From: an uncultured Alphaproteobacteria bacterium
GTDB lineage: Bacteria > Pseudomonadota > Alphaproteobacteria > Rs-D84
DNA: 64,000 bases
NCBI GenBank assembly: GCA_949878575.1
Contig: CATLAX010000001.1
Location: 446,220-510,219, forward strand
Direction of reading: 5' to 3'
Made by a program: the position numbers and the translations under genes. Shown here one piece after another: positions 1-64,000 of the stretch (position 1 is its first letter; the number at the start of each line of letters is the position of its first letter). Below the pieces are notes generated by a model, which made no database searches, was not told the DNA's origin, and was given only the letters and a program-made list of their open reading frames with translations.

Positions 1-5
1 ATGCA

Positions 6-1667
6 ATGTACAGTGCCACCGTGGGCGAACAGGCGATAAAAAACGACACCAGTGCGGCTGCAAACACATTAAGCGAGATTGGTGAATTGTTGTCAGGCAA
101 AAAAAAGGCGGATGCTTCAAATAATTCCGGGACATCGCTGGGGATTTTATCGTTGGATTTGACGGACGGTTTGGATGATATTTGGAGCGGTGGTGGCTCT
201 TCCCTGTTTGAAACATCCGCCGGCCAGGATTTAAGCACACTGGAGGGACAGAAACTGTTCAATTCCGCCAACAACCAGTGTTTGAAGTTGGTTGCGGAAT
301 CGTGTGAGAACAACGCGGTGCTGACCATGGCGCGCAGTGCGTACAATATTTTGATAACCCAAGACTGCAATGCGTATGAAAAGAAAATAAACAGCCAAAA
401 AGAAACTGTTGCAAAAACAGCGCGCGAGGCGGAAAAAATATTGCGCGACGCCCGTTTGGAAGAATATCGCGCCCATAATTCCGCCGATGTTAACGAATGT
501 ATTGCAAAGGTAAAAAGCGCCCTGACCCAGGAAACGGCATGCGGTGCAAATTATAAAAGATGCATGGATTACAGCGGTGCGTATATTGATGTAAATACCG
601 GCGAGGCTATTTATTCACCGCGGTTGTTTGAATTGACTGATATGATAATTCTTAACGGCGGATCCGATGTATTGGGGGCGAATCCGCGCTTTGCCCAGTT
701 TTTGGATTCAAAAAAGATGTTTGCGACAGCTGCACTGGATACGTGCCGCGACATATCAGATATTGTATGGCAGGAATTTAAGCGCAGCGCCCTGATAGAA
801 ATCGCCCAGGCCCAGGATGCAAAAATAGAAGAAATAAAGTCAACATGTGTCAGCACGATGGCGGAATGTTACGATACGCAGTCCGGTGCGTTAAAATCTT
901 TTGACAATACGACCAGTCAATATTCCGGTGCGACGGCGGCATATGCGGCCCGCTCAATGTGCCAGGACAAGGTTGCCGCGTGCGCGGCGCTGTATGCGGG
1001 GCCGAATGACACCCAGTGCCAGTTTGATGCAAACGGACGTCTGACGAACGGGGCGACATGCGGATTAAAGGCATTGGTTGATTTTGTGCAGACCGTTGAC
1101 AATGTGCGCGTGGCAGAGGGATGCGATACCGCCCTGACCAACTATGTCACAGACCTGTGTACGCCGAATGGTGACAAACAGCAGTATCCGTGGAATTGCC
1201 GCCTGATGTCAAAGAGTGATTTGGAGGCCAACCTGCGGGGGCGTGCGAATATGTATTGCAAGGATCCGGCAACCGGCAATATTGACGAGGCGGTTGTAGG
1301 CGACACGATTGACCGCCTGATAAGTGAGGTGGAAACGTCTTTGTATGAATTGATGGAAGAGCAATGCGAAAGCGATGAAATAAGCGGGCTGTGGGTTGAC
1401 AAGGATGATGCGGCTGGCGAAACCCGCGAGCAGGCCTTTTACACCACGGTATTCAATAATTCTAATTCGTCTGTTGCGGACGACCGCGGTGTATGTATTC
1501 AAAATACGGTAAAATATCAATGCATGGCCCAGGATGATGCGACGGGCGGAAAAGGATACGCCAAATTTGTTCCGGCCACCAACACCTGCGACTTTACTGT
1601 GGAATGGTATCAGATACAATGCAGTAAGTTGGGTGGATATTGGGAAAACAATATGTGTTATATATAA
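6..1667 (+). CDS. Cysteine-rich hypothetical protein, probably truncated at its 5' end by the window edge
   Basis: 553-aa ORF; frame open to the window start, no RBS or signal peptide visible at the first Met; many Cys residues. Confidence 0.7.
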   Translation: MYSATVGEQAIKNDTSAAANTLSEIGELLSGKKKADASNNSGTSLGILSLDLTDGLDDIWSGGGSSLFETSAGQDLSTLEGQKLFNSANNQCLKLVAESCENNAVLTMARSAYNILITQDCNAYEKKINSQKETVAKTAREAEKILRDARLEEYRAHNSADVNECIAKVKSALTQETACGANYKRCMDYSGAYIDVNTGEAIYSPRLFELTDMIILNGGSDVLGANPRFAQFLDSKKMFATAALDTCRDISDIVWQEFKRSALIEIAQAQDAKIEEIKSTCVSTMAECYDTQSGALKSFDNTTSQYSGATAAYAARSMCQDKVAACAALYAGPNDTQCQFDANGRLTNGATCGLKALVDFVQTVDNVRVAEGCDTALTNYVTDLCTPNGDKQQYPWNCRLMSKSDLEANLRGRANMYCKDPATGNIDEAVVGDTIDRLISEVETSLYELMEEQCESDEISGLWVDKDDAAGETREQAFYTTVFNNSNSSVADDRGVCIQNTVKYQCMAQDDATGGKGYAKFVPATNTCDFTVEWYQIQCSKLGGYWENNMCYI

Positions 1668-1684
1668 AAACATGGTAAAATTTT

Positions 1685-2869
1685 ATGAAAATGACAAATA
1701 AATTTCTTTTTTCTGTGTTTTTAGTGCTTGTTGCCGGGCCGGCCTTTGCCAAGGGGAAAGAGGCGAACAACATGCTGGACAGCTGGGGCGGTGCGGCAAT
1801 GTCGTATTGTTCATCCCACAATATAGATGATGCGTGCATAGGAAACAGCCTTGGCGGATGCAAAAACTGGAATAACGGTGCGCGGTCGCCAAACAGGGGT
1901 ACCTCAGATGATGAAATGGCGACGTTGATGCTGGTGGCGCGCGATATAAATGAGAACGGTGCCAAGTTTTGCGTAACCCAGGTTCAGGGGGCGAACAAAA
2001 ACAAGGGAAACGCATGGACGGTGTATTATAATCCGAATGGAAATATTACCAAATGTTTTTGGCTGTGCAAAGACGGACACAGCGGGGACGGATGCGGCGG
2101 TGGGGTTGCAACGACGTGTGATTCCGGAACGATATTAAAAAAAGATTTTGCAACATACAAACTGGCCACAAGTTCATCAGCCCCCAGTGTTGAAGGTGAA
2201 ATAGCAATGTTTCACTGGGATCACAATAAGGGGTGCGGCGTACATAAAAAACAAGAACACGACATGATTCTGGCTGTTTCCGGATGGACGCCGTCGGGCC
2301 ATGGCGCGTTTGTTAGACCGACGGTTGTTCGTGCCGAACGCAGCGGCTGGAAAGACATGGTTTCAACAGCCACAATGTGGTTTGCGGGAACTCCGACATT
2401 GCTGTGTAAAACGGGGTATAAGCCAAACGGCGGCCAGACTGATTGCGAGCCGATTAATAAAACGGAATGTGATAAAAACTCTTTGTGCCCCAGTTGGGCC
2501 GACGGCGGTTTTGATGCGACAAAGCATGTTTTAAAAGACAAGGATGGATGTTTTGAATATCGCTGTTCTGCCGCCGGGACCGCATTTGCATCAACAACCG
2601 ACCGCAGTTGTGTTGAATGTACCGGCGATAACCGTGTCGGTGTACCGGATGCCACCGGGGTTTGTGTAAAATGTCAGGTAGGCAAGATTTTTGACAATAA
2701 TTATCCGTCGTCCGGATACTGCAGGGATGCGGCAGAATATTCAACAAACGCCCTGTCTTTTGGAACCGGCAACAACAGAAACACGGAACTTAGCCGCCAG
2801 TGCTGGACAAAAATAGAACCGGATGAATACAAGGACTGTGTTACCGGTACAAATAAAACAGGCAAATAA
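1685..2869 (+). CDS. Secreted cysteine-rich protein
   Basis: 394-aa ORF with signal peptide (MKMTNKFLFSVFLVLVAGPAFA), many Cys; followed by a hairpin terminator. Confidence 0.75.
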   Translation: MKMTNKFLFSVFLVLVAGPAFAKGKEANNMLDSWGGAAMSYCSSHNIDDACIGNSLGGCKNWNNGARSPNRGTSDDEMATLMLVARDINENGAKFCVTQVQGANKNKGNAWTVYYNPNGNITKCFWLCKDGHSGDGCGGGVATTCDSGTILKKDFATYKLATSSSAPSVEGEIAMFHWDHNKGCGVHKKQEHDMILAVSGWTPSGHGAFVRPTVVRAERSGWKDMVSTATMWFAGTPTLLCKTGYKPNGGQTDCEPINKTECDKNSLCPSWADGGFDATKHVLKDKDGCFEYRCSAAGTAFASTTDRSCVECTGDNRVGVPDATGVCVKCQVGKIFDNNYPSSGYCRDAAEYSTNALSFGTGNNRNTELSRQCWTKIEPDEYKDCVTGTNKTGK

Positions 2870-2895
2870 AAAATCCCCGAACCGGGGATTTTTTT
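2870..2895. terminator. Rho-independent terminator, possibly bidirectional
   Basis: AAATCCCCG-AA-CCGGGGATTTTTTT between convergent genes. Confidence 0.8.
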
Positions 2896-3307
2896 ATGAT
2901 ATGCCGTTCAGCGTTTTTAGCAGTTTCATTATTGTCATGCGTGTTTCGTCCGTCGGCAGTTTCCAGTACAGATTGATAAGCTGCAAAGACTCGTTCTTGC
3001 CCAGCGGGTCGTCCGCGGCCTGTTCCACTACGTGTAACGAGCGGCTGGCGCGGGTTTCTTCGGGCATGTTTCCCGGCAGACCGGTAAAAAAGAATGATAC
3101 CGGCGTTTCCAGCAGTGTGCTAAGTTCAAACAAGCGTGCGGCAGAAACACGATTCCCCGCCGTTTCATACTTTTGTATCTGTTGAAATGTCACCCCGCAT
3201 TTTTTTGCCAGGTCTTTTTGTGACAGGCCCATCATTGTGCGTCTTAATTGTAACCGCTGGCCTATATGTTCATCAACCGCCGTGGGGGTAAAGGCTTTAC
3301 CACTCAT
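2894..3307 (-). CDS. XRE-family HTH transcriptional regulator
   Basis: LRRTMMGLSQKDLAKKCGVTFQQIQKYETAGNRVSAARLFELSTLL, classic Cro/C1 HTH. Confidence 0.9.
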   Translation of the reverse strand: MSGKAFTPTAVDEHIGQRLQLRRTMMGLSQKDLAKKCGVTFQQIQKYETAGNRVSAARLFELSTLLETPVSFFFTGLPGNMPEETRASRSLHVVEQAADDPLGKNESLQLINLYWKLPTDETRMTIMKLLKTLNGIS

Positions 3308-3442
3308 CTTTTCATCTCCAGTACAATCTATGACATATGATATTTATCCTATTTATACAATTTTTCTTTTTCTTTTGCAATCAAAAAACTGTTGTGATAA
3401 CGTTGCCAGATGATGGAAAAATACAGAAAAATGGGGGAATTT

Positions 3443-4918
3443 ATGACAAAACCAGTTGTTTTATGTATTATGGACGGGGTGGGTATAAACCCCGATGCTG
3501 CGCACAATGCCGTGGCAATGGCAAAAATGCCTTTTTTTAACGATTTATTGAAAAAGTATCCGCATTCAATATTGAATGCCAGCGGGCCTGCGGTTGGTCT
3601 GCCGGATGGGACAATGGGTAACTCAGAGGTGGGGCATATAACGATGGGGGCCGGCCGGGTCGTGAATCAGTTCCTGCGTCGTTTTCAGATAGAAAACTGG
3701 GATGAAAACGTTGCCCTGCGCGATTTTATCGCGGATGTAAAGGCCCGTGGCGGCATTGTTCATTTTGCCGGCATGATGTCAGACGGACGCGTGCATTCAA
3801 ATCTGGATGACATGATTTTGATTATGCGGCGCGTGCTGGACGCCGGGTTGCGTCTGTGTATTCATTTTATTGCGGACGGGCGTGACACCCTGCCCCAGTC
3901 CGCGCCGGAATATATTGCGGCGTTGCAGCGTGCACTGGCGCCGTATCTGGCCGATGGACGCGCGTTTTTCGGCACTGTTTCCGGTCGCTATTACGCGATG
4001 GACAGAAATCAGAATCTGGATCGTACAGAGCTGGCGTTCAATGCCATTGCGTGCGCAAAATCAGAATTTACCGCCCCGACAATTGACGATGCGCTGCGCG
4101 ATGCGTACGGGCGCGGGGAAACGGATGAGTTCATAAAGCCGACCGTTATTGACGGTGATGTCGCCATTACGGACCGTGACGGATTTTTGTTCGGAAACTA
4201 TCGCAGCGACCGTGCCCGTCAGATTGTGCGTGCAATGCTGCAGACCGGTGCGCGCATGCTGTGTTTTTCACAATACGGCGAGGGATTGAACGAGCACTGC
4301 CCCGCCCTGTTGCCGGATGTGCCGGTAAAAAACACGCTGGGGGATGTTCTGGCGGCGGCCGGTAAATCACAGCTGCGTATTGCGGAAACAGAAAAATATA
4401 ATCATGTGACGTACTTTTTTGATGCAGAGCGAAATATAGAATTTCCACATTCTGAGAAAGTGCTGATTGCATCACCGGATGTTGCTACGTTTGACATGAA
4501 ACCGGAAATGTCCGCGATAGAGATTACGGATGCGTTGCTGCCCAAACTGGCCCTGTTTGATGTTGTTGTCTTAAACTATGCCAACGGGGACATGGTCGGC
4601 CATACAGGTAACGAGGCAGCAACCGTTAAGGCAATGGAAACACTGGATGCGCAACTGGCCCGGTTGGTGCCGGCGGTGTTGAAACTGGGTGGGACCGTTT
4701 TAATCACTGCAGATCATGGAAACGCCGAAAAGCTGTGGGATGACGAAAACAATGTCGCCTGGACTGCGCACACAACAAACCCTGTAAACTTTATTGTGGC
4801 GTCAAATGAAGCGCACACGGTTCATGACGGCGGTCTGGCCGATATTGCGCCGACTATATTAAAGCTGGCGAATATCGCCGTTCCGGCGGATATGACCGGA
4901 AAGTCTTTGATTGATTAA
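3443..4918 (+). CDS. gpmI: 2,3-bisphosphoglycerate-independent phosphoglycerate mutase
   Basis: MTKPVVLCIMDGVGINPDAAHNAV...GNSEVGHITMGAGR...TADHGNAEKLWD; start set after GGGGGAATTT RBS, inside track ORF 3410-4918. Confidence 0.95.
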   Translation: MTKPVVLCIMDGVGINPDAAHNAVAMAKMPFFNDLLKKYPHSILNASGPAVGLPDGTMGNSEVGHITMGAGRVVNQFLRRFQIENWDENVALRDFIADVKARGGIVHFAGMMSDGRVHSNLDDMILIMRRVLDAGLRLCIHFIADGRDTLPQSAPEYIAALQRALAPYLADGRAFFGTVSGRYYAMDRNQNLDRTELAFNAIACAKSEFTAPTIDDALRDAYGRGETDEFIKPTVIDGDVAITDRDGFLFGNYRSDRARQIVRAMLQTGARMLCFSQYGEGLNEHCPALLPDVPVKNTLGDVLAAAGKSQLRIAETEKYNHVTYFFDAERNIEFPHSEKVLIASPDVATFDMKPEMSAIEITDALLPKLALFDVVVLNYANGDMVGHTGNEAATVKAMETLDAQLARLVPAVLKLGGTVLITADHGNAEKLWDDENNVAWTAHTTNPVNFIVASNEAHTVHDGGLADIAPTILKLANIAVPADMTGKSLID

Positions 4919-4921
4919 AAC

Positions 4922-4945
4922 AAGCGCCCCTTTTCGGGGCGTTTT
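4922..4945 (+). terminator. gpmI terminator
   Basis: GCGCCCC-TTTT-CGGGGCGTTTTT. Confidence 0.85.
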
Positions 4946-4952
4946 TAATCGC

Positions 4953-4981
4953 TTGTGTTAATTTTGTAATTTATGTATAAT
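4953..4981 (+). promoter_or_regulatory. Candidate housekeeping promoter
   Basis: TTGTGT-N17-TATAAT; predicted start about 4988, about 250 nt upstream of the next ORF. Confidence 0.6.
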
Positions 4982-4987
4982 TTTATT

Positions 4988-5195
4988 GTCAATGGGATTT
5001 CCGTTGATGGGGTGTAACGACCCGGTGCAAGCGTTGGAGCAGATAACAACGGTGTTTTTTTGCACCGTTTTTACTGTTGTGACGGAATCATCTCCTGGCC
5101 ATTGGTCAGGAGGGTTGTGAAATATTCAATACACAGCACAATTCTTGCAATTGTCGTTAACCTCCTGACCACCACTTTAAATGGTGGTTTTTCCG
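4988..5195 (+). ncRNA. Structured leader or ncRNA candidate with mutually exclusive stems and two terminator-like hairpins (unassigned)
   Basis: CCGTTG(5001-5006)/CAACGG(5047-5052) competes with ACGGTG(5049-5054)/CACCGT(5063-5068)+TTTT; CTCCTGGCC/GGTCAGGAG hairpin competes with GGTCAGGAGG/CCTCCTGACC; final ACCACCA-CTTTAAA-TGGTGGTTTTT terminator. Confidence 0.5.
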
Positions 5196-5235
5196 TATTG
5201 TATATATGCCGCATTAAAAGGGGGGGAAAACAAAA

Positions 5236-6357
5236 ATGTGTAAAATTGTGGCCGTGTGTGTTTTTGTTGTGTTGTGTGCGTCGGCGTGGGGCAGTAATTG
5301 CAATATCGGTGAATATGCCAAAGATGACGATTGTGTGGCGTGTCCCGGCGGCTATCCGTACAGCGTGCCAAATGCGGCCAGTGCAAACGATTGTTATTTA
5401 ATTACGGATGCCGGAAAATATGTGGCCGCCGCCGGTGCGCCGGAAAGCTTGTGTCCGGAAAATTATTATTGTCCCGGCGCAGCCCCGGTGTTTTATGATT
5501 TAAAAGACAGGTTTCAACCCATAGAGTACTTAAAAAGCACGGGGACGCAGTATATAGATACGGGAATTGTGTTAGGTTCAGACGTTGATACGAAGATGGT
5601 TTTTGAAAATGGACGCGTTGGGGGTGATCAGGCGCTGTTTGGGGTGTACGGGGCAAATAAAAGCTATTGGTTAAACGGATATAATAATATGGCCTATATC
5701 AGATACAATGAATATCGCCCGGTAGCGGAATCTAAGGGAGTTTTGCCGGTGGACGTTAAGCTGGTGCTGGAAATAAAACATGGCGACTGGATTTTGGATG
5801 GAAAAACATTATATTCAAATTCCGGCGAGTTTACCACGGGCCGTTCCGGATATTTGTTCGCATTTAACCGCGAAGATGACGGCAACAAATGGCCTCATAA
5901 ATCTTTGAAGGTTTATTCATTTGTGCAATGGCGCAATGGCACAGAGGTAATAAATTTGATTCCCGTATACGATTCCGTAAGGGATGAATGCGGTATGTTT
6001 GATGTCCTCTCAGGTAAATTTTTTGTAAATATCGGTACCGGAAAATTTGAATGCGGCCCCGTGACAGAAAATGTTGTCGGGCCTGACGGCGCGGCGTCTT
6101 GTGCGGCGGTAACAGATAATGTCGCGCCATATTCGCCGCACGGTTCAGAAGATGCGGCGGACTGTGGCCGTGTTTTGCTGTTTTCCGGCAATTACAAGTT
6201 ATACCTGCGGCCGGTGTCCCGCACAACGCACAGCTTAAAAGTAAAATTTGGCGACAAGATATTTTATGGCGACAGTACGGATTATGAATGCGGGCGCCTG
6301 CGTGTCATGTATGACGGAAAAACTATGTCCGTATGCAATATGGATGCGGATATTTAG
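5236..6357 (+). CDS. Secreted cysteine-rich protein with LamG/concanavalin-like segment
   Basis: Signal peptide MCKIVAVCVFVVLCASAWG; CPENYYCPG motif; FQPIEYLKSTGTQYIDTGI LamG-like entry. Confidence 0.7.
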   Translation: MCKIVAVCVFVVLCASAWGSNCNIGEYAKDDDCVACPGGYPYSVPNAASANDCYLITDAGKYVAAAGAPESLCPENYYCPGAAPVFYDLKDRFQPIEYLKSTGTQYIDTGIVLGSDVDTKMVFENGRVGGDQALFGVYGANKSYWLNGYNNMAYIRYNEYRPVAESKGVLPVDVKLVLEIKHGDWILDGKTLYSNSGEFTTGRSGYLFAFNREDDGNKWPHKSLKVYSFVQWRNGTEVINLIPVYDSVRDECGMFDVLSGKFFVNIGTGKFECGPVTENVVGPDGAASCAAVTDNVAPYSPHGSEDAADCGRVLLFSGNYKLYLRPVSRTTHSLKVKFGDKIFYGDSTDYECGRLRVMYDGKTMSVCNMDADI

Positions 6358-6803
6358 TTCTTAGTGCGGCGGCGGCGAAAAAAATCCCGCAGCATTTGTG
6401 CCGATGCATCCGCATGTTCCGGAATTTGTGTTACTTTCGGGTGCCACAGATGGCGGTCTGTTTCAAAGATTTTTGCATTGGATGTTATGCCCCCGCCCTT
6501 TTCATCCGCGGTGGCAAAATATATGTGACGAATCCGCGCAAAAGATATGGCCGTTGCGCACATTGCACACGGTTCCAGTGATACGTATATGTCGCATTCG
6601 TCCAGAAATTTTTGGCCCAGTTTTTTACACGCCCTGTTTATCGCCACAATTTCCGCATGCAGTGTCGGGTTTCTTTGCTGCTGCACCTTGTTTTCGCCGC
6701 GTGCGATGATGCGGCCGTTTTGCACGATAACTGCGCCTATCGGTACATCGTCGTGTTCTGCGGCGCGCCGGGCCAAAATTAAAGCTTGTTTCATAAAATC
6801 CAT
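6354..6803 (-). CDS. tadA: tRNA-specific adenosine deaminase
   Basis: HAEIVAINRA and LEPCAMCATAI zinc deaminase motifs. Confidence 0.92.
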   Translation of the reverse strand: MDFMKQALILARRAAEHDDVPIGAVIVQNGRIIARGENKVQQQRNPTLHAEIVAINRACKKLGQKFLDECDIYVSLEPCAMCATAISFARIRHIYFATADEKGGGITSNAKIFETDRHLWHPKVTQIPEHADASAQMLRDFFRRRRTKN

Positions 6804-6820
6804 GCGATAAAGTATATATT

Positions 6821-7363
6821 ATGGATTCAAAATTGCAAATCATTTCCGGGGAATTTCGCGGACGCAAACTGCGCCTGCCCCGCGATGCGCGGCCCACCCA
6901 GAACCGGGCGCGCGTGGCGCTGTTTAATATGCTGCAATCGTTGAATGTTGTGCCAAATGTTGTCTGGGACACCTTTGCCGGCAGTGGCGCCTTTGGGATT
7001 GAGTGTTTGTCACGCTGGGGTGGATGCCGTGTTTTGTTTACAGATGTTGCACCGGCGACCGTGCGGGCAAATCTGGCGGCGTTGAACATCGGCGCGCGTG
7101 CATCCGTTGTTGCCGGTGATGCGGTGGCAGAGACATCAAAATGCGCCGCCAATGCCGATTTGATATTTATAGATCCGCCGTACGCCATGTCGGATTTGGG
7201 CGCTGCCGTGTTAAAAAAGGCGGCGGCCGTATGCGGGGCCGGTACTATTGTCATATGGGAACAGGATGACGCGGCGGCCGCAATGCCGGATGTGGAAAAA
7301 TGGGAAATTCTGCGGGACAAACGGTACGGGCGCGCCCGCTTTATTATCATGCGGCGCATGTAA
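6821..7363 (+). CDS. rsmD: 16S rRNA (guanine966-N2)-methyltransferase
   Basis: ISGEFRGRKLRLP...RPTQNRARVALFNML...FIDPPYAM. Confidence 0.9.
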   Translation: MDSKLQIISGEFRGRKLRLPRDARPTQNRARVALFNMLQSLNVVPNVVWDTFAGSGAFGIECLSRWGGCRVLFTDVAPATVRANLAALNIGARASVVAGDAVAETSKCAANADLIFIDPPYAMSDLGAAVLKKAAAVCGAGTIVIWEQDDAAAAMPDVEKWEILRDKRYGRARFIIMRRM

Positions 7364-7470
7364 ATTAATAAAAACCTTGATTTTTCAAAATATTTGGTAA
7401 ATAATTGCGTCTGCGCGGCACCCTTGGAGGTCGCGTGGAAAACAAACAAATGCTATAAAAGGATATAAAA

Positions 7471-8091
7471 ATGGCAATCAATTTAAATGCAGAGATTCGC
7501 AGTGTTGCCGGCAAGGGGGCCGCACGCAGCATCCGCAACAACAAAAACATCCCCGCTGTTATTTATGGTGAAAAAAAGGCGCCGGTCGCGATTGAATTGA
7601 ACGGGCGTGACTTTGAATTGTTAATCAGAACACCGGGTTTGCGGACAAAATTGTTTCAAATTAAAACAGCAAACGGCGTTGAAGACGCAATGCTGATGGA
7701 TATTCAATATCATCCTGTAACCGATGCCGTTATTCACGCAGACTTTAAACGTATTGATGTTAAAAAGCCTGTCAACGTTGTTGTTCCGGTTGAGGTTGTA
7801 AATGCCGAACTGTCCAAGGGACTGAAACTGGGTGGCGTGTTGAACTTTGCCGTACGTAAGGTTGCATTGCGCGGCTTGGTTGACGCGATACCTGAAAAAA
7901 TCACGATAGATTTGTCGGCGCTTACCATCGGCGACGTGGTTCACGGAACAGATCTGACTTTGCCAAAGGGTATTGAACTGGGCCTGCACCAGGCGGATTT
8001 GGCATTTGTTACCATTGGCGGTAAAATGCCGGAAGAAGCGGATGCTGCAAAACCTGCGGCGGCCGCGGCGGCTGCGCCTGCAAAGAAATAA
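7471..8091 (+). CDS. rplY: 50S ribosomal protein L25/Ctc
   Basis: NLNAEIRSVAGKGAARSIRNNKNIPAVIYGEKK...IQYHPVTDAVIHADFKRID. Confidence 0.93.
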   Translation: MAINLNAEIRSVAGKGAARSIRNNKNIPAVIYGEKKAPVAIELNGRDFELLIRTPGLRTKLFQIKTANGVEDAMLMDIQYHPVTDAVIHADFKRIDVKKPVNVVVPVEVVNAELSKGLKLGGVLNFAVRKVALRGLVDAIPEKITIDLSALTIGDVVHGTDLTLPKGIELGLHQADLAFVTIGGKMPEEADAAKPAAAAAAAPAKK

Positions 8092-8111
8092 TGGTTTGCA
8101 GCATATAATAA

Positions 8112-8137
8112 AAATCGCCCGTTTGGGCGATTTTTTT
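8112..8137 (+). terminator. rplY terminator
   Basis: AAATCGCCCGTTTGGGCGATTTTTTT. Confidence 0.85.
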
Positions 8138-8156
8138 GTTATTTTTTTCCTGTGGT

Positions 8157-8185
8157 CTTGAAATGCTTTTTCGTGTTCACTATAT
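8157..8185 (+). promoter_or_regulatory. Candidate RpoH-type (heat-shock) promoter for dnaK
   Basis: CTTG-N18-ACTATAT; one mismatch to the alphaproteobacterial CTTG-N17/18-CYTATNT pattern. Confidence 0.6.
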
Positions 8186-8219
8186 CACATGCAAACAGAG
8201 ATTTAGCAAGGAGTGAAAA

Positions 8220-10115
8220 ATGGGAAAAGTTTTAGGTATTGATTTGGGTACCACTAATTCGGCCATGGCCTTTATGGACGGCAGTGACCCCAAAATAATT
8301 GAAAATGCCGAGGGCCAGCGCACAACACCGTCTGTCGTTGCGTTGACATCAAACGGCGAACAGCTGGTCGGGATTACGGCAAAGAACCAGGCCGTTACAA
8401 ATCCTGAAAATACAATTTATGAAATCAAGCGCCTGATGGGACTGCGTTATGACAGCCCGGTGGTCAAAGAAATCGCGGCGCGTGTGCCGTATAAGATTGT
8501 TCGTGGCGACAATGGCGACGCGTGGGTTGAAATGGACGGTAAAAAATATGCGCCGTCACAGATTTCCGCGATGATTCTGGCAAAACTGAAGAAAGACGCG
8601 GAAAACTATCTGGGCGAACCGGTAACCGATGCGGTTATCACCGTGCCTGCGTATTTTAACGATTCCCAGCGCCAGGCGACAAAAGACGCCGGTCGCATCG
8701 CGGGCTTGAACGTGCTGCGTATTGTAAATGAACCCACGGCCGCGGCATTGGCATATGGCCTGGAAAAAGACAAGAACGGCATAATCGCCGTATACGATTT
8801 GGGTGGCGGAACATTTGACGTGTCCATTCTGGAAATCGTTGACGGCGTGTTTGAGGTAAAGTCAACCAACGGCGACACCCAGCTGGGCGGGTCTGACTTT
8901 GATGCGCGCATTTTGGAATATCTGATTTCCGAATTCAAGGGCCAGACAGGAATTGACCTGACCAACGACAAACTGGCGTTGCAGCGTTTAAAGGAAGCGG
9001 CGGAAAAAGCCAAAATAGAGCTGTCTTCCAAAACGACAACTGACATCAATCTGCCGTATCTGACGGCGGATGCAACCGGGCCGAAGCATTTTAATACAAC
9101 GTTGACCCGTGCAAAGTTGGAATCCTTGGTGGACGATTTGATTCAAAAGACCATTGAGCCATGCAAAAAAGCCCTGGCAGATGCGGGGATTGACAAGTCC
9201 CAGATTAACGAGGTTATTTTGGTCGGCGGCCAGACCCGCATGCCGAAAGTTGCGGAAACCGTAAAGGATTTCTTTGGCCGTGAACCGCACAAGGGTGTAA
9301 ACCCGGACGAGGTTGTGGCCGACGGTGCCGCGATTCAAGGCGGCGTGCTGAAAGGCGATGTAAAAGACGTTCTGTTGTTGGATGTAACGCCTTTGTCGCT
9401 GGGTATAGAAACCCTGGGTGGTGTGTTTACACGTTTGATTGACCGCAACACGACGATTCCCACAAAGAAATCGCAGGTGTTTTCAACCGCCGAAGACAAT
9501 CAGTCCGCCGTTACAATCCGCGTGTTTCAAGGTGAACGCGACATGGCGGCCGATAACAAACTGCTCGGGCAGTTCAATTTGGAAGGTATTGCCCCCGCAC
9601 CGCGCGGCATGCCCCAGATAGAGGTGTCTTTTGATATTGACGCCAACGGCATTGTGCATGTTTCCGCCAAAGACAAGGGTACCGGCAAAGAGCAGACCAT
9701 ATCCATCAAATCAGATGGCGGACTGTCCGAAGAGGATATAAAGAAAATGGTGGATGAAGCGGCTGCGAATGCAGAGGCCGACAAAAAGAAGCGCGCCCTG
9801 GCCGAGGCGAAGAACAACGCAGAGGCCGCGGTGTTCGGTATAGAAAAGTCTTTAAAAGAACACGGTGACAAAGTCAGTGAAGACGAACGCAAGGCGATAG
9901 AAGACGCAAAAAAAGAACTGGCGGACGAAATCGCAAAGGCCGATGCCACCGCGGAAAGTTTAAAGGCAAAGACGGATGCACTGACGGAAAAGGCGATGAA
10001 GCTGGGCGAAGCCGTATACAAGGCAAGCCATGCAGAACAGGCGTCGCAGGCGTCCGGTTCCGACAAACCGGCCGACGACGGCACGCGTGATGCAGACTTT
10101 TCTGAAAAGAAATAA
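8220..10115 (+). CDS. dnaK: Chaperone DnaK (Hsp70)
   Basis: [21 protein letters not shown]...[21 protein letters not shown]...[13 protein letters not shown]. Confidence 0.97.
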
Positions 10116-10172
10116 TGTGTTTCGTGACAAGCGCCCCTTTTTGGGGCGTTTTATTTTTTTTGCTTATAGGTA

Positions 10173-10201
10173 TTGACAAAATATAAAATAAGTACTATAT
10201 T
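10173..10201 (+). promoter_or_regulatory. Near-consensus sigma-70 promoter
   Basis: TTGACA-N17-TATATT upstream of the 10242 ORF. Confidence 0.7.
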
Positions 10202-10241
10202 TATTTTGTAATAATAAATGTCGCAACAAAAGGAGAGACAT

Positions 10242-10721
10242 ATGAAAGTAGAAATCAGACAGCTTTTAACGGATATTTCTTTTTTTAGAGAAACGATTAG
10301 TGGAATTCGCTTTATCTGCGAAGACAACAGCTATTTTACAAGCTTCCCGTCTGTTGCCGAATGGACTGGTGGGGATGTTGTATTGGAGCTGCGTACAAGC
10401 GACAGCGCTGCGGAAATTATAAGTCGTTTGGCTGATTATAACATTGTGGCTGTGCCACAAGAGGGTGGTTACAGGACCCGGAGTATAAGGTTTGCCATAA
10501 AAAGTGATAATGACATTATATGTGTTTTGCATAAGGCCTTTGCGGACAGCAATTTGCGTAAAAAAGCGCATCAGCTGGACGGTCTGAACCAGAATGTTGA
10601 TCAGTTGGTTCAGCAGTTGCCGCATGTACGGCACGGTGCGTTTAGTCGCGGTGTCAAGGCAATGAAAAACCAGATAGACACATTGAAAAACATAAGAGCA
10701 TATCATCAAAAGGAACGTTAA
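10242..10721 (+). CDS. Hypothetical protein
   Basis: ORF with RBS (AAAGGAGAGACAT) before ATG 10242; own promoter and terminator; no family recognised. Confidence 0.65.
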   Translation: MKVEIRQLLTDISFFRETISGIRFICEDNSYFTSFPSVAEWTGGDVVLELRTSDSAAEIISRLADYNIVAVPQEGGYRTRSIRFAIKSDNDIICVLHKAFADSNLRKKAHQLDGLNQNVDQLVQQLPHVRHGAFSRGVKAMKNQIDTLKNIRAYHQKER

Positions 10722-10748
10722 AAAAACCGCCGAACGGCGGTTTTTTTA
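10722..10748. terminator. Bidirectional terminator between convergent genes
   Basis: AAAAAACCGCCGAACGGCGGTTTTTTT. Confidence 0.85.
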
Positions 10749-11837
10749 GTCTTTCATTTCACCAATATACGTCCCCATGTCAACCGCAACCTGTAACAGC
10801 GGGTCATCCGGGGATACATATGCGTTTGACGTCATTAAACCCGAAATGTGCGGGTCGGCGACAACATCGCCGGTGCTAAAGAATTCGGCCAGTGTAATTG
10901 TTTTGCACACGCCGTTCTGCATTGCCGTCATTACATATGTTTCGTTGTTTTCAATCGCGCACAGTGCGCAATCCGCCATTGTGGTTGCCAGTATGCGGTC
11001 CGTGGCGGTTGTATCGCCGGAACGCATCAGATGTTCCGGAAATTCCGGGCGGTTTGCGATGCCCGCCGCCGTTAACTGACGTGAAATCATGTCCGCGGCG
11101 CGGCCGGAATGTCCGCGCAGGGATATTCCCTCTGATACCATTATGATGCCGTAATCGGTTTCGGCATTTTTGATGCGTTCAACAACCTTGTCCATGTTGA
11201 ATTTGATTTCCGGCATCAGAATCACGGCCGCCCCGGTGGCGATTCCCGCCTCCAGTGCCAGTTTGCCGCAGTCACGGCCCATCGCCTGAACAACAAACCA
11301 GCGGTGATGGCTGCGTGCCGTCATTAGCAGCTGGTCGCAGTATGTTGTCAACTGCTGCACCGCCGTATTAAATCCGACGGTTGCATCTGTTAACGGAACG
11401 TCCATGTCAATGGTTTTTGGAATACACACCAGTTTTACGCCCGCATAAATTTCCTTAAAACGCCATGCCAGCGACAGGCTGCCGTTGCCACCGACCAAAA
11501 CCAAAGTATCCAAATTTAATGAAATCAGCGAATCGTGCAACTTTTTATTAAATTCATCCAGTTTGCCGATTTTTGCGGCAGCTTCAAAGTTCATAACACC
11601 GGCGCGGCCGTTGCCCAGAATGCTGCCCGACAGGCGCGCCGCCGCCAATGGCACCGATTCCGGTGTCAGTTCTGATGCCTGGACGGGGGTTGCATACAAT
11701 CCGTCGGTGCCGTCACGAATTCCAATTACAGTCCAACCGCGCACGGCCGCGCCGCAGATTACGCGTTGAATAACAGTGTTCAGGCCGCTGCAGTCGCCGC
11801 CCGTGGTCATTATGCCTATTCTTTTTGACTCACTCAT
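10746..11837 (-). CDS. 6-phosphofructokinase family protein (phosphoryl donor uncertain)
   Basis: RIGIMTTGGDCSGLN, GGNGSLSLAWRF, PKTIDMDVPLTDATVGFNTAV. Confidence 0.88.
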   Translation of the reverse strand: MSESKRIGIMTTGGDCSGLNTVIQRVICGAAVRGWTVIGIRDGTDGLYATPVQASELTPESVPLAAARLSGSILGNGRAGVMNFEAAAKIGKLDEFNKKLHDSLISLNLDTLVLVGGNGSLSLAWRFKEIYAGVKLVCIPKTIDMDVPLTDATVGFNTAVQQLTTYCDQLLMTARSHHRWFVVQAMGRDCGKLALEAGIATGAAVILMPEIKFNMDKVVERIKNAETDYGIIMVSEGISLRGHSGRAADMISRQLTAAGIANRPEFPEHLMRSGDTTATDRILATTMADCALCAIENNETYVMTAMQNGVCKTITLAEFFSTGDVVADPHISGLMTSNAYVSPDDPLLQVAVDMGTYIGEMKD

Positions 11838-11944
11838 TTTTCCATTCCTTTTTTTGCCGATAAATTATAGCACAATTAAGTTGACAAAGAAATATATTTT
11901 GCGATAATTTGTCCATTGTTATAATTTATGTCCGGAGTTATCAA

Positions 11945-13066
11945 ATGGCAAAGAAAAATACCTCGCAAAAAAGAAAACCCTCTACGGATGATTTGATTGA
12001 CAGCGCAATAGCACAGCAGAATTCATGGATGGAAAACAGACGTGCCTTTGCACGGCGGTTTCTGCATACGTTAAACATATTCGCGCGCCCCGCACCAAAG
12101 CCCGGTGAACAATCGGAAAAGAAAAAGGTTGATATACGCGGCGGTCTGCGCGCGTACTGGTTCCCGATATTTTGCGCATTGGCGGTGATATTTGTCGCCG
12201 TGTGGGTCGTCTTTGTTCATACGCCTGTTGCGCATCGCGTTGTTATTGTGCCGGCCGTGCCGGAACCCGTCGTTCGCGACATAGACACCACAACCGCGCC
12301 GGAATTTGATATTGTGCGCATAGAACGCGGCGGCAAAATAGTTGTTGCGGGGCGCTGGTTGCCGCATCAGAACATATCAATACTGGTTGATGGAAAAATA
12401 ACGGCGACGGAACGTACGGATTCTCGCGGGGAATTTGTTTATGCCCCCATGCGGCCGCTGCGTCCCGGCAACTATACGATATCTTTGCTGGGGGTGAATC
12501 CAGATGTCGCCTCGCGGGACAAGGTGTTCGTATATGTTTCAGAACTTAGTCATGAAAATTCCATATCGCTGTTAATGACGCCGGACGGCAGCACCCTGCT
12601 CCAGGCACCCACAATGTTGCAGCATGGGGATCTGGTGGTGTCAAAGATAGATTATCTGGACACGGGCCGTATAATTGTCACCGGTGATGCGCTGCCGCGG
12701 TTGCGCGTGTCTTTGACGCTGGATGACAAATACATCGGGTTTGCGCGCGTGTCCGACCACAGACACTTTGGCCTGGGGGCTGATGTGGGCGAACTGACGC
12801 CGGGGCGCGAATATCGTTTGGCGGTGCGTCTGCACGACGGCGACGGCCGTACTGTTGCAACGATAAACCATGACTTTAAAATGCCGGAAATGACAGGGGA
12901 CGACGATACTTTTTACACTGTGCGCCGTGGCGATTGCCTGTGGATTATTGCGCGGAATTTTCTGCGCCGCGGAATTTTGTTTAGTGTAATTGCGGAACGC
13001 AACGACATAGAAAATCCGAATTTGATTTATCCAAAGCAGTTGCTGCAGATTCCGGTTGAAAAATAA
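11945..13066 (+). CDS. Membrane-anchored LysM-domain protein
   Basis: TM segment (AYWFPIFCALAVIFVAVWVVFV) and C-terminal LysM (YTVRRGDCLWIIARNFL...IYPKQLLQIP). Confidence 0.82.
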   Translation: MAKKNTSQKRKPSTDDLIDSAIAQQNSWMENRRAFARRFLHTLNIFARPAPKPGEQSEKKKVDIRGGLRAYWFPIFCALAVIFVAVWVVFVHTPVAHRVVIVPAVPEPVVRDIDTTTAPEFDIVRIERGGKIVVAGRWLPHQNISILVDGKITATERTDSRGEFVYAPMRPLRPGNYTISLLGVNPDVASRDKVFVYVSELSHENSISLLMTPDGSTLLQAPTMLQHGDLVVSKIDYLDTGRIIVTGDALPRLRVSLTLDDKYIGFARVSDHRHFGLGADVGELTPGREYRLAVRLHDGDGRTVATINHDFKMPEMTGDDDTFYTVRRGDCLWIIARNFLRRGILFSVIAERNDIENPNLIYPKQLLQIPVEK

Positions 13067-13516
13067 ATGAACAAAGAAGATGCAAAAAATTATTTGATGA
13101 TGGCGGCAATGTTGGCGAATTATGACATTGACCGCCGCGGCGTGGACATAGTGCCGACAGACTTTATGCGCAAAATTTTAAAAAGGCTTATTTTACGCGG
13201 CTTTTGCATCAAATGTGCGTTGTGCCATAAACCCATTGTTCATGAGAGCGAATTGTCATTAGACCATACTGTGCCAAGATCGCATGGCGGCAGTGATTAT
13301 CTGCACAATATGCAGCCGGCCCATCGTACATGCAATGAAAAGAAAGGCAACAACACAAATGAGGATGATATTGAACGGGCGTGCACCGGTTCTGATGATT
13401 CACCGTCCGAAATATTAAAGCGTAAGAGAAAACGCAAATATGCGGATCAAAAGCATCGCAATATTAAACGTATAAAACCCTGGGAAATAGATAACAGTTA
13501 TAATAAAGGCAGATAA
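13067..13516 (+). CDS. HNH endonuclease family protein
   Basis: CALCHKPI...LSLDHTVPRSHGGSDYLHNMQPAHRTCNEKKGN; start abuts the previous stop. Confidence 0.85.
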   Translation: MNKEDAKNYLMMAAMLANYDIDRRGVDIVPTDFMRKILKRLILRGFCIKCALCHKPIVHESELSLDHTVPRSHGGSDYLHNMQPAHRTCNEKKGNNTNEDDIERACTGSDDSPSEILKRKRKRKYADQKHRNIKRIKPWEIDNSYNKGR

Positions 13517-13586
13517 AAAAACACCGGCCTCTGGTCGGTTTCGTTTTTTATTGCCTGCATTGCAGGGATGTCTTGTTGTTTAAACC

Positions 13587-13660
13587 TGGTGCGGGCGAAG
13601 GGAATCGAACCCTCGTCTTCAGCTTGGGAAGCTGACGTGCTACCATTATACCACGCCCGC
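13587..13660 (-). tRNA. tRNA-Gly(CCC), 3' CCA encoded
   Basis: Acceptor GCGGGCG/CGCCCGC, anticodon loop TTCCCAA, T-arm GGTTCGATTCC, CCA present. Confidence 0.95.
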
Positions 13661-13795
13661 AGTTTGAAGGACGGGCTGATTTTATAACCTTTGCCTGTAA
13701 AAGTCCAGAACAAAAAGTGCGGGGCTTTTTCTGTTTGATTTTTCGTTTGTTAAGCTATACCGTATTTCGTATCACCTACACAAAGGGAGAAAATT

Positions 13796-15049
13796 ATGAG
13801 TAGTGAAAATTTGAATCCTCTGTTGGCCGCACAGCGTCGTGTAAAAGTGGCTTGCGACAAACTGGGGTTGAAACCTGATGTTTACGAGATTTTAAAAAAT
13901 CCGCAACGGATGTTTGAAGTGTCAATTCCTGTTAAAATGGACGACGGTTCCATAAAGGTCTTTACAGGATTCCGCGCCCAGCATAACACGGCGATAGGAC
14001 CGTCAAAGGGCGGCGTGCGCTTTCATCCCATGGTAACCCGGGACGAGGTTGCGGCACTGTCCATATGGATGACTTTTAAGTGCGCCGTTACCGGGATTCC
14101 GTATGGCGGCGGCAAAGGCGGCATTATTGTTGACCCCAAAGAATTGTCCGCTGGTGAACTGGAACGCCTGTGCCGCGCGTATGTTGATGCAATTTATCCG
14201 ATACTGGGCGAAAAAAAGGACGTGCCAGCGCCGGACGTCAACACCAACGGCCAGATAATGTCGTGGATGATTGATGAATATATAAAACTGTCCGGCGAGG
14301 CGTCTTTTGGCACCTTTACCGGCAAACCGGTTGAACTGGCCGGGTCCAAGGGTCGCACGCGTGCAACCGGACTGGGTATCTCTATTGTGATAGCAAAGGC
14401 GTTGAAAACCCAGAACAAAGATATGAAGGGTGCAACGATTGCCATCCAGGGATTTGGAAACGTCGGCAGCTTTACCGCAAAATGCAGTCATGACATGGGG
14501 GCAAAGATTGTCGCCATTGCAGAATGGAACACAATTCTGTACAATGAAAAAGGAATTGATATTGACGCGCTGATGCAGTTCAAGGCCGATAACAAGGGCA
14601 GCATTAAAGGTTTCCCGGGGGCGGATGAAATTTCCGCGGAACAGTTCTGGGGTCTGGATGTGGACGTTGTGTCGCCGTGCGCAATGGAAAACACTATTAC
14701 CAAAGAAACCGCGCCGTTGATTAAAAGCAAGCTGGTCGTGGAGGGAGCAAACGGGCCGACGACGATAGAGGGCGAAGAAATATTGAACGCAAAGGGTGTA
14801 ACCGTTGTTCCGGATATTCTGGCGAATGCCGGCGGGGTCACGGTTTCATATTTTGAATGGGTTCAAAACCGCTATGGCTATTACTGGGGCGAGGCAGAGG
14901 TTGAACAGAAAGAGGAAATCGCAATGAAAGATGCCTTTGATGCGATTTACAAGATAAAGACTCAGTACAGTGTTACCATGCGCGAGGCGGCGTACATGCA
15001 TTCTATCAAGCGTGTTGCAACCGCCATGGAATTGCGCGGATGGTGCTGA
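13796..15049 (+). CDS. gdhA: Glu/Leu/Phe/Val dehydrogenase family, likely glutamate dehydrogenase
   Basis: GPSKGGVRFHP...MTFKCAVTGIPYGGGKGGI...GFGNVGSFTA. Confidence 0.92.
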   Translation: MSSENLNPLLAAQRRVKVACDKLGLKPDVYEILKNPQRMFEVSIPVKMDDGSIKVFTGFRAQHNTAIGPSKGGVRFHPMVTRDEVAALSIWMTFKCAVTGIPYGGGKGGIIVDPKELSAGELERLCRAYVDAIYPILGEKKDVPAPDVNTNGQIMSWMIDEYIKLSGEASFGTFTGKPVELAGSKGRTRATGLGISIVIAKALKTQNKDMKGATIAIQGFGNVGSFTAKCSHDMGAKIVAIAEWNTILYNEKGIDIDALMQFKADNKGSIKGFPGADEISAEQFWGLDVDVVSPCAMENTITKETAPLIKSKLVVEGANGPTTIEGEEILNAKGVTVVPDILANAGGVTVSYFEWVQNRYGYYWGEAEVEQKEEIAMKDAFDAIYKIKTQYSVTMREAAYMHSIKRVATAMELRGWC

Positions 15050-15107
15050 TGCCACTGTGTTGTATATGGCAAAATCCCCGCTTTGTCGGGGATTTTTTAA
15101 TATTTTA

Positions 15108-15227
15108 TTGACTTTTGATAATTTTTGATAAATAATTGCCTTGCAAATCCCAATAGATTGCCATTACAGATACCCCAGTACGCGGAATGCGTGTGGAACA
15201 TCAACCGGCGAGTGTTCGCTCTTGATG
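15108..15227 (+). promoter_or_regulatory. rpsP promoter and leader hairpin
   Basis: TTGACT-N17-AATAAT; hairpin CATCAA..GCGA-GTGT-TCGC..TTGATG at 15199-15227. Confidence 0.5.
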
Positions 15228-15271
15228 CATGGTCGTCTTTATGGGCAAAGATAATTAATAAGGAGCAAAAA

Positions 15272-15691
15272 ATGGCAACAGTTATCAGACTGGCACGTTA
15301 CGGGGCGAAAAAGCGTCCGTATTATCACATAGTAGTTACGGATTCACGCAACGCCCGCAATTCCGGCAATGTTCTGGAGGTGGTTGGAAAATACGACCCG
15401 ATGCAGCCCAAAGACAGCGACAAGCGCGTTGTTTTAAAGATGGATGAGGTTAAGGCCTGGATGGCAAAGGGCGCAAAACCGTCCGACCGTGTTTACAAAT
15501 TCCTGGCAAATGCCGGCGTGGTCGCGAAAAAGCCGGTTCCGGTTCAGACTAAAAAACATCTGCAGTCGGAAAAGACACAGATGAAGATCAAGGACAAGGC
15601 GGAAAAACTGGCCAAGGCGGCAGAGGAAAAGGCCGCAGCAGAAGCAGCGGCCAAAGCGGCCGCGGAAGCACCGGCGGAATCCGCGGAATAA
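15272..15691 (+). CDS. rpsP: 30S ribosomal protein S16 with Ala/Glu/Lys-rich C-terminal tail
   Basis: MATVIRLARYGAKKRPYYHIVVTDSRNARNS; the track start at 15125 is too far upstream. Confidence 0.95.
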   Translation: MATVIRLARYGAKKRPYYHIVVTDSRNARNSGNVLEVVGKYDPMQPKDSDKRVVLKMDEVKAWMAKGAKPSDRVYKFLANAGVVAKKPVPVQTKKHLQSEKTQMKIKDKAEKLAKAAEEKAAAEAAAKAAAEAPAESAE

Positions 15692-15738
15692 TATTATATC
15701 CCCGGGCTTGTCCCGGGGTTTAAACAAGAGAATTCTTA

Positions 15739-16074
15739 ATGGCTAAACATGAAAAAGATTGCTTTTATTGTATACAAAAGTCTAATGTTGGGTGTTACGG
15801 CTGTCAGGTATTAAATTTGCCCGAAATAGATTATGTATTTTGTCCGCTTGAAAGTAATGTGGTGTGCAGAACACTGACATGGGGCGTGGTTAGCTATGAT
15901 AAATTTTTGAGAAAACTGTCGGAAACGGATGATCTGGCTATAATTTCTCAAGATATAACCTGGTGTCCCGGCGAATGTGGCGACGCAAAGCGAAAATTAG
16001 CGAACGTGGCCATATGTAAAAAAATGGGGCTGGATCCGAAAAAGTGTTTGGATGTCAATGGGCGAGAACGTTAA
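15739..16074 (+). CDS. Small cysteine-rich hypothetical protein
   Basis: 111-aa ORF between rpsP and rimM; CFYCIQKSNVGCYGC (CxxC-x7-CxxC) plus further Cys; stop overlaps rimM start. Confidence 0.65.
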   Translation: MAKHEKDCFYCIQKSNVGCYGCQVLNLPEIDYVFCPLESNVVCRTLTWGVVSYDKFLRKLSETDDLAIISQDITWCPGECGDAKRKLANVAICKKMGLDPKKCLDVNGRER

Positions 16075-16544
16075 TGATGAAAGACGATAAAAAAATCTTG
16101 GTCGGAAAAATTGTCGCGCCCCAGGGAATCCGGGGCGAGGTGCGTGTTCAAACATACACCGCGTCGCCGATGGATTTTAAAGCCTTGCCGGTACAGTCGC
16201 CCCGTTTTAATGACGGTGATTTTAAATTTGTACGACGCTTAAACCCGACCTCTTCCGTTGTTGTGGCTAAAATTCGCGGCGTGGATGACCGCACGGCGGC
16301 GGAAACGCTGCGCGGGGCGGATTTGTTCATTGCGCGTGATGCATTGCCCGCAGTGGATGAAAACGAGTATTACCAGGCGGATTTAATCGGCTTTCGTGTC
16401 ATGCGCGGCGGCACGGAAATAGGCGTTCTGGACGGATTTCAGAATTTTGGCGCAGGCGATATAATGGAGCTTGATTCGGGTGACATGATACTGTTTGCGG
16501 GCGCCGTTGTGGATTTTGGAACAAAAACAATTACGGTTAAATAA
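16074..16544 (+). CDS. rimM: Ribosome maturation factor RimM
   Basis: ILVGKIVAPQGIRGEVRVQTYT; operon position. Confidence 0.93.
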   Translation: MMKDDKKILVGKIVAPQGIRGEVRVQTYTASPMDFKALPVQSPRFNDGDFKFVRRLNPTSSVVVAKIRGVDDRTAAETLRGADLFIARDALPAVDENEYYQADLIGFRVMRGGTEIGVLDGFQNFGAGDIMELDSGDMILFAGAVVDFGTKTITVK

Positions 16545-16546
16545 AT

Positions 16547-17227
16547 ATGCATTTCAACATACTGACCATTTTTCCGGAAATGTTTCCAGGCACGCTTGGG
16601 GCCGGTGTTGTCGGACGCGCGCTGGAGCGCGGAATATGGTCGTATGATGTGATAAACATACGCGATTTTGCATACAACAATTACGGCAGTGTTGACGACG
16701 AACAGTTTGGCGGCGGCAAGGGCATGGTAATGCGGCCCGATGTTTTGGGCGCGGCGCTGGATTCTATAAAAAACAGGGGGCGGATAATATACTTTTCGCC
16801 GCGCGGCCCGCGCCTGACACAGCATATGGTGCGCGAATTTGCGGACAATGCGGATGTGACTTATACCCTGCTCTGTGGCCGGTACGAAGGAATAGATGAA
16901 CGAATCATTGAAGAATATGATATAATGGAGCTGTCTATTGGCGACTATATCCTGTCCGGCGGTGAAATTGCCGCACAGGTTTTTGTTGACAGCGCGGTTC
17001 GCGTATTAGATAATGTCGTCGGCGGCGGTGAAAGCGCCACCGCAAATGAAAGTTTTGAAATCGGGGGGCTGGAATGGCCGTTGTACACCCGCCCGTCGGC
17101 ATGGCGTGGACGAAATGTCCCAGAAGTCCTGCTGTCCGGTCACCACGGCAACATAGAACGGTGGCGGAAACAACAATCGGACGAGATAACAAAAAAGCGT
17201 CGTCCGGATTTAATAAAGGAAAAGTAA
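16547..17227 (+). CDS. trmD: tRNA (guanine37-N1)-methyltransferase
   Basis: [13 protein letters not shown]...[33 protein letters not shown]. Confidence 0.97.
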
Positions 17228-17229
17228 CA

Positions 17230-17622
17230 ATGAGCATTATTAAAAAAATTGAAGAAAAACAAATCGCAAAGCTGAAGGGTGACAAGAATATTCCCGCGTT
17301 TAAGGCTGGCGATACCCTGAAAGTGCATGTGAAAATCAAAGATGGCGACAAATTCCGTATTCAGGTTTTTGAAGGCGTTGTAATCGCGCGTGACGGCGGC
17401 GAAGGAAACAATGCCTCGTTTACCGTGCGTCGTGAATCATACGGTGTCGGTGTAGAGCGCAAATTCCCGCTGTACAGCCCGGCGATTGAAAAGATTGAAA
17501 AAATCCGTATCGGTCGCGTTCGTCGCGCAAAGCTGTTCTTTCTGCGCGGCCTGTCTGGTAAAAAGGCCCGTATTGTTGAAGACTTGTCTGCGGCGTCGGC
17601 GGAAAAGAATGCAAACAAATAA
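17230..17622 (+). CDS. rplS: 50S ribosomal protein L19
   Basis: [15 protein letters not shown]...[13 protein letters not shown]...[17 protein letters not shown]. Confidence 0.96.
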
Positions 17623-17639
17623 TTTGTTCGCAGAAACGC

Positions 17640-17672
17640 AAAAAATCCCGTATTTTATACGGGATTTTTTTA
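17640..17672 (+). terminator. rplS operon terminator
   Basis: AAAAAATCCCGTATTTTATACGGGATTTTTTT. Confidence 0.85.
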
Positions 17673-17712
17673 CGGTTTGACTTTGTGGCGTATCCTGTTA
17701 AAATATAACGTC

Positions 17713-18060
17713 ATGAAGAAATATATAAGTGTTTTTTGTGCCGCCGCCGCGTTAATGACAGCTGTTCCTGCAAACGCATACACGGATCGTGACACCGCGG
17801 TTATGCGCGTAATGAACAAGGCCGCCGGCAAGGCCTATACGGTAAAAGTGCCGGTTGGGCGCAAGACGTCGTTTGAAAAGTTGGAACTGTTGGCCCGCAC
17901 CTGTAAACAGACGGACCCTTTTATGGCAGAGGATTTTTTCGTTTTCATGGAAATTTCCCAGGATGAAAAGATTTTTAGCGGCTGGATGAGTCGTAACGAA
18001 CCCGGTAACAACCCGTTGCAGCATCCGGATTATGACGTGTGGCTGGTGCGTTGCGAATAG
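17713..18060 (+). CDS. Secreted DUF2155-like protein
   Basis: Signal peptide MKKYISVFCAAAALMTAVPANA; downstream residues resemble the alphaproteobacterial DUF2155 family. Confidence 0.7.
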   Translation: MKKYISVFCAAAALMTAVPANAYTDRDTAVMRVMNKAAGKAYTVKVPVGRKTSFEKLELLARTCKQTDPFMAEDFFVFMEISQDEKIFSGWMSRNEPGNNPLQHPDYDVWLVRCE

Positions 18061-18093
18061 TTTTGACATATTAGTCATCAGGGAGGAGAAATT

Positions 18094-18399
18094 ATGAAAT
18101 TTATAAAAAAATATATGAAAATATTAATAGGTATTGCGGCGCTGATACTGGTGTTTGTTGTATTTGTTATGACGCAGCGTTCGGAAAATTTGGAAACGGC
18201 GGCGTTAAAAAAATGGCCGGCGGCATCAATGGAGCGGCGCCTGGCGGCGGCAAAAATTTTAACGGGCTCCGATGAAAACGCGGAATTGATTGTACAGTGT
18301 ATAGATAAAATCGCAGCAATGCCGGATTCCGGCGAAATGGCGGTGCGTGACGCGGCCTCACTGTGCTATACCGGCATTCAGTTAAAGGAAAATTTATAA
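18094..18399 (+). CDS. Small membrane-anchored hypothetical protein
   Basis: 101-aa ORF with N-terminal TM helix; GGGAGGAG RBS. Confidence 0.65.
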   Translation: MKFIKKYMKILIGIAALILVFVVFVMTQRSENLETAALKKWPAASMERRLAAAKILTGSDENAELIVQCIDKIAAMPDSGEMAVRDAASLCYTGIQLKENL

Positions 18400-18401
18400 C
18401 A

Positions 18402-19097
18402 GTGTTTTGGCGCGTATGCTTTTCATTGTGTTTGGCGGGGTGCGTTGTCGGCGCGCCCCGTAACAATAATATAGGCGCGCAGTACCTGGGGGCGAAATAT
18501 GTTTCCGATCCGCTGGGCGAAGGCGCCGGGTATGATGCAGACCCGTTAATCCGTGATGACGCCTTTGACTGTGTGACATTTGTTGAAACGGCCATGGCGG
18601 ACGGGGATGTGGCACGTTTGACCAAAATCAAATACAAGGACGGTATTGTCGGATTTGAGCGGCGCAATCACTTTATAGAAACGGACTGGCTGACGAACAA
18701 TGCGGATATTGTTGAAAATATCAGCCGCCGGTACGGCACGACGCATGTGCGCAATGTTCTGGTGGACAAGCGCGCATGGGCGCGTGCATTGCACGGCATT
18801 GATATAAACGCGTCGCCGACCGCGGCGTCTTTGGAATATATTGCATACGGGGATGTAAAAAACATAAATAACAGTGATGCATTGATTGTGCTGTTTGTTG
18901 TCGGCGCCGCGCCCGGTAATTCCAAAGCGCCCACGGATATGGCTGTTGCGCACATGGGGTTTCTGCTGCCCGGTGGGCGCATATTGCGGCATGCATCAAC
19001 CGGGCGCGGGGTTGTTGATGATAATTTTGCAAAATATATTGAAATGCGCCGCCGCATGAATAACAATATTGGCATTGCTTTGGTAAAGATAAAATGA
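18402..19097 (+). CDS. DUF1460-like lipoprotein (NlpC/amidase-like)
   Basis: GTG start gives lipobox MFWRVCFSLCLAGC; YDADPLIRDDAFDCVTFVETAMA, RRNHFIETDWL. Confidence 0.72.
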   Translation: MFWRVCFSLCLAGCVVGAPRNNNIGAQYLGAKYVSDPLGEGAGYDADPLIRDDAFDCVTFVETAMADGDVARLTKIKYKDGIVGFERRNHFIETDWLTNNADIVENISRRYGTTHVRNVLVDKRAWARALHGIDINASPTAASLEYIAYGDVKNINNSDALIVLFVVGAAPGNSKAPTDMAVAHMGFLLPGGRILRHASTGRGVVDDNFAKYIEMRRRMNNNIGIALVKIK

Positions 19098-20218
19098 ATA
19101 CAGAAGAAAATATTATAAAAATGGACATGGGCGCACTGGGGGGCGGAAACGCTTCCGGGGAACAAATATTGTGCCTGGGAATAGAATCGTCGTGCGACGA
19201 AACATCCGCCGCCATTGTGGATTCTGACCGCAATATTTTGGCGCATATTATTTATTCTCAAATTCCGGAACATCAGAAATACGGCGGTGTTGTTCCGGAA
19301 CTGGCGGCGCGCGCCCATATTCTGGCCATTGACGAGGTTGTGCGGCGCACGCTGGCAACGGCCGGCAAAACGATGAATGATATTGATGTTGTTGCCGCAA
19401 CGGCGGGACCGGGACTTATCGGCGGGGTGTTAATCGGATGGATGGCGGCGACCGGCATCGCCCAGGCGACAGGAAAGCCGCTGGTTGCGGTAAACCATCT
19501 GGAGGGTCATGCACTGGCCCCGCGTCTGCATGCCGCGTCTGCGGCCGGTGCGTCTTTAAAAAACGGGGTTGAGTTTCCTTATCTGTTAATGCTGGCGTCG
19601 GGCGGACACTGCCAGATATTGCTTGTGCGTGGCGTCGGCCGCTATGAATTAATAGGCCAGACACTGGATGACAGTGCCGGCGAGGCGTTTGACAAGGTTG
19701 CAAAAATGCTGGGGCTGGGTTATCCGGGCGGACCGGTTGTTGACGCGCGCGCGGCGAACGGCAACGCCGCACGGTTTAAGTTTCCGCGTCCATTGTGTGA
19801 CAAACCCGGATGCGATTTCTCTTTCAGTGGCATTAAAACCGCCGCACGCACAATGCTGGACAGGGAACCGGCGCCCTATTCTGATGGGTTTATAAATGAT
19901 TTCTGTGCATCTTTTCAGGCCTCTGTCGTGGACTGTATCACGAACCGTCTGGCCAACGCCATGGATGACGCCCGGGTTCGTGCGGCCATGCCAAAAACAC
20001 TGGTGGTGGCGGGCGGGGTTGCCAAAAACAGCGCAATTCGCGCGGCCCTGGAACGGCTGGCCGCGGAACATGGAATGCTGTTTGCGGCGCCGCCGATGAA
20101 TTTATGTACGGACAACGGTGCCATGATTGCATGGGCCGGATTGGAAAATTACCGTGCGGGACGTGTTGTTGACGCGCCCGTTGCGCCGCGCCCCAGATGG
20201 CCGCTTACAGAATTATGA
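19094..20218 (+). CDS. tsaD: tRNA N6-adenosine threonylcarbamoyltransferase
   Basis: LGIESSCDETSAAIVD...GGVVPELAARAH...LEGHALAPRL...ASGGHCQILLV. Confidence 0.97.
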   Translation: MNTEENIIKMDMGALGGGNASGEQILCLGIESSCDETSAAIVDSDRNILAHIIYSQIPEHQKYGGVVPELAARAHILAIDEVVRRTLATAGKTMNDIDVVAATAGPGLIGGVLIGWMAATGIAQATGKPLVAVNHLEGHALAPRLHAASAAGASLKNGVEFPYLLMLASGGHCQILLVRGVGRYELIGQTLDDSAGEAFDKVAKMLGLGYPGGPVVDARAANGNAARFKFPRPLCDKPGCDFSFSGIKTAARTMLDREPAPYSDGFINDFCASFQASVVDCITNRLANAMDDARVRAAMPKTLVVAGGVAKNSAIRAALERLAAEHGMLFAAPPMNLCTDNGAMIAWAGLENYRAGRVVDAPVAPRPRWPLTEL

Positions 20219-20257
20219 ATTTGATAAAAATCAGCGGCTGTGATATAATCTTATGCC

Positions 20258-20761
20258 ATGAAGAAAAATCAAAACGTATATGAAAGCGCCACACGCGGGC
20301 TGTTGCAAAAACTGGATGAAATAGTATCCGACAGATCGCAGCGACTGCGGGCAAAAAATTTAACGCTGCTGTTTCGTGACAGCTTTCAACTGGATTCCGT
20401 AAAGCACGCAACATTTTATTCCGATGTCGGATATGATTACAAGAGTTTTCCATATGATTCATTCGGATTTTGCCGCGCATCCAGCATGTCTTTTGTCGCT
20501 TTGATGAATAATCCGGATTGGCGCCTGATGTATATTGACGATTTGTGGACATACGGACCGCATTTCTTTGTGATGCATGTGCCCACAAAAACACCTTTTG
20601 ATTTAACGTTTGACCAGTATGCGTACGACGGGGTGCAAATTCCGTATGACATGGGCCGTGTTGCCAAGATAAACGGGGTTGGCAAAGAAGTCGTTGTTCG
20701 TTTTCTGCATTCTGTCGGGCTGGATTTCAACGTTGCCGTAAAAAATATAGACAGGGATTAG
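20258..20761 (+). CDS. Hypothetical protein with papain-like Cys/His/Asp arrangement
   Basis: 167-aa ORF; GFCRASSMSF ... YGPHFFVMHVP ... PFDLTFDQY order. Confidence 0.55.
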   Translation: MKKNQNVYESATRGLLQKLDEIVSDRSQRLRAKNLTLLFRDSFQLDSVKHATFYSDVGYDYKSFPYDSFGFCRASSMSFVALMNNPDWRLMYIDDLWTYGPHFFVMHVPTKTPFDLTFDQYAYDGVQIPYDMGRVAKINGVGKEVVVRFLHSVGLDFNVAVKNIDRD

Positions 20762-20766
20762 TCGTC

Positions 20767-22005
20767 ATGCAGAAACCGGAACCAATAATTAAACCAGATG
20801 CCGTGTTCAGTGTAAGCGACGCGGCGGCGCTGCTTAAAGGTGTTGTGGAAACAGCGTTCCCGTGCATCCGCATCCGGGGTGAACTGTCACAGATAACGCG
20901 GGCATCATCCGGTCATATGTACATGACCATAAAGGATGCGGGTGCCGCAATTTCCGTGATAATATGGCGCGGCACACCGGTAAATTTTAAACTGGAAGAC
21001 GGGTTGGAGGTTATTGTTACCGGGCGTTTGACCACATATCCCGCGCGCAGTAATTATCAGATTATTGTCAGTGAAATAGAGATGGCCGGCGTTGGCGCCA
21101 TTCTAAAGATGTTGGAGGAAAGAAAGCGCAAACTGGCCGCCGAGGGGCTGTTTGACGCGTCGCGTAAAAAGCCGTTGCCCAGGTTGCCGCGTCGTATCGG
21201 CGTTGTGACCAGTCCGACGGGCGCCGCTTTTCAGGATATTCAAAATCGTCTGCGTGAACGTTTTCCGGTTCATGTCATATTGTATCCCGCCACGGTTCAG
21301 GGGGCGACCGCCGCGGCCGAGGTTGCGGCCGGCATAGAATATTTTAACAAGGCCGGCAATGTTGATGTAATAATTGTTGCGCGCGGCGGCGGCGCGTTGG
21401 AAGATTTGCTGCCTTTTTCCGAAGAAATCGTTGTGCGCGCGGCGGCGGCCAGCCGTATTCCGTTAATATCGGGCGTCGGTCATGAACCGGACTGGATGCT
21501 GATTGATTTCGCCGCGGATTTTCGCGCCCCCACGCCGACCGGCGCGGCGGAAACGGTGGTGCCGACAAAACTGTCGCTGTTTCAGGATCTGGACAACTTA
21601 TGGCATCGCCTGTCAGGCAGTTTTACGGCGCGTTTAACCAACGCGCGCGGTCGCATGGATGCAATTACCATAAAAAGCCCCCGTCAGATGATAATGGAAC
21701 GCGCCCAGCGTTTGGACGACCTGGGGCGCAGCATGGATATAATAATAAATGCAAAATTTGCCGCCGCGCATCAAAAAATGGACACGGCCGGTTCGTTTCC
21801 GAATATTTTAACGGCACGAATGGCCGCGTTAAATCAGGCTGTTGCACATATGGAGCAAATGTTGAATTCGTTAAGCTATAAAAACGTTCTGGCCCGTGGA
21901 TATGCAATAGTGCGTGACGACAGTGGCGAAATAATCGGCGGTGCGCATACCGGCCGCGTTCCGGCCGAGATAGAATTTGCGGACGGTGTTGTAAAATTAC
22001 AATAA
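20767..22005 (+). CDS. xseA: Exodeoxyribonuclease VII large subunit
   Basis: IRGELSQITRASSGHMYMTIKD...IGVVTSPTGAAFQDI...VIIVARGGGALEDLLPF...ISGVGHEPDWMLIDFAADFRAPTPTGAAE. Confidence 0.96.
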   Translation: MQKPEPIIKPDAVFSVSDAAALLKGVVETAFPCIRIRGELSQITRASSGHMYMTIKDAGAAISVIIWRGTPVNFKLEDGLEVIVTGRLTTYPARSNYQIIVSEIEMAGVGAILKMLEERKRKLAAEGLFDASRKKPLPRLPRRIGVVTSPTGAAFQDIQNRLRERFPVHVILYPATVQGATAAAEVAAGIEYFNKAGNVDVIIVARGGGALEDLLPFSEEIVVRAAAASRIPLISGVGHEPDWMLIDFAADFRAPTPTGAAETVVPTKLSLFQDLDNLWHRLSGSFTARLTNARGRMDAITIKSPRQMIMERAQRLDDLGRSMDIIINAKFAAAHQKMDTAGSFPNILTARMAALNQAVAHMEQMLNSLSYKNVLARGYAIVRDDSGEIIGGAHTGRVPAEIEFADGVVKLQ

Positions 22006-22063
22006 CCTGTTGTTTTTGTTCCCCGGATAAATTATACTTTGTATAAATCCAACCGGACAGACT

Positions 22064-22837
22064 ATGAGAAAGTTATTATTTGTTTTAATGGTGGTCATAT
22101 GCTCCAGCGCGGCGATGGCTATACTCCCAGGTGATTCTGGTACTGGGGGCAACACAGGAATTACTGATCCAGACTGGAATACTGGGGGGCCGGGTAGCGA
22201 TCCCGGAATAGCCTGTTTTATGGCTCGTATGTGTAATCAAATTGCTGGTGAAGAAATACCGGAATCCTGTAAGACAACTAATAATTCTGCGTGTACGGAA
22301 TGTAATAACAGACAGGAAACGACCGATACAAACACATCCACTCATGTTGTGCAAACGACAAAATGGCAATATGCGGCTCGTTGCAGTGATTATGACGGTA
22401 GTTACATATCTTGTGGTTGCGAGTCGGAAAAAACTTATAGATGCGAAGGTAATTATTACGGTAATCCGGACGACGGATGGAACAGTACAGACTGCAAGGC
22501 GTGTCCAGCAAACGCAACATGTGACGGTGGAAAATATTTTTCCTGTAATGATGGATATTATATGAATGCCACGGGAACCGGGTGTGATATGTGTCCCGCA
22601 AACGCAACCTGCGATGGCGGGGAAGATTTTTCCTGCAATGCCGGATATTATAAGAATACCGCTGGAACGGAATGTGTCATGTGTCCGAATACGTCCGGCA
22701 ACTGGAAGCCGGTTTATAGTGGAACCTCAGACGGGGACGCAGAGTCAATCAAAGACTGTTATATTTCTGTGGGCGCAACCTTTACAGACAATATCGGTAC
22801 TTTTGAGGTTGTGGACGAGAAATGTTATCATAACTAA
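22064..22837 (+). CDS. Secreted cysteine-rich protein with duplicated CPANATCDGG motifs
   Basis: Signal peptide; CPANATCDGGKYFSCNDGYYMNATGTGCDM / CPANATCDGGEDFSCNAGYYKNTAGTECVM. Confidence 0.72.
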   Translation: MRKLLFVLMVVICSSAAMAILPGDSGTGGNTGITDPDWNTGGPGSDPGIACFMARMCNQIAGEEIPESCKTTNNSACTECNNRQETTDTNTSTHVVQTTKWQYAARCSDYDGSYISCGCESEKTYRCEGNYYGNPDDGWNSTDCKACPANATCDGGKYFSCNDGYYMNATGTGCDMCPANATCDGGEDFSCNAGYYKNTAGTECVMCPNTSGNWKPVYSGTSDGDAESIKDCYISVGATFTDNIGTFEVVDEKCYHN

Positions 22838-22863
22838 AAACACCGCCAATGGCGGTGTTTTGT
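22838..22863 (+). terminator. Terminator
   Basis: AAAACACCGCCAATGGCGGTGTTTTGTTTT. Confidence 0.8.
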
Positions 22864-22903
22864 TTTGCCAATAAAATGTCCCGGGCTTGATCCGGGATAT
22901 ATT

Positions 22904-24559
22904 TTATTTATGAATCAGGGTCTTTGCGGTGGCCAGTGATTCCGGGGTTATTTCCGCACCGCTGATTATACGAGCGATTTCGTTTGTGCGATCGTCGCCG
23001 GTAATTTCGTGAACGCTGGTTGTTGTTGTGCCGTCCGCAACGCTTTTGCTTATTTTAAAGTGTCTGTCCGCATATCCGGCGACCTGGGCGGAATGTGTTA
23101 TGACCAGTGCCTGGGCGGACGACGCCAACCGGTTTAAGCGGCTGCCGACGGCGCTGGCGGTCGCGCCGCTGATTCCGGTGTCTATTTCGTCAAATATGAA
23201 TGTGTGCGCGTCATTTTCACCCGCCAACACAACACGCATTGCCAGCATGAATCGCGCCAGTTCCCCGCCTGATGCGGTTTTGTGCAGCGGCCCGAACGGC
23301 ATGCCCGGATTTGTTTTTATCATGAATACCACATTGTCCGTGCCGCCGGTTGACGGTGCGCATTCCGAGATGTCAACGGCAAAGTCCGCCTGGCCTAATT
23401 TTAATTCCGGCAGCTCTGCCAGTATCTGGGTGCGCAATATTTCTGCAAAATGCACGCGGGCGTTGTGCAGTGCCGCACAGCGGCGTTCAAATTCCGCACG
23501 CGCCGCCGCCATTTGATTTGTAACTTTTTTTAATTCCGCATCAGAGTTGTCTATGGCCGCCAGCTGTCGGGACATCTGCGCCAGTTTTTCCGGCAGCTCG
23601 TCCGCAGTAATGCGGTGTTTTCGTGCGGCCGCGCGTATTGCAAACAGGCGCTCTTCTATTTCATCCAGACGACCCGTGTCCGTATCCGTCGGGGTTAATG
23701 CGCCGGCAATCTCTGACAGGGATTGTGCGATTTCATACAGCCTGTCAATTTGGTCCTGGTACGGGTTCGGGGTTGTTTTTATGTGCTCCAAAATATGCGC
23801 CACAGAATATACGCACCCGTCCAAAGAATTCCCGCGCGGCGCCAGTGCCTCGGCCGCATCTGATAAAATGGCGGCGTCTTTTTCCGCGTTCATCATTGCC
23901 GTGCGCCGGGCGGCCAAATCTTCTTCTTCGCCGGGTTGAACGTTCAGTGCCGCCAGCTCGCCCACGTTGTGTTCCAAAAATTCGCGTTCCGTTTCAGACC
24001 GGGACAGCATTTCCTTTAATTCCGTATAGCGTCGCATGGCGCCGCTGTATTCGTTGTATGCCGCCCTGACCCCGGCCAGTGTTTCTGAGAACGCGGCATC
24101 GCGTCGTGCGGCAAAATCGTCCAGTGCACCGCGGTGCGTCGCCTGGTTTAACAATGCGTGATTTGCGAACTGTCCGTGTATTTCAACCAGGGCGTCGCCG
24201 ATTGCTTTTAAAGTTTTTATAGATACCGCACAGTCGTTCACCCACGCACGCCCCTTGCCGTCGGCGTTTAGCGTGCGACGCAAAATCAGCGTGTCGTCGT
24301 CGCATTCCAGACCGGTGTCATTTAATATGTTCCGTACCGACGGGGGAATGGTGTCAAACTCTGCAACAACGGACGCACTGTCGTGGCCGCGACGAATCAA
24401 AGACGCGTCGCCCCGCCCGCCCAGTGCCAGCGCCAACGCATCCAGCAATATGCTTTTCCCGGCGCCTGTTTCGCCGGTTAAAACGTTCAGGCCTGCGCCG
24501 AAATCAAGATTCAGACGCTCTATTAGCACTATGTTGGAAATGTTTAAACGTGTAAGCAT
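22904..24559 (-). CDS. recN: DNA repair protein RecN
   Basis: MLTRLNISNIVLIERLNLDFGAGLNVLTGETGAGKSILLDALALALGGR...FDEIDTGISG. Confidence 0.95.
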   Translation of the reverse strand: MLTRLNISNIVLIERLNLDFGAGLNVLTGETGAGKSILLDALALALGGRGDASLIRRGHDSASVVAEFDTIPPSVRNILNDTGLECDDDTLILRRTLNADGKGRAWVNDCAVSIKTLKAIGDALVEIHGQFANHALLNQATHRGALDDFAARRDAAFSETLAGVRAAYNEYSGAMRRYTELKEMLSRSETEREFLEHNVGELAALNVQPGEEEDLAARRTAMMNAEKDAAILSDAAEALAPRGNSLDGCVYSVAHILEHIKTTPNPYQDQIDRLYEIAQSLSEIAGALTPTDTDTGRLDEIEERLFAIRAAARKHRITADELPEKLAQMSRQLAAIDNSDAELKKVTNQMAAARAEFERRCAALHNARVHFAEILRTQILAELPELKLGQADFAVDISECAPSTGGTDNVVFMIKTNPGMPFGPLHKTASGGELARFMLAMRVVLAGENDAHTFIFDEIDTGISGATASAVGSRLNRLASSAQALVITHSAQVAGYADRHFKISKSVADGTTTTSVHEITGDDRTNEIARIISGAEITPESLATAKTLIHK

Positions 24560-24591
24560 GTGGGAATTATAGCGTTGCAAAGCGATGAATT

Positions 24592-25044
24592 TCAAGGATT
24601 TTTAATTTGTTCCAGCCGCCATTGGTGGGTCCATAATATTGCCGCCGATATGTCGTATTCCGGATAAATGTGCTGTAACAGCGCGCGGTATTCACCCAGT
24701 TGGCGTATGTATTTTTCGCGGTGCGCGTCAGGGTTCAAATCCGTTTTGTAATCCAGTATCATGATGCGTCGCGCGGGATGGTCAACACACATTCTGTCTA
24801 TGCGGCGACTGATGAATTTGCCGCCGATTATTCCGGCAACCGGAACCTCTGTTTTGGAGTTTTTTGCAAAATATTTTGTCAGTCCGTAGCAGGATTGTAT
24901 ATGTGCAATCAAATCCGCGTCGCCGCACGTGTTGTTGCCGTCAATTATTATGTTTTGCAGGCGCATATGCATTCTTGTGCCGTTGTCGGCCGCGAATTTT
25001 TGGGAGCGTCGTTCGGCGATTAGGTCCATCAGATTGTCATGCAT
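24592..25044 (-). CDS. AddA-type RecB-family nuclease domain as a separate ORF
   Basis: NGTRMHMRLQ; SRRIDRMCVDHPARRIMILDYKTD; YIRQLGEYRALL nuclease motifs; ATGCATGA overlap with the helicase ORF. Confidence 0.72.
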   Translation of the reverse strand: MHDNLMDLIAERRSQKFAADNGTRMHMRLQNIIIDGNNTCGDADLIAHIQSCYGLTKYFAKNSKTEVPVAGIIGGKFISRRIDRMCVDHPARRIMILDYKTDLNPDAHREKYIRQLGEYRALLQHIYPEYDISAAILWTHQWRLEQIKNP

Positions 25045-27652
25045 TTGTTATCCTTATCGGTTCTGTGGCGTCCGGTGTCGCGAATGTTTCCCACAGGCGC
25101 GCATGCCATGAATTTTCATGGGGCTTTTTGTTTGCCGTGTGTCCGTATATGTACAGTCTGTCGCGGGCGCGCGTCATGGCAACATACAGCAAACGATAAT
25201 ATTCCGCAATTTTTTTACGACTTTCGGCGTCTGCGGCCTTTTGGTATTGCTGTGACAATGTCTGGCGTGGCGTCCAAATCCATGGGGTGGGCATTCCGGG
25301 TGTGTTTTCTTTGCCGGGTATGTTTATAAACCTGTCGGAATCCGGCATTTTTGTTGTGTCTATTAAAAACACGACAGGGGCTTCCAGACCCTTGCTGCCG
25401 TGTACCGTGACAATGCGCACACCGCAACTTTCGTTCATGTCTCTTTTTATTTCGCTGCTGCCTGTGATGAACCATTTTAAAAAGTCGCGCATGGTGCCCG
25501 GCTGGGTCCGTTCATATGCCAGGCATATTGTCATAAATTCTTCCAACGGGTCTATTATTTGACCGCCCAGTGCCGCAATCATATCCTCCCGGTTGTTGTC
25601 GGAATTCAACACGTTGGAAAAAAACGTATACGGGCCATATGATTGCGCCCATGCCACCATCTTTGCCAGCCTGGCATGAATTTCCGGACGGTCGGATTCA
25701 AGTATGTCAAAAACGGAAATTACGGTGTTGGCGTCGGTCGTGGACGCTTGTTTTTTTATCTCGTTTGTACGTTTTGAGCATAAGTTAAAAATATCGCCTT
25801 CATTCAATCTAAACAGCGGACTTTTTAAAGCACAACACAAGCTGTAGTCGTCGTTTGTTGTCAAACAAAAACGCGTTAAATTTAATAGGTCGCGAATTGC
25901 GGGAAAATCCGGTAAAACGATGCGGTCGCTGCCAGCCACCTCTATGTGGCGGCGTTTAAGTTCGTTTACCAGCATCGGGGCCATGGGGCGTCTTTTTTGA
26001 ACCAGCACCATTATGTCCGCCGGCCTGCATTCTTTGTGTGAAATCAATGACTCTATTTTATCCGCAACTGATGTTATGTATTTGCGGACGTCCGTGTCGT
26101 TTTCTTTTTTTGAACAGACCGGATTTATTTCAACAAGCCCAGGCGCCCCCGTGCGAAAACATTTGTGTCTGGTGTTTGCAAATCCTGTCAGTTCAATGAT
26201 TTGTCTGTTTTCAAAAAAAGCGTCCACGGTTTGTAAAACAGGCTCTGTTGAACGGAAACTTTGTGCCAGGGGAATCTCGCATATGGTGCGCATGTTGTTT
26301 TCAATCTGTCTGGCAATGTCGTGGCGGCTGGCGGCGAATGCGTACGGATCCGCACCCTGGAATCCGTATATGGACTGTTTGCTGTCGCCGACAACAAACA
26401 GCGAATGCGGTGCGGCGGCCGTGTCGCCATCCGTAAAGAAATCGCCGGCAATCATGCGCAAAATGTCCCATTGCTGGGGACCTGTGTCCTGGGCCTCGTC
26501 AACAAGGATGTGGTTCAGTGACAAATCCAGTTGTGATAAAACCCAGCCCATGGAATCCGGCTTTGCAAACAAACGCCGTGTGTATAATATTAAATCGTCA
26601 AAATCCAGTAAATTGTGCGTACGTTTTAAACTGATGTATGAACTTGCAAACGCCGCCGCCAGATCAAAAAAAGCCACTGTATCCTGGAATATTTGTCGGT
26701 TTGTTTCATGCTGGGCCCGGGCGTAAACCCGTTCCTGTTCAGCTTGCAGATAGTCTTTTTGAGAAACGTCTTTGATTCTGTCTAATTTCTGGGTTAGGTA
26801 TGCAAATTTATATTCTTCAAAATCTATAGTTTTATTAACGTACTGTTTGGTAAAGTTAATAATTTTATCAAGGTATTTTGCCGGTGTTTTTCGTGTATTT
26901 TGTTCATATTCGGCATTTTTGATAATATTTAGCAGTTCTGCGGAGTTTTCCGGGGACAGAATCGTATTTTTTAAATTTAAAAAATTTTCAATAGTATCAA
27001 TAAAGTATTGCCTATAGTTATCATGATTTTCAATTTCAAAAAAGGTTTTGTATTGCCGGGTCAGGTCTTGTAATATTTCCGGCATGTCATATTCTGATAC
27101 ACGACAAACAATATGCGCAAAGGCGTCAGATACCATCGGGTTGTTGCCAGATGTTTTTATCATGTTTTCAAACGCCTCTTGCAGTAACACTTTTTGATTC
27201 GCATCTGATACCAAAGACCATGACGGCGACAGACCGGCCTCTATCGGAAACCTGTGCAATATTTCTTCGCAGAAACCGTGAATGGTTTTTATTTTTAGCA
27301 TTTCCGGATTGTCTATATATTTAAAAAATATATTTCGTGCGCGGTTTAAATCTTCTTGTGTGGGTTCTGTGTTTAACGTTACCCCGTACAGTCTTTCACT
27401 TAACTCTTCGTCCGGCACCATGACCCATTTTCGCAACATTGCCAGTATGCGGTTTCTCATTTCGCCGGCGGCCGCGTTCGTATACGTCAGGCACAATATT
27501 CCGGTGCCGGAATCCGCGCGAAACAAAATGCGCAACAACCGCTGAACCAAGACGCTTGTCTTGCCGGTGCCTGCGTTGGCCTGAACCCATACGTTTTCCG
27601 ACGGGTTTGCCGCCTTGTCCTGCTCCGGTGAAAGATACTGTTTTTGTGCCAT
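25037..27652 (-). CDS. addA: AddA-type UvrD-like helicase, lacking the nuclease domain
   Basis: QDKAANPSENVWVQANAGTGKTSVLVQRLLRIL...LVDEAQDTGPQQWDI...VTVHGSKGLEAPVVFLIDT...LLYVAMTRARDRLYIYG. Confidence 0.85.
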   Translation of the reverse strand: MAQKQYLSPEQDKAANPSENVWVQANAGTGKTSVLVQRLLRILFRADSGTGILCLTYTNAAAGEMRNRILAMLRKWVMVPDEELSERLYGVTLNTEPTQEDLNRARNIFFKYIDNPEMLKIKTIHGFCEEILHRFPIEAGLSPSWSLVSDANQKVLLQEAFENMIKTSGNNPMVSDAFAHIVCRVSEYDMPEILQDLTRQYKTFFEIENHDNYRQYFIDTIENFLNLKNTILSPENSAELLNIIKNAEYEQNTRKTPAKYLDKIINFTKQYVNKTIDFEEYKFAYLTQKLDRIKDVSQKDYLQAEQERVYARAQHETNRQIFQDTVAFFDLAAAFASSYISLKRTHNLLDFDDLILYTRRLFAKPDSMGWVLSQLDLSLNHILVDEAQDTGPQQWDILRMIAGDFFTDGDTAAAPHSLFVVGDSKQSIYGFQGADPYAFAASRHDIARQIENNMRTICEIPLAQSFRSTEPVLQTVDAFFENRQIIELTGFANTRHKCFRTGAPGLVEINPVCSKKENDTDVRKYITSVADKIESLISHKECRPADIMVLVQKRRPMAPMLVNELKRRHIEVAGSDRIVLPDFPAIRDLLNLTRFCLTTNDDYSLCCALKSPLFRLNEGDIFNLCSKRTNEIKKQASTTDANTVISVFDILESDRPEIHARLAKMVAWAQSYGPYTFFSNVLNSDNNREDMIAALGGQIIDPLEEFMTICLAYERTQPGTMRDFLKWFITGSSEIKRDMNESCGVRIVTVHGSKGLEAPVVFLIDTTKMPDSDRFINIPGKENTPGMPTPWIWTPRQTLSQQYQKAADAESRKKIAEYYRLLYVAMTRARDRLYIYGHTANKKPHENSWHARLWETFATPDATEPIRITNA

Positions 27653-27736
27653 TTATGCCCTTGCTTTACATCAAAGATTCTAGTATAAATTTCATATAAC
27701 TTCAACAATGATGTAATTATAGCGGGGGGCCAAAGA

Positions 27737-29683
27737 ATGGAAGCTGATTTATCTGCTTTTTTTGCCAACAAAATAACATGGATTGTATTCGGCGGATTGG
27801 GAACTTTAATGCTGGCGGTGACGTTAACACTGTTCTTTGTGTCGCGGAAATCACAAAAGGTGATGGAATCTTTGTTGAAAATAATGATGCAGCCGGAACG
27901 GGCGCGCGTACATGACGCCGCACGCGTGCTGCGCACAATGATGGCTGATGAAATCACCCGCATAGAGGCCGGATTTAAAACAATGGGCGACACGCTGGCC
28001 GCCCAAATTGCCGCGGCGAACAAACTGCGTGAAGAGCTGGGCGAACAAAATGAAAAACTGGTCGGAATTGCAGACGGCGCCATAAAAAAGCTGTCCGTTA
28101 TGTCTCAGCGTTTGGACAATACCGTGTCCGGTTTGACGTCTGTTGTTGAATCCGAATCGTGGCGGGATGTTGCAAATGCCGCCGATCGCTTTGCGGCAAC
28201 GGTAAATGAATTGATGGGCCATATTGACAATACGTCGCAAATTGCGACAGAGCGCACGTCGCAAATACAGGCTCAGATAGATGCATGGCTGGAGGCCGGG
28301 GGAAAACTGGCCGAGCAGTTGACGACAGAGTTTAAAAACAACGGCGACCAGATGCAGGACATGACCGATAAATCCAATGAAATGCGGCAGAGCTTAGGTT
28401 CTTTGGCGCAATCTGTGGCGGATGGCTTTGCCGGGGTAAAGTCGGCGGCCGGCGATTATGAAGCGATTATGTCCGGCAACGACAAATTAATGGGCGAACA
28501 TTTGGAAAAAATGGATTCGTTTAGCAAGCAGTCAAAAAAGCAGCTGACCGCCCAGATGAACACTTTGACGAATACTGCAAACGTTGTCGGCGGCCAGGTG
28601 CGTCTGGCGGAAACGTCAATAGACAAACAGGTTCGCAAATTAACTGATGCGGTAGAGGCGCTGATGTCATCCGCGGCGGCGACGGAAAATTCTGTGCGCG
28701 GAATATCAACAGAGCTGGCGACGCTGACGAACCGTTTTGACGGCGAAATAAAAGAGTTTGCGACAGGCGTTGTGTCAGAGTTAAAGACGGTTTCCGGTGT
28801 GGCAAATGTTACGTTGGAAAACACAAAGACCGCGGCCGGCGCGTTTTCAGAGTCCGTGCGTGCGATGGCGACCGGCGTTCGTGAAACGCTGATAGAAATG
28901 AATACGGCGCACACCCAGTTGTCGGGCCAGTCGGCCAATCTTATAAAAATGTCTGCCGAAACGACGGCGCAACTGCAACCGTTGTCGGAATTGATTGAAA
29001 AATATTATGCCGCCCTGCTCGATTTGTCGCGCGGCTCGGTTGAAACAACAGAGAATCTGGAAAAGATAGTTGCATCTTTGAATGAAAAAATAAATCTGAT
29101 GCGAAACACTGTTTCCGAATCAATGAGTGTCATATCTGATTCTTCGGCGCATTTGGAGGATTTGGCCGGCCAGTCGCGCCAGCAGATGATAGACCTGATG
29201 TCGGATTATGCAAAGGCCGTAAACACCATGCAGACGCTGAACAAGCAGATGATGGTTGCGCGTGCATCCGCGCCAATGGATGCCATTAAATCCGCGCCGG
29301 CAACCTCTTTTGCCAGTGTCAGCAGCCGGGACTTTTTAAAGCAGAGTGAACGCATGTTTGAAAAAATGCATGAACAGTCACTTGATCTGACCAGGGCGAC
29401 CGGTGCAGAAATTCCGGATGTTGTATGGAAAAAGTATCATGACGGGGACAAGACAATATTTTCCAAATGGCTGGCTAAAATGATGTCGGCGGCGGACAAA
29501 AAGCAGGTGCGAAACATGTTGAAATCAGATGCAGTGTTCCGTTCCCAGGCAACGCAGTTTGTCCGCAGTTTTGACAATGTGCTGGGGGCCGCCCGCCAGG
29601 CTGATAATGCCGACAAACTGGCGGCGACGCTTATAAAAACCGATTTGGGACAGGTTTATGTCGCACTTAAGGCGAATTTGTAA
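27737..29683 (+). CDS. Membrane-anchored coiled-coil protein of unknown function
   Basis: 648-aa ORF; N-terminal TM helix then long Ala/Thr/Gln-rich heptad-like region. Confidence 0.75.
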   Translation: MEADLSAFFANKITWIVFGGLGTLMLAVTLTLFFVSRKSQKVMESLLKIMMQPERARVHDAARVLRTMMADEITRIEAGFKTMGDTLAAQIAAANKLREELGEQNEKLVGIADGAIKKLSVMSQRLDNTVSGLTSVVESESWRDVANAADRFAATVNELMGHIDNTSQIATERTSQIQAQIDAWLEAGGKLAEQLTTEFKNNGDQMQDMTDKSNEMRQSLGSLAQSVADGFAGVKSAAGDYEAIMSGNDKLMGEHLEKMDSFSKQSKKQLTAQMNTLTNTANVVGGQVRLAETSIDKQVRKLTDAVEALMSSAAATENSVRGISTELATLTNRFDGEIKEFATGVVSELKTVSGVANVTLENTKTAAGAFSESVRAMATGVRETLIEMNTAHTQLSGQSANLIKMSAETTAQLQPLSELIEKYYAALLDLSRGSVETTENLEKIVASLNEKINLMRNTVSESMSVISDSSAHLEDLAGQSRQQMIDLMSDYAKAVNTMQTLNKQMMVARASAPMDAIKSAPATSFASVSSRDFLKQSERMFEKMHEQSLDLTRATGAEIPDVVWKKYHDGDKTIFSKWLAKMMSAADKKQVRNMLKSDAVFRSQATQFVRSFDNVLGAARQADNADKLAATLIKTDLGQVYVALKANL

Positions 29684-29726
29684 TCCGCATATTTTTCCGG
29701 TGGGGGCCGCGTTGCGGCCCTTTTGT

Positions 29727-31292
29727 TTAAAAGACTATTTTTAATGCGGCCGACAAACTGTATGAAACGCCGTAATCATCTTTTAGGATTCCGAACATTA
29801 CGCTTCCGCCCATATCGTCCGCGGCAGAAAATATCTCAACTCCAAAGGCCGTGTTGAATATGGACTTTGTGTCGCAGGATAGCTTTACTTTGTAATCATA
29901 TGACACATCAACGCCTTCTTGGCGATAATCAAGAACAGCGCCCGCGGTTGCGGCGATTATTTGTTCCTTCCCCGAATCCGCATCATAATATTCCGTGTAC
30001 ATGCCGATGCTTGGATTGAAAAGAAAATTGTCCGTGATATTAAACTTAGGCCCGCCGTCCACGCCGGCATATGACACCGCGGCATTCATGTGCGATACGG
30101 TTTTTCCGTTCAACAGTATATCCGGAGAATCAAACGCAACATAATTTTTCCCAATCCGTGCGTTTGCGGACATTTTGTTTGTAGCGTATGCCGCAAAAAG
30201 CCCCGCGCCGTATATATTCGCCGACATGTCGTCTATCGTATCAGAAAAGTTCAATATTGCCGATGTTGCGATCAGTCCCGCGGACAGCCTGTCGGAAATT
30301 GAAACGCCAACATCCGTGTTTAGCCCGTATGCGTTCATGTTATTTGCAAATATCGCAAACGGCCGCATGGAGACATCGTTGCGACTGTTGCTGGCCGGGG
30401 ATGAAACTGTGTTGTACATATGGTGCATAAAACTGTGAAGCGGCGCCATCATGCGCCGTGGGTTTAAACGCATTGACTTGTGCAAGACATGATTGACCTG
30501 TTCCATATCCGTGGCAGAGTCCAATTTTGCAACAAGCCGGTCGCCGGAATGCTGGGCTCGAATACCGTTTAAAAAGCGGCCGGTATTATTTTTCAATATT
30601 TTGTAATAATCCGTTTCGCGCACCACGTTCAAATAAACATCACCGCCCTGGACAGATAGGACGGCGGCGTGCAGTGCATCTGTGTCTGATATGCGGACGC
30701 GCAGGCTGCCGTCGCCGGATACGTTTGACAGTAACCTCATTCCATCAAATATTTCGTGCGAATTGATGCGAATTTCATTTTCACCAACCAGTTCTATTGC
30801 GGGCGCGGATGGCGTGGATAAAAGCATCGGCTGGGCGGGTGAAACATACAAAACAGAATCCTTGATTATTATTTTGTCCGCGCCGTCGGAAATTGCTGTT
30901 ATGTCGCCCCAACATATGTTGTCGGCATTGGAAATAATTATGGAATGGGGATATGATACGTCCAGCGCTGTTATGTCACTGTTGAAACGGATAATGCGAA
31001 CAAGTTCCGCATTGTTGCCCAGAAACAATTTGCCGTTAATGGCGCCGCTGTTTTGAATGTATGCGCTGCAACCGTCACATATGTGAATGTTGCCGTTTAT
31101 GACACCCCGGTTGGCAATATACACGGATTCGTGCATGTATATGTCCGGAGTGTTTATAGCCGTATTTTTATAGACATGCATAACATTTAATCCGGCGACT
31201 GCAGGATAGTTGTTTTCTGTGCAGTGTGCCGCTTTTGACAAAACGGCAACACATAATGCGAAATTGAATAATTTCAACATTTTCCTTCCCAT
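29727..31292 (-). CDS. Autotransporter-like outer-membrane protein
   Basis: Signal peptide; N-terminal beta-rich passenger; C-terminal amphipathic strands ending ...SYSLSAALKIVF. Confidence 0.65.
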   Translation of the reverse strand: MGRKMLKLFNFALCVAVLSKAAHCTENNYPAVAGLNVMHVYKNTAINTPDIYMHESVYIANRGVINGNIHICDGCSAYIQNSGAINGKLFLGNNAELVRIIRFNSDITALDVSYPHSIIISNADNICWGDITAISDGADKIIIKDSVLYVSPAQPMLLSTPSAPAIELVGENEIRINSHEIFDGMRLLSNVSGDGSLRVRISDTDALHAAVLSVQGGDVYLNVVRETDYYKILKNNTGRFLNGIRAQHSGDRLVAKLDSATDMEQVNHVLHKSMRLNPRRMMAPLHSFMHHMYNTVSSPASNSRNDVSMRPFAIFANNMNAYGLNTDVGVSISDRLSAGLIATSAILNFSDTIDDMSANIYGAGLFAAYATNKMSANARIGKNYVAFDSPDILLNGKTVSHMNAAVSYAGVDGGPKFNITDNFLFNPSIGMYTEYYDADSGKEQIIAATAGAVLDYRQEGVDVSYDYKVKLSCDTKSIFNTAFGVEIFSAADDMGGSVMFGILKDDYGVSYSLSAALKIVF

Positions 31293-31343
31293 CTCCGTAT
31301 GGAGAGAAGGCTAGCACATAAGAAAAAATTCTTAAAGCAAAAA

Positions 31344-31961
31344 TTAGTGTTGCAGCTTAAGCTCGTGTAACAATTTCTGCAGGCGCGGTGAAATTATTGT
31401 TTCGTTCGGACTGCATTTTACCACAAAGTCAATATCCAGACCTGCGCGCAGAAAATCAATCGGATCGCACGTGTTTGTGCGGCGGACATTGTCGTCGTCC
31501 GGCATGTTTGCGCGCTGTCGTGCAATGTCATAGTTGTTTTCCGGCGGAATAAAATAAAGTATTTTAAAAGTATATTTTGTTTGCAAACCGCGCCTGTGAA
31601 ACCACTGTATCATTTGAGCCGCGTATCGCGGCTGTATAACATCATAAACCAAATGCGTGTCCGGATGCGCCATTATCTCAAATTCCGGCACGCCGTACAT
31701 CCATTTGGGCTTTCCGGGCGTCCAAAAATCTTTGTTAACCCACAGTTTTGTTGCAAGCGGCTGGGTGTCAAAATAGTCCTCGTTGCGGAAATAATAATCC
31801 CGGCCGTCCATTTCGCCGGAACGCATCGGGCGGGTTGTGGCCGATATTAGTTTGTGGCAGCTGCCTTTGGGCAAATAATTGTTTATAAAATATGTTTTCC
31901 CACTGCCAGACAGGCCTGTGCAAAATATGACATATCGTTTCATGGCTTTGCTGTTGTTCAT
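31344..31961 (-). CDS. Guanylate kinase-like P-loop protein
   Basis: FCTGLSGSGKTYFINNYL; SATTRPMRSGEMDGRDYYFRNEDYF. Confidence 0.65.
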   Translation of the reverse strand: MNNSKAMKRYVIFCTGLSGSGKTYFINNYLPKGSCHKLISATTRPMRSGEMDGRDYYFRNEDYFDTQPLATKLWVNKDFWTPGKPKWMYGVPEFEIMAHPDTHLVYDVIQPRYAAQMIQWFHRRGLQTKYTFKILYFIPPENNYDIARQRANMPDDDNVRRTNTCDPIDFLRAGLDIDFVVKCSPNETIISPRLQKLLHELKLQH

Positions 31962-32008
31962 GTGGCGTATTTATTTTTCCCCGACACATGCATGCCGGGG
32001 AAAAGTTG

Positions 32009-34090
32009 TTAATCCTCTAAAAAGCTGCGCAGTTTTCTGGCACGCGTCGGGTGCTTTAGTTTGGTCAGCGCCTTTTGCTCTATTTGGCGGATACGCTCAC
32101 GCGTAACACCGATATATTCGCCAACCTCTTCCAGAGTGCTGGTTTTGTTGGTGCTCATGCCGAACCGCTGGCGCAGAACGGTTTCCTCTTTCGGATCCAG
32201 CTCTGATAAAATCTGGGTAACAATTTTTCTCAGGTTTTTCTGTGCGGCTGTAACGAACGGGTTCTTTGCAGTTTCGTCCGCAATGATTTCTATGCGGCTG
32301 CTGTCGTCTTCAGTGCCGACGGGCGCTTCCAGTGAAATCGGCTTTAAATTTACCTTCATCGCCTTGTGTATCTTGTCCACCGGCAGATATATTATCTTTG
32401 ACAATTCCTCTGCCGTCGGGTTGCGGCCGTATTTGTGCATGAACTGGCGCGATGCACGCTGAATCTTGTGAATATTGTCTATCATATGCACCGGAATGCG
32501 GATTGTGCGCGCCTGATCGGCAATACTGCGCGAAATTCCCTGCTGAATCCAGTTGGTCGCATATGTGGAAAATTTGTTTCCCAGGCGGTAGTCAAACTTG
32601 TCCACAGCCTTCATCAGGCCGATGTTGCCATCTTGTACCAGGTCGGAAAAATCCAATCCCAGACCGCGGTTGCTGGATTTTTTCGCAAACTTGATAACCA
32701 GTCGCAGATTGGCCTCTATCATTTCGCGTTTTGCGCGTGCGGCCTCTGTCTGGCCGCGACGAACCAGTTCCACAACTTTCTTGTATTCCGCGGTTGGCTG
32801 CCCTGTTTCAAGCGCAATGGCGGTAATGTCTTCCTGTATCTTCAATATGTCGCTTTCGTGCTTTTTTGCGAATGCCGCCCATGTCGCGTTTTTGGATTTT
32901 GCCAGTTTTTTCACCCAGTTGCGGTTAAGTTCGTTGCCGGCGTATTCAACCAGAAAATCTTCGCGCTTTATTTTGTTTGCCATCGCCAGACGCAACAGTT
33001 TCCCTTCCAGGCCCATCAACAGCTGATCGCGTTGTGTCAGGCGTTCCAGTATCTCTGCGTTGCGGTCGTCGTTTAAACGTATTTTGCTGACATGCTCAAA
33101 CAGTTCCAGGCGCATTTTGGCGTATTTTTTCTCCAGCGCCTCGTCCGGTTTTGCCGATGTCAGCAAATTTTCCAAACGTTTTGCCTGCAACTTTTGCATG
33201 TTGTTGAATATCTTTTTGATTTTTGCAAACAGGTCTATGACCATCGGCATCAGGGCTTCTTCCATAACCGGAATCGGCACGCCGGATGTTCCGCGCGGCG
33301 TTTCCTCTTTCTTTACGCCGTCGTCTTCGTCGGTCTCGTCTTCGTCATCGTCCTCGGTGCTTGACGTGGATTCTTCCAGATCGTCCAGTTCATCGTCGTC
33401 CAATTCGTCCACATGCTCCACACCCTTGGACTTTAAGGCCTCTGACAATGCCGCCAGCGATTTTTGCTCCGCTTCGCTGGAATACATTACCTCAAGATTT
33501 ACGATATAGCGCAGACGTATGTCCTCGTTCAACAGCTGCTGGTACCAGTCCAACATCGCCTGAATGGTCATCGGGCTTTCGCACAATCCGTATACCATCA
33601 GACGTGATGCTGCCTCTATACGCTGGGCGATTGCAACCTCTCCGGCGGCGGTTAACAACTGTACGGTTCCGATTTGTTTAAGATAAGACTGTACGGAATC
33701 CTGAACCCCCAGCACCAGACTGCCTGTCTGGCTGCGTTCCAGCTGTTTGGCAAAGTGTTCGTAATCGTCGTCGTTTACATCAACCTGTTCCGCATCGGCG
33801 TTTAACAGATTGCGCGTCTTGTCACGCGGTTCATCCGAGTCGTCGTCATAATATTTCCCCATATCCTGGGAAAAGCTGTCTGTTTCCAGAATTTCAAGTC
33901 CCAGATCCTGTTGAAAGAAATCCAGAACCTCGTCCTGTTCTTCTGCCGGAACCTCGTCCGCCTCTGTTGCGGCATCAAAATCCATTTGCGACAAATAGCC
34001 AACATCTATTGCCGATGTGGCCAGTTTTTGCAAATTCTCGGGCAGAGAATCTATCAGCAGCTTGGTTGCGTCATCTAATTTTTTAGCCAT
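32009..34090 (-). CDS. rpoD: RNA polymerase primary sigma factor
   Basis: NLRLVIKFAKKSSNRGLGLDFSDLVQDGNIGLMKAVDKFDYRLGNKFSTYATNWIQQGISRSIADQARTIRIPVHM. Confidence 0.97.
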   Translation of the reverse strand: MAKKLDDATKLLIDSLPENLQKLATSAIDVGYLSQMDFDAATEADEVPAEEQDEVLDFFQQDLGLEILETDSFSQDMGKYYDDDSDEPRDKTRNLLNADAEQVDVNDDDYEHFAKQLERSQTGSLVLGVQDSVQSYLKQIGTVQLLTAAGEVAIAQRIEAASRLMVYGLCESPMTIQAMLDWYQQLLNEDIRLRYIVNLEVMYSSEAEQKSLAALSEALKSKGVEHVDELDDDELDDLEESTSSTEDDDEDETDEDDGVKKEETPRGTSGVPIPVMEEALMPMVIDLFAKIKKIFNNMQKLQAKRLENLLTSAKPDEALEKKYAKMRLELFEHVSKIRLNDDRNAEILERLTQRDQLLMGLEGKLLRLAMANKIKREDFLVEYAGNELNRNWVKKLAKSKNATWAAFAKKHESDILKIQEDITAIALETGQPTAEYKKVVELVRRGQTEAARAKREMIEANLRLVIKFAKKSSNRGLGLDFSDLVQDGNIGLMKAVDKFDYRLGNKFSTYATNWIQQGISRSIADQARTIRIPVHMIDNIHKIQRASRQFMHKYGRNPTAEELSKIIYLPVDKIHKAMKVNLKPISLEAPVGTEDDSSRIEIIADETAKNPFVTAAQKNLRKIVTQILSELDPKEETVLRQRFGMSTNKTSTLEEVGEYIGVTRERIRQIEQKALTKLKHPTRARKLRSFLED

Positions 34091-34116
34091 GAACGAATCC
34101 TCGGATTAGGAACAAG

Positions 34117-34641
34117 TTATTTTTTATTTTTTACCTTGGCCAGCGCCTCATGCAGGGCGGACTCTGATATCAGGCCCAAAACCAGCGGACTTTGAATCTG
34201 AATCAAAGAATAAGATTTGTGGGTTTTGTTGCGCACGGATGCAACGGTCGGATTCGTGCTGCGCATCAGGCGCGCAATTTGCCCGTCGGATAATTCCGGA
34301 TAATTCTTTACAATCCACAAAATGCCGCCAAGACGATTTTGACGGTGCAGTTTCGGTGTGTATCCTATACCTTTTTTGTTCTGAGCCTTTTGTGCCACGA
34401 CAATTTCTTCGCGCAGTGTCAGGCGAGCATTCGGATCAGCCTCGCACTTTTCAATGTCTTCGCGTGTCAGCTGTCCGTTCAAAATCGGGTTTAAGCCTTG
34501 TACCTTGCATGTTTCCGCGTCGGCTATGTTTTTAACCTCCAGCTCATGCATGCCGCAGAAGTCTGCGATTTGTTCAAATGTCAGCGCTGTGTTTTCAATC
34601 AGCCACAGTGCGGTGGATTTGGGCATATATGGATAATTCAT
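34117..34641 (-). CDS. DUF1013-family regulator (TrcR-like)
   Basis: MNYPYMPKSTALWLIENTALTFEQIADFCGMHELEVKNIADAE; recognised from memory. Confidence 0.8.
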   Translation of the reverse strand: MNYPYMPKSTALWLIENTALTFEQIADFCGMHELEVKNIADAETCKVQGLNPILNGQLTREDIEKCEADPNARLTLREEIVVAQKAQNKKGIGYTPKLHRQNRLGGILWIVKNYPELSDGQIARLMRSTNPTVASVRNKTHKSYSLIQIQSPLVLGLISESALHEALAKVKNKK

Positions 34642-34759
34642 GGATATTCCTCTTCTTGCTGGGCGAAATATACTGCAAAACGGCCCTGATTTCAAGCCAT
34701 TTTTCTAAATATTTTTAATATCGGCCCATAACGGGCCGATTTGTAAGCTGTTGTACGTT

Positions 34760-36187
34760 TTATGCCTTTTTTACAATCTTTGCACCGTCGCGCGTGTCAA
34801 TAACGCTCCATCCGGCGGCGTCTATCCGGGCACGCAGTTCGTCCGCCTTTGCCCAGTCACGCTCGGCTTTGGCTGCCGTTCTGGCATCGGCCAATGCCTG
34901 AATCTCGGCCGGAACGACCGCTTTTTCCAAATTGTTGACATGCTCCGCCTCCTCAATAAAGCGCAGCCCCAGCAGGCGGTCAATAAATTCAAACAAAGCT
35001 TTTTTTGTGGCGGGATTAACGCTTTGGTCTTTTAGCAGTTCGTGTACGGCAACTATTGCCTCGGCTGTTTTTAAATTGTCGGAAACCAGCCCTAAAATCT
35101 TGTCGTGCCATATGTCAAACTGTTCCCGGTTTAGTGTTCCCGCATCTGTGGCGTTTAATATTTCAATCACGCGACGAACCATGTTCTTGTATCCGTTCGC
35201 CGCCGCATCCAGCCCGTCCCATGAAAATGCCAGCTGAGACTGATAATGCCCCATCAGCAGCATGTATCTGTACGCCATAGGGTTGTATCCGCGTTTTTTC
35301 AATACCGACAGCGTCAGGAATTCGCCGCTGGATTTTGACATTTTCTCGCCGCTTTTGTCCACCAGAAACTCAGAATGCACCCAATAACGCACCCATGGTG
35401 CACCCGTAATGGGCTCGCTTTGTGCAATTTCGTTGGCATGGTGTACACGTGACAGGTCAACGCCGCCGGTATGTATGTCAAAGTGCGCCCCCAACAGCGC
35501 CATTGACATTGCGCTGCATTCTATATGCCATCCCGGAAAGCCCACACCCCAGGGACTGTCCCATTCCATCTGGCGCTTTTTGTCTGTTGGTGAAAACTTC
35601 CATAATGCAAAGTCTGTCGGGTTGCGTTTCGCCTCATTAAACTCAACACGCGCGCCCGCACGATTGCCTGCGACCGCGCCGCCCGTCAGTGCGCCATAGG
35701 CCGCAAATTTTGAGGTGTCATAGTAAATTCCGTCCCCTGGAATCTCATATGTGTATCCCAAATCCACCAACTGCTGCACCAGGTTTATCTGTTCCTGGAT
35801 ATATTCTGTCGCGCGCGGTCTGGCCGACGGTTCCAGCAGGTTTAAATCCGCGCTGTCCCGTAAAAATTCATTTGTATAAAATTTTGCCACGTCCCATACA
35901 GATTTGTTTTCGCGTGCGGCCCCCTTTTCCATTTTGTCTTCGCCGGAATCGTCATCGTCACTGGTTAAATGTCCCACGTCCGTTATGTTCATGACGTTGA
36001 ACACTTCATAGCCGTTTTCAATAAACATGCGCTTTAATAAGTCGGCCAGTACAAAGCTGCGCAGGTTGCCTATATGGGTGTAATGATAAACAGTGGGACC
36101 ACATGAATAAAAACCGACCTTTCCCGGCACCAATGGTTGAAAATCCTCTATTTTGCGAGACATAGTGTTGAAAAGTCTGATATTCAT
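34760..36187 (-). CDS. cysS: Cysteinyl-tRNA synthetase
   Basis: FYSCGPTVYHYTHIGNLRSFVLADLL...GWHIECSAMS...HHANEIAQSEP...KMSKS. Confidence 0.97.
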   Translation of the reverse strand: MNIRLFNTMSRKIEDFQPLVPGKVGFYSCGPTVYHYTHIGNLRSFVLADLLKRMFIENGYEVFNVMNITDVGHLTSDDDDSGEDKMEKGAARENKSVWDVAKFYTNEFLRDSADLNLLEPSARPRATEYIQEQINLVQQLVDLGYTYEIPGDGIYYDTSKFAAYGALTGGAVAGNRAGARVEFNEAKRNPTDFALWKFSPTDKKRQMEWDSPWGVGFPGWHIECSAMSMALLGAHFDIHTGGVDLSRVHHANEIAQSEPITGAPWVRYWVHSEFLVDKSGEKMSKSSGEFLTLSVLKKRGYNPMAYRYMLLMGHYQSQLAFSWDGLDAAANGYKNMVRRVIEILNATDAGTLNREQFDIWHDKILGLVSDNLKTAEAIVAVHELLKDQSVNPATKKALFEFIDRLLGLRFIEEAEHVNNLEKAVVPAEIQALADARTAAKAERDWAKADELRARIDAAGWSVIDTRDGAKIVKKA

Positions 36188-36325
36188 AAAAGCATCCCTT
36201 TGTTATGTAAAAAACTGTAGTAAAACAAGAAAACAAACGCAAACAAATAATATGTTCGCTTTTAAGTATTAGATAAGATTAACAACAGTAAAAATTTATA
36301 AACTGAACAATCATTTTTTAATCAG

Positions 36326-36414
36326 TGGCGGAGCGTATAGGACTCGAACCTATGGACCGCTAAGACACGGTCACGGATTAGCAATCCGCTGCATTACCAC
36401 TCTGCCAACGCTCC
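36326..36414 (-). tRNA. tRNA-Ser(GCT), 3' CCA encoded
   Basis: GGAGCGT/ACGCTCC acceptor, anticodon loop TTGCTAA, long variable arm, GCCA end. Confidence 0.95.
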
Positions 36415-36527
36415 GAACAACGATTTTAAGGGAATTTTTAGCAAACTTGCTATCGTTCGCCTCTGGCTCGCTATGCCACCATATGTGATATATTATATAC
36501 ATCTTCCTCCAAAATGCAAGATATTAT

Positions 36528-37391
36528 TTATTCAACTCCGCTTGTATGTTTCAGGCTATATATGTCTTTTGATGTAATGGTATGGACTTTTCCCTTTGGG
36601 TGTTTTGGGTATTTGGCTTTTCCAAGTTTTCGTGGCTCTATATGATTTGTATCCATAAGTTTTTTTATTTGTATGTTTGTAGCCCCAAAAGAAGTCAAAA
36701 TTTCACCAACTAGTTGTGGATTAAATGTGCCACCATGTCTTACTGGTATTAAAAGGTTTAATGTTGGGCCAACTATAAAATCGCGTTTGAATAAACAAAA
36801 CTCTTTTTTCCCGTTCAAGTCAAAACGTACGACATGTTCCCATTCGAGAGAACGTGTTATGCCATCAATTTCAAAAACCAACATTGATAAGGTTTTGCTC
36901 TTTAAGAATAGCAATTTCCATCGCCGCACGATATTTTTATACCACTTATCTACAAAGAACCTTCTTTTGATTGGGTTCAACTTGAAATAAAAATCGCGGG
37001 ACATAAGCAGATTCTTTATGTCAACGATGTCGCCTCCTTGTATGGAATAGTAAGATACTTGGGCTATATCAATTTCTTTAACGTCATTGGCGGATAATTT
37101 AAAAGGCGTGTCGTGCAATTTTAATATGTATTTGTTTTCTTCATCAAATAACACGACATCAATTCTTCTGATAGTAAAATCTTTAGAAGTATGATTTATA
37201 AGTTTAAGCTCCGTAAAACTGTTGTTTGGGCATATAATAGATGAGCCAAATGAGAAACTTATTTCTATATTGACGTGTTTCAATTTATTCCATATCCATA
37301 TTACAGCAGGGATGAATATTCCGAGAATACCAATTTGTATAAATTCACTGTATTTAGATAAAAATGATTGCGCAATATCTATTTCTTGCAT
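36528..37391 (-). CDS. Hypothetical membrane-anchored protein, AT-rich
   Basis: 287-aa ORF, N-terminal TM (IGILGIFIPAVIWIWN); AT-richer than its neighbours by eye. Confidence 0.6.
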   Translation of the reverse strand: MQEIDIAQSFLSKYSEFIQIGILGIFIPAVIWIWNKLKHVNIEISFSFGSSIICPNNSFTELKLINHTSKDFTIRRIDVVLFDEENKYILKLHDTPFKLSANDVKEIDIAQVSYYSIQGGDIVDIKNLLMSRDFYFKLNPIKRRFFVDKWYKNIVRRWKLLFLKSKTLSMLVFEIDGITRSLEWEHVVRFDLNGKKEFCLFKRDFIVGPTLNLLIPVRHGGTFNPQLVGEILTSFGATNIQIKKLMDTNHIEPRKLGKAKYPKHPKGKVHTITSKDIYSLKHTSGVE

Positions 37392-37695
37392 TTTGCAACC
37401 TTTATTTAGTTGGCAGCAACAATATCGGTTATTTATAAAAAAATCAACTTTATTCGCATCAAAACAGTAATTGCATCTACTATGTTGTTCATCTTTGCCT
37501 TCTCAACCTAATTCATACTATTTCCCTCCCGGGGTGGGCTGTGGTGCAATTATGGTACACTGGGGTGCAAAAATGAGTGCAAACGGCAAAACGCTCCGCC
37601 AGATTTTTATAATATACTTTCGTTTTATCATAAAATTTTGTGTGTTCCGCATATAAGATCTGCTATAATAGCATACGTTATAAAAAGGATTTTCC

Positions 37696-38112
37696 ATGAA
37701 TATATTTAAACGTGCAAAGATAATGCTGAATGCAAAAAATGAATTGGTAAAAATTGCCCCGTTTATAAAAATAAAAGAGTTTGGAGATAATACATTCATC
37801 GTATCGGTTGTAGATCCGGAAGACAAATATTTGTTTGATGTCGGCTTTTTTGACGATAAAAAAAACGATGCCGGACGCAAGGCTGCGGAACGGGTTTATG
37901 ATGTTCTGCGCTCGGTTGGCGTGTCGGATATTGAACCGGGTGCAGTACAGCATTTCACCGCCAGCGGCAAGGTTATTGCGGCCGCATATCGCATTCCTGT
38001 TGATGCACGGCATGTCAAAAATATGAAAATATTGAACAAAATTATGGGAATAAAGCAGAATATGAACTCCAAATGTGTTTATGCTGGTCGTGTCACGTCA
38101 CAGGGCCGATAA
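37696..38112 (+). CDS. Hypothetical protein
   Basis: 138-aa ORF, upstream RBS-like AAAAGGATT, followed by a terminator. Confidence 0.6.
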   Translation: MNIFKRAKIMLNAKNELVKIAPFIKIKEFGDNTFIVSVVDPEDKYLFDVGFFDDKKNDAGRKAAERVYDVLRSVGVSDIEPGAVQHFTASGKVIAAAYRIPVDARHVKNMKILNKIMGIKQNMNSKCVYAGRVTSQGR

Positions 38113-38128
38113 ACGCGGTGGTTTTACG

Positions 38129-38162
38129 TCATAAAAAAATCCCCCGTTTGGGGGATTTTTTT
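38129..38162. terminator. Bidirectional terminator
   Basis: AAAAAAATCCCCCGTTTGGGGGATTTTTTT between convergent genes. Confidence 0.85.
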
Positions 38163-39900
38163 AGTGCTCCGATTTATGTTCCGGTCCATATATTTCAACA
38201 TCACGCGTCATGGACAAGAATTTTGCCGCACGCGTATCCGGCAATGTTTGCGGATCCTGTTTTTGCAGTTCCCTGATATGCTCCGCAACGGCCGAGCTTA
38301 GCAGTTCCATTGTCGTCTGCCAGTCTGTATGCGCACCGCCGGCGGGTTCCTGTACAATCTGGTCAATAACATTCAATTCCGCCATGTCGCGCGCGGTCAG
38401 CTTCATAGCCTGGGCGGCGACTGCCTTGAACTTGTTGTCTTTCCACAAAATACTGGCGCAGGATTCCGGTGCAATTACAGAATATATCGCATTTTCCAGC
38501 ATCAGAACACGGTCGCCGGTACCGATTGCGATTGCACCGCCGGAACCGCCCTGGCCCACGTTGACCGCAACATATGGTGTCTTTACGGACAGCCCCGTGG
38601 CAATAGATGACGCAACAGCCTGGGACTGGCCGCGTTCTTCGCCCTCGCGGCCGGCGAATGCACCTGCGGTATCAAACAGAGAGATAATCGGCAAATTGAA
38701 CTTTTCCGCCAAACGCATCATTCGCTGAGCCTTGCGATAGCCGTCAGGATTTGTCATGCCAAAACGGTGTTTCTGACGGGTTTCTATTGTGCGTCCCTGT
38801 TCCTGGCCGATAATTACGGCGGGAATCCCGCGCCAGAATCCGATTCCGCTGCCCATTGCGGGGTCTTCGGCAAAGGTGCGATCGCCGGCCAGGTATGTCC
38901 AATCCTGTACAATACCGTTTATATAATCCAAAAAGTGCGGTCTGTTTTCATTACGCGCCAGCAGCACTTTGTCATACGCATCCGTTTCACCCATTCCGCG
39001 CGCCGGCTTGTTGTCCTGTACCGGTGTTGCGATGTTTATCTCTTTGGGTTCGCGCGGCTGTTTGGTCAACACGGCCAGTATTTTTGCAATCGCGTCATGC
39101 AGTTCCGGCCGCGGAACGACCATGTCCACCATTCCGTGATCATACAGATATTCCGCCGTTTGGAAATTTGCCGGCAGTTTTTCACGAATGTTTTGTTCTA
39201 TCACGCGGCGTCCGGCAAAGCCTATTCTGGCCCCCTTTTCCGCAATTTGAATATCGCCCAGCATTGCAAAAGACGCCGTAACACCGCCAAATGTCGGGTC
39301 GGTTAACACAACTATGTACGGGATGCCGTTTTGATGCAGCCGGTTTACAGCGACTGTTGTGCGCGCCATTTGCATCAGCGCCAGTATGTTTTCCTGCATT
39401 CTGGCGCCGCCACTGCATGCCACCATTATAAACGGCCGCTTTTGTTCAATGGCGTGTTCCATGCTGGCGACAATACCGTCACCGGCGGCGCGCCCCATTG
39501 ACCCCATAATAAAATCACCGTTTAACACGCACACGGTTGATGGAATGCCGCCTATGGTGCCGTCGGCGGTTGTGATTGCATCATTTGCGCCTGTTTCCGT
39601 ACGCATTTCTGCCAAACGCTCCTTGTACGAAATACGATCCGTAAAATTCAACGGGTCGTCAGATACCGTCGGCAGTGGAAACTTTGTCCACGACACATTG
39701 TCAAACAGCAAATCAAACCGCTGTTTCGGTGTCATTATGAACGCGTGCCCGCATCGTGGACAGATATAATGATTGTCTTTGTAATCCTTGTAATAGACAA
39801 GATGGCCGCAGGCCTCGCACTTAATCCACATCAGGCGGCGCACGCGGTCATAACGTTCGCGGTTGCGATTTTTAATTCCAGATTTTTTACCAAACAACAT
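38161..39900 (-). CDS. Fused acetyl-CoA carboxylase carboxyltransferase (AccD-AccA)
   Basis: N-terminal AccD with zinc ribbon (CEACGHLVYYKDYKDNHYICPRCGHAF), C-terminal AccA (LPIISLFDTAGAFAGREGEERGQSQAVA). Confidence 0.92.
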   Translation of the reverse strand: MLFGKKSGIKNRNRERYDRVRRLMWIKCEACGHLVYYKDYKDNHYICPRCGHAFIMTPKQRFDLLFDNVSWTKFPLPTVSDDPLNFTDRISYKERLAEMRTETGANDAITTADGTIGGIPSTVCVLNGDFIMGSMGRAAGDGIVASMEHAIEQKRPFIMVACSGGARMQENILALMQMARTTVAVNRLHQNGIPYIVVLTDPTFGGVTASFAMLGDIQIAEKGARIGFAGRRVIEQNIREKLPANFQTAEYLYDHGMVDMVVPRPELHDAIAKILAVLTKQPREPKEINIATPVQDNKPARGMGETDAYDKVLLARNENRPHFLDYINGIVQDWTYLAGDRTFAEDPAMGSGIGFWRGIPAVIIGQEQGRTIETRQKHRFGMTNPDGYRKAQRMMRLAEKFNLPIISLFDTAGAFAGREGEERGQSQAVASSIATGLSVKTPYVAVNVGQGGSGGAIAIGTGDRVLMLENAIYSVIAPESCASILWKDNKFKAVAAQAMKLTARDMAELNVIDQIVQEPAGGAHTDWQTTMELLSSAVAEHIRELQKQDPQTLPDTRAAKFLSMTRDVEIYGPEHKSEH

Positions 39901-39905
39901 CTTTT

Positions 39906-40184
39906 TTATCCATTCATTTTTTTGGTCAGTTCCCGGCTGGGCTTGAACAATATGGTTGTGCCCGCATCAAGATGCATGGGCTGGCCCGTGCAAGGGTTAT
40001 AGCCGATTTTTGTGGCGCGCGCGCGCGGTTGAAATGTGCCAAAGCCGCGAACCTCTATACGATTGCCGTCAGCCACAGACTGTATCATATGCTCGGCCAC
40101 GGTATCCAGTATGGCCGCCGCATCGGATGCGCGCATATGTTTGAACTGAACCTGTATAGAGCGTACAATATCCGAACGTTTCAT
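39906..40184 (-). CDS. IHF/HU-family DNA-binding protein
   Basis: MKRSDIVRSIQ...GNRIEVRGFGTFQPRARATKIGYNPCTGQPM. Confidence 0.9.
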   Translation of the reverse strand: MKRSDIVRSIQVQFKHMRASDAAAILDTVAEHMIQSVADGNRIEVRGFGTFQPRARATKIGYNPCTGQPMHLDAGTTILFKPSRELTKKMNG

Positions 40185-40340
40185 CTCTTTCTTTCCTTTC
40201 TTATTGCCAAACATTATTTATTATCTTAGCACATTTTGGCAAGAGTAAAGTTTTTTTATTCCCGGAATAGCTTCCTGAGGTCCGTGACGCAACGCAGTGT
40301 TAACCTAAACATATGTAAAAACAATAAAAAGGAGAAAATT

Positions 40341-41126
40341 ATGCACGATTTGTTTGACATATGTCCATGCGGCGACGATGCGGAAGAAACATCATCGTCA
40401 ATTCCGCTTATTGGCGATCCCGCCCCGGAATTTACGGCCCAAACCACGAACGGCGTCATGCATTTTCCGGCTGATTATGCGGGGCGCTGGGTGGTGCTGT
40501 TTTCGCATCCCGCAGATTTCACACCTGTTTGCACATCGGAATTTATGGCGTTTCAAGCGCTGCAGCAGGAACTGGCCGAGATAAATACCGCACTGGTCGG
40601 CCTGTCGGTCGGCAGCATATCTTCGCATCTTGCGTGGATAGAGGCCATACGCCACATCAAATATCGTGATTGGGAAAACATGGAAATAACTTTCCCCGTC
40701 ATAGACGATTCCGGTATGAAGATTGCAAAAAAATACGGGATGATTCATCCGAACGCGTCCGACACGCATGCCGTTCGCGCCGTGTTTATAATAGACCCGG
40801 CGGGCATTATCCGTGCAATTTTGTATTATCCTGCATCAACGGGCCGCAACTTTGATGAAATAAAAAGAATGGTGGTCGCCCTGCAAACATCTGACGCGTT
40901 CAAAGTATCCACACCGGCAGACTGGCGCCCCGGCGAAGATGTGCTGGTGTCGGCACCGGCCACCAGCAACGATATGCGCCGTACAATGCAGCACATGGCC
41001 AGTCCGGATCGTACGCGTGACATAAAGGCGTGGTTTCTGATCTTTAAGGCTTTGCCGGCCGATGAAATTACGGAAAAGCTGCAGAAAAAACAAAGCGGCA
41101 AAAAGAAGCCTAAAAACATTGTATAA
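40341..41126 (+). CDS. Prx6-type peroxiredoxin
   Basis: IGDPAPEFTAQTTNG...WVVLFSHPADFTPVCTSEF; RBS AAAGGAGAAAATT. Confidence 0.9.
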   Translation: MHDLFDICPCGDDAEETSSSIPLIGDPAPEFTAQTTNGVMHFPADYAGRWVVLFSHPADFTPVCTSEFMAFQALQQELAEINTALVGLSVGSISSHLAWIEAIRHIKYRDWENMEITFPVIDDSGMKIAKKYGMIHPNASDTHAVRAVFIIDPAGIIRAILYYPASTGRNFDEIKRMVVALQTSDAFKVSTPADWRPGEDVLVSAPATSNDMRRTMQHMASPDRTRDIKAWFLIFKALPADEITEKLQKKQSGKKKPKNIV

Positions 41127-41153
41127 AAACGGGGCACCGCCCCGTTTGATTCT

Positions 41154-41498
41154 TTAAAACACCAGCGGCAAATCCCGTAAATCAATCGGCGCATCATCGC
41201 GTTCCGGATCCCACTGGTATTTTTCCATTACCACCTTGCTTTCCTTTGTGAACTTTACGCCCTCTTTTTTCAAAGCCCGGAATTGCTGCTCAAAAAATCC
41301 GCTGCCGCATAGACTGCCGTCCTTAAAAACGACGCGATGCCACGGCAGGTGCCACGACGTCTTGTTGTTGGATGCATATCCCACAAAGCGCGCCATGCGC
41401 GGGCGCCCCATCATTCGTGCAATCTGGCCGAATGTTGCAACGCGGCCGGCCGGGATTCGCGCGACAATATCATAAACCTGTTCGTTAAATGTTTTCAT
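41154..41498 (-). CDS. Alkyltransferase-like protein (MGMT family, catalytic Cys replaced by Trp)
   Basis: FNEQVYDIVARIPAGRVATFGQIARMMG...LPWHRVVFKDG. Confidence 0.88.
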   Translation of the reverse strand: MKTFNEQVYDIVARIPAGRVATFGQIARMMGRPRMARFVGYASNNKTSWHLPWHRVVFKDGSLCGSGFFEQQFRALKKEGVKFTKESKVVMEKYQWDPERDDAPIDLRDLPLVF

Positions 41499-41583
41499 GG
41501 CGTGTGCCATTTTACACCCGGCGCGTTCAAAGTCAATATAAACCCTTGCAAAAAGAATTATAACCTGTATAATTACCCGCGCC

Positions 41584-41673
41584 GGAGAAGTGGCAGAGTG
41601 GTCGAATGCGCGCGACTCGAAATCGTGTATACGGGCAACCGTATCAAGGGTTCGAATCCCTTCTTCTCCGCCA
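41584..41673 (+). tRNA. tRNA-Ser(CGA), 3' CCA encoded
   Basis: GGAGAAG/CTTCTCC acceptor, anticodon loop CTCGAAA, long variable arm, GCCA end. Confidence 0.95.
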
Positions 41674-41751
41674 TAAAATTCAACACCCGTGGCGGGTGTT
41701 TTTTTTTATGATTAAACGCCAAATAAAAAAACCGCCATGCGGCGGGTGTAT

Positions 41752-42909
41752 TTACACGTCAAAGTTATATTTCTTAATAGACTTTACAATGGCGTTGGCC
41801 AGCTTGTTTTGATGAGATTCCGATTTTAATAATTTTTCTTCGGCCGCGTTGGACAAGTGCCCCAGTTCAACCAGCGCCCCCGGCACGGTTGATCTCAGCA
41901 CCGCAAACGGCGCATGGCGAACATTGGCGCCCGGTTGTTGTTCTATGCCGGACGAGCGGAATGTTTTTGCACATCCCATTGCGTACTCTTCACTAAGCTC
42001 GGCCACGGCATGCTGCTGTAACGCTGACAATGCTATGCGTATGTCTTTTGAAAACTCGGAAAATCCGCTGACATCAATCTTATCTGCGGCATTTTCTGCA
42101 TCCGCCAGCTTTTGCGCCTCTTCGTCAGAGGCCTTCTCAGACAAAGTGTATATTGAAAAACCTTTCATGGAACGGCTGGGGTTGGCATTCGCGTGCAGGG
42201 AAATAAACAGGTCGCCCTTATGCTTTTCGGCAATCGCCGCACGTTCTGCCAGTTTCAGATACGTATCGCCGCTGCGCGTCAAATATGTTTTGAAGCCGGC
42301 CGCATCCAACTTGTTTTTCAGTTTTTTTGCAACCGCCAGCACGATAACTTTTTCCTTTGTCCCACCCTTGCCTATGCAGCCCGGATCCTTGCCCCCGTGG
42401 CCGGCATCAATTACAATCGTATATTTCCGCGCTGGCGCGGCGGCCGCAATTTGTTGCGCGGCGTCATGCTTTGCCGCGCCGGATGCGGCACCCGCGGAAA
42501 AGTCCAAGACCAAACGATAATCGGTATCGCCATTGGGGGACAGAACCATAATCTGTGACTTTGGAATTTCGGATATTGGCCGCGTTAAATTCGCGCGAAT
42601 TTCCAACGCATCGCCAACCTGGGCCTGTGATATGCCGGATATAAGCGTTCCTGCCGCCATTGCCGGCGACAGCGACGCATTCGCCGCGGTATTTGCCAAA
42701 CGCACAACCAGCTGATTTTCCGGATAGCTTAACGTATATGTCGGCCGGGTTGCCGTTTCAATTACCAGCCGCGTCTTGTTTCCTGGCTGCACCCCGGTGC
42801 GCATGGAACGCAAAGAATTTCGTGCGGCAAACGCAATACGGGGCATCATGCAAATCGCCGCAGCGCCTATGCCCGTTATTTTCAAAAGATTTCTTCTGGA
42901 TATTTTCAT
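41752..42909 (-). CDS. N-acetylmuramoyl-L-alanine amidase (AMIN + Amidase_3), Tat signal
   Basis: Tat-like MKISRRNLLKITGIGAAAICM; VIDAGHGGKDPGCIG; LFISLHANAN; VELGHLSN. Confidence 0.92.
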   Translation of the reverse strand: MKISRRNLLKITGIGAAAICMMPRIAFAARNSLRSMRTGVQPGNKTRLVIETATRPTYTLSYPENQLVVRLANTAANASLSPAMAAGTLISGISQAQVGDALEIRANLTRPISEIPKSQIMVLSPNGDTDYRLVLDFSAGAASGAAKHDAAQQIAAAAPARKYTIVIDAGHGGKDPGCIGKGGTKEKVIVLAVAKKLKNKLDAAGFKTYLTRSGDTYLKLAERAAIAEKHKGDLFISLHANANPSRSMKGFSIYTLSEKASDEEAQKLADAENAADKIDVSGFSEFSKDIRIALSALQQHAVAELSEEYAMGCAKTFRSSGIEQQPGANVRHAPFAVLRSTVPGALVELGHLSNAAEEKLLKSESHQNKLANAIVKSIKKYNFDV

Positions 42910-42985
42910 GGTCAAAATTATATCAAAAAATCTGATTTTATTCAAGTGATATCCATAACAAAAAAACCGCCATAGGCGGCTTTTG

Positions 42986-44245
42986 TTACAATGATGACCG
43001 ACAGCTTGCAAACGTTTGCGCAATCAAAGATTTTTCCGAGTCCGTCATTGTCTGGACGGGGACGACATAGCATCTGGTGCCGTCGCTTATTACAAAAACC
43101 TTTGTTCCGCGTTTGTATGCCGTCTGCATGTCGTCTATCTGGGCCGATGTCAGGAACGGCTGGGTAACGGTAGGCTCGCTGGCCATGGCCGCGTTTATAA
43201 CCTGTTTTGCCTCCGACTCGCTGTACAACGGATATAAAGATTTGATTTCAATATACAAAGACTGATTCTGCGCGACGCCCGGCGTGCTGGATGTGCCGTT
43301 TTTCTGAAACGCCACGCCGCTGACCAGTGCGGCGGCCGTCTGCAAATTTGTAGGCTGGCCGGAATTGCCACTGGAATAATTTGTCGTGTTTATCTGCAGA
43401 TTATCGCCACATGCCAAATTCATGCGGTTGGCGTACCCCGCCAGAACGGAATCCACCGCCGCCTGCCAGTCGGCCCCCTTGTTGTTCATATCCAGGCTTA
43501 CAATCTTTTCCGCCCATCCCCATATGTTTGCGCCCACATTTCCCGCATTGGCGAAACGTGTCACCATTTCGGTGGAGCCACCCGGCACGCCCGCGCCGCA
43601 GTAATCGGTTAACTGTGCATTTAATTTGCTGGCGGTTTCATTGCCGTACGCCAGCGCCACAGAATGGCATGCCATTGCCGCCTCCAGTTCCTGGCGGCGC
43701 TGTAAACACAACGTGGAATGTGATTTTGCCAGCTGGTTTGACATGTTAGCCATGGACAGGTACGCCATAACCTCTTGCTGAACATAAGACGGGCATAAAC
43801 GGGCCGCCGTATTCATTCCGTTGCCGCCGACCGTGCTAGCCATATACTGCGGCAGTAATACCGACGTATCCTTTTGCAGGCACAGCATCGCATAATTGTA
43901 CAGTTCTGTTTCTGACGTATACTGGCACCGTGATTCATGCTGGCCCGGAACAGCGGTTACATCGCCGCAATAATCGGACAGACATTTGTATATTCGCTCG
44001 CGGCATGCAGTGTCAACATCAGGCTGGGTCGCCATATAGTATGTGTTTCGCTGATTGGCCTTATACGCATTCACAAGCGCCTGATTCCCGCGCCCGCCCG
44101 CCGTGGTTGTTCCCGTTGTGCCGGAATTGGATGAATACACCCCCACGCGTCCCGCATTTGAACCGCCGGCAACTGACACAGCCGACGCCGCACCAATGTA
44201 TGCACACAGGCCGCAAATACCGAATATCAGCGAATTTTTCTTCAT
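42986..44245 (-). CDS. Secreted cysteine-containing hypothetical protein
   Basis: Signal peptide MKKNSLIFGICGLCAYIGAASA; CRERIYKCLSDYCGDV. Confidence 0.7.
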   Translation of the reverse strand: MKKNSLIFGICGLCAYIGAASAVSVAGGSNAGRVGVYSSNSGTTGTTTAGGRGNQALVNAYKANQRNTYYMATQPDVDTACRERIYKCLSDYCGDVTAVPGQHESRCQYTSETELYNYAMLCLQKDTSVLLPQYMASTVGGNGMNTAARLCPSYVQQEVMAYLSMANMSNQLAKSHSTLCLQRRQELEAAMACHSVALAYGNETASKLNAQLTDYCGAGVPGGSTEMVTRFANAGNVGANIWGWAEKIVSLDMNNKGADWQAAVDSVLAGYANRMNLACGDNLQINTTNYSSGNSGQPTNLQTAAALVSGVAFQKNGTSSTPGVAQNQSLYIEIKSLYPLYSESEAKQVINAAMASEPTVTQPFLTSAQIDDMQTAYKRGTKVFVISDGTRCYVVPVQTMTDSEKSLIAQTFASCRSSL

Positions 44246-44345
44246 GAAAACCTCTCTCGTTATGGCTAATTTTAACATAAGCCGATTTAAAAGGCAAACA
44301 TTCATTTTAAGTTGATTTGCATTTTTTACGTGTTATCATCCCTGT

Positions 44346-45417
44346 ATGATTATGCCAAATGAGATTTTAAATCAAATTTCCGACGACATCAGTGCCGTCA
44401 GGGGGTATCTTTGACCCGGAAAAACTGTCTGCAGAAATAGAAGAATTAAATAAAAAAACATCCGATCCGGATTTATGGTCTGATCCTGAGAAGGCGCGCA
44501 CAATACTTCAAAAAAAATCTGTGCTGGAAAAATCCTTGTCGGAACTGCAATCGCTGGAATCGGAATACAGCAGCCTGGCCGACTTGTATCAAATCGCACC
44601 GGACGACCCGGATGTCGTCGCCGCCATTACAAAACTGGCCGATGACGCGCACAGGGCCAAATTTATAACGCTGTTTCGCGATCCTGCGGACAACAACGGC
44701 GCTTTTTTGTTTATACAGGCGGGCGCCGGCGGAACAGAGGCCCAGGACTGGGCCCAGATGCTGTCACGAATGTATGCAAGATGGGCCGAACGCCACAACT
44801 TTGCGATAGAAGTGATAGAAGAACACGAAGGGGACACCGCCGGGATAAAAAATATTACGTATCGCATATCGGGACTGCGCGCATACGGATGGTTGAAAAA
44901 TGAAATCGGCGTTCATCGCCTGGTTCGCATATCACCCTTTAACGCAAACGGCAAACGCCAGACAAGTTTTGCATCAGTGGACGTATGGCCGGATGTTGAC
45001 GATACTATTCAAATAGAGATTAACGACAAAGACCTGCGTATTGACACGTACCGTTCATCCGGTGCCGGCGGCCAGCATGTTAATAAAACCGACAGTGCGG
45101 TTCGCATAACCCACCTGCCGACAAACACCGTTGTTACATGCCAGAACGAGCGCAGTCAAATCCAAAACAAGGAAATGGCCATGAAAATGCTGCGCAGCAA
45201 ACTGTATGAACTGGAAATGCAAAAGCGGGCCGAAGAAGAAAATGCGGCCAAGGCCGCGCAAAAGAAAATTGAATGGGGCAGCCAGATTCGCAACTATGTC
45301 CTGTATCCGTACCAGCTGGTCAAAGATGTTCGCACAGGTGTTGAAAAAACGGATTCCGATGCTGTTCTGGACGGGGACTTGGATGATTTTATGCTGGCAT
45401 TGCTGCAAAGGGATTAA
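44346..45417 (+). CDS. prfB: Peptide chain release factor 2, with programmed +1 frameshift at 44409-44415
   Basis: AGG GGG TAT CTT TGA C slippery site joins MIMPNEILNQISDDISAVRGYL to DPEKLSAEIEELNKK...; GAGGQHVNKTDSAVRITH. Confidence 0.96.
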
Positions 45418-45421
45418 AAAT

Positions 45422-46231
45422 ATGAAACAAAATAATTTTGAGTTGTACCAAGATGCCGCAAAACATGTTTGTCCCGACGCCACGTCAATAGAAACGCCAA
45501 ATGTATCCGGCATTCAAAAAAATGTACTTTTTGCTAATTCCGCCCGGGGTGTCACTGTTTTAAAATTCAACGCCCGCCCTGTTATTGAAAAAAATGTAAT
45601 TGCCGGCAGAATTTATAAAAGTTATAAAATTCCCGCCCCTGATGCGCGCATGCTCAGATACAACGATATCTGTATTGAAGCGTATCCCATGATTCCCGGC
45701 CATACATTACAGGAACATATTGACGCCGGCGCCACTGATTCAAACATACGCGGCGTATATGAAGACGTCATAAGAAATTTTGTAAAAATGGACTGCATCC
45801 CAATTCCCAACTTTTTCGGCGCAAAGGCGCAAACGCCGGAACAGACCGCTTACCATGGTCTAAAAGATGTATACGGCACAATTGCCGCAGTTATGATCGG
45901 CGGCATGTTCTATTTGATGAACAAGGGGCCTAAAACGGAACTGGGGCTTTATCATTACGACATATCGCCCAAAAACATTATTGTGACACCGGATGGTGGA
46001 TTCAGGTCTTTCATAGATCTGGACAGTGTTACAATATGCGACCGCAATTTCGCGTTGGCCGGCATGGGGACAAGATGGCAAAAGCTGGGCTATGATATAA
46101 ATGAAATGCTGGACATGGTGGAAGACATGTCACAGCGCCGCACAGACCGTTTAAGAATAAAGGCTTTGTCCACTATAAACGCCCAAGGCAAATATTTTAT
46201 GTGGATGTTTGGCAACAGAAAAAGCAAATAG
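45422..46231 (+). CDS. Kinase-like phosphotransferase
   Basis: LGLYHYDISPKNIIVTPDGGFRSFIDLDS resembles the HxDxxxxN and IDxD motifs of APH/kinase-like folds. Confidence 0.6.
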   Translation: MKQNNFELYQDAAKHVCPDATSIETPNVSGIQKNVLFANSARGVTVLKFNARPVIEKNVIAGRIYKSYKIPAPDARMLRYNDICIEAYPMIPGHTLQEHIDAGATDSNIRGVYEDVIRNFVKMDCIPIPNFFGAKAQTPEQTAYHGLKDVYGTIAAVMIGGMFYLMNKGPKTELGLYHYDISPKNIIVTPDGGFRSFIDLDSVTICDRNFALAGMGTRWQKLGYDINEMLDMVEDMSQRRTDRLRIKALSTINAQGKYFMWMFGNRKSK

Positions 46232-46400
46232 AAATTTTTCCGCATAAAAGTGCAACAGCACATAAATACGGCAATGATGCCATTGCCGTATTTGTTGGTT
46301 CTTTGCCGCACCAAATGCCTTATCCATATTTTATGAATTTTTTAACAATTCACATTTGATTTTGCCGGAAATCGCTGTATAATTATACGCACAACAGATT

Positions 46401-46477
46401 GCACCCATAGCACAACTGGATAATGCGCCGCCCTCCGAAGGCGGAGATTACAGGTTCGAATCCTGTTGGGTGCGCCA
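46401..46477 (+). tRNA. tRNA-Arg(CCG), 3' CCA encoded
   Basis: GCACCCA acceptor with TGGGTGC, anticodon loop CTCCGAA, GCCA end. Confidence 0.95.
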
Positions 46478-46507
46478 AAATAAAAACGACCCTCCTGGGT
46501 CGTTGTT

Positions 46508-48295
46508 TTATTTGCTTTTGTTTGTTTTAAACTGCATGTCGTGCAGTGCGCGGTACGCCCCGCCCTCTATCGCCAACAATTCTTCATGGGTGCCGACCTC
46601 AGCTATTTCGCCCTGGTTTATAACAACTATCTTTGTGGCGTTGCGTATAGTTGACAGACGGTGCGCAATAACGAACACGGTCTTGTCCCGCATCAGGTTT
46701 TCTATGGCTTTTTGAACAACGGCCTCCGCCTTGTTGTCAAGGGCGGACGTAGCCTCGTCCAGAATCAGTATCGGGGCGTTTTTCAAGAACGCACGCGCAA
46801 TCGCAACGCGCTGTTTCTGGCCGCCCGACAGCAATATTCCACGTTCGCCGATCTGCGTGTCAACACCTGCGGCAAGCGTGCTGATAAAGTCATCCAGATA
46901 CGCCATCTTGATTGCACGCTGCAAATCTTCCTCTGACGCGTTTTCATTGCCCAGCATGATGTTTTCACGAATCGTGCCGGCAAACAGGAAATTGTCCTGA
47001 AAAACAACGGCGATATTTTGACGCAGCGATTTTAACGTGAAATCACGGATATCAGTTCCGTTAATCGTAATTGTACCGCCTGTGGGGTCATAAAAACGCG
47101 GCAACAAACTTACCACCGTGGATTTTCCGCCGCCGGAATTTCCAACCAGTGCAATGGTATCCCCTTTGTTCGCGGTAATGTTTATGTTTTTCAATACCGG
47201 AACACCCGGAACATATTCAAAGTTTACATTTTTAAACTCTATTTTATTAATATTTCCGTCAAAATCGCGGGCGTTGGGGCGGTCCTTTATCTTGGGTTCG
47301 GCGTCAAGTATTTCAAACACGCGGTCAATCGCCATAAAAGACATCACCATGGAGTTAAAGTTTCCGCCCAAACTTTTTAACGGGGTGTAAAGCATTATCA
47401 GGGCGGTTAAAAATGAGACAAAGCTGCCACTGGATATTTGACCGCTAAGTATCAGGTATGAACCGTACCATATCGCCAGACCTATGCCGATTGACATAAT
47501 CATGTGCATCAGCGGCGACAGCCAGCTGGTACGCTGAATCATTTTTATGCGCAACCAGAATATGTTGTCCAGAATCTTGGAAAACTTGTTCGTCTGGCAG
47601 TCTTCCAGATTATAGGATATTATTGTTTTGTTCCCGGCATATGATTCATTGTACGCGGTTAAAATAGCCGCATCGGCCGATATGGACTTTTTTATCACAG
47701 AGTTTATGCGGTGCTTTATGCGGGTGGCCGGCAGAAAGGCAAACACCAGCACCGCCACGCAAATCAGCGCCAGCTGCCATGAATTATAAAACATAACCGC
47801 AATCAACGACAATGACGAAAACAGGCGCTGAACGAATGTCTTTAAATTTTTCAACAACCCCGCACAGGCCAGGTCGGCATTGTTGTTGAACATGAAAATC
47901 ACATCGCCGGAATTTTTTGTGTTATAAAAGTTTGTTTCAAAACGCAGCATTTTTTTATACAAATCAAATTTCAACAGATTTGTAATCTTGGCCCCTGTCC
48001 ATGTGTTTAGGTATGTTGATATATACCCCAGCCCGCCCTGCAGGGTTGTGAACGCTATTATAACCAGAGGAATATACCATGACGCCTGAATGGATTTTTC
48101 CACCATGACCAAGTCCATATACGGCTTTAACGACAATGCTATAACCGCATCCAGGGACCCGATGGGTATTGTAATCAATATGGCCAACAGCGCGCGGAAC
48201 CAATACGGCTTTACATACGGCCACATGCGCTTGTAATTATATACAAACGGGTTTTTCGTTATTTTTAACAAACAATCTTTAACAGTCATGAACAA
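46508..48295 (-). CDS. MsbA-like ABC exporter (TM + ATPase)
   Basis: [58 protein letters not shown]. Confidence 0.93.
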
Positions 48296-48413
48296 CTCTA
48301 TAAAATTTCAGCATTACCATAGCCCACGACAGTGGTTTTAGCAAGTATTAAAATACTTGTCTTTATGGTTTGGTTTAGGATAATATACCCACTGTTCAAC
48401 AAAGGAATCCTGC

Positions 48414-48899
48414 ATGAAGTCAATGTTTTCTTATGCAACGGCGGCAATATGCCTGGCCGGGTGCAACAGTATAACCGTAACCCCAAACACAATGGAGCCT
48501 GGAAAAATAGTATACGCCACACGCGGCGGCTATACGATGCAGCGCAGCATTAAAAATGAATTGACCAAGCGCGGGTATAATGTCGTTGTGGGCCGTGCAA
48601 CCGGTGAATCAGACCGGTCATATGATGACGACGACTATAAGATGAGCAGTGAATCCTATAGAGTTCCGGCAAATGCGCGCTATTATGTCAAGGTAAAAGA
48701 GCGGCGCGAGTTCATACGACCGATATGGTGTGCCTTTAACGGATTTTGGTGGTGGAATTTCAATGTCTCTATTGCCGATCAGAAAACCGGCACGGAATTA
48801 ATGACATGGCGCGGCCGCGGATGTGCGGACAGTTCCGTCAGGAAACTGCGCCGTGCGTTGGATGAACTGGAGAAAAAAGATGACAGCAGACAAAATTGA
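48414..48899 (+). CDS. Lipoprotein, unknown function
   Basis: Lipobox MKSMFSYATAAICLAGC. Confidence 0.7.
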   Translation: MKSMFSYATAAICLAGCNSITVTPNTMEPGKIVYATRGGYTMQRSIKNELTKRGYNVVVGRATGESDRSYDDDDYKMSSESYRVPANARYYVKVKERREFIRPIWCAFNGFWWWNFNVSIADQKTGTELMTWRGRGCADSSVRKLRRALDELEKKDDSRQN

Positions 48900-49299
48900 T
48901 TCAATTCTGACGGTTGTGCGGGCGTGCGATTCCGTAATACTGGCCACATGCGACGGCGACGCACCCGACGCCCGGCATGTCACAAATGCAATGAATCTGT
49001 CGGCGGATTCTTTAAACCTGTATTTTATGACCGGGCGGAAAACGCCAAAATTTGCCCAACTGTCACACAACGCGCAATGCTGCCTGTACTATTTTGATGC
49101 GGCGACGCGGCACGCGGTTCGTCTGTACGGCAAAATAGAATTTGTAGACGACGCCTGTACGCGGCGCGCACACTGGCGCGACGAATATTCAAAGTTCGGA
49201 TACGCCGGGCCGGACAGCCCCGATTTTATTCTTATGCGCTTTGTGCCACGTTCCTATAAATATTACATCGGGCAAGAGCTGATCGCCGGGACGCTATAA
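48880..49299 (+). CDS. Pyridoxamine 5'-phosphate oxidase-like protein
   Basis: SVILATCDGDAPDARHVTNAMNL...LYFMTGRKTPKFAQLSHNAQCCLYYFD; start overlaps previous gene. Confidence 0.75.
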   Translation: MTADKIDSILTVVRACDSVILATCDGDAPDARHVTNAMNLSADSLNLYFMTGRKTPKFAQLSHNAQCCLYYFDAATRHAVRLYGKIEFVDDACTRRAHWRDEYSKFGYAGPDSPDFILMRFVPRSYKYYIGQELIAGTL

Positions 49300-49379
49300 A
49301 CGTGCAAGACATAAAAACGCATTGAAACACCCAGATAAGATATGATAAACTTCTTATCGTATCTTTAAAGGACGTAACA

Positions 49380-50105
49380 ATGCGTTTTAGTTTGAATCAG
49401 TTTGAAGATTTTTTAAAATCCATAGACCTGCAAAAGTACAGGAATGAATATGCGGCCACAAAAATTGTAGAGCTGGATTTGCCCAAAAACATACAGGCGT
49501 TAAAAACCATGTATGAACAATACTGGGACAACAAGGACAACAACGGGACGCCATTGTCATTTGAAGAATATTACGACACGGTGTATTTTCCAACGCATAA
49601 AGAAGAAATTTATAAATTTTGGCACACAAAATCCGGCTTTGGCACGGAATGCGACTGTTTCCTGCGTGGTCTGAAGGCAAGAATTTACAGGACCTGGGCG
49701 TCTTTAATAACTCAGATTCATGGTGGTTATGTGGCCGAAAAAGTATTTGGGGCCGGCACTGTGGAGATGGGCGAAGAATTGGATAGGAACAATATTGATT
49801 TTAAAATAACAACAGCAGATAAAACAATTTTGGTACAGGTAAAAAAGAAAACAAACCGCAAAGAAATCGCCCGCATGGACGACGGTGCCGACAAAAATAA
49901 CAACATTCAATATATCAGGTACGAGGTTCCGACACCCAAAGACTATGAGAATCCCTATTACAAAGAAAACAAAAATCACAAGGCAAACGAGTTAAAGCCT
50001 TTCGCAAAAAATTTTGTAAAGTTCAACCCTTTTGGGGGAACGCTGGACAGGTTTGACAACGGATTTGTCGTTTTTACAGACAATGCGTTTAAAGGCCTGA
50101 TTTAA
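49380..50105 (+). CDS. Putative type II restriction endonuclease
   Basis: Convergent with a DNA methyltransferase; PD-(D/E)xK-like NIDFKITTADKTILVQVKKKT. Confidence 0.6.
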   Translation: MRFSLNQFEDFLKSIDLQKYRNEYAATKIVELDLPKNIQALKTMYEQYWDNKDNNGTPLSFEEYYDTVYFPTHKEEIYKFWHTKSGFGTECDCFLRGLKARIYRTWASLITQIHGGYVAEKVFGAGTVEMGEELDRNNIDFKITTADKTILVQVKKKTNRKEIARMDDGADKNNNIQYIRYEVPTPKDYENPYYKENKNHKANELKPFAKNFVKFNPFGGTLDRFDNGFVVFTDNAFKGLI

Positions 50106-50970
50106 GCCGTTGATGATAGGTTTCAATATTTTTTTTCGCCAGCAAAACGTAATCAGGATTAATCTCGTATGCCGTGAAAGTACCACCGTTTTGTAGAACA
50201 GAAATGCATTCACTGCCGCTGCCGCAAAACGGTATCAGCACACTAAACCCGGATTTTGGGCGGCATGATTTTATCAGTCTGTCTGTCACAGCCAACGGCT
50301 TCTGTGTGGGATGTATGATTAGATCAGACTGGTCATATCGCGTCCTGTCCCGTGGATTTATTATTTTGTCCTGTGACCTGCTGTAAATAATCCTTTCCCT
50401 TAACGCCGCGCCGCCCGCCAATGTGGATTCACAAATCACATCCCGTGGCAATGCGCCATTGGGATTGGCCTCATAAACAGTTTGTTTTTTTCCGCCGAAA
50501 CGGGCTGTTTTTGATGTCGGACGGGTTTTCCCGGCACTGCCTTTAAGAAATCCGTCAGTATACGGAACCCGAACATCGTCGCGGTTAAATATCGGACTGT
50601 CCCGCCAATAACAAATTATGGATTCATGACTGCGTTGCCAAAAATTCAACGACGGAACATTTTTGTTTGTATAATACCATGTCAGCCAGCGCTGGTTGCG
50701 CATGGGCAAAAGCACGGAAATATGAGCCAATATTTCATCAAAACCATAAATAAACATTGTGCCCGTGGGCTTCAGAACCCTTTGGCATTCCAACAGCCAT
50801 AATTTCACCCATTCTATATAGTCCGTATGATTTTGCCTGTCGGAATCATTTCCGAAATCTTTGCCAATGTTATATGGAGGATCGGCAATAATTATGTCAT
50901 ATGTATCGTTGGGAATGTTTTTTATTCCCTGCAAACAGTCTTCATTAAAAATACTATTTTTATAATTCAT
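50089..50970 (-). CDS. DNA methyltransferase (N4-C or N6-A type)
   Basis: DIIIADPPYNIGKDF; HPTQKPLAVTDRLIKSC; IPFCGSGSECISVL. Confidence 0.9.
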   Translation of the reverse strand: MNYKNSIFNEDCLQGIKNIPNDTYDIIIADPPYNIGKDFGNDSDRQNHTDYIEWVKLWLLECQRVLKPTGTMFIYGFDEILAHISVLLPMRNQRWLTWYYTNKNVPSLNFWQRSHESIICYWRDSPIFNRDDVRVPYTDGFLKGSAGKTRPTSKTARFGGKKQTVYEANPNGALPRDVICESTLAGGAALRERIIYSRSQDKIINPRDRTRYDQSDLIIHPTQKPLAVTDRLIKSCRPKSGFSVLIPFCGSGSECISVLQNGGTFTAYEINPDYVLLAKKNIETYHQRLKSGL

Positions 50971-51121
50971 CTGTTTTGGCCCCGGTGCGCCCCGACAACA
51001 TAAAAGATTAATCGCTTTCCTATCCTGGGCTAAGATTAGCACAGCTTTGGATTTCATTTCAACATTTTTAACAAACAAAAAGACCGACAAAGTCGGTCTT
51101 TTTGTTTGTGTAATGGATTTA

Positions 51122-51745
51122 TTAGTCCTTGTTTGTGTATTCACAAAAGCCTTCACTGGTGTCGCAACGAGAAATTACACCTTCGCTGATGAAATAACCC
51201 TGCGGATGCAGACACGCCGGGCAAACCTGCGGAGCCTCTGTTCCAATGTGCCAGTTGCCGCAGTTTGTGCAGCGCCACATCACAATTTTATCCGATTTGA
51301 ACAGTGTGCCGTTTTCCATAGCCTCGGCCAGGGCGCGGAAGCGGGATTCGTGATAACGTTCCGCATAGCCGATATTTTTCAGCACTTCTGCAATTGCCGG
51401 GAATCCTTCCTGGGCCGCAATCTGGGCAAATTTCGGATACATGTCGGTGTTTTCTTCGTGTTCGCCATATGCCGCCGCCTTTAAATTTTCCAGCGTGTCA
51501 CCGATTTTACCGGCCGGGAAAGATGCGGTAATTTCCAGATCGCCACCTTCCAGGAACTTAAACAAACGTGACGCATGTTCTTTTTCCTGGTCGGCTGTTT
51601 CCAGAAAAATCTTTGAAATAGCTTGAAAACCTTCATTCTTGGCCTTTGACGCAAAGAAGGTGTAGCGGTTGCGCGCCTGGGATTCACCGGCAAACGCGGT
51701 CAGCAAATTCTTTTCTGTTTGTGTACCTTTCAGGGATACTGTCAT
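51122..51745 (-). CDS. Rubrerythrin
   Basis: TEKNLLTAFAGESQARNRYTFFASKAK...EKEHA; C-terminal rubredoxin-like CTNCGN...CPACLH. Confidence 0.95.
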   Translation of the reverse strand: MTVSLKGTQTEKNLLTAFAGESQARNRYTFFASKAKNEGFQAISKIFLETADQEKEHASRLFKFLEGGDLEITASFPAGKIGDTLENLKAAAYGEHEENTDMYPKFAQIAAQEGFPAIAEVLKNIGYAERYHESRFRALAEAMENGTLFKSDKIVMWRCTNCGNWHIGTEAPQVCPACLHPQGYFISEGVISRCDTSEGFCEYTNKD

Positions 51746-51815
51746 TTTTACTCCTTTTTGTAATTAATTTCCGACGAAATACTAACAGACGAAAGCATAA
51801 AAATCAAAAATATTT

Positions 51816-53722
<1,907 letters not shown>

Positions 53723-53754
53723 ATTTGATTTATACATAAATAAAAGGTAAAAAA

Positions 53755-53985
53755 ATGTTTGGAAAAGTTAAAAAAATCTTTTTTACGGGCATGTTCGGCA
53801 TCATGTACATTTCTTTTGTCGCCCAGATTGTATACGTTTTGGGTTGGGCCGGCGACATATCCAACAAAATGCTGGGGATGGGTCTGCTGGCACTGGAATG
53901 GCTGGTATTGATTGCGGCGCGCTATCTGTCAAAGCGCAGCAGCACCGGCGCCCAGTACAACGGATACAACAACCGTCGTCGTTAA
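53755..53985 (+). CDS. Small membrane protein
   Basis: 76-aa ORF with two hydrophobic segments, RBS AAAGGTAAAAAA, downstream terminator. Confidence 0.6.
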   Translation: MFGKVKKIFFTGMFGIMYISFVAQIVYVLGWAGDISNKMLGMGLLALEWLVLIAARYLSKRSSTGAQYNGYNNRRR

Positions 53986-54036
53986 TATTCGGTGGCGGAC
54001 ACTGAAAATCCTCCTGAACGGGGGATTTTTTATTGC

Positions 54037-54065
54037 CTTGAAAATTTGCAAATAAAGATTTATAT
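54037..54065 (+). promoter_or_regulatory. Candidate RpoH-type promoter of the Lon-like gene
   Basis: CTTG-N18-TTTATAT, same spacing as the dnaK element at 8157. Confidence 0.45.
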
Positions 54066-54076
54066 TATGAAACACT

Positions 54077-55834
54077 ATGAAAGAATACGTACTTCCCTTT
54101 AGAGATTTTGTCGTACACCCCGGATTAACGGTGCCTATTTACATTGACAATTCATTGTCCGTCGCATGTATAGAGGCCGCAATGGCCGACAGTCGCAGAA
54201 TTGTTCTGACGGCCCAGCACAGCTGGAATTATCCAAACAGTGTTGACGACATATACGATGTCGGCACAATCGGCGACATCGCCCAGGTTCTGCGCATGCC
54301 GGACGGCGCAATTCATGCAATCGTACGCACAACCGGCGTCGTGTCCTTGCACGACATATCGGTTGGCCGCGGCCTGTTTACCGCAAATGTTGCGGGGATT
54401 GAATGCGCGGACGACGATGAAACGGAACAGACAACCGCACTGCGCGACAGGATTGCGGGAAATCTGCAGGCCATGGCGTCCAGCCGCAAGCTAAAGATTG
54501 AAAAGCTGCGCAATATAATTCAAAACTATCCATTGCCTGCATTTGTTGACGCCGTTGTCCAAATGGCCGATATTGACACGGATACGGCGATTGCCGTATT
54601 ACGCGCCACATCATGGCAGAAAAAACTGGAAATACTGTTGGAACAGGTAAACCTGTTGGCGGAAACAGCAAAAATAGAAGATTCAATTAACCGCAGAATA
54701 CATCAGCAGATGGAATCTGGCCGGCGCGAGGCGATATTGCAGGAAAAAATGCGTGCCATTCAAAAAGAGATGGGCGAAGACGCCGATGAAATGGATGCAA
54801 TTAACATGCGCCGCCGCATAGAAAGCGCCCCGCTGACGCCGGAGGTGCGCGAAAAAGCAATGTCGGAATGGCGACGCATGCGTTCCATGGCGCCAATGTC
54901 AAACGACGCGGCGCTGTTAAAGGCCTATTTGGATGAACTGCTGGCGATGCCGTGGGCAAAAACACCGCCGGCAAAAATAGATTTGGGCGCCGCGCGTAAA
55001 ACCTTGGACGCCCAGCATTCTGGAATGACGCCTATAAAGGAACGCATACTGGAACATATCGCCGTAATGAAAAAAACCGGCAGCAACCGCGGCGGAATAC
55101 TTTGCTTTGTCGGCGCACCGGGCGTGGGAAAGACATCACTGTGCAAATCAATAGCAGAGGCACTGGGGCGCAAATACCACCGCATATCACTGGGCGGCAT
55201 TTCGGACGAGGCGCATTTTCGCGGCCACCGCAAAACATACATCGGCGCCCAGCCGGGCCGCATCATGGATGCACTGAAACGATGCCATACAAACAATCCG
55301 GTAATCGTGTTGGATGAAATAGACAAAATGGGGCGCGATTGGCGCGGCGATCCGGAGGCGGCATTGCTGGAAATAATGGATCCGGAACAGAACCACGCAT
55401 TTCGCGACCATTATCTGGAGGTGGATTTTGACCTGTCAAACGTTGTGTTTATAGCAACGGCGAACAGCCTGAACCTGTCCGGGGCATTAAAAGACAGAAT
55501 GGAAATCATAGAAATCCCCGGATACAGCGAAGAGAACAAGGTAAACATTGCGCGCGAGCATCTGATTGCGCGCGCCGCCAAAGACACCGGATGGAACCCG
55601 GCCAACATTGAAATATCCGACGAGGCGCTGCGTCACATAATACGAAATTATACGTCAGAGCAAGGCGTGCGCCAGTTGCAACGTGAATTAACGGCGATAC
55701 TGCGGCGCGCACTGTTGGAACACGACGGCGAAGATGTTGCAACAGAATTTACGGTGCAAAAAATAGACGATTTGCTGTCCGTGCGCAAATCCGCCGGATT
55801 TTCAAAGCGCATCGGATTTGGCGCCAGTATATAG
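54077..55834 (+). CDS. Lon-like AAA+ protein lacking the peptidase domain
   Basis: Lon N domain; Walker A GAPGVGKTS; Walker B VIVLDEIDKMG; ISLGGISDEAHFRGHRKTYIGAQPGRIM; ends ...KSAGFSKRIGFGASI* before any Ser/Lys protease domain. Confidence 0.9.
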   Translation: MKEYVLPFRDFVVHPGLTVPIYIDNSLSVACIEAAMADSRRIVLTAQHSWNYPNSVDDIYDVGTIGDIAQVLRMPDGAIHAIVRTTGVVSLHDISVGRGLFTANVAGIECADDDETEQTTALRDRIAGNLQAMASSRKLKIEKLRNIIQNYPLPAFVDAVVQMADIDTDTAIAVLRATSWQKKLEILLEQVNLLAETAKIEDSINRRIHQQMESGRREAILQEKMRAIQKEMGEDADEMDAINMRRRIESAPLTPEVREKAMSEWRRMRSMAPMSNDAALLKAYLDELLAMPWAKTPPAKIDLGAARKTLDAQHSGMTPIKERILEHIAVMKKTGSNRGGILCFVGAPGVGKTSLCKSIAEALGRKYHRISLGGISDEAHFRGHRKTYIGAQPGRIMDALKRCHTNNPVIVLDEIDKMGRDWRGDPEAALLEIMDPEQNHAFRDHYLEVDFDLSNVVFIATANSLNLSGALKDRMEIIEIPGYSEENKVNIAREHLIARAAKDTGWNPANIEISDEALRHIIRNYTSEQGVRQLQRELTAILRRALLEHDGEDVATEFTVQKIDDLLSVRKSAGFSKRIGFGASI

Positions 55835-55849
55835 TATGCAATTACAATA

Positions 55850-56416
55850 ATGGATGACAAAGGCATGATTTTAATCATTAACACATCTGGGGCCGGAATT
55901 GAATTTGTTTTGGACAACAATTACCGCCATGTGACAGCCGAAAAGCAATCCGTCGCACTGCCCACGGAATGTGAAAAATTTATGCAGGACTGCGGTGCAA
56001 AATGGAACGAGTTAAGCGCCATCGGAATTGTTGTCGGCCCCGGCAGCTTTACCGGCGTGCGCCTGGGTATCGCATACGCAAAGGGTTTGGGTCTGGGGCT
56101 GAACATTCCGGGGGTCGGAATAAATGCGTTTGAATTGTATTTGGCGGCCGCGCCTGATGCGTTTGTTGCAATAGATTCCGGCCGGGGCGACTTCTTTGTG
56201 GCGTCACCACGCACGGCGCCGCAAACCATGGGCATAGACGAACTGGAAACACGCCAGATGGAATGTCCGCGCACGGTCGGACACAAGCCGTTTGATCTGC
56301 GCCTGGGGACAAAAATAGTTATGGAAAAACTGGCGGCCGGCGACACGCCCCCCGCCGTTCCGATGTATTTGCGCCCCAGTTATGTTGAAACAAACAAGCA
56401 ATGCTGCAACAACTAG
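55850..56416 (+). CDS. tsaB: tRNA threonylcarbamoyladenosine biosynthesis protein TsaB
   Basis: MILIINTSG...IGIVVGPGSFTGVRLGIAYAKGLGLGL. Confidence 0.9.
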   Translation: MDDKGMILIINTSGAGIEFVLDNNYRHVTAEKQSVALPTECEKFMQDCGAKWNELSAIGIVVGPGSFTGVRLGIAYAKGLGLGLNIPGVGINAFELYLAAAPDAFVAIDSGRGDFFVASPRTAPQTMGIDELETRQMECPRTVGHKPFDLRLGTKIVMEKLAAGDTPPAVPMYLRPSYVETNKQCCNN

Positions 56417-56787
56417 AAAATCTTCACCGCGAATGTTTTCCGCACAAACCGTGGTGTGCGACGGATTTTGCCGACTTGAAAAAATCGGGGTGCGACATAA
56501 TCGCCAGCCAAAACGGATTTATCGTATACCGCGTCGTCGCGGATGAGGCGGAAATAATAACACTGGGTGTTGCGCCGAACGCGCGGCGCGGCGGCATTGC
56601 CGCGGCAATGCTGGAAATAGCCGCGGAGGATGCAAAAAAACGCGGCGCAAAAAAAATGTTTTTGGAGGTCGCGGAAGACAACGCCCCCGCCCGTGCATTA
56701 TACGAACAGTCGGGATTTGCAAACATCGGCGTGCGACCGAAATATTATGACGGCATTGATGCGGTCATGATGTCACGAAATCTGTAA
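56401..56787 (+). CDS. rimI: RimI-like N-acetyltransferase
   Basis: ITLGVAPNARRGGIAAAML...LEVAEDNAPARALYEQSGF; overlaps the tsaB end. Confidence 0.88.
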   Translation: MLQQLENLHRECFPHKPWCATDFADLKKSGCDIIASQNGFIVYRVVADEAEIITLGVAPNARRGGIAAAMLEIAAEDAKKRGAKKMFLEVAEDNAPARALYEQSGFANIGVRPKYYDGIDAVMMSRNL

Positions 56788-56808
56788 TTCGCACACGGGG
56801 ACAACGTC

Positions 56809-57507
56809 ATGACGGCGCAGGATTCTTATTTTCATTCGGGACACCGCGAAAGACTGCGCCAAAAATTTTTGGATGACAAAATCACGGACTATGAATTCTT
56901 GGAACTGTTGCTGTCCTTTGTAATTCCGCGGCGCGACGTGCGCCCGCTGGCACGGCGCCTGATACAGCAATACAGCGGCCTGCACCAGATATGCAGTCTG
57001 CCGCTGGAAACATTAATGGCCGAAGACGGCATTGGGCGCAATACCGCAATTTTTCTAAAAGCACTGCGATATGCAATGTTGACCGAATACCGCGAGCATT
57101 TGGACAAGAACCCCATTTTTCATGACGACACCGTCCTTGTCAACTATTGCCTGACGCTGCTGGGCGGGAAAACGGTGGAAGAATTTCATGTTCTGTATCT
57201 GGACAGGGAAAAGCGCCTGTTGGTGGACGACTGTCACAGCATAGGGACCATAGATCAATCCGCGGTATATCCGCGTGAAATTCTGCGGCGCGCACTGAAC
57301 GTAAATGCGGCCAATGTTGTATTGCTGCACAATCATCCGGCCAGCGACAAGCCTTTCTCGTCCCAGGACATAGAAATAACGACACAAACCCGCGACATGC
57401 TGGATGCTGTTGGAATATATCTATATGATCACTATTTGGTGGCCGGCGGCCAGGTTGTGTCCGCACGGGCAAAAATGTTTTTGAATCAAAGCAAAAATTT
57501 TAGTTAG
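56809..57507 (+). CDS. radC: RadC family (JAB/MPN) protein
   Basis: VVLLHNHPASDKPFSSQDIEIT. Confidence 0.93.
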   Translation: MTAQDSYFHSGHRERLRQKFLDDKITDYEFLELLLSFVIPRRDVRPLARRLIQQYSGLHQICSLPLETLMAEDGIGRNTAIFLKALRYAMLTEYREHLDKNPIFHDDTVLVNYCLTLLGGKTVEEFHVLYLDREKRLLVDDCHSIGTIDQSAVYPREILRRALNVNAANVVLLHNHPASDKPFSSQDIEITTQTRDMLDAVGIYLYDHYLVAGGQVVSARAKMFLNQSKNFS

Positions 57508-58792
57508 CACCGCCAATAAAATCCAAAACACGACTGTCAAAGATAACGTCCCGCGGGCGCAATGGCGACGCAACATGCATATCCGCCGAACGCCGCGTCC
57601 GGGACAGCGCCACATACGCCTGGCCGTGGGCGAACGCACCGCGTGACATGTCAACCACCACCGCGTCCAGGGTTTTGCCCTGAGCCTTGTGTATTGTCAT
57701 GGCGTACCCCAGGCTTAACGGAAACTGGCGATACGCCCCGACCTCGTTTTCCGTCAGCCGGTCGTTTTCATCGCGCGCGTATTCTATCTTTTCCCATTTT
57801 TCCGGCCGCACTGATACGGTTTCATGGTTATCCGACAACAGCTGCACCACAATTTCCCGCGCCCCCAGCGCCCGAACAATCCCCATGGATCCATTGTGCC
57901 ATTTGTCGCCGTTTTTAACAAACACCACCAACGCGCCGACCTTTAACACCAACGACAACGGCGCCGGCACGTCGCGTTCCGCAAAATTGCCGGTTAATTC
58001 ACCGTTATATGCAACCTCTGGCGCGTTTATCTGGGCCAGACGCGCCGCATTTATTCGTTCGGCCACGGCACGAAAAGGCGTAATAATAACTGCATTTTCA
58101 CGGCGTGCGGCGTCTTCTATGCGGCATGAGTTAAAGAATTCCAACGCCCCTGCGTCGCCGGCCCTTAGTCTGCTTAAACTGTCCAACAGTTCTTTGTCGT
58201 TTTGCCGGTAAACCAAATTAAAATCGTATTTTATAAAATCGGCGCGCTTAAACACGTTGCTGTCAAAGAAATAAGCGTTTTCATATCCGTAATTTTGCGC
58301 ATACAGCGCGGCCGCGTCACGCGTTATAACAGGCGGCAACTGAAACAAATCGCCGATAGCCAACACCTGCAGTCCGCCAAACGGCGCATTGTTACGCCGG
58401 GCCTGGCGCGCCAAAATGTCCATCGCATCCAGCAAATCCGGGGCGACCATTGATATTTCATCAATAATCAGAACATCCGCCCCGGTCAACACATTTCGTG
58501 TTTTTGCCTTTAACTTAAGCAATTCCGGAACAATAAAGTCGCGCGGTTGAATCTGAAACAGCGAATGAATGGTTTGGCCCGCAATATTTAGCGCCGAAAC
58601 CGCGGTCGGGCATGCGCATATTATACGCTTTTTGGACGCGGCGCGCAGATAGTTTACAAATGTAGACTTGCCCGTTCCGGCCTGTCCCATAATTAACAGA
58701 TTAGAGTTTGTGTTTTCCAGTGCCTGCATCGCGGCCATCTGGGTATCGCTTAAAATAGGGATTACATCGGACATATGCCCATATGTTGTCAT
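57500..58792 (-). CDS. PIF1-like / RecD2-like helicase
   Basis: LLIMGQAGTGKSTFVNYL; VLIIDEISMVAPDLLDAMD; LGYAMTIHKAQGKTLDAVVVD; AYVALSRTR. Confidence 0.9.
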   Translation of the reverse strand: MTTYGHMSDVIPILSDTQMAAMQALENTNSNLLIMGQAGTGKSTFVNYLRAASKKRIICACPTAVSALNIAGQTIHSLFQIQPRDFIVPELLKLKAKTRNVLTGADVLIIDEISMVAPDLLDAMDILARQARRNNAPFGGLQVLAIGDLFQLPPVITRDAAALYAQNYGYENAYFFDSNVFKRADFIKYDFNLVYRQNDKELLDSLSRLRAGDAGALEFFNSCRIEDAARRENAVIITPFRAVAERINAARLAQINAPEVAYNGELTGNFAERDVPAPLSLVLKVGALVVFVKNGDKWHNGSMGIVRALGAREIVVQLLSDNHETVSVRPEKWEKIEYARDENDRLTENEVGAYRQFPLSLGYAMTIHKAQGKTLDAVVVDMSRGAFAHGQAYVALSRTRRSADMHVASPLRPRDVIFDSRVLDFIGGAN

Positions 58793-58865
58793 AAATAAGA
58801 TAAAAAATCAATACAGATAAAATTTAGCTTGCAACAAAAATGAAATGCTATATAATATGCGCCGT

Positions 58866-58942
58866 GGGTTAGTAGCTCAGTTGGTTAGAGCGGAGCGCTC
58901 ATAACGCTTTGGTCGTGGGTTCGAGTCCTACCTAACCCACCA
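58866..58942 (+). tRNA. tRNA with CAT anticodon (Met or Ile2), 3' CCA encoded
   Basis: GGGTTAG/CTAACCC acceptor, anticodon loop CTCATAA, ACCA end; identity depends on C34 modification. Confidence 0.93.
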
Positions 58943-59070
58943 TCTGAAATTTTTATCACGCCGTTGGCGTGTTTTTTTATTAAAATCATTGCAAGATTTA
59001 AAAAGTATATTTTTTCCCTTGCGCCATATGCCGGATTTTTTCTATCATGATTTACAAAAGAGAGGAAGAC

Positions 59071-62000
59071 ATGGAAAAAAAGCGCTATTTCCTGGTTTTT
59101 TTAGCATCATTATTTGTTGCATTGTTTACGATTAATTCGTTTGCGGCGGCATGCTCGTCTTCCAAAACATACACGTCGTGTAAGGCAGGCAGATATTTGA
59201 ACGAACAAAACAAGGCCGGAAACTCATGTCTTCAATGCCCCACCAATTCAACATCATCTGAAGGGAATACAAATGTATGGTGCAACTGTAAACCGGGTTA
59301 TCAAAGCCAGGATGGCGAACAAGGACGCGTGGACCAACAAGACGGCGCCTGCCAGGCTGTAAACTATCAAATAACATATAACCTAAACGGCGGCAGTGGT
59401 TGCAGTAACATAAAATATACAATAGAATCCGCCACATTTACTTTATGTACCCCGACGCGTGCCGGTTACACGTTCGGCGGATGGTATACATCTTCATCCC
59501 TTACCGGTAGCGCTGTCACCCAGGTTGCGAAAGGATCAACCGGCAACAAACCATTTTATGCAAAATGGACCGCATGTACGCCATGCAGCACAACATACGC
59601 GAATACAGTGAACTGCAGTGTATCCGTGTCTAACAACACATGTGTTTATACGACATCCTGCAAGCCTAATTACACCAGCATTGCCAACAACGGAAAATAT
59701 AATGCATATTGTCGCCCGAAAATCTATACCATAACATTGAACAAAAACGGCGGAACTGGCGGTACAGACACGATTTATGAAGTGTACGGCCTTGGATTTA
59801 ATAATGCGGATGACGAGACAATATCCAGTATTACCAAACCCACACGAACAGGATATGCTTTTACCGGATATTACACATCCACATCAGGTGGCACGCAAAT
59901 AATAGACGCCAATGGCAAAATTACTGACTCAAAAACATATTTTACAAAAGACACTACCATTTATGCGCATTGGGAGGCAAAACAATATACTATCACCGCA
60001 AACTATGCCGGGGGCACGGGATCTTTGGACTGGTTGTATGAACAATATGGCAGCGCTTTTAAGTATTCGGCCAACAATGCGTCTTATGATACGTCAATAA
60101 CCGCACTGCCCACTAATGTTTTAAGCACCATAAAACGCAGTTCTGTAACAACAAACTACATAACAACATCATTTGTGTTTAACGGATTTTGGTCAAATAA
60201 TGTCCGTTCATACATAGGTTCCTCATCTGGGACTCTTATGAAACGAGGCTACCAGTATATTAATGCCGCCGGTACAATTTTGGTTTCTAACACTTATTTC
60301 ACCGCCAATAGTACCATGTATGCGCAATGGAACATGAGATGCCCGGCCGGATCTTATCTGCCGGCATACTCTGAAACATGTACGGTATGCGAACAAGGAT
60401 ATTACTGTCCCGGCGGAACATATAGACTTTCCAGCGGCATACAGGGGCGTAACAGCTGTGGTACTACTGCAACCAGCAACGCCGGATCTTCAAGTGTGTC
60501 GGCTTGTAAATGCAAGGCTGGATATGAAGGTAACGCCTCCACTTCATCTGGCACCTGCACGGCATGCCAAAAGGGACATTACAAAAGCACAGCGGGCAAC
60601 ACCACCTGTACAGCAGCCTCTATAGGGTATTACGTATCCACCACCGCCGCGACCAGTCAGACTCAATGTTCCGCTAATCGCACAACCACAGGAACGGGTT
60701 CAACCGCGGCAACTGACTGTTTATGCGCACCCGGTGCATATTTAAACGGCAGCACATGCTCCGTCTGCTCGGCAAACACATATAAGTCTACTATTGGAAG
60801 TACAGCATCTTGTACATCATGCATCTCGGGTTATACAACAACGGGAACAAGCCTTTCCAATCATGATGAACAATCAGACTGCAAAAAAACGATAACACTG
60901 AACAAAAACGGCGGCACCGGTACAATACAGGGAACATCCGGTACGGCCAATGCCTCCATAATATGTTCAGAAGGCCAAAACTGTGATTTTGGTTCTGCAT
61001 CAGTCTTGACGTGGTCAAAAGACGCCACAAACAAGCCCACCAACACGGCAGTTGGTGGATGGAGCACGTCAGACTTATGCTACGCCACGACAACCTCATT
61101 TAAAAACCCGGCTGCAGATACATATTATGCTTGTAAAACATATCGGGTGGACTTTGATATGAACGGCGGTACAGGTACAACACCGGACAGCGTATATGCC
61201 ACTCTTAGATACAAAGTGCCGGAGAACAGCACCTTAACAACACCACCGACGCGCACGGGTTATACATTCGGCGGTTGGTATAACACCAGTGCGTCCACAG
61301 GCGGCAACCTATACTATACCGCTGACGGCACACCGAACCGCATCTGGCTCACAACAGACCCGGGCACGACAACCACGCTGTATGCACGCTGGACCCCGAA
61401 TATATACACTATAACCTTGTATGGAATTACCGATAGTGCAACAAGTTTTACACTAACCGGCGAACCTGTATCCGGCCATATATATGAAAAATATGCCACA
61501 GGATGGTATTCAAACAGCACAGCAACCACGGCAATATCTTCCGTAAAGGTGCCAACATGGGATGGATTCACATTCCTGGGGTATTATGAGGATCCAAAAC
61601 CGCTGGTGGTAAACAATACATCACTGGGGGCGCCCGTAATTTCAAAAACAGGCGCATTGCCGGTAAATACAACGTTTACCGACGACGCGGTCCTGGGCGA
61701 GGCATGGGCCCAAAACTGTAAAATACAGCCGGATTCCACCAAGGGCACATGCACGCTGACGGTGTCAAGTGCGGGTGTTGTAACATACTCTGCAACATGT
61801 AATACGGGTTACACGCTTAGCGGCAACGGCACATCAACGCCGACATGCACCGGTGTGACCAGTAAACTGTCATTTAATATGAACAGCGGTACGTCAAGCG
61901 GGACATTCCCAACCAATTTGGTGGCCACATACGGATCTGCAATGCCGAGTATCCCAAATTTCTCAACAATACGTCCCACAAAAGAAAATTTCACTTTCAG

Positions 62001-64000
62001 CGGTTTTTATGATGCAGCAACCGGCGGAACACAATATTATACGGCCAGTGGCGCATCCGCACGCGCATGGAACAAGAAAGACACATCCGTCACATTGTAT
62101 GCGCACTATACCCAGAACAAGGTTTCGTGCCAGGCCGGTAAGGAATACAACGGCTCAGAGCATGTGACCTGCGAATCAGGACACTATTGCCCCGGAACCG
62201 GTGAAACAAACGAAGGCGAGGAAGGATGCTATACAGAATGTTCCAGCCTGATGGGCGGCGAATATACTTATTCTGATACAGGCGCAAGTGCCCCAGAACA
62301 GTGCTTTACATCATGCCAGCTAAGCTGTACGGAACCATCAGAATGTCCCGCAAACTCATGGGATTGCACATTTGACACAACCGCCCAGAAAAAAGGACGA
62401 CTGTATTACAGATCACGGTTCGATTCATGTGTGGCGGAAGAAGGCGAGGATCTTAGCTGCCCGTTGAAAACACTGGAATGCAATATACGTTATTATACCA
62501 GTTCCGACATACAGACCTGTAAATCTTGCGCAGATTTAAAAGATGACAGCGGCAGCTCAAAATGGCCACGCTCGCAGATAAACTTTAACTATTCGCCGAC
62601 ACAGTGTTATTCAACATGTTACAAAGCATGCGACCCGCAGCCGTGTCCGGAAAATGCGCAAGAATGCGTCCACGGCACCAGCAGCACTCCGGGCGGTGTG
62701 TATTATGATCCGAACAACCTGGCCAGCGATTATTGCGAGGCTCCAGAATCCAGCTGCTCTATAACCGTTACCTGTAAGACAGGGTACGACTATAATTCCG
62801 AACAAAACACCTGTGATGCCGGAACGTTTGATATAACATTAAACCGTAATTATACGGCAGACGATGAAACTGTTTTGTGGCAGTTCCAACAAATATATAA
62901 CACAAAATGGAGCTATCAGGGCTCGGAGATTAGAAGCATTTCTGTCCCGACTCGTGAAAACTATCATTTCCTGGGTTATTATAACGCCCGCACAGGCGGC
63001 GATCGGATAATCCCCGCCAACGGAGAACTGCCGCAGAACACGACATTTACGGCAAATGCAACACTTTATGCCCACTGGGAAGCCGCATTGTTTGAATGCA
63101 CCCAGGGTCAGAATTATGCAGGCCAAAGCTGTCCGAACGGCCACTATTGCCCGGGCGGCACAGTAACCGCAGGAACAGAAAGCGATGCCAACGGCGGATG
63201 CCAGCCGGCCTGCCCGGCCAGCTCAAACGGCGGCACTGTCGGTTCCAGCAAAAATGCAATTGATATTGCACAATGCTACAACACCAGGGCAAATCAGACA
63301 TTTGCCGACAAAAGCGGCTATGGCAGCGAAACTTGCTACTGGCAGACGTCTCCGGCCGGGTATACAGCCGACTGCAGCATTTCCATTGATGCATGTATGG
63401 GCGGATACTGGCGCGAACAGGTAAACTCCACCATTTGCGTAAATGTCGGATTCGGCGCGTACAGTCCGGACAGGGATGCCGCAAAATATTTGTGCGAAGA
63501 TCTGTCCGGCGCAGACATAACGACAACAACCGCCGGACAGAATTCCGCAGAACCCGGATTATGCTATACGCCGTGTCCAGACAAGACCGTGACAAACGGC
63601 ACGCACAAACCCGTAAATGCACAAGAATTTTATAACGGAACGGCTATTCCGGAATGCCGGTATACGGATGATACGCTATTGTGCGACACCGGCTATCAGG
63701 TCAATGGCGGTGAATGTGAAAGCGTTGTGTATGAAGTCACGCTAAATCCGGACTTTGACGGCGGAAAAACATCCAAAATATATCTGAAGTATAATGACGG
63801 ATGGTACAGTGACAGCGCCGCAACAAACAAGATAACCAAGGTTACATTGCCTGTGAAACCTGGCGGCTATACATGCTATGGGTATGACTTTAACGGTGAA
63901 AAGGTTATAGACGCCAGCGGTACGTTGCCCAAAAACTATAAAATGTTTACCAGCAATGTTACGATTGTTGCAACATATGAACAAAATCCGGAAATAGTCT
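59071..64000 (+). CDS. Giant secreted surface protein with InlB-type B-repeats and Cys-rich modules, truncated at window end
   Basis: Open frame from ATG 59071 (MEKKRYFLVFLASLFVALFTINSFAAACSSSK) to the window end, at least 1643 codons; repeats such as YTITLNKNGGTGG...TRTGYAFTGYYT and RVDFDMNGGTGT...TRTGYTFGGWY...LYARWT; Cys modules such as CPAGSYLPAYSETCTVCEQGYYCPGGTY. Confidence 0.88.
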   Translation, partial: MEKKRYFLVFLASLFVALFTINSFAAACSSSKTYTSCKAGRYLNEQNKAGNSCLQCPTNSTSSEGNTNVWCNCKPGYQSQDGEQGRVDQQDGACQAVNYQITYNLNGGSGCSNIKYTIESATFTLCTPTRAGYTFGGWYTSSSLTGSAVTQVAKGSTGNKPFYAKWTACTPCSTTYANTVNCSVSVSNNTCVYTTSCKPNYTSIANNGKYNAYCRPKIYTITLNKNGGTGGTDTIYEVYGLGFNNADDETISSITKPTRTGYAFTGYYTSTSGGTQIIDANGKITDSKTYFTKDTTIYAHWEAKQYTITANYAGGTGSLDWLYEQYGSAFKYSANNASYDTSITALPTNVLSTIKRSSVTTNYITTSFVFNGFWSNNVRSYIGSSSGTLMKRGYQYINAAGTILVSNTYFTANSTMYAQWNMRCPAGSYLPAYSETCTVCEQGYYCPGGTYRLSSGIQGRNSCGTTATSNAGSSSVSACKCKAGYEGNASTSSGTCTACQKGHYKSTAGNTTCTAASIGYYVSTTAATSQTQCSANRTTTGTGSTAATDCLCAPGAYLNGSTCSVCSANTYKSTIGSTASCTSCISGYTTTGTSLSNHDEQSDCKKTITLNKNGGTGTIQGTSGTANASIICSEGQNCDFGSASVLTWSKDATNKPTNTAVGGWSTSDLCYATTTSFKNPAADTYYACKTYRVDFDMNGGTGTTPDSVYATLRYKVPENSTLTTPPTRTGYTFGGWYNTSASTGGNLYYTADGTPNRIWLTTDPGTTTTLYARWTPNIYTITLYGITDSATSFTLTGEPVSGHIYEKYATGWYSNSTATTAISSVKVPTWDGFTFLGYYEDPKPLVVNNTSLGAPVISKTGALPVNTTFTDDAVLGEAWAQNCKIQPDSTKGTCTLTVSSAGVVTYSATCNTGYTLSGNGTSTPTCTGVTSKLSFNMNSGTSSGTFPTNLVATYGSAMPSIPNFSTIRPTKENFTFSGFYDAATGGTQYYTASGASARAWNKKDTSVTLYAHYTQNKVSCQAGKEYNGSEHVTCESGHYCPGTGETNEGEEGCYTECSSLMGGEYTYSDTGASAPEQCFTSCQLSCTEPSECPANSWDCTFDTTAQKKGRLYYRSRFDSCVAEEGEDLSCPLKTLECNIRYYTSSDIQTCKSCADLKDDSGSSKWPRSQINFNYSPTQCYSTCYKACDPQPCPENAQECVHGTSSTPGGVYYDPNNLASDYCEAPESSCSITVTCKTGYDYNSEQNTCDAGTFDITLNRNYTADDETVLWQFQQIYNTKWSYQGSEIRSISVPTRENYHFLGYYNARTGGDRIIPANGELPQNTTFTANATLYAHWEAALFECTQGQNYAGQSCPNGHYCPGGTVTAGTESDANGGCQPACPASSNGGTVGSSKNAIDIAQCYNTRANQTFADKSGYGSETCYWQTSPAGYTADCSISIDACMGGYWREQVNSTICVNVGFGAYSPDRDAAKYLCEDLSGADITTTTAGQNSAEPGLCYTPCPDKTVTNGTHKPVNAQEFYNGTAIPECRYTDDTLLCDTGYQVNGGECESVVYEVTLNPDFDGGKTSKIYLKYNDGWYSDSAATNKITKVTLPVKPGGYTCYGYDFNGEKVIDASGTLPKNYKMFTSNVTIVATYEQNPEIV

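What the first reader, a model, noticed from the sequence alone, without database searches (positions are those of the whole stretch)
54077..55834. Lon homologue with intact ATPase but no protease domain
The ORF contains the Lon N-terminal domain and complete AAA+ module (GAPGVGKTS, VIVLDEIDKMG, GGISDEAHFRGHRKTYIGAQPGR). It stops at residue 585 in ...LSVRKSAGFSKRIGFGASI*, about where canonical Lon enters the peptidase domain carrying the Ser/Lys dyad. The stop is followed within 16 nt by tsaB, so there is no decayed protease remnant, which argues against a simple point frameshift. The protein may be a Lon-derived unfoldase or chaperone, or may work with a peptidase encoded elsewhere. A candidate heat-shock promoter (CTTG-N18-TTTATAT) ends about 11 bp before its ATG.
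Basis: partly seen in the sequence, partly recalled or inferred. Interest (0 to 1): 0.75.

Follow-up and report, generated by a model that had tools for sequence, protein, structure and literature searches.

The report
Protease-less Lon with ClpP-docking tail
In a family of small-genome gut bacteria the protein-destroying machine Lon has lost its own cutting part and ends in the short "IGF" peptide that Clp motors use to plug into a separate cutter, ClpP, which suggests that the Lon motor now feeds ClpP.

Summary
In detail: a 585-aa Lon with an intact AAA+ module ends before the protease domain, 15 nt before tsaB. The window belongs to Candidatus Enterousia or a very close relative (Alphaproteobacteria, order Rs-D84; 945-kb genome). 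It is not an artefact. The truncation is shared by nearly the whole family, arose once, and is under strong purifying selection. No Lon peptidase domain was found elsewhere in this genome or in congeners, while one sister genus keeps a full-length, syntenic lon.

It ends ...SKRIGFGASI-COOH. All 117 intact distinct homologues carry I-G-F followed by only 3-9 residues. All synonymous codons are used, with no amino-acid change, inside an otherwise variable tail. 109 of 117 also have a hydrophobic residue at the position of ClpX Val274. IGF(x3)V is the ClpP-docking peptide of ClpX; this genome's ClpX reads IGFGADV. ClpP and ClpX are present; ClpA and HslU were not found.

Best explanation: the Lon motor lost its protease and gained a C-terminal ClpP-docking peptide, giving a two-part Lon-ClpP protease. 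The binding is inferred, not shown. I found no description of such a pairing in the held literature.

The parts
54077..55834 (+). Truncated lon gene, 585 aa: N-domain, coiled coil, AAA+, lid, tail; no peptidase domain
   Evidence: purifying selection
54089..54649 (+). LON substrate-binding N-domain (residues 5-191)
   Evidence: PF02190, 85.7 bits
55100..55510 (+). AAA+ core (residues 342-478) with Walker A 346-353, Walker B around D413/E414, sensor 1 N463, Arg finger R474
   Evidence: PF00004; near-invariance
55580..55720 (+). Lon lid (residues 502-548) with sensor 2 R532
   Evidence: PF22667
55772..55810 (+). Variable linker (residues 566-578) between lid and docking peptide; 571-585 predicted disordered
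   Evidence: entropies; pLDDT < 50 for 571-585
55811..55831 (+). C-terminal ClpP-docking peptide I579-G580-F581-G-A-S-I585-COOH
   Evidence: IGF in 117 of 118 distinct homologues; dN = 0 with 79 synonymous changes; hydrophobic residue at i+6 in 109/117; same peptide in the ClpX of these genomes
54037..54066 (+). Conserved promoter-like site CTTGAAA...TATATT (sigma70-like TTGAAA-N17-TATATT; also fits a relaxed RpoH pattern)
55850..56416 (+). tsaB, conserved downstream neighbour; used to show synteny with the full-length lon of sister genus g27
56401..56787 (+). GNAT acetyltransferase (RimI-like), third gene of the conserved lon-tsaB-GNAT block

Best explanation
An ancestor of this gut-bacterial family lost the peptidase domain of Lon in place, once, leaving N-domain, AAA+ and lid. 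The remaining unfoldase acquired a flexible C-terminal docking peptide, [K/R]-I-G-F-G-x-x-(A/I/L/V)-COOH. The Lon hexamer is proposed to recognise and unfold Lon-type substrates with its own N-domain and pore loops, while its six tails insert into the hydrophobic clefts on the ClpP ring as ClpX IGF loops do, so that substrates are threaded into ClpP and cut there. Shown here: the loss, its single origin, the lack of another Lon peptidase, purifying selection, the invariant IGF tail, and the presence of ClpP and ClpX. Inferred: ATPase and unfoldase activity, binding to ClpP, and degradation.
For: IGF at the C-terminus in 117 of 118 distinct homologues; the one exception has an upstream in-frame stop after which the same tail is still readable. 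All Ile, Gly and Phe codons used; 79 synonymous and 0 nonsynonymous differences in IGF against dN/dS 0.105 and 0.146 in the flanks. Hydrophobic residue at i+6, the ClpX Val274 position, in 109/117 against a 39% background; in E. coli ClpX I268, F270 and V274 pack into ClpP and I268L, F270L and V274A bind poorly (PMC7112951). ClpX of the same genomes carries IGFGADV, IGFGATV and the like. ClpP in 57 of 59 genus genomes; no protein over the ClpA cut-off. Lon_C absent from the own genome, from 59 genus genomes and from 18 further truncated-family genomes, but present in all 12 tested genomes with full-length Lon. Truncated Lons form one clade (SH-aLRT 99), sister to full-length Lon with the same neighbours. 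Tail predicted disordered.
Against: No binding or activity data. In ClpX the motif sits in an internal loop, here it is a free C-terminus, and a basic residue always precedes Ile, which differs from ClpX. Three genus genomes lack a ClpP (G010, G069) or show only a weak ClpP-like match and no ClpX (G028, 98% complete); assembly gaps are likely but unproven. Full-length Lons have a VG[V/I] strand near this position, so part of the motif could be inherited.
Confidence: 0.8

Rival explanations
1. Stand-alone Lon-derived unfoldase or chaperone. It remodels proteins without proteolysis, and the tail serves folding or oligomer stability.
For: AAA+ and lid intact and under strong selection; no peptidase in the chain.
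Against: Does not explain an invariant three-residue ClpX-like peptide at the end of a variable, predicted disordered tail.
Confidence: 0.1
2. The tail binds ClpP but not to feed it: the protein competes with ClpX, opens the ClpP gate, or regulates it.
For: Same docking peptide as ClpX; small molecules bound in these clefts open ClpP by themselves (PMC9035409).
Against: The pore-loop region, Walker motifs and N-domain are all kept, which a mere regulator would not need.
Confidence: 0.06
3. The motor works with a different peptidase, and IGF docks there.
For: Other peptidases, HslV among them, were not searched for across the genomes.
Against: No HslU in the own genome; no free Lon peptidase; the motif is the ClpP type.
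Confidence: 0.035
4. Assembly error, frameshift or pseudogene.
For: Most assemblies of this group are drafts from metagenomes.
Against: Same end point in more than 100 independent assemblies of many species and genera; low dN/dS; 10-20 nt typically separate lon from tsaB.
Confidence: 0.005

Closest known systems
LonA protease (endopeptidase La; E. coli Lon 6u5z, Meiothermus Lon 7ypk)
   Same: Homologous N-domain, AAA+ and lid; aligns to E. coli Lon over residues 5-547; best fold matches are Lon structures
   Different: No peptidase domain or Ser-Lys dyad; ends in an IGF peptide instead
ClpX of ClpXP
   Same: IGF ClpP-docking peptide with the same Ile, Phe and i+6 hydrophobic spacing; AAA+ unfoldase with a separate peptidase
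   Different: Different AAA+ family; in ClpX the peptide is an internal loop of the large AAA domain, here a free C-terminal tail after the lid; no zinc-binding N-domain
AAA+ motors docking through C-terminal peptides (HbYX of proteasomal ATPases, HslU C-terminus into HslV; from own knowledge)
   Same: Docking by C-terminal tails that reach pockets between peptidase subunits
   Different: Peptide is IGF-type and the predicted partner is ClpP
ClpB
   Same: AAA+ machine without a peptidase
   Different: Double-ring disaggregase with no IGF peptide; this genome has its own ClpB-like protein

Membership tests
Lon (LonA) protease | Lon N-domain, AAA+ and Lon lid | tested here: met
   PF02190, PF00004, PF22667 above cut-off
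Lon (LonA) protease | C-terminal peptidase domain with Ser-Lys dyad | tested here: not met
   No PF05362 in the protein or genome; TIGR00763 below cut-off
ClpP-partner unfoldase (ClpX/ClpA type) | IGF-type docking peptide | tested here: met
   Invariant IGF with hydrophobic i+6
ClpP-partner unfoldase (ClpX/ClpA type) | Cognate ClpP in the genome | tested here: met
   G000:C1:267515-268048, next to clpX
ClpP-partner unfoldase (ClpX/ClpA type) | Physical binding to and feeding of ClpP | not testable with these tools
   No complex prediction or bench test available
ClpX | Homology to the ClpX family (TIGR00382) | tested here: not met
   No TIGR00382 match for the protein; the genome's ClpX is a separate gene next to clpP

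The most novel reading that the evidence does not exclude
An AAA+ motor outside the Clp families has convergently evolved a ClpP-docking peptide at its C-terminus after losing its own peptidase, perhaps by reshaping the first residues of the lost Lon peptidase domain. The Lon substrate repertoire would then be degraded by ClpP, and mixed particles with ClpX on one face of ClpP and Lon on the other would be possible.
Probability: 0.75. Interest if true: 0.9.

Novelty: new variant of a known kind. Interest (0 to 1): 0.86.

Why it matters
Lon is the textbook case of an ATPase and a peptidase fused in one chain, and ClpX with ClpP of the two-part design. A natural transfer of a Lon motor onto ClpP would show that peptidase partners can be exchanged between AAA+ families through a peptide of about seven residues. 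It would give a minimal docking tag that can be tested by grafting, and a way to separate Lon substrate recognition from Lon peptidase action. The sister genus with full-length Lon gives a before-and-after pair for studying how the switch happened.

Tried and rejected
Assembly artefact or pseudogene: rejected. Free-standing Lon peptidase elsewhere: not found. ClpA as an extra partner: no genome reached the ClpA cut-off; the own genome's hit is a ClpB-like protein. HslU: no AAA_2 match in the own genome other than ClpB-like, ClpX, Lon and a RarA-like protein; HslV itself was not searched for. ClpP loss as counter-evidence in G028, G010 and G069: left open, since the expected flanks are rearranged or broken at contig ends. 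Heat-shock promoter: cannot be separated from sigma70. Similar truncation elsewhere in Alphaproteobacteria: in a class sample, 129 of 135 genomes have a hit; outside this family the frames are 778-948 aa except two of 638 and 627 aa (the latter a partial second hit), not followed up. Literature searches for a protease-less Lon pairing with ClpP, or for Lon in Rs-D84, gave nothing. Only window and the search for related loci sequences were used for the fold, so its alignment was shallow (20 rows) and the model is of moderate quality (mean pLDDT 70.5).

Full report
What is there. The ORF at 54077-55834 encodes a 585-residue Lon homologue with N-domain, AAA+ and lid and no peptidase domain. It aligns to E. 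coli Lon over residues 5-547 (439.7 bits), and its best fold matches are Lon structures. The catalytic AAA+ residues are intact and nearly invariant among homologues. The stop is 15 nt before tsaB, so no peptidase remnant can lie between.

Where it comes from. The genome is 945 kb in two contigs. The closest named relatives are MAGs, many from animal guts and several labelled Candidatus Enterousia, a genus of the reduced-genome alphaproteobacterial order Rs-D84 (PMC12306168).

The truncation is real and old. Of 202 genomes of the order, 190 have the gene at E <= 1e-20. All listed members of the genus, and the other genera of the family that could be read (g18, g19, g21-g26, g28-g30), have the truncated form or fragments with the same end. 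Genus g27 of the same family and the other families of the order keep full-length frames of about 770-880 aa, apart from one 700-aa frame (G042, L141) that ends inside the peptidase domain and may be cut by its contig. Lon_C is absent from the own genome and from all 59 genus genomes searched, and from 18 further genomes of truncated genera, but present in all 12 tested genomes with full-length Lon. A tree built without the tail columns puts the truncated forms in one clade (SH-aLRT 99) next to the g27 full-length Lons, whose genes are also followed by tsaB and the GNAT gene. The simplest history is a single in-place loss of the peptidase domain. In a sample of the whole class, Lons outside this family are almost all full length.

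The tail. Of 118 distinct truncated proteins, 117 end in [K/R]-I-G-F followed by 3-9 residues. The exception carries an in-frame TAA upstream, after which the same tail is still readable. A few of the 118 may be partial copies of one gene. The three residues use every synonymous codon. In 69 close pairs there are 79 synonymous and no nonsynonymous differences in IGF, while the linker and the last four residues have dN/dS of 0.105 and 0.146 and the AAA+ core 0.026. The neighbouring columns have entropies of about 1 to 2.5 bits. The residue six after Ile is hydrophobic in 109 of 117 sequences, against a 39% background. From the residue frequencies I estimate that IGF would fall in the last 16 residues of a protein by chance in about 0.15% of cases.

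Why this points to ClpP. In E. coli ClpX the IGF loop (Ile268-Gly269-Phe270) makes most of the contacts with ClpP; Ile268, Phe270 and Val274 fill the pockets, and I268L, F270L and V274A bind poorly (PMC7112951). These loops are flexible and dock in the H-site clefts of the ClpP ring (PMC9035409). The window protein ends IGFGASI, with the same spacing of Ile, Phe and a hydrophobic residue. The genome's own ClpX reads IGFGADV, and relatives read IGFGATV. A ClpP closely similar to solved ClpPs is encoded next to clpX. ClpA was not found in the tested relatives, and the two-ring Clp ATPase of this genome is ClpB-like. The tail after the lid is predicted disordered (residues 571-585), as expected for a tethered docking peptide. 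It leaves the lid where the peptidase domain follows in canonical Lon (inference from domain order).

Proposed mechanism. Lon N-domains capture substrates and the AAA+ ring unfolds and threads them (inferred from the conserved motifs). C-terminal IGF tails hold ClpP against the ring (inferred from the peptide), and ClpP cuts. ClpX and the Lon homologue would share the same ClpP sites. Nothing here shows binding or activity.

Origin of the tail. Full-length relatives have a short VG[V/I]xxG strand at the start of the peptidase domain. The divergent genus g22 reads DIGRKIGF or DVGRKIGF, where g27 reads DFGRTDKEDAVGI. A small deletion plus a change to Phe could have turned this strand into the docking peptide. 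A fresh origin is equally possible.

Weak points. Most of the genomes are drafts. G028 is rated 98% complete yet shows no clpX and only a weak ClpP-like match; the genes that flank clpPX in a relative lie on different contigs next to long repetitive genes, so an assembly gap is likely but unproven. HslV and other peptidases were not searched for. The promoter fits both sigma70 and RpoH patterns. No paper in the held library describes such a Lon-ClpP pair, which is weak evidence of novelty because most subscription papers are not held.

Noticed in passing
own genome G000:C2:185645-187684 (L119, L165): The ClpB-like protein is short (685-688 aa); ClpB profiles match it only from about position 150, so the ClpB N-domain seems to be missing. 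Similar lengths (686-736 aa) occur in many relatives, while genus g30 has 860-aa frames.
   Followed up: partly
window 49380-51156: A TaqI-type restriction endonuclease (PF09573) next to a convergent DNA methyltransferase-like ORF: a probable restriction-modification pair in a 945-kb genome.
   Followed up: partly
window 57500-58792 (-): PIF1-like helicase, 430 aa.
   Followed up: no
G009, G011, G015, G016, G021, G024 and others: A second, weak ClpP-like protein of about 220-300 aa (PF00574, E from about 1e-20 to 1e-4) occurs in many genus genomes but not in the own genome; nature unknown.
   Followed up: no
G048, G173, G196: Genomes rated 92-93% complete with no Lon match at E <= 1e-20: possible complete loss of Lon, or gaps.
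   Followed up: no
G059 (L217, L218) and G125: G059 carries two different truncated lon genes on separate contigs and G125 two equally scoring copies 19 kb apart: mixed bins, assembly duplication or real duplication.
   Followed up: no
G028 C1 end (L232) and C5 (L212): The region around clpB is rearranged compared with G011, and contig C1 ends inside a long repetitive cysteine-rich gene; clpPX was not found in this genome.
   Followed up: partly
L223 (G115): One truncated lon has an in-frame TAA about 50 codons before its end, with the usual IGF tail still readable after it: sequencing error or a recent null allele.
   Followed up: partly
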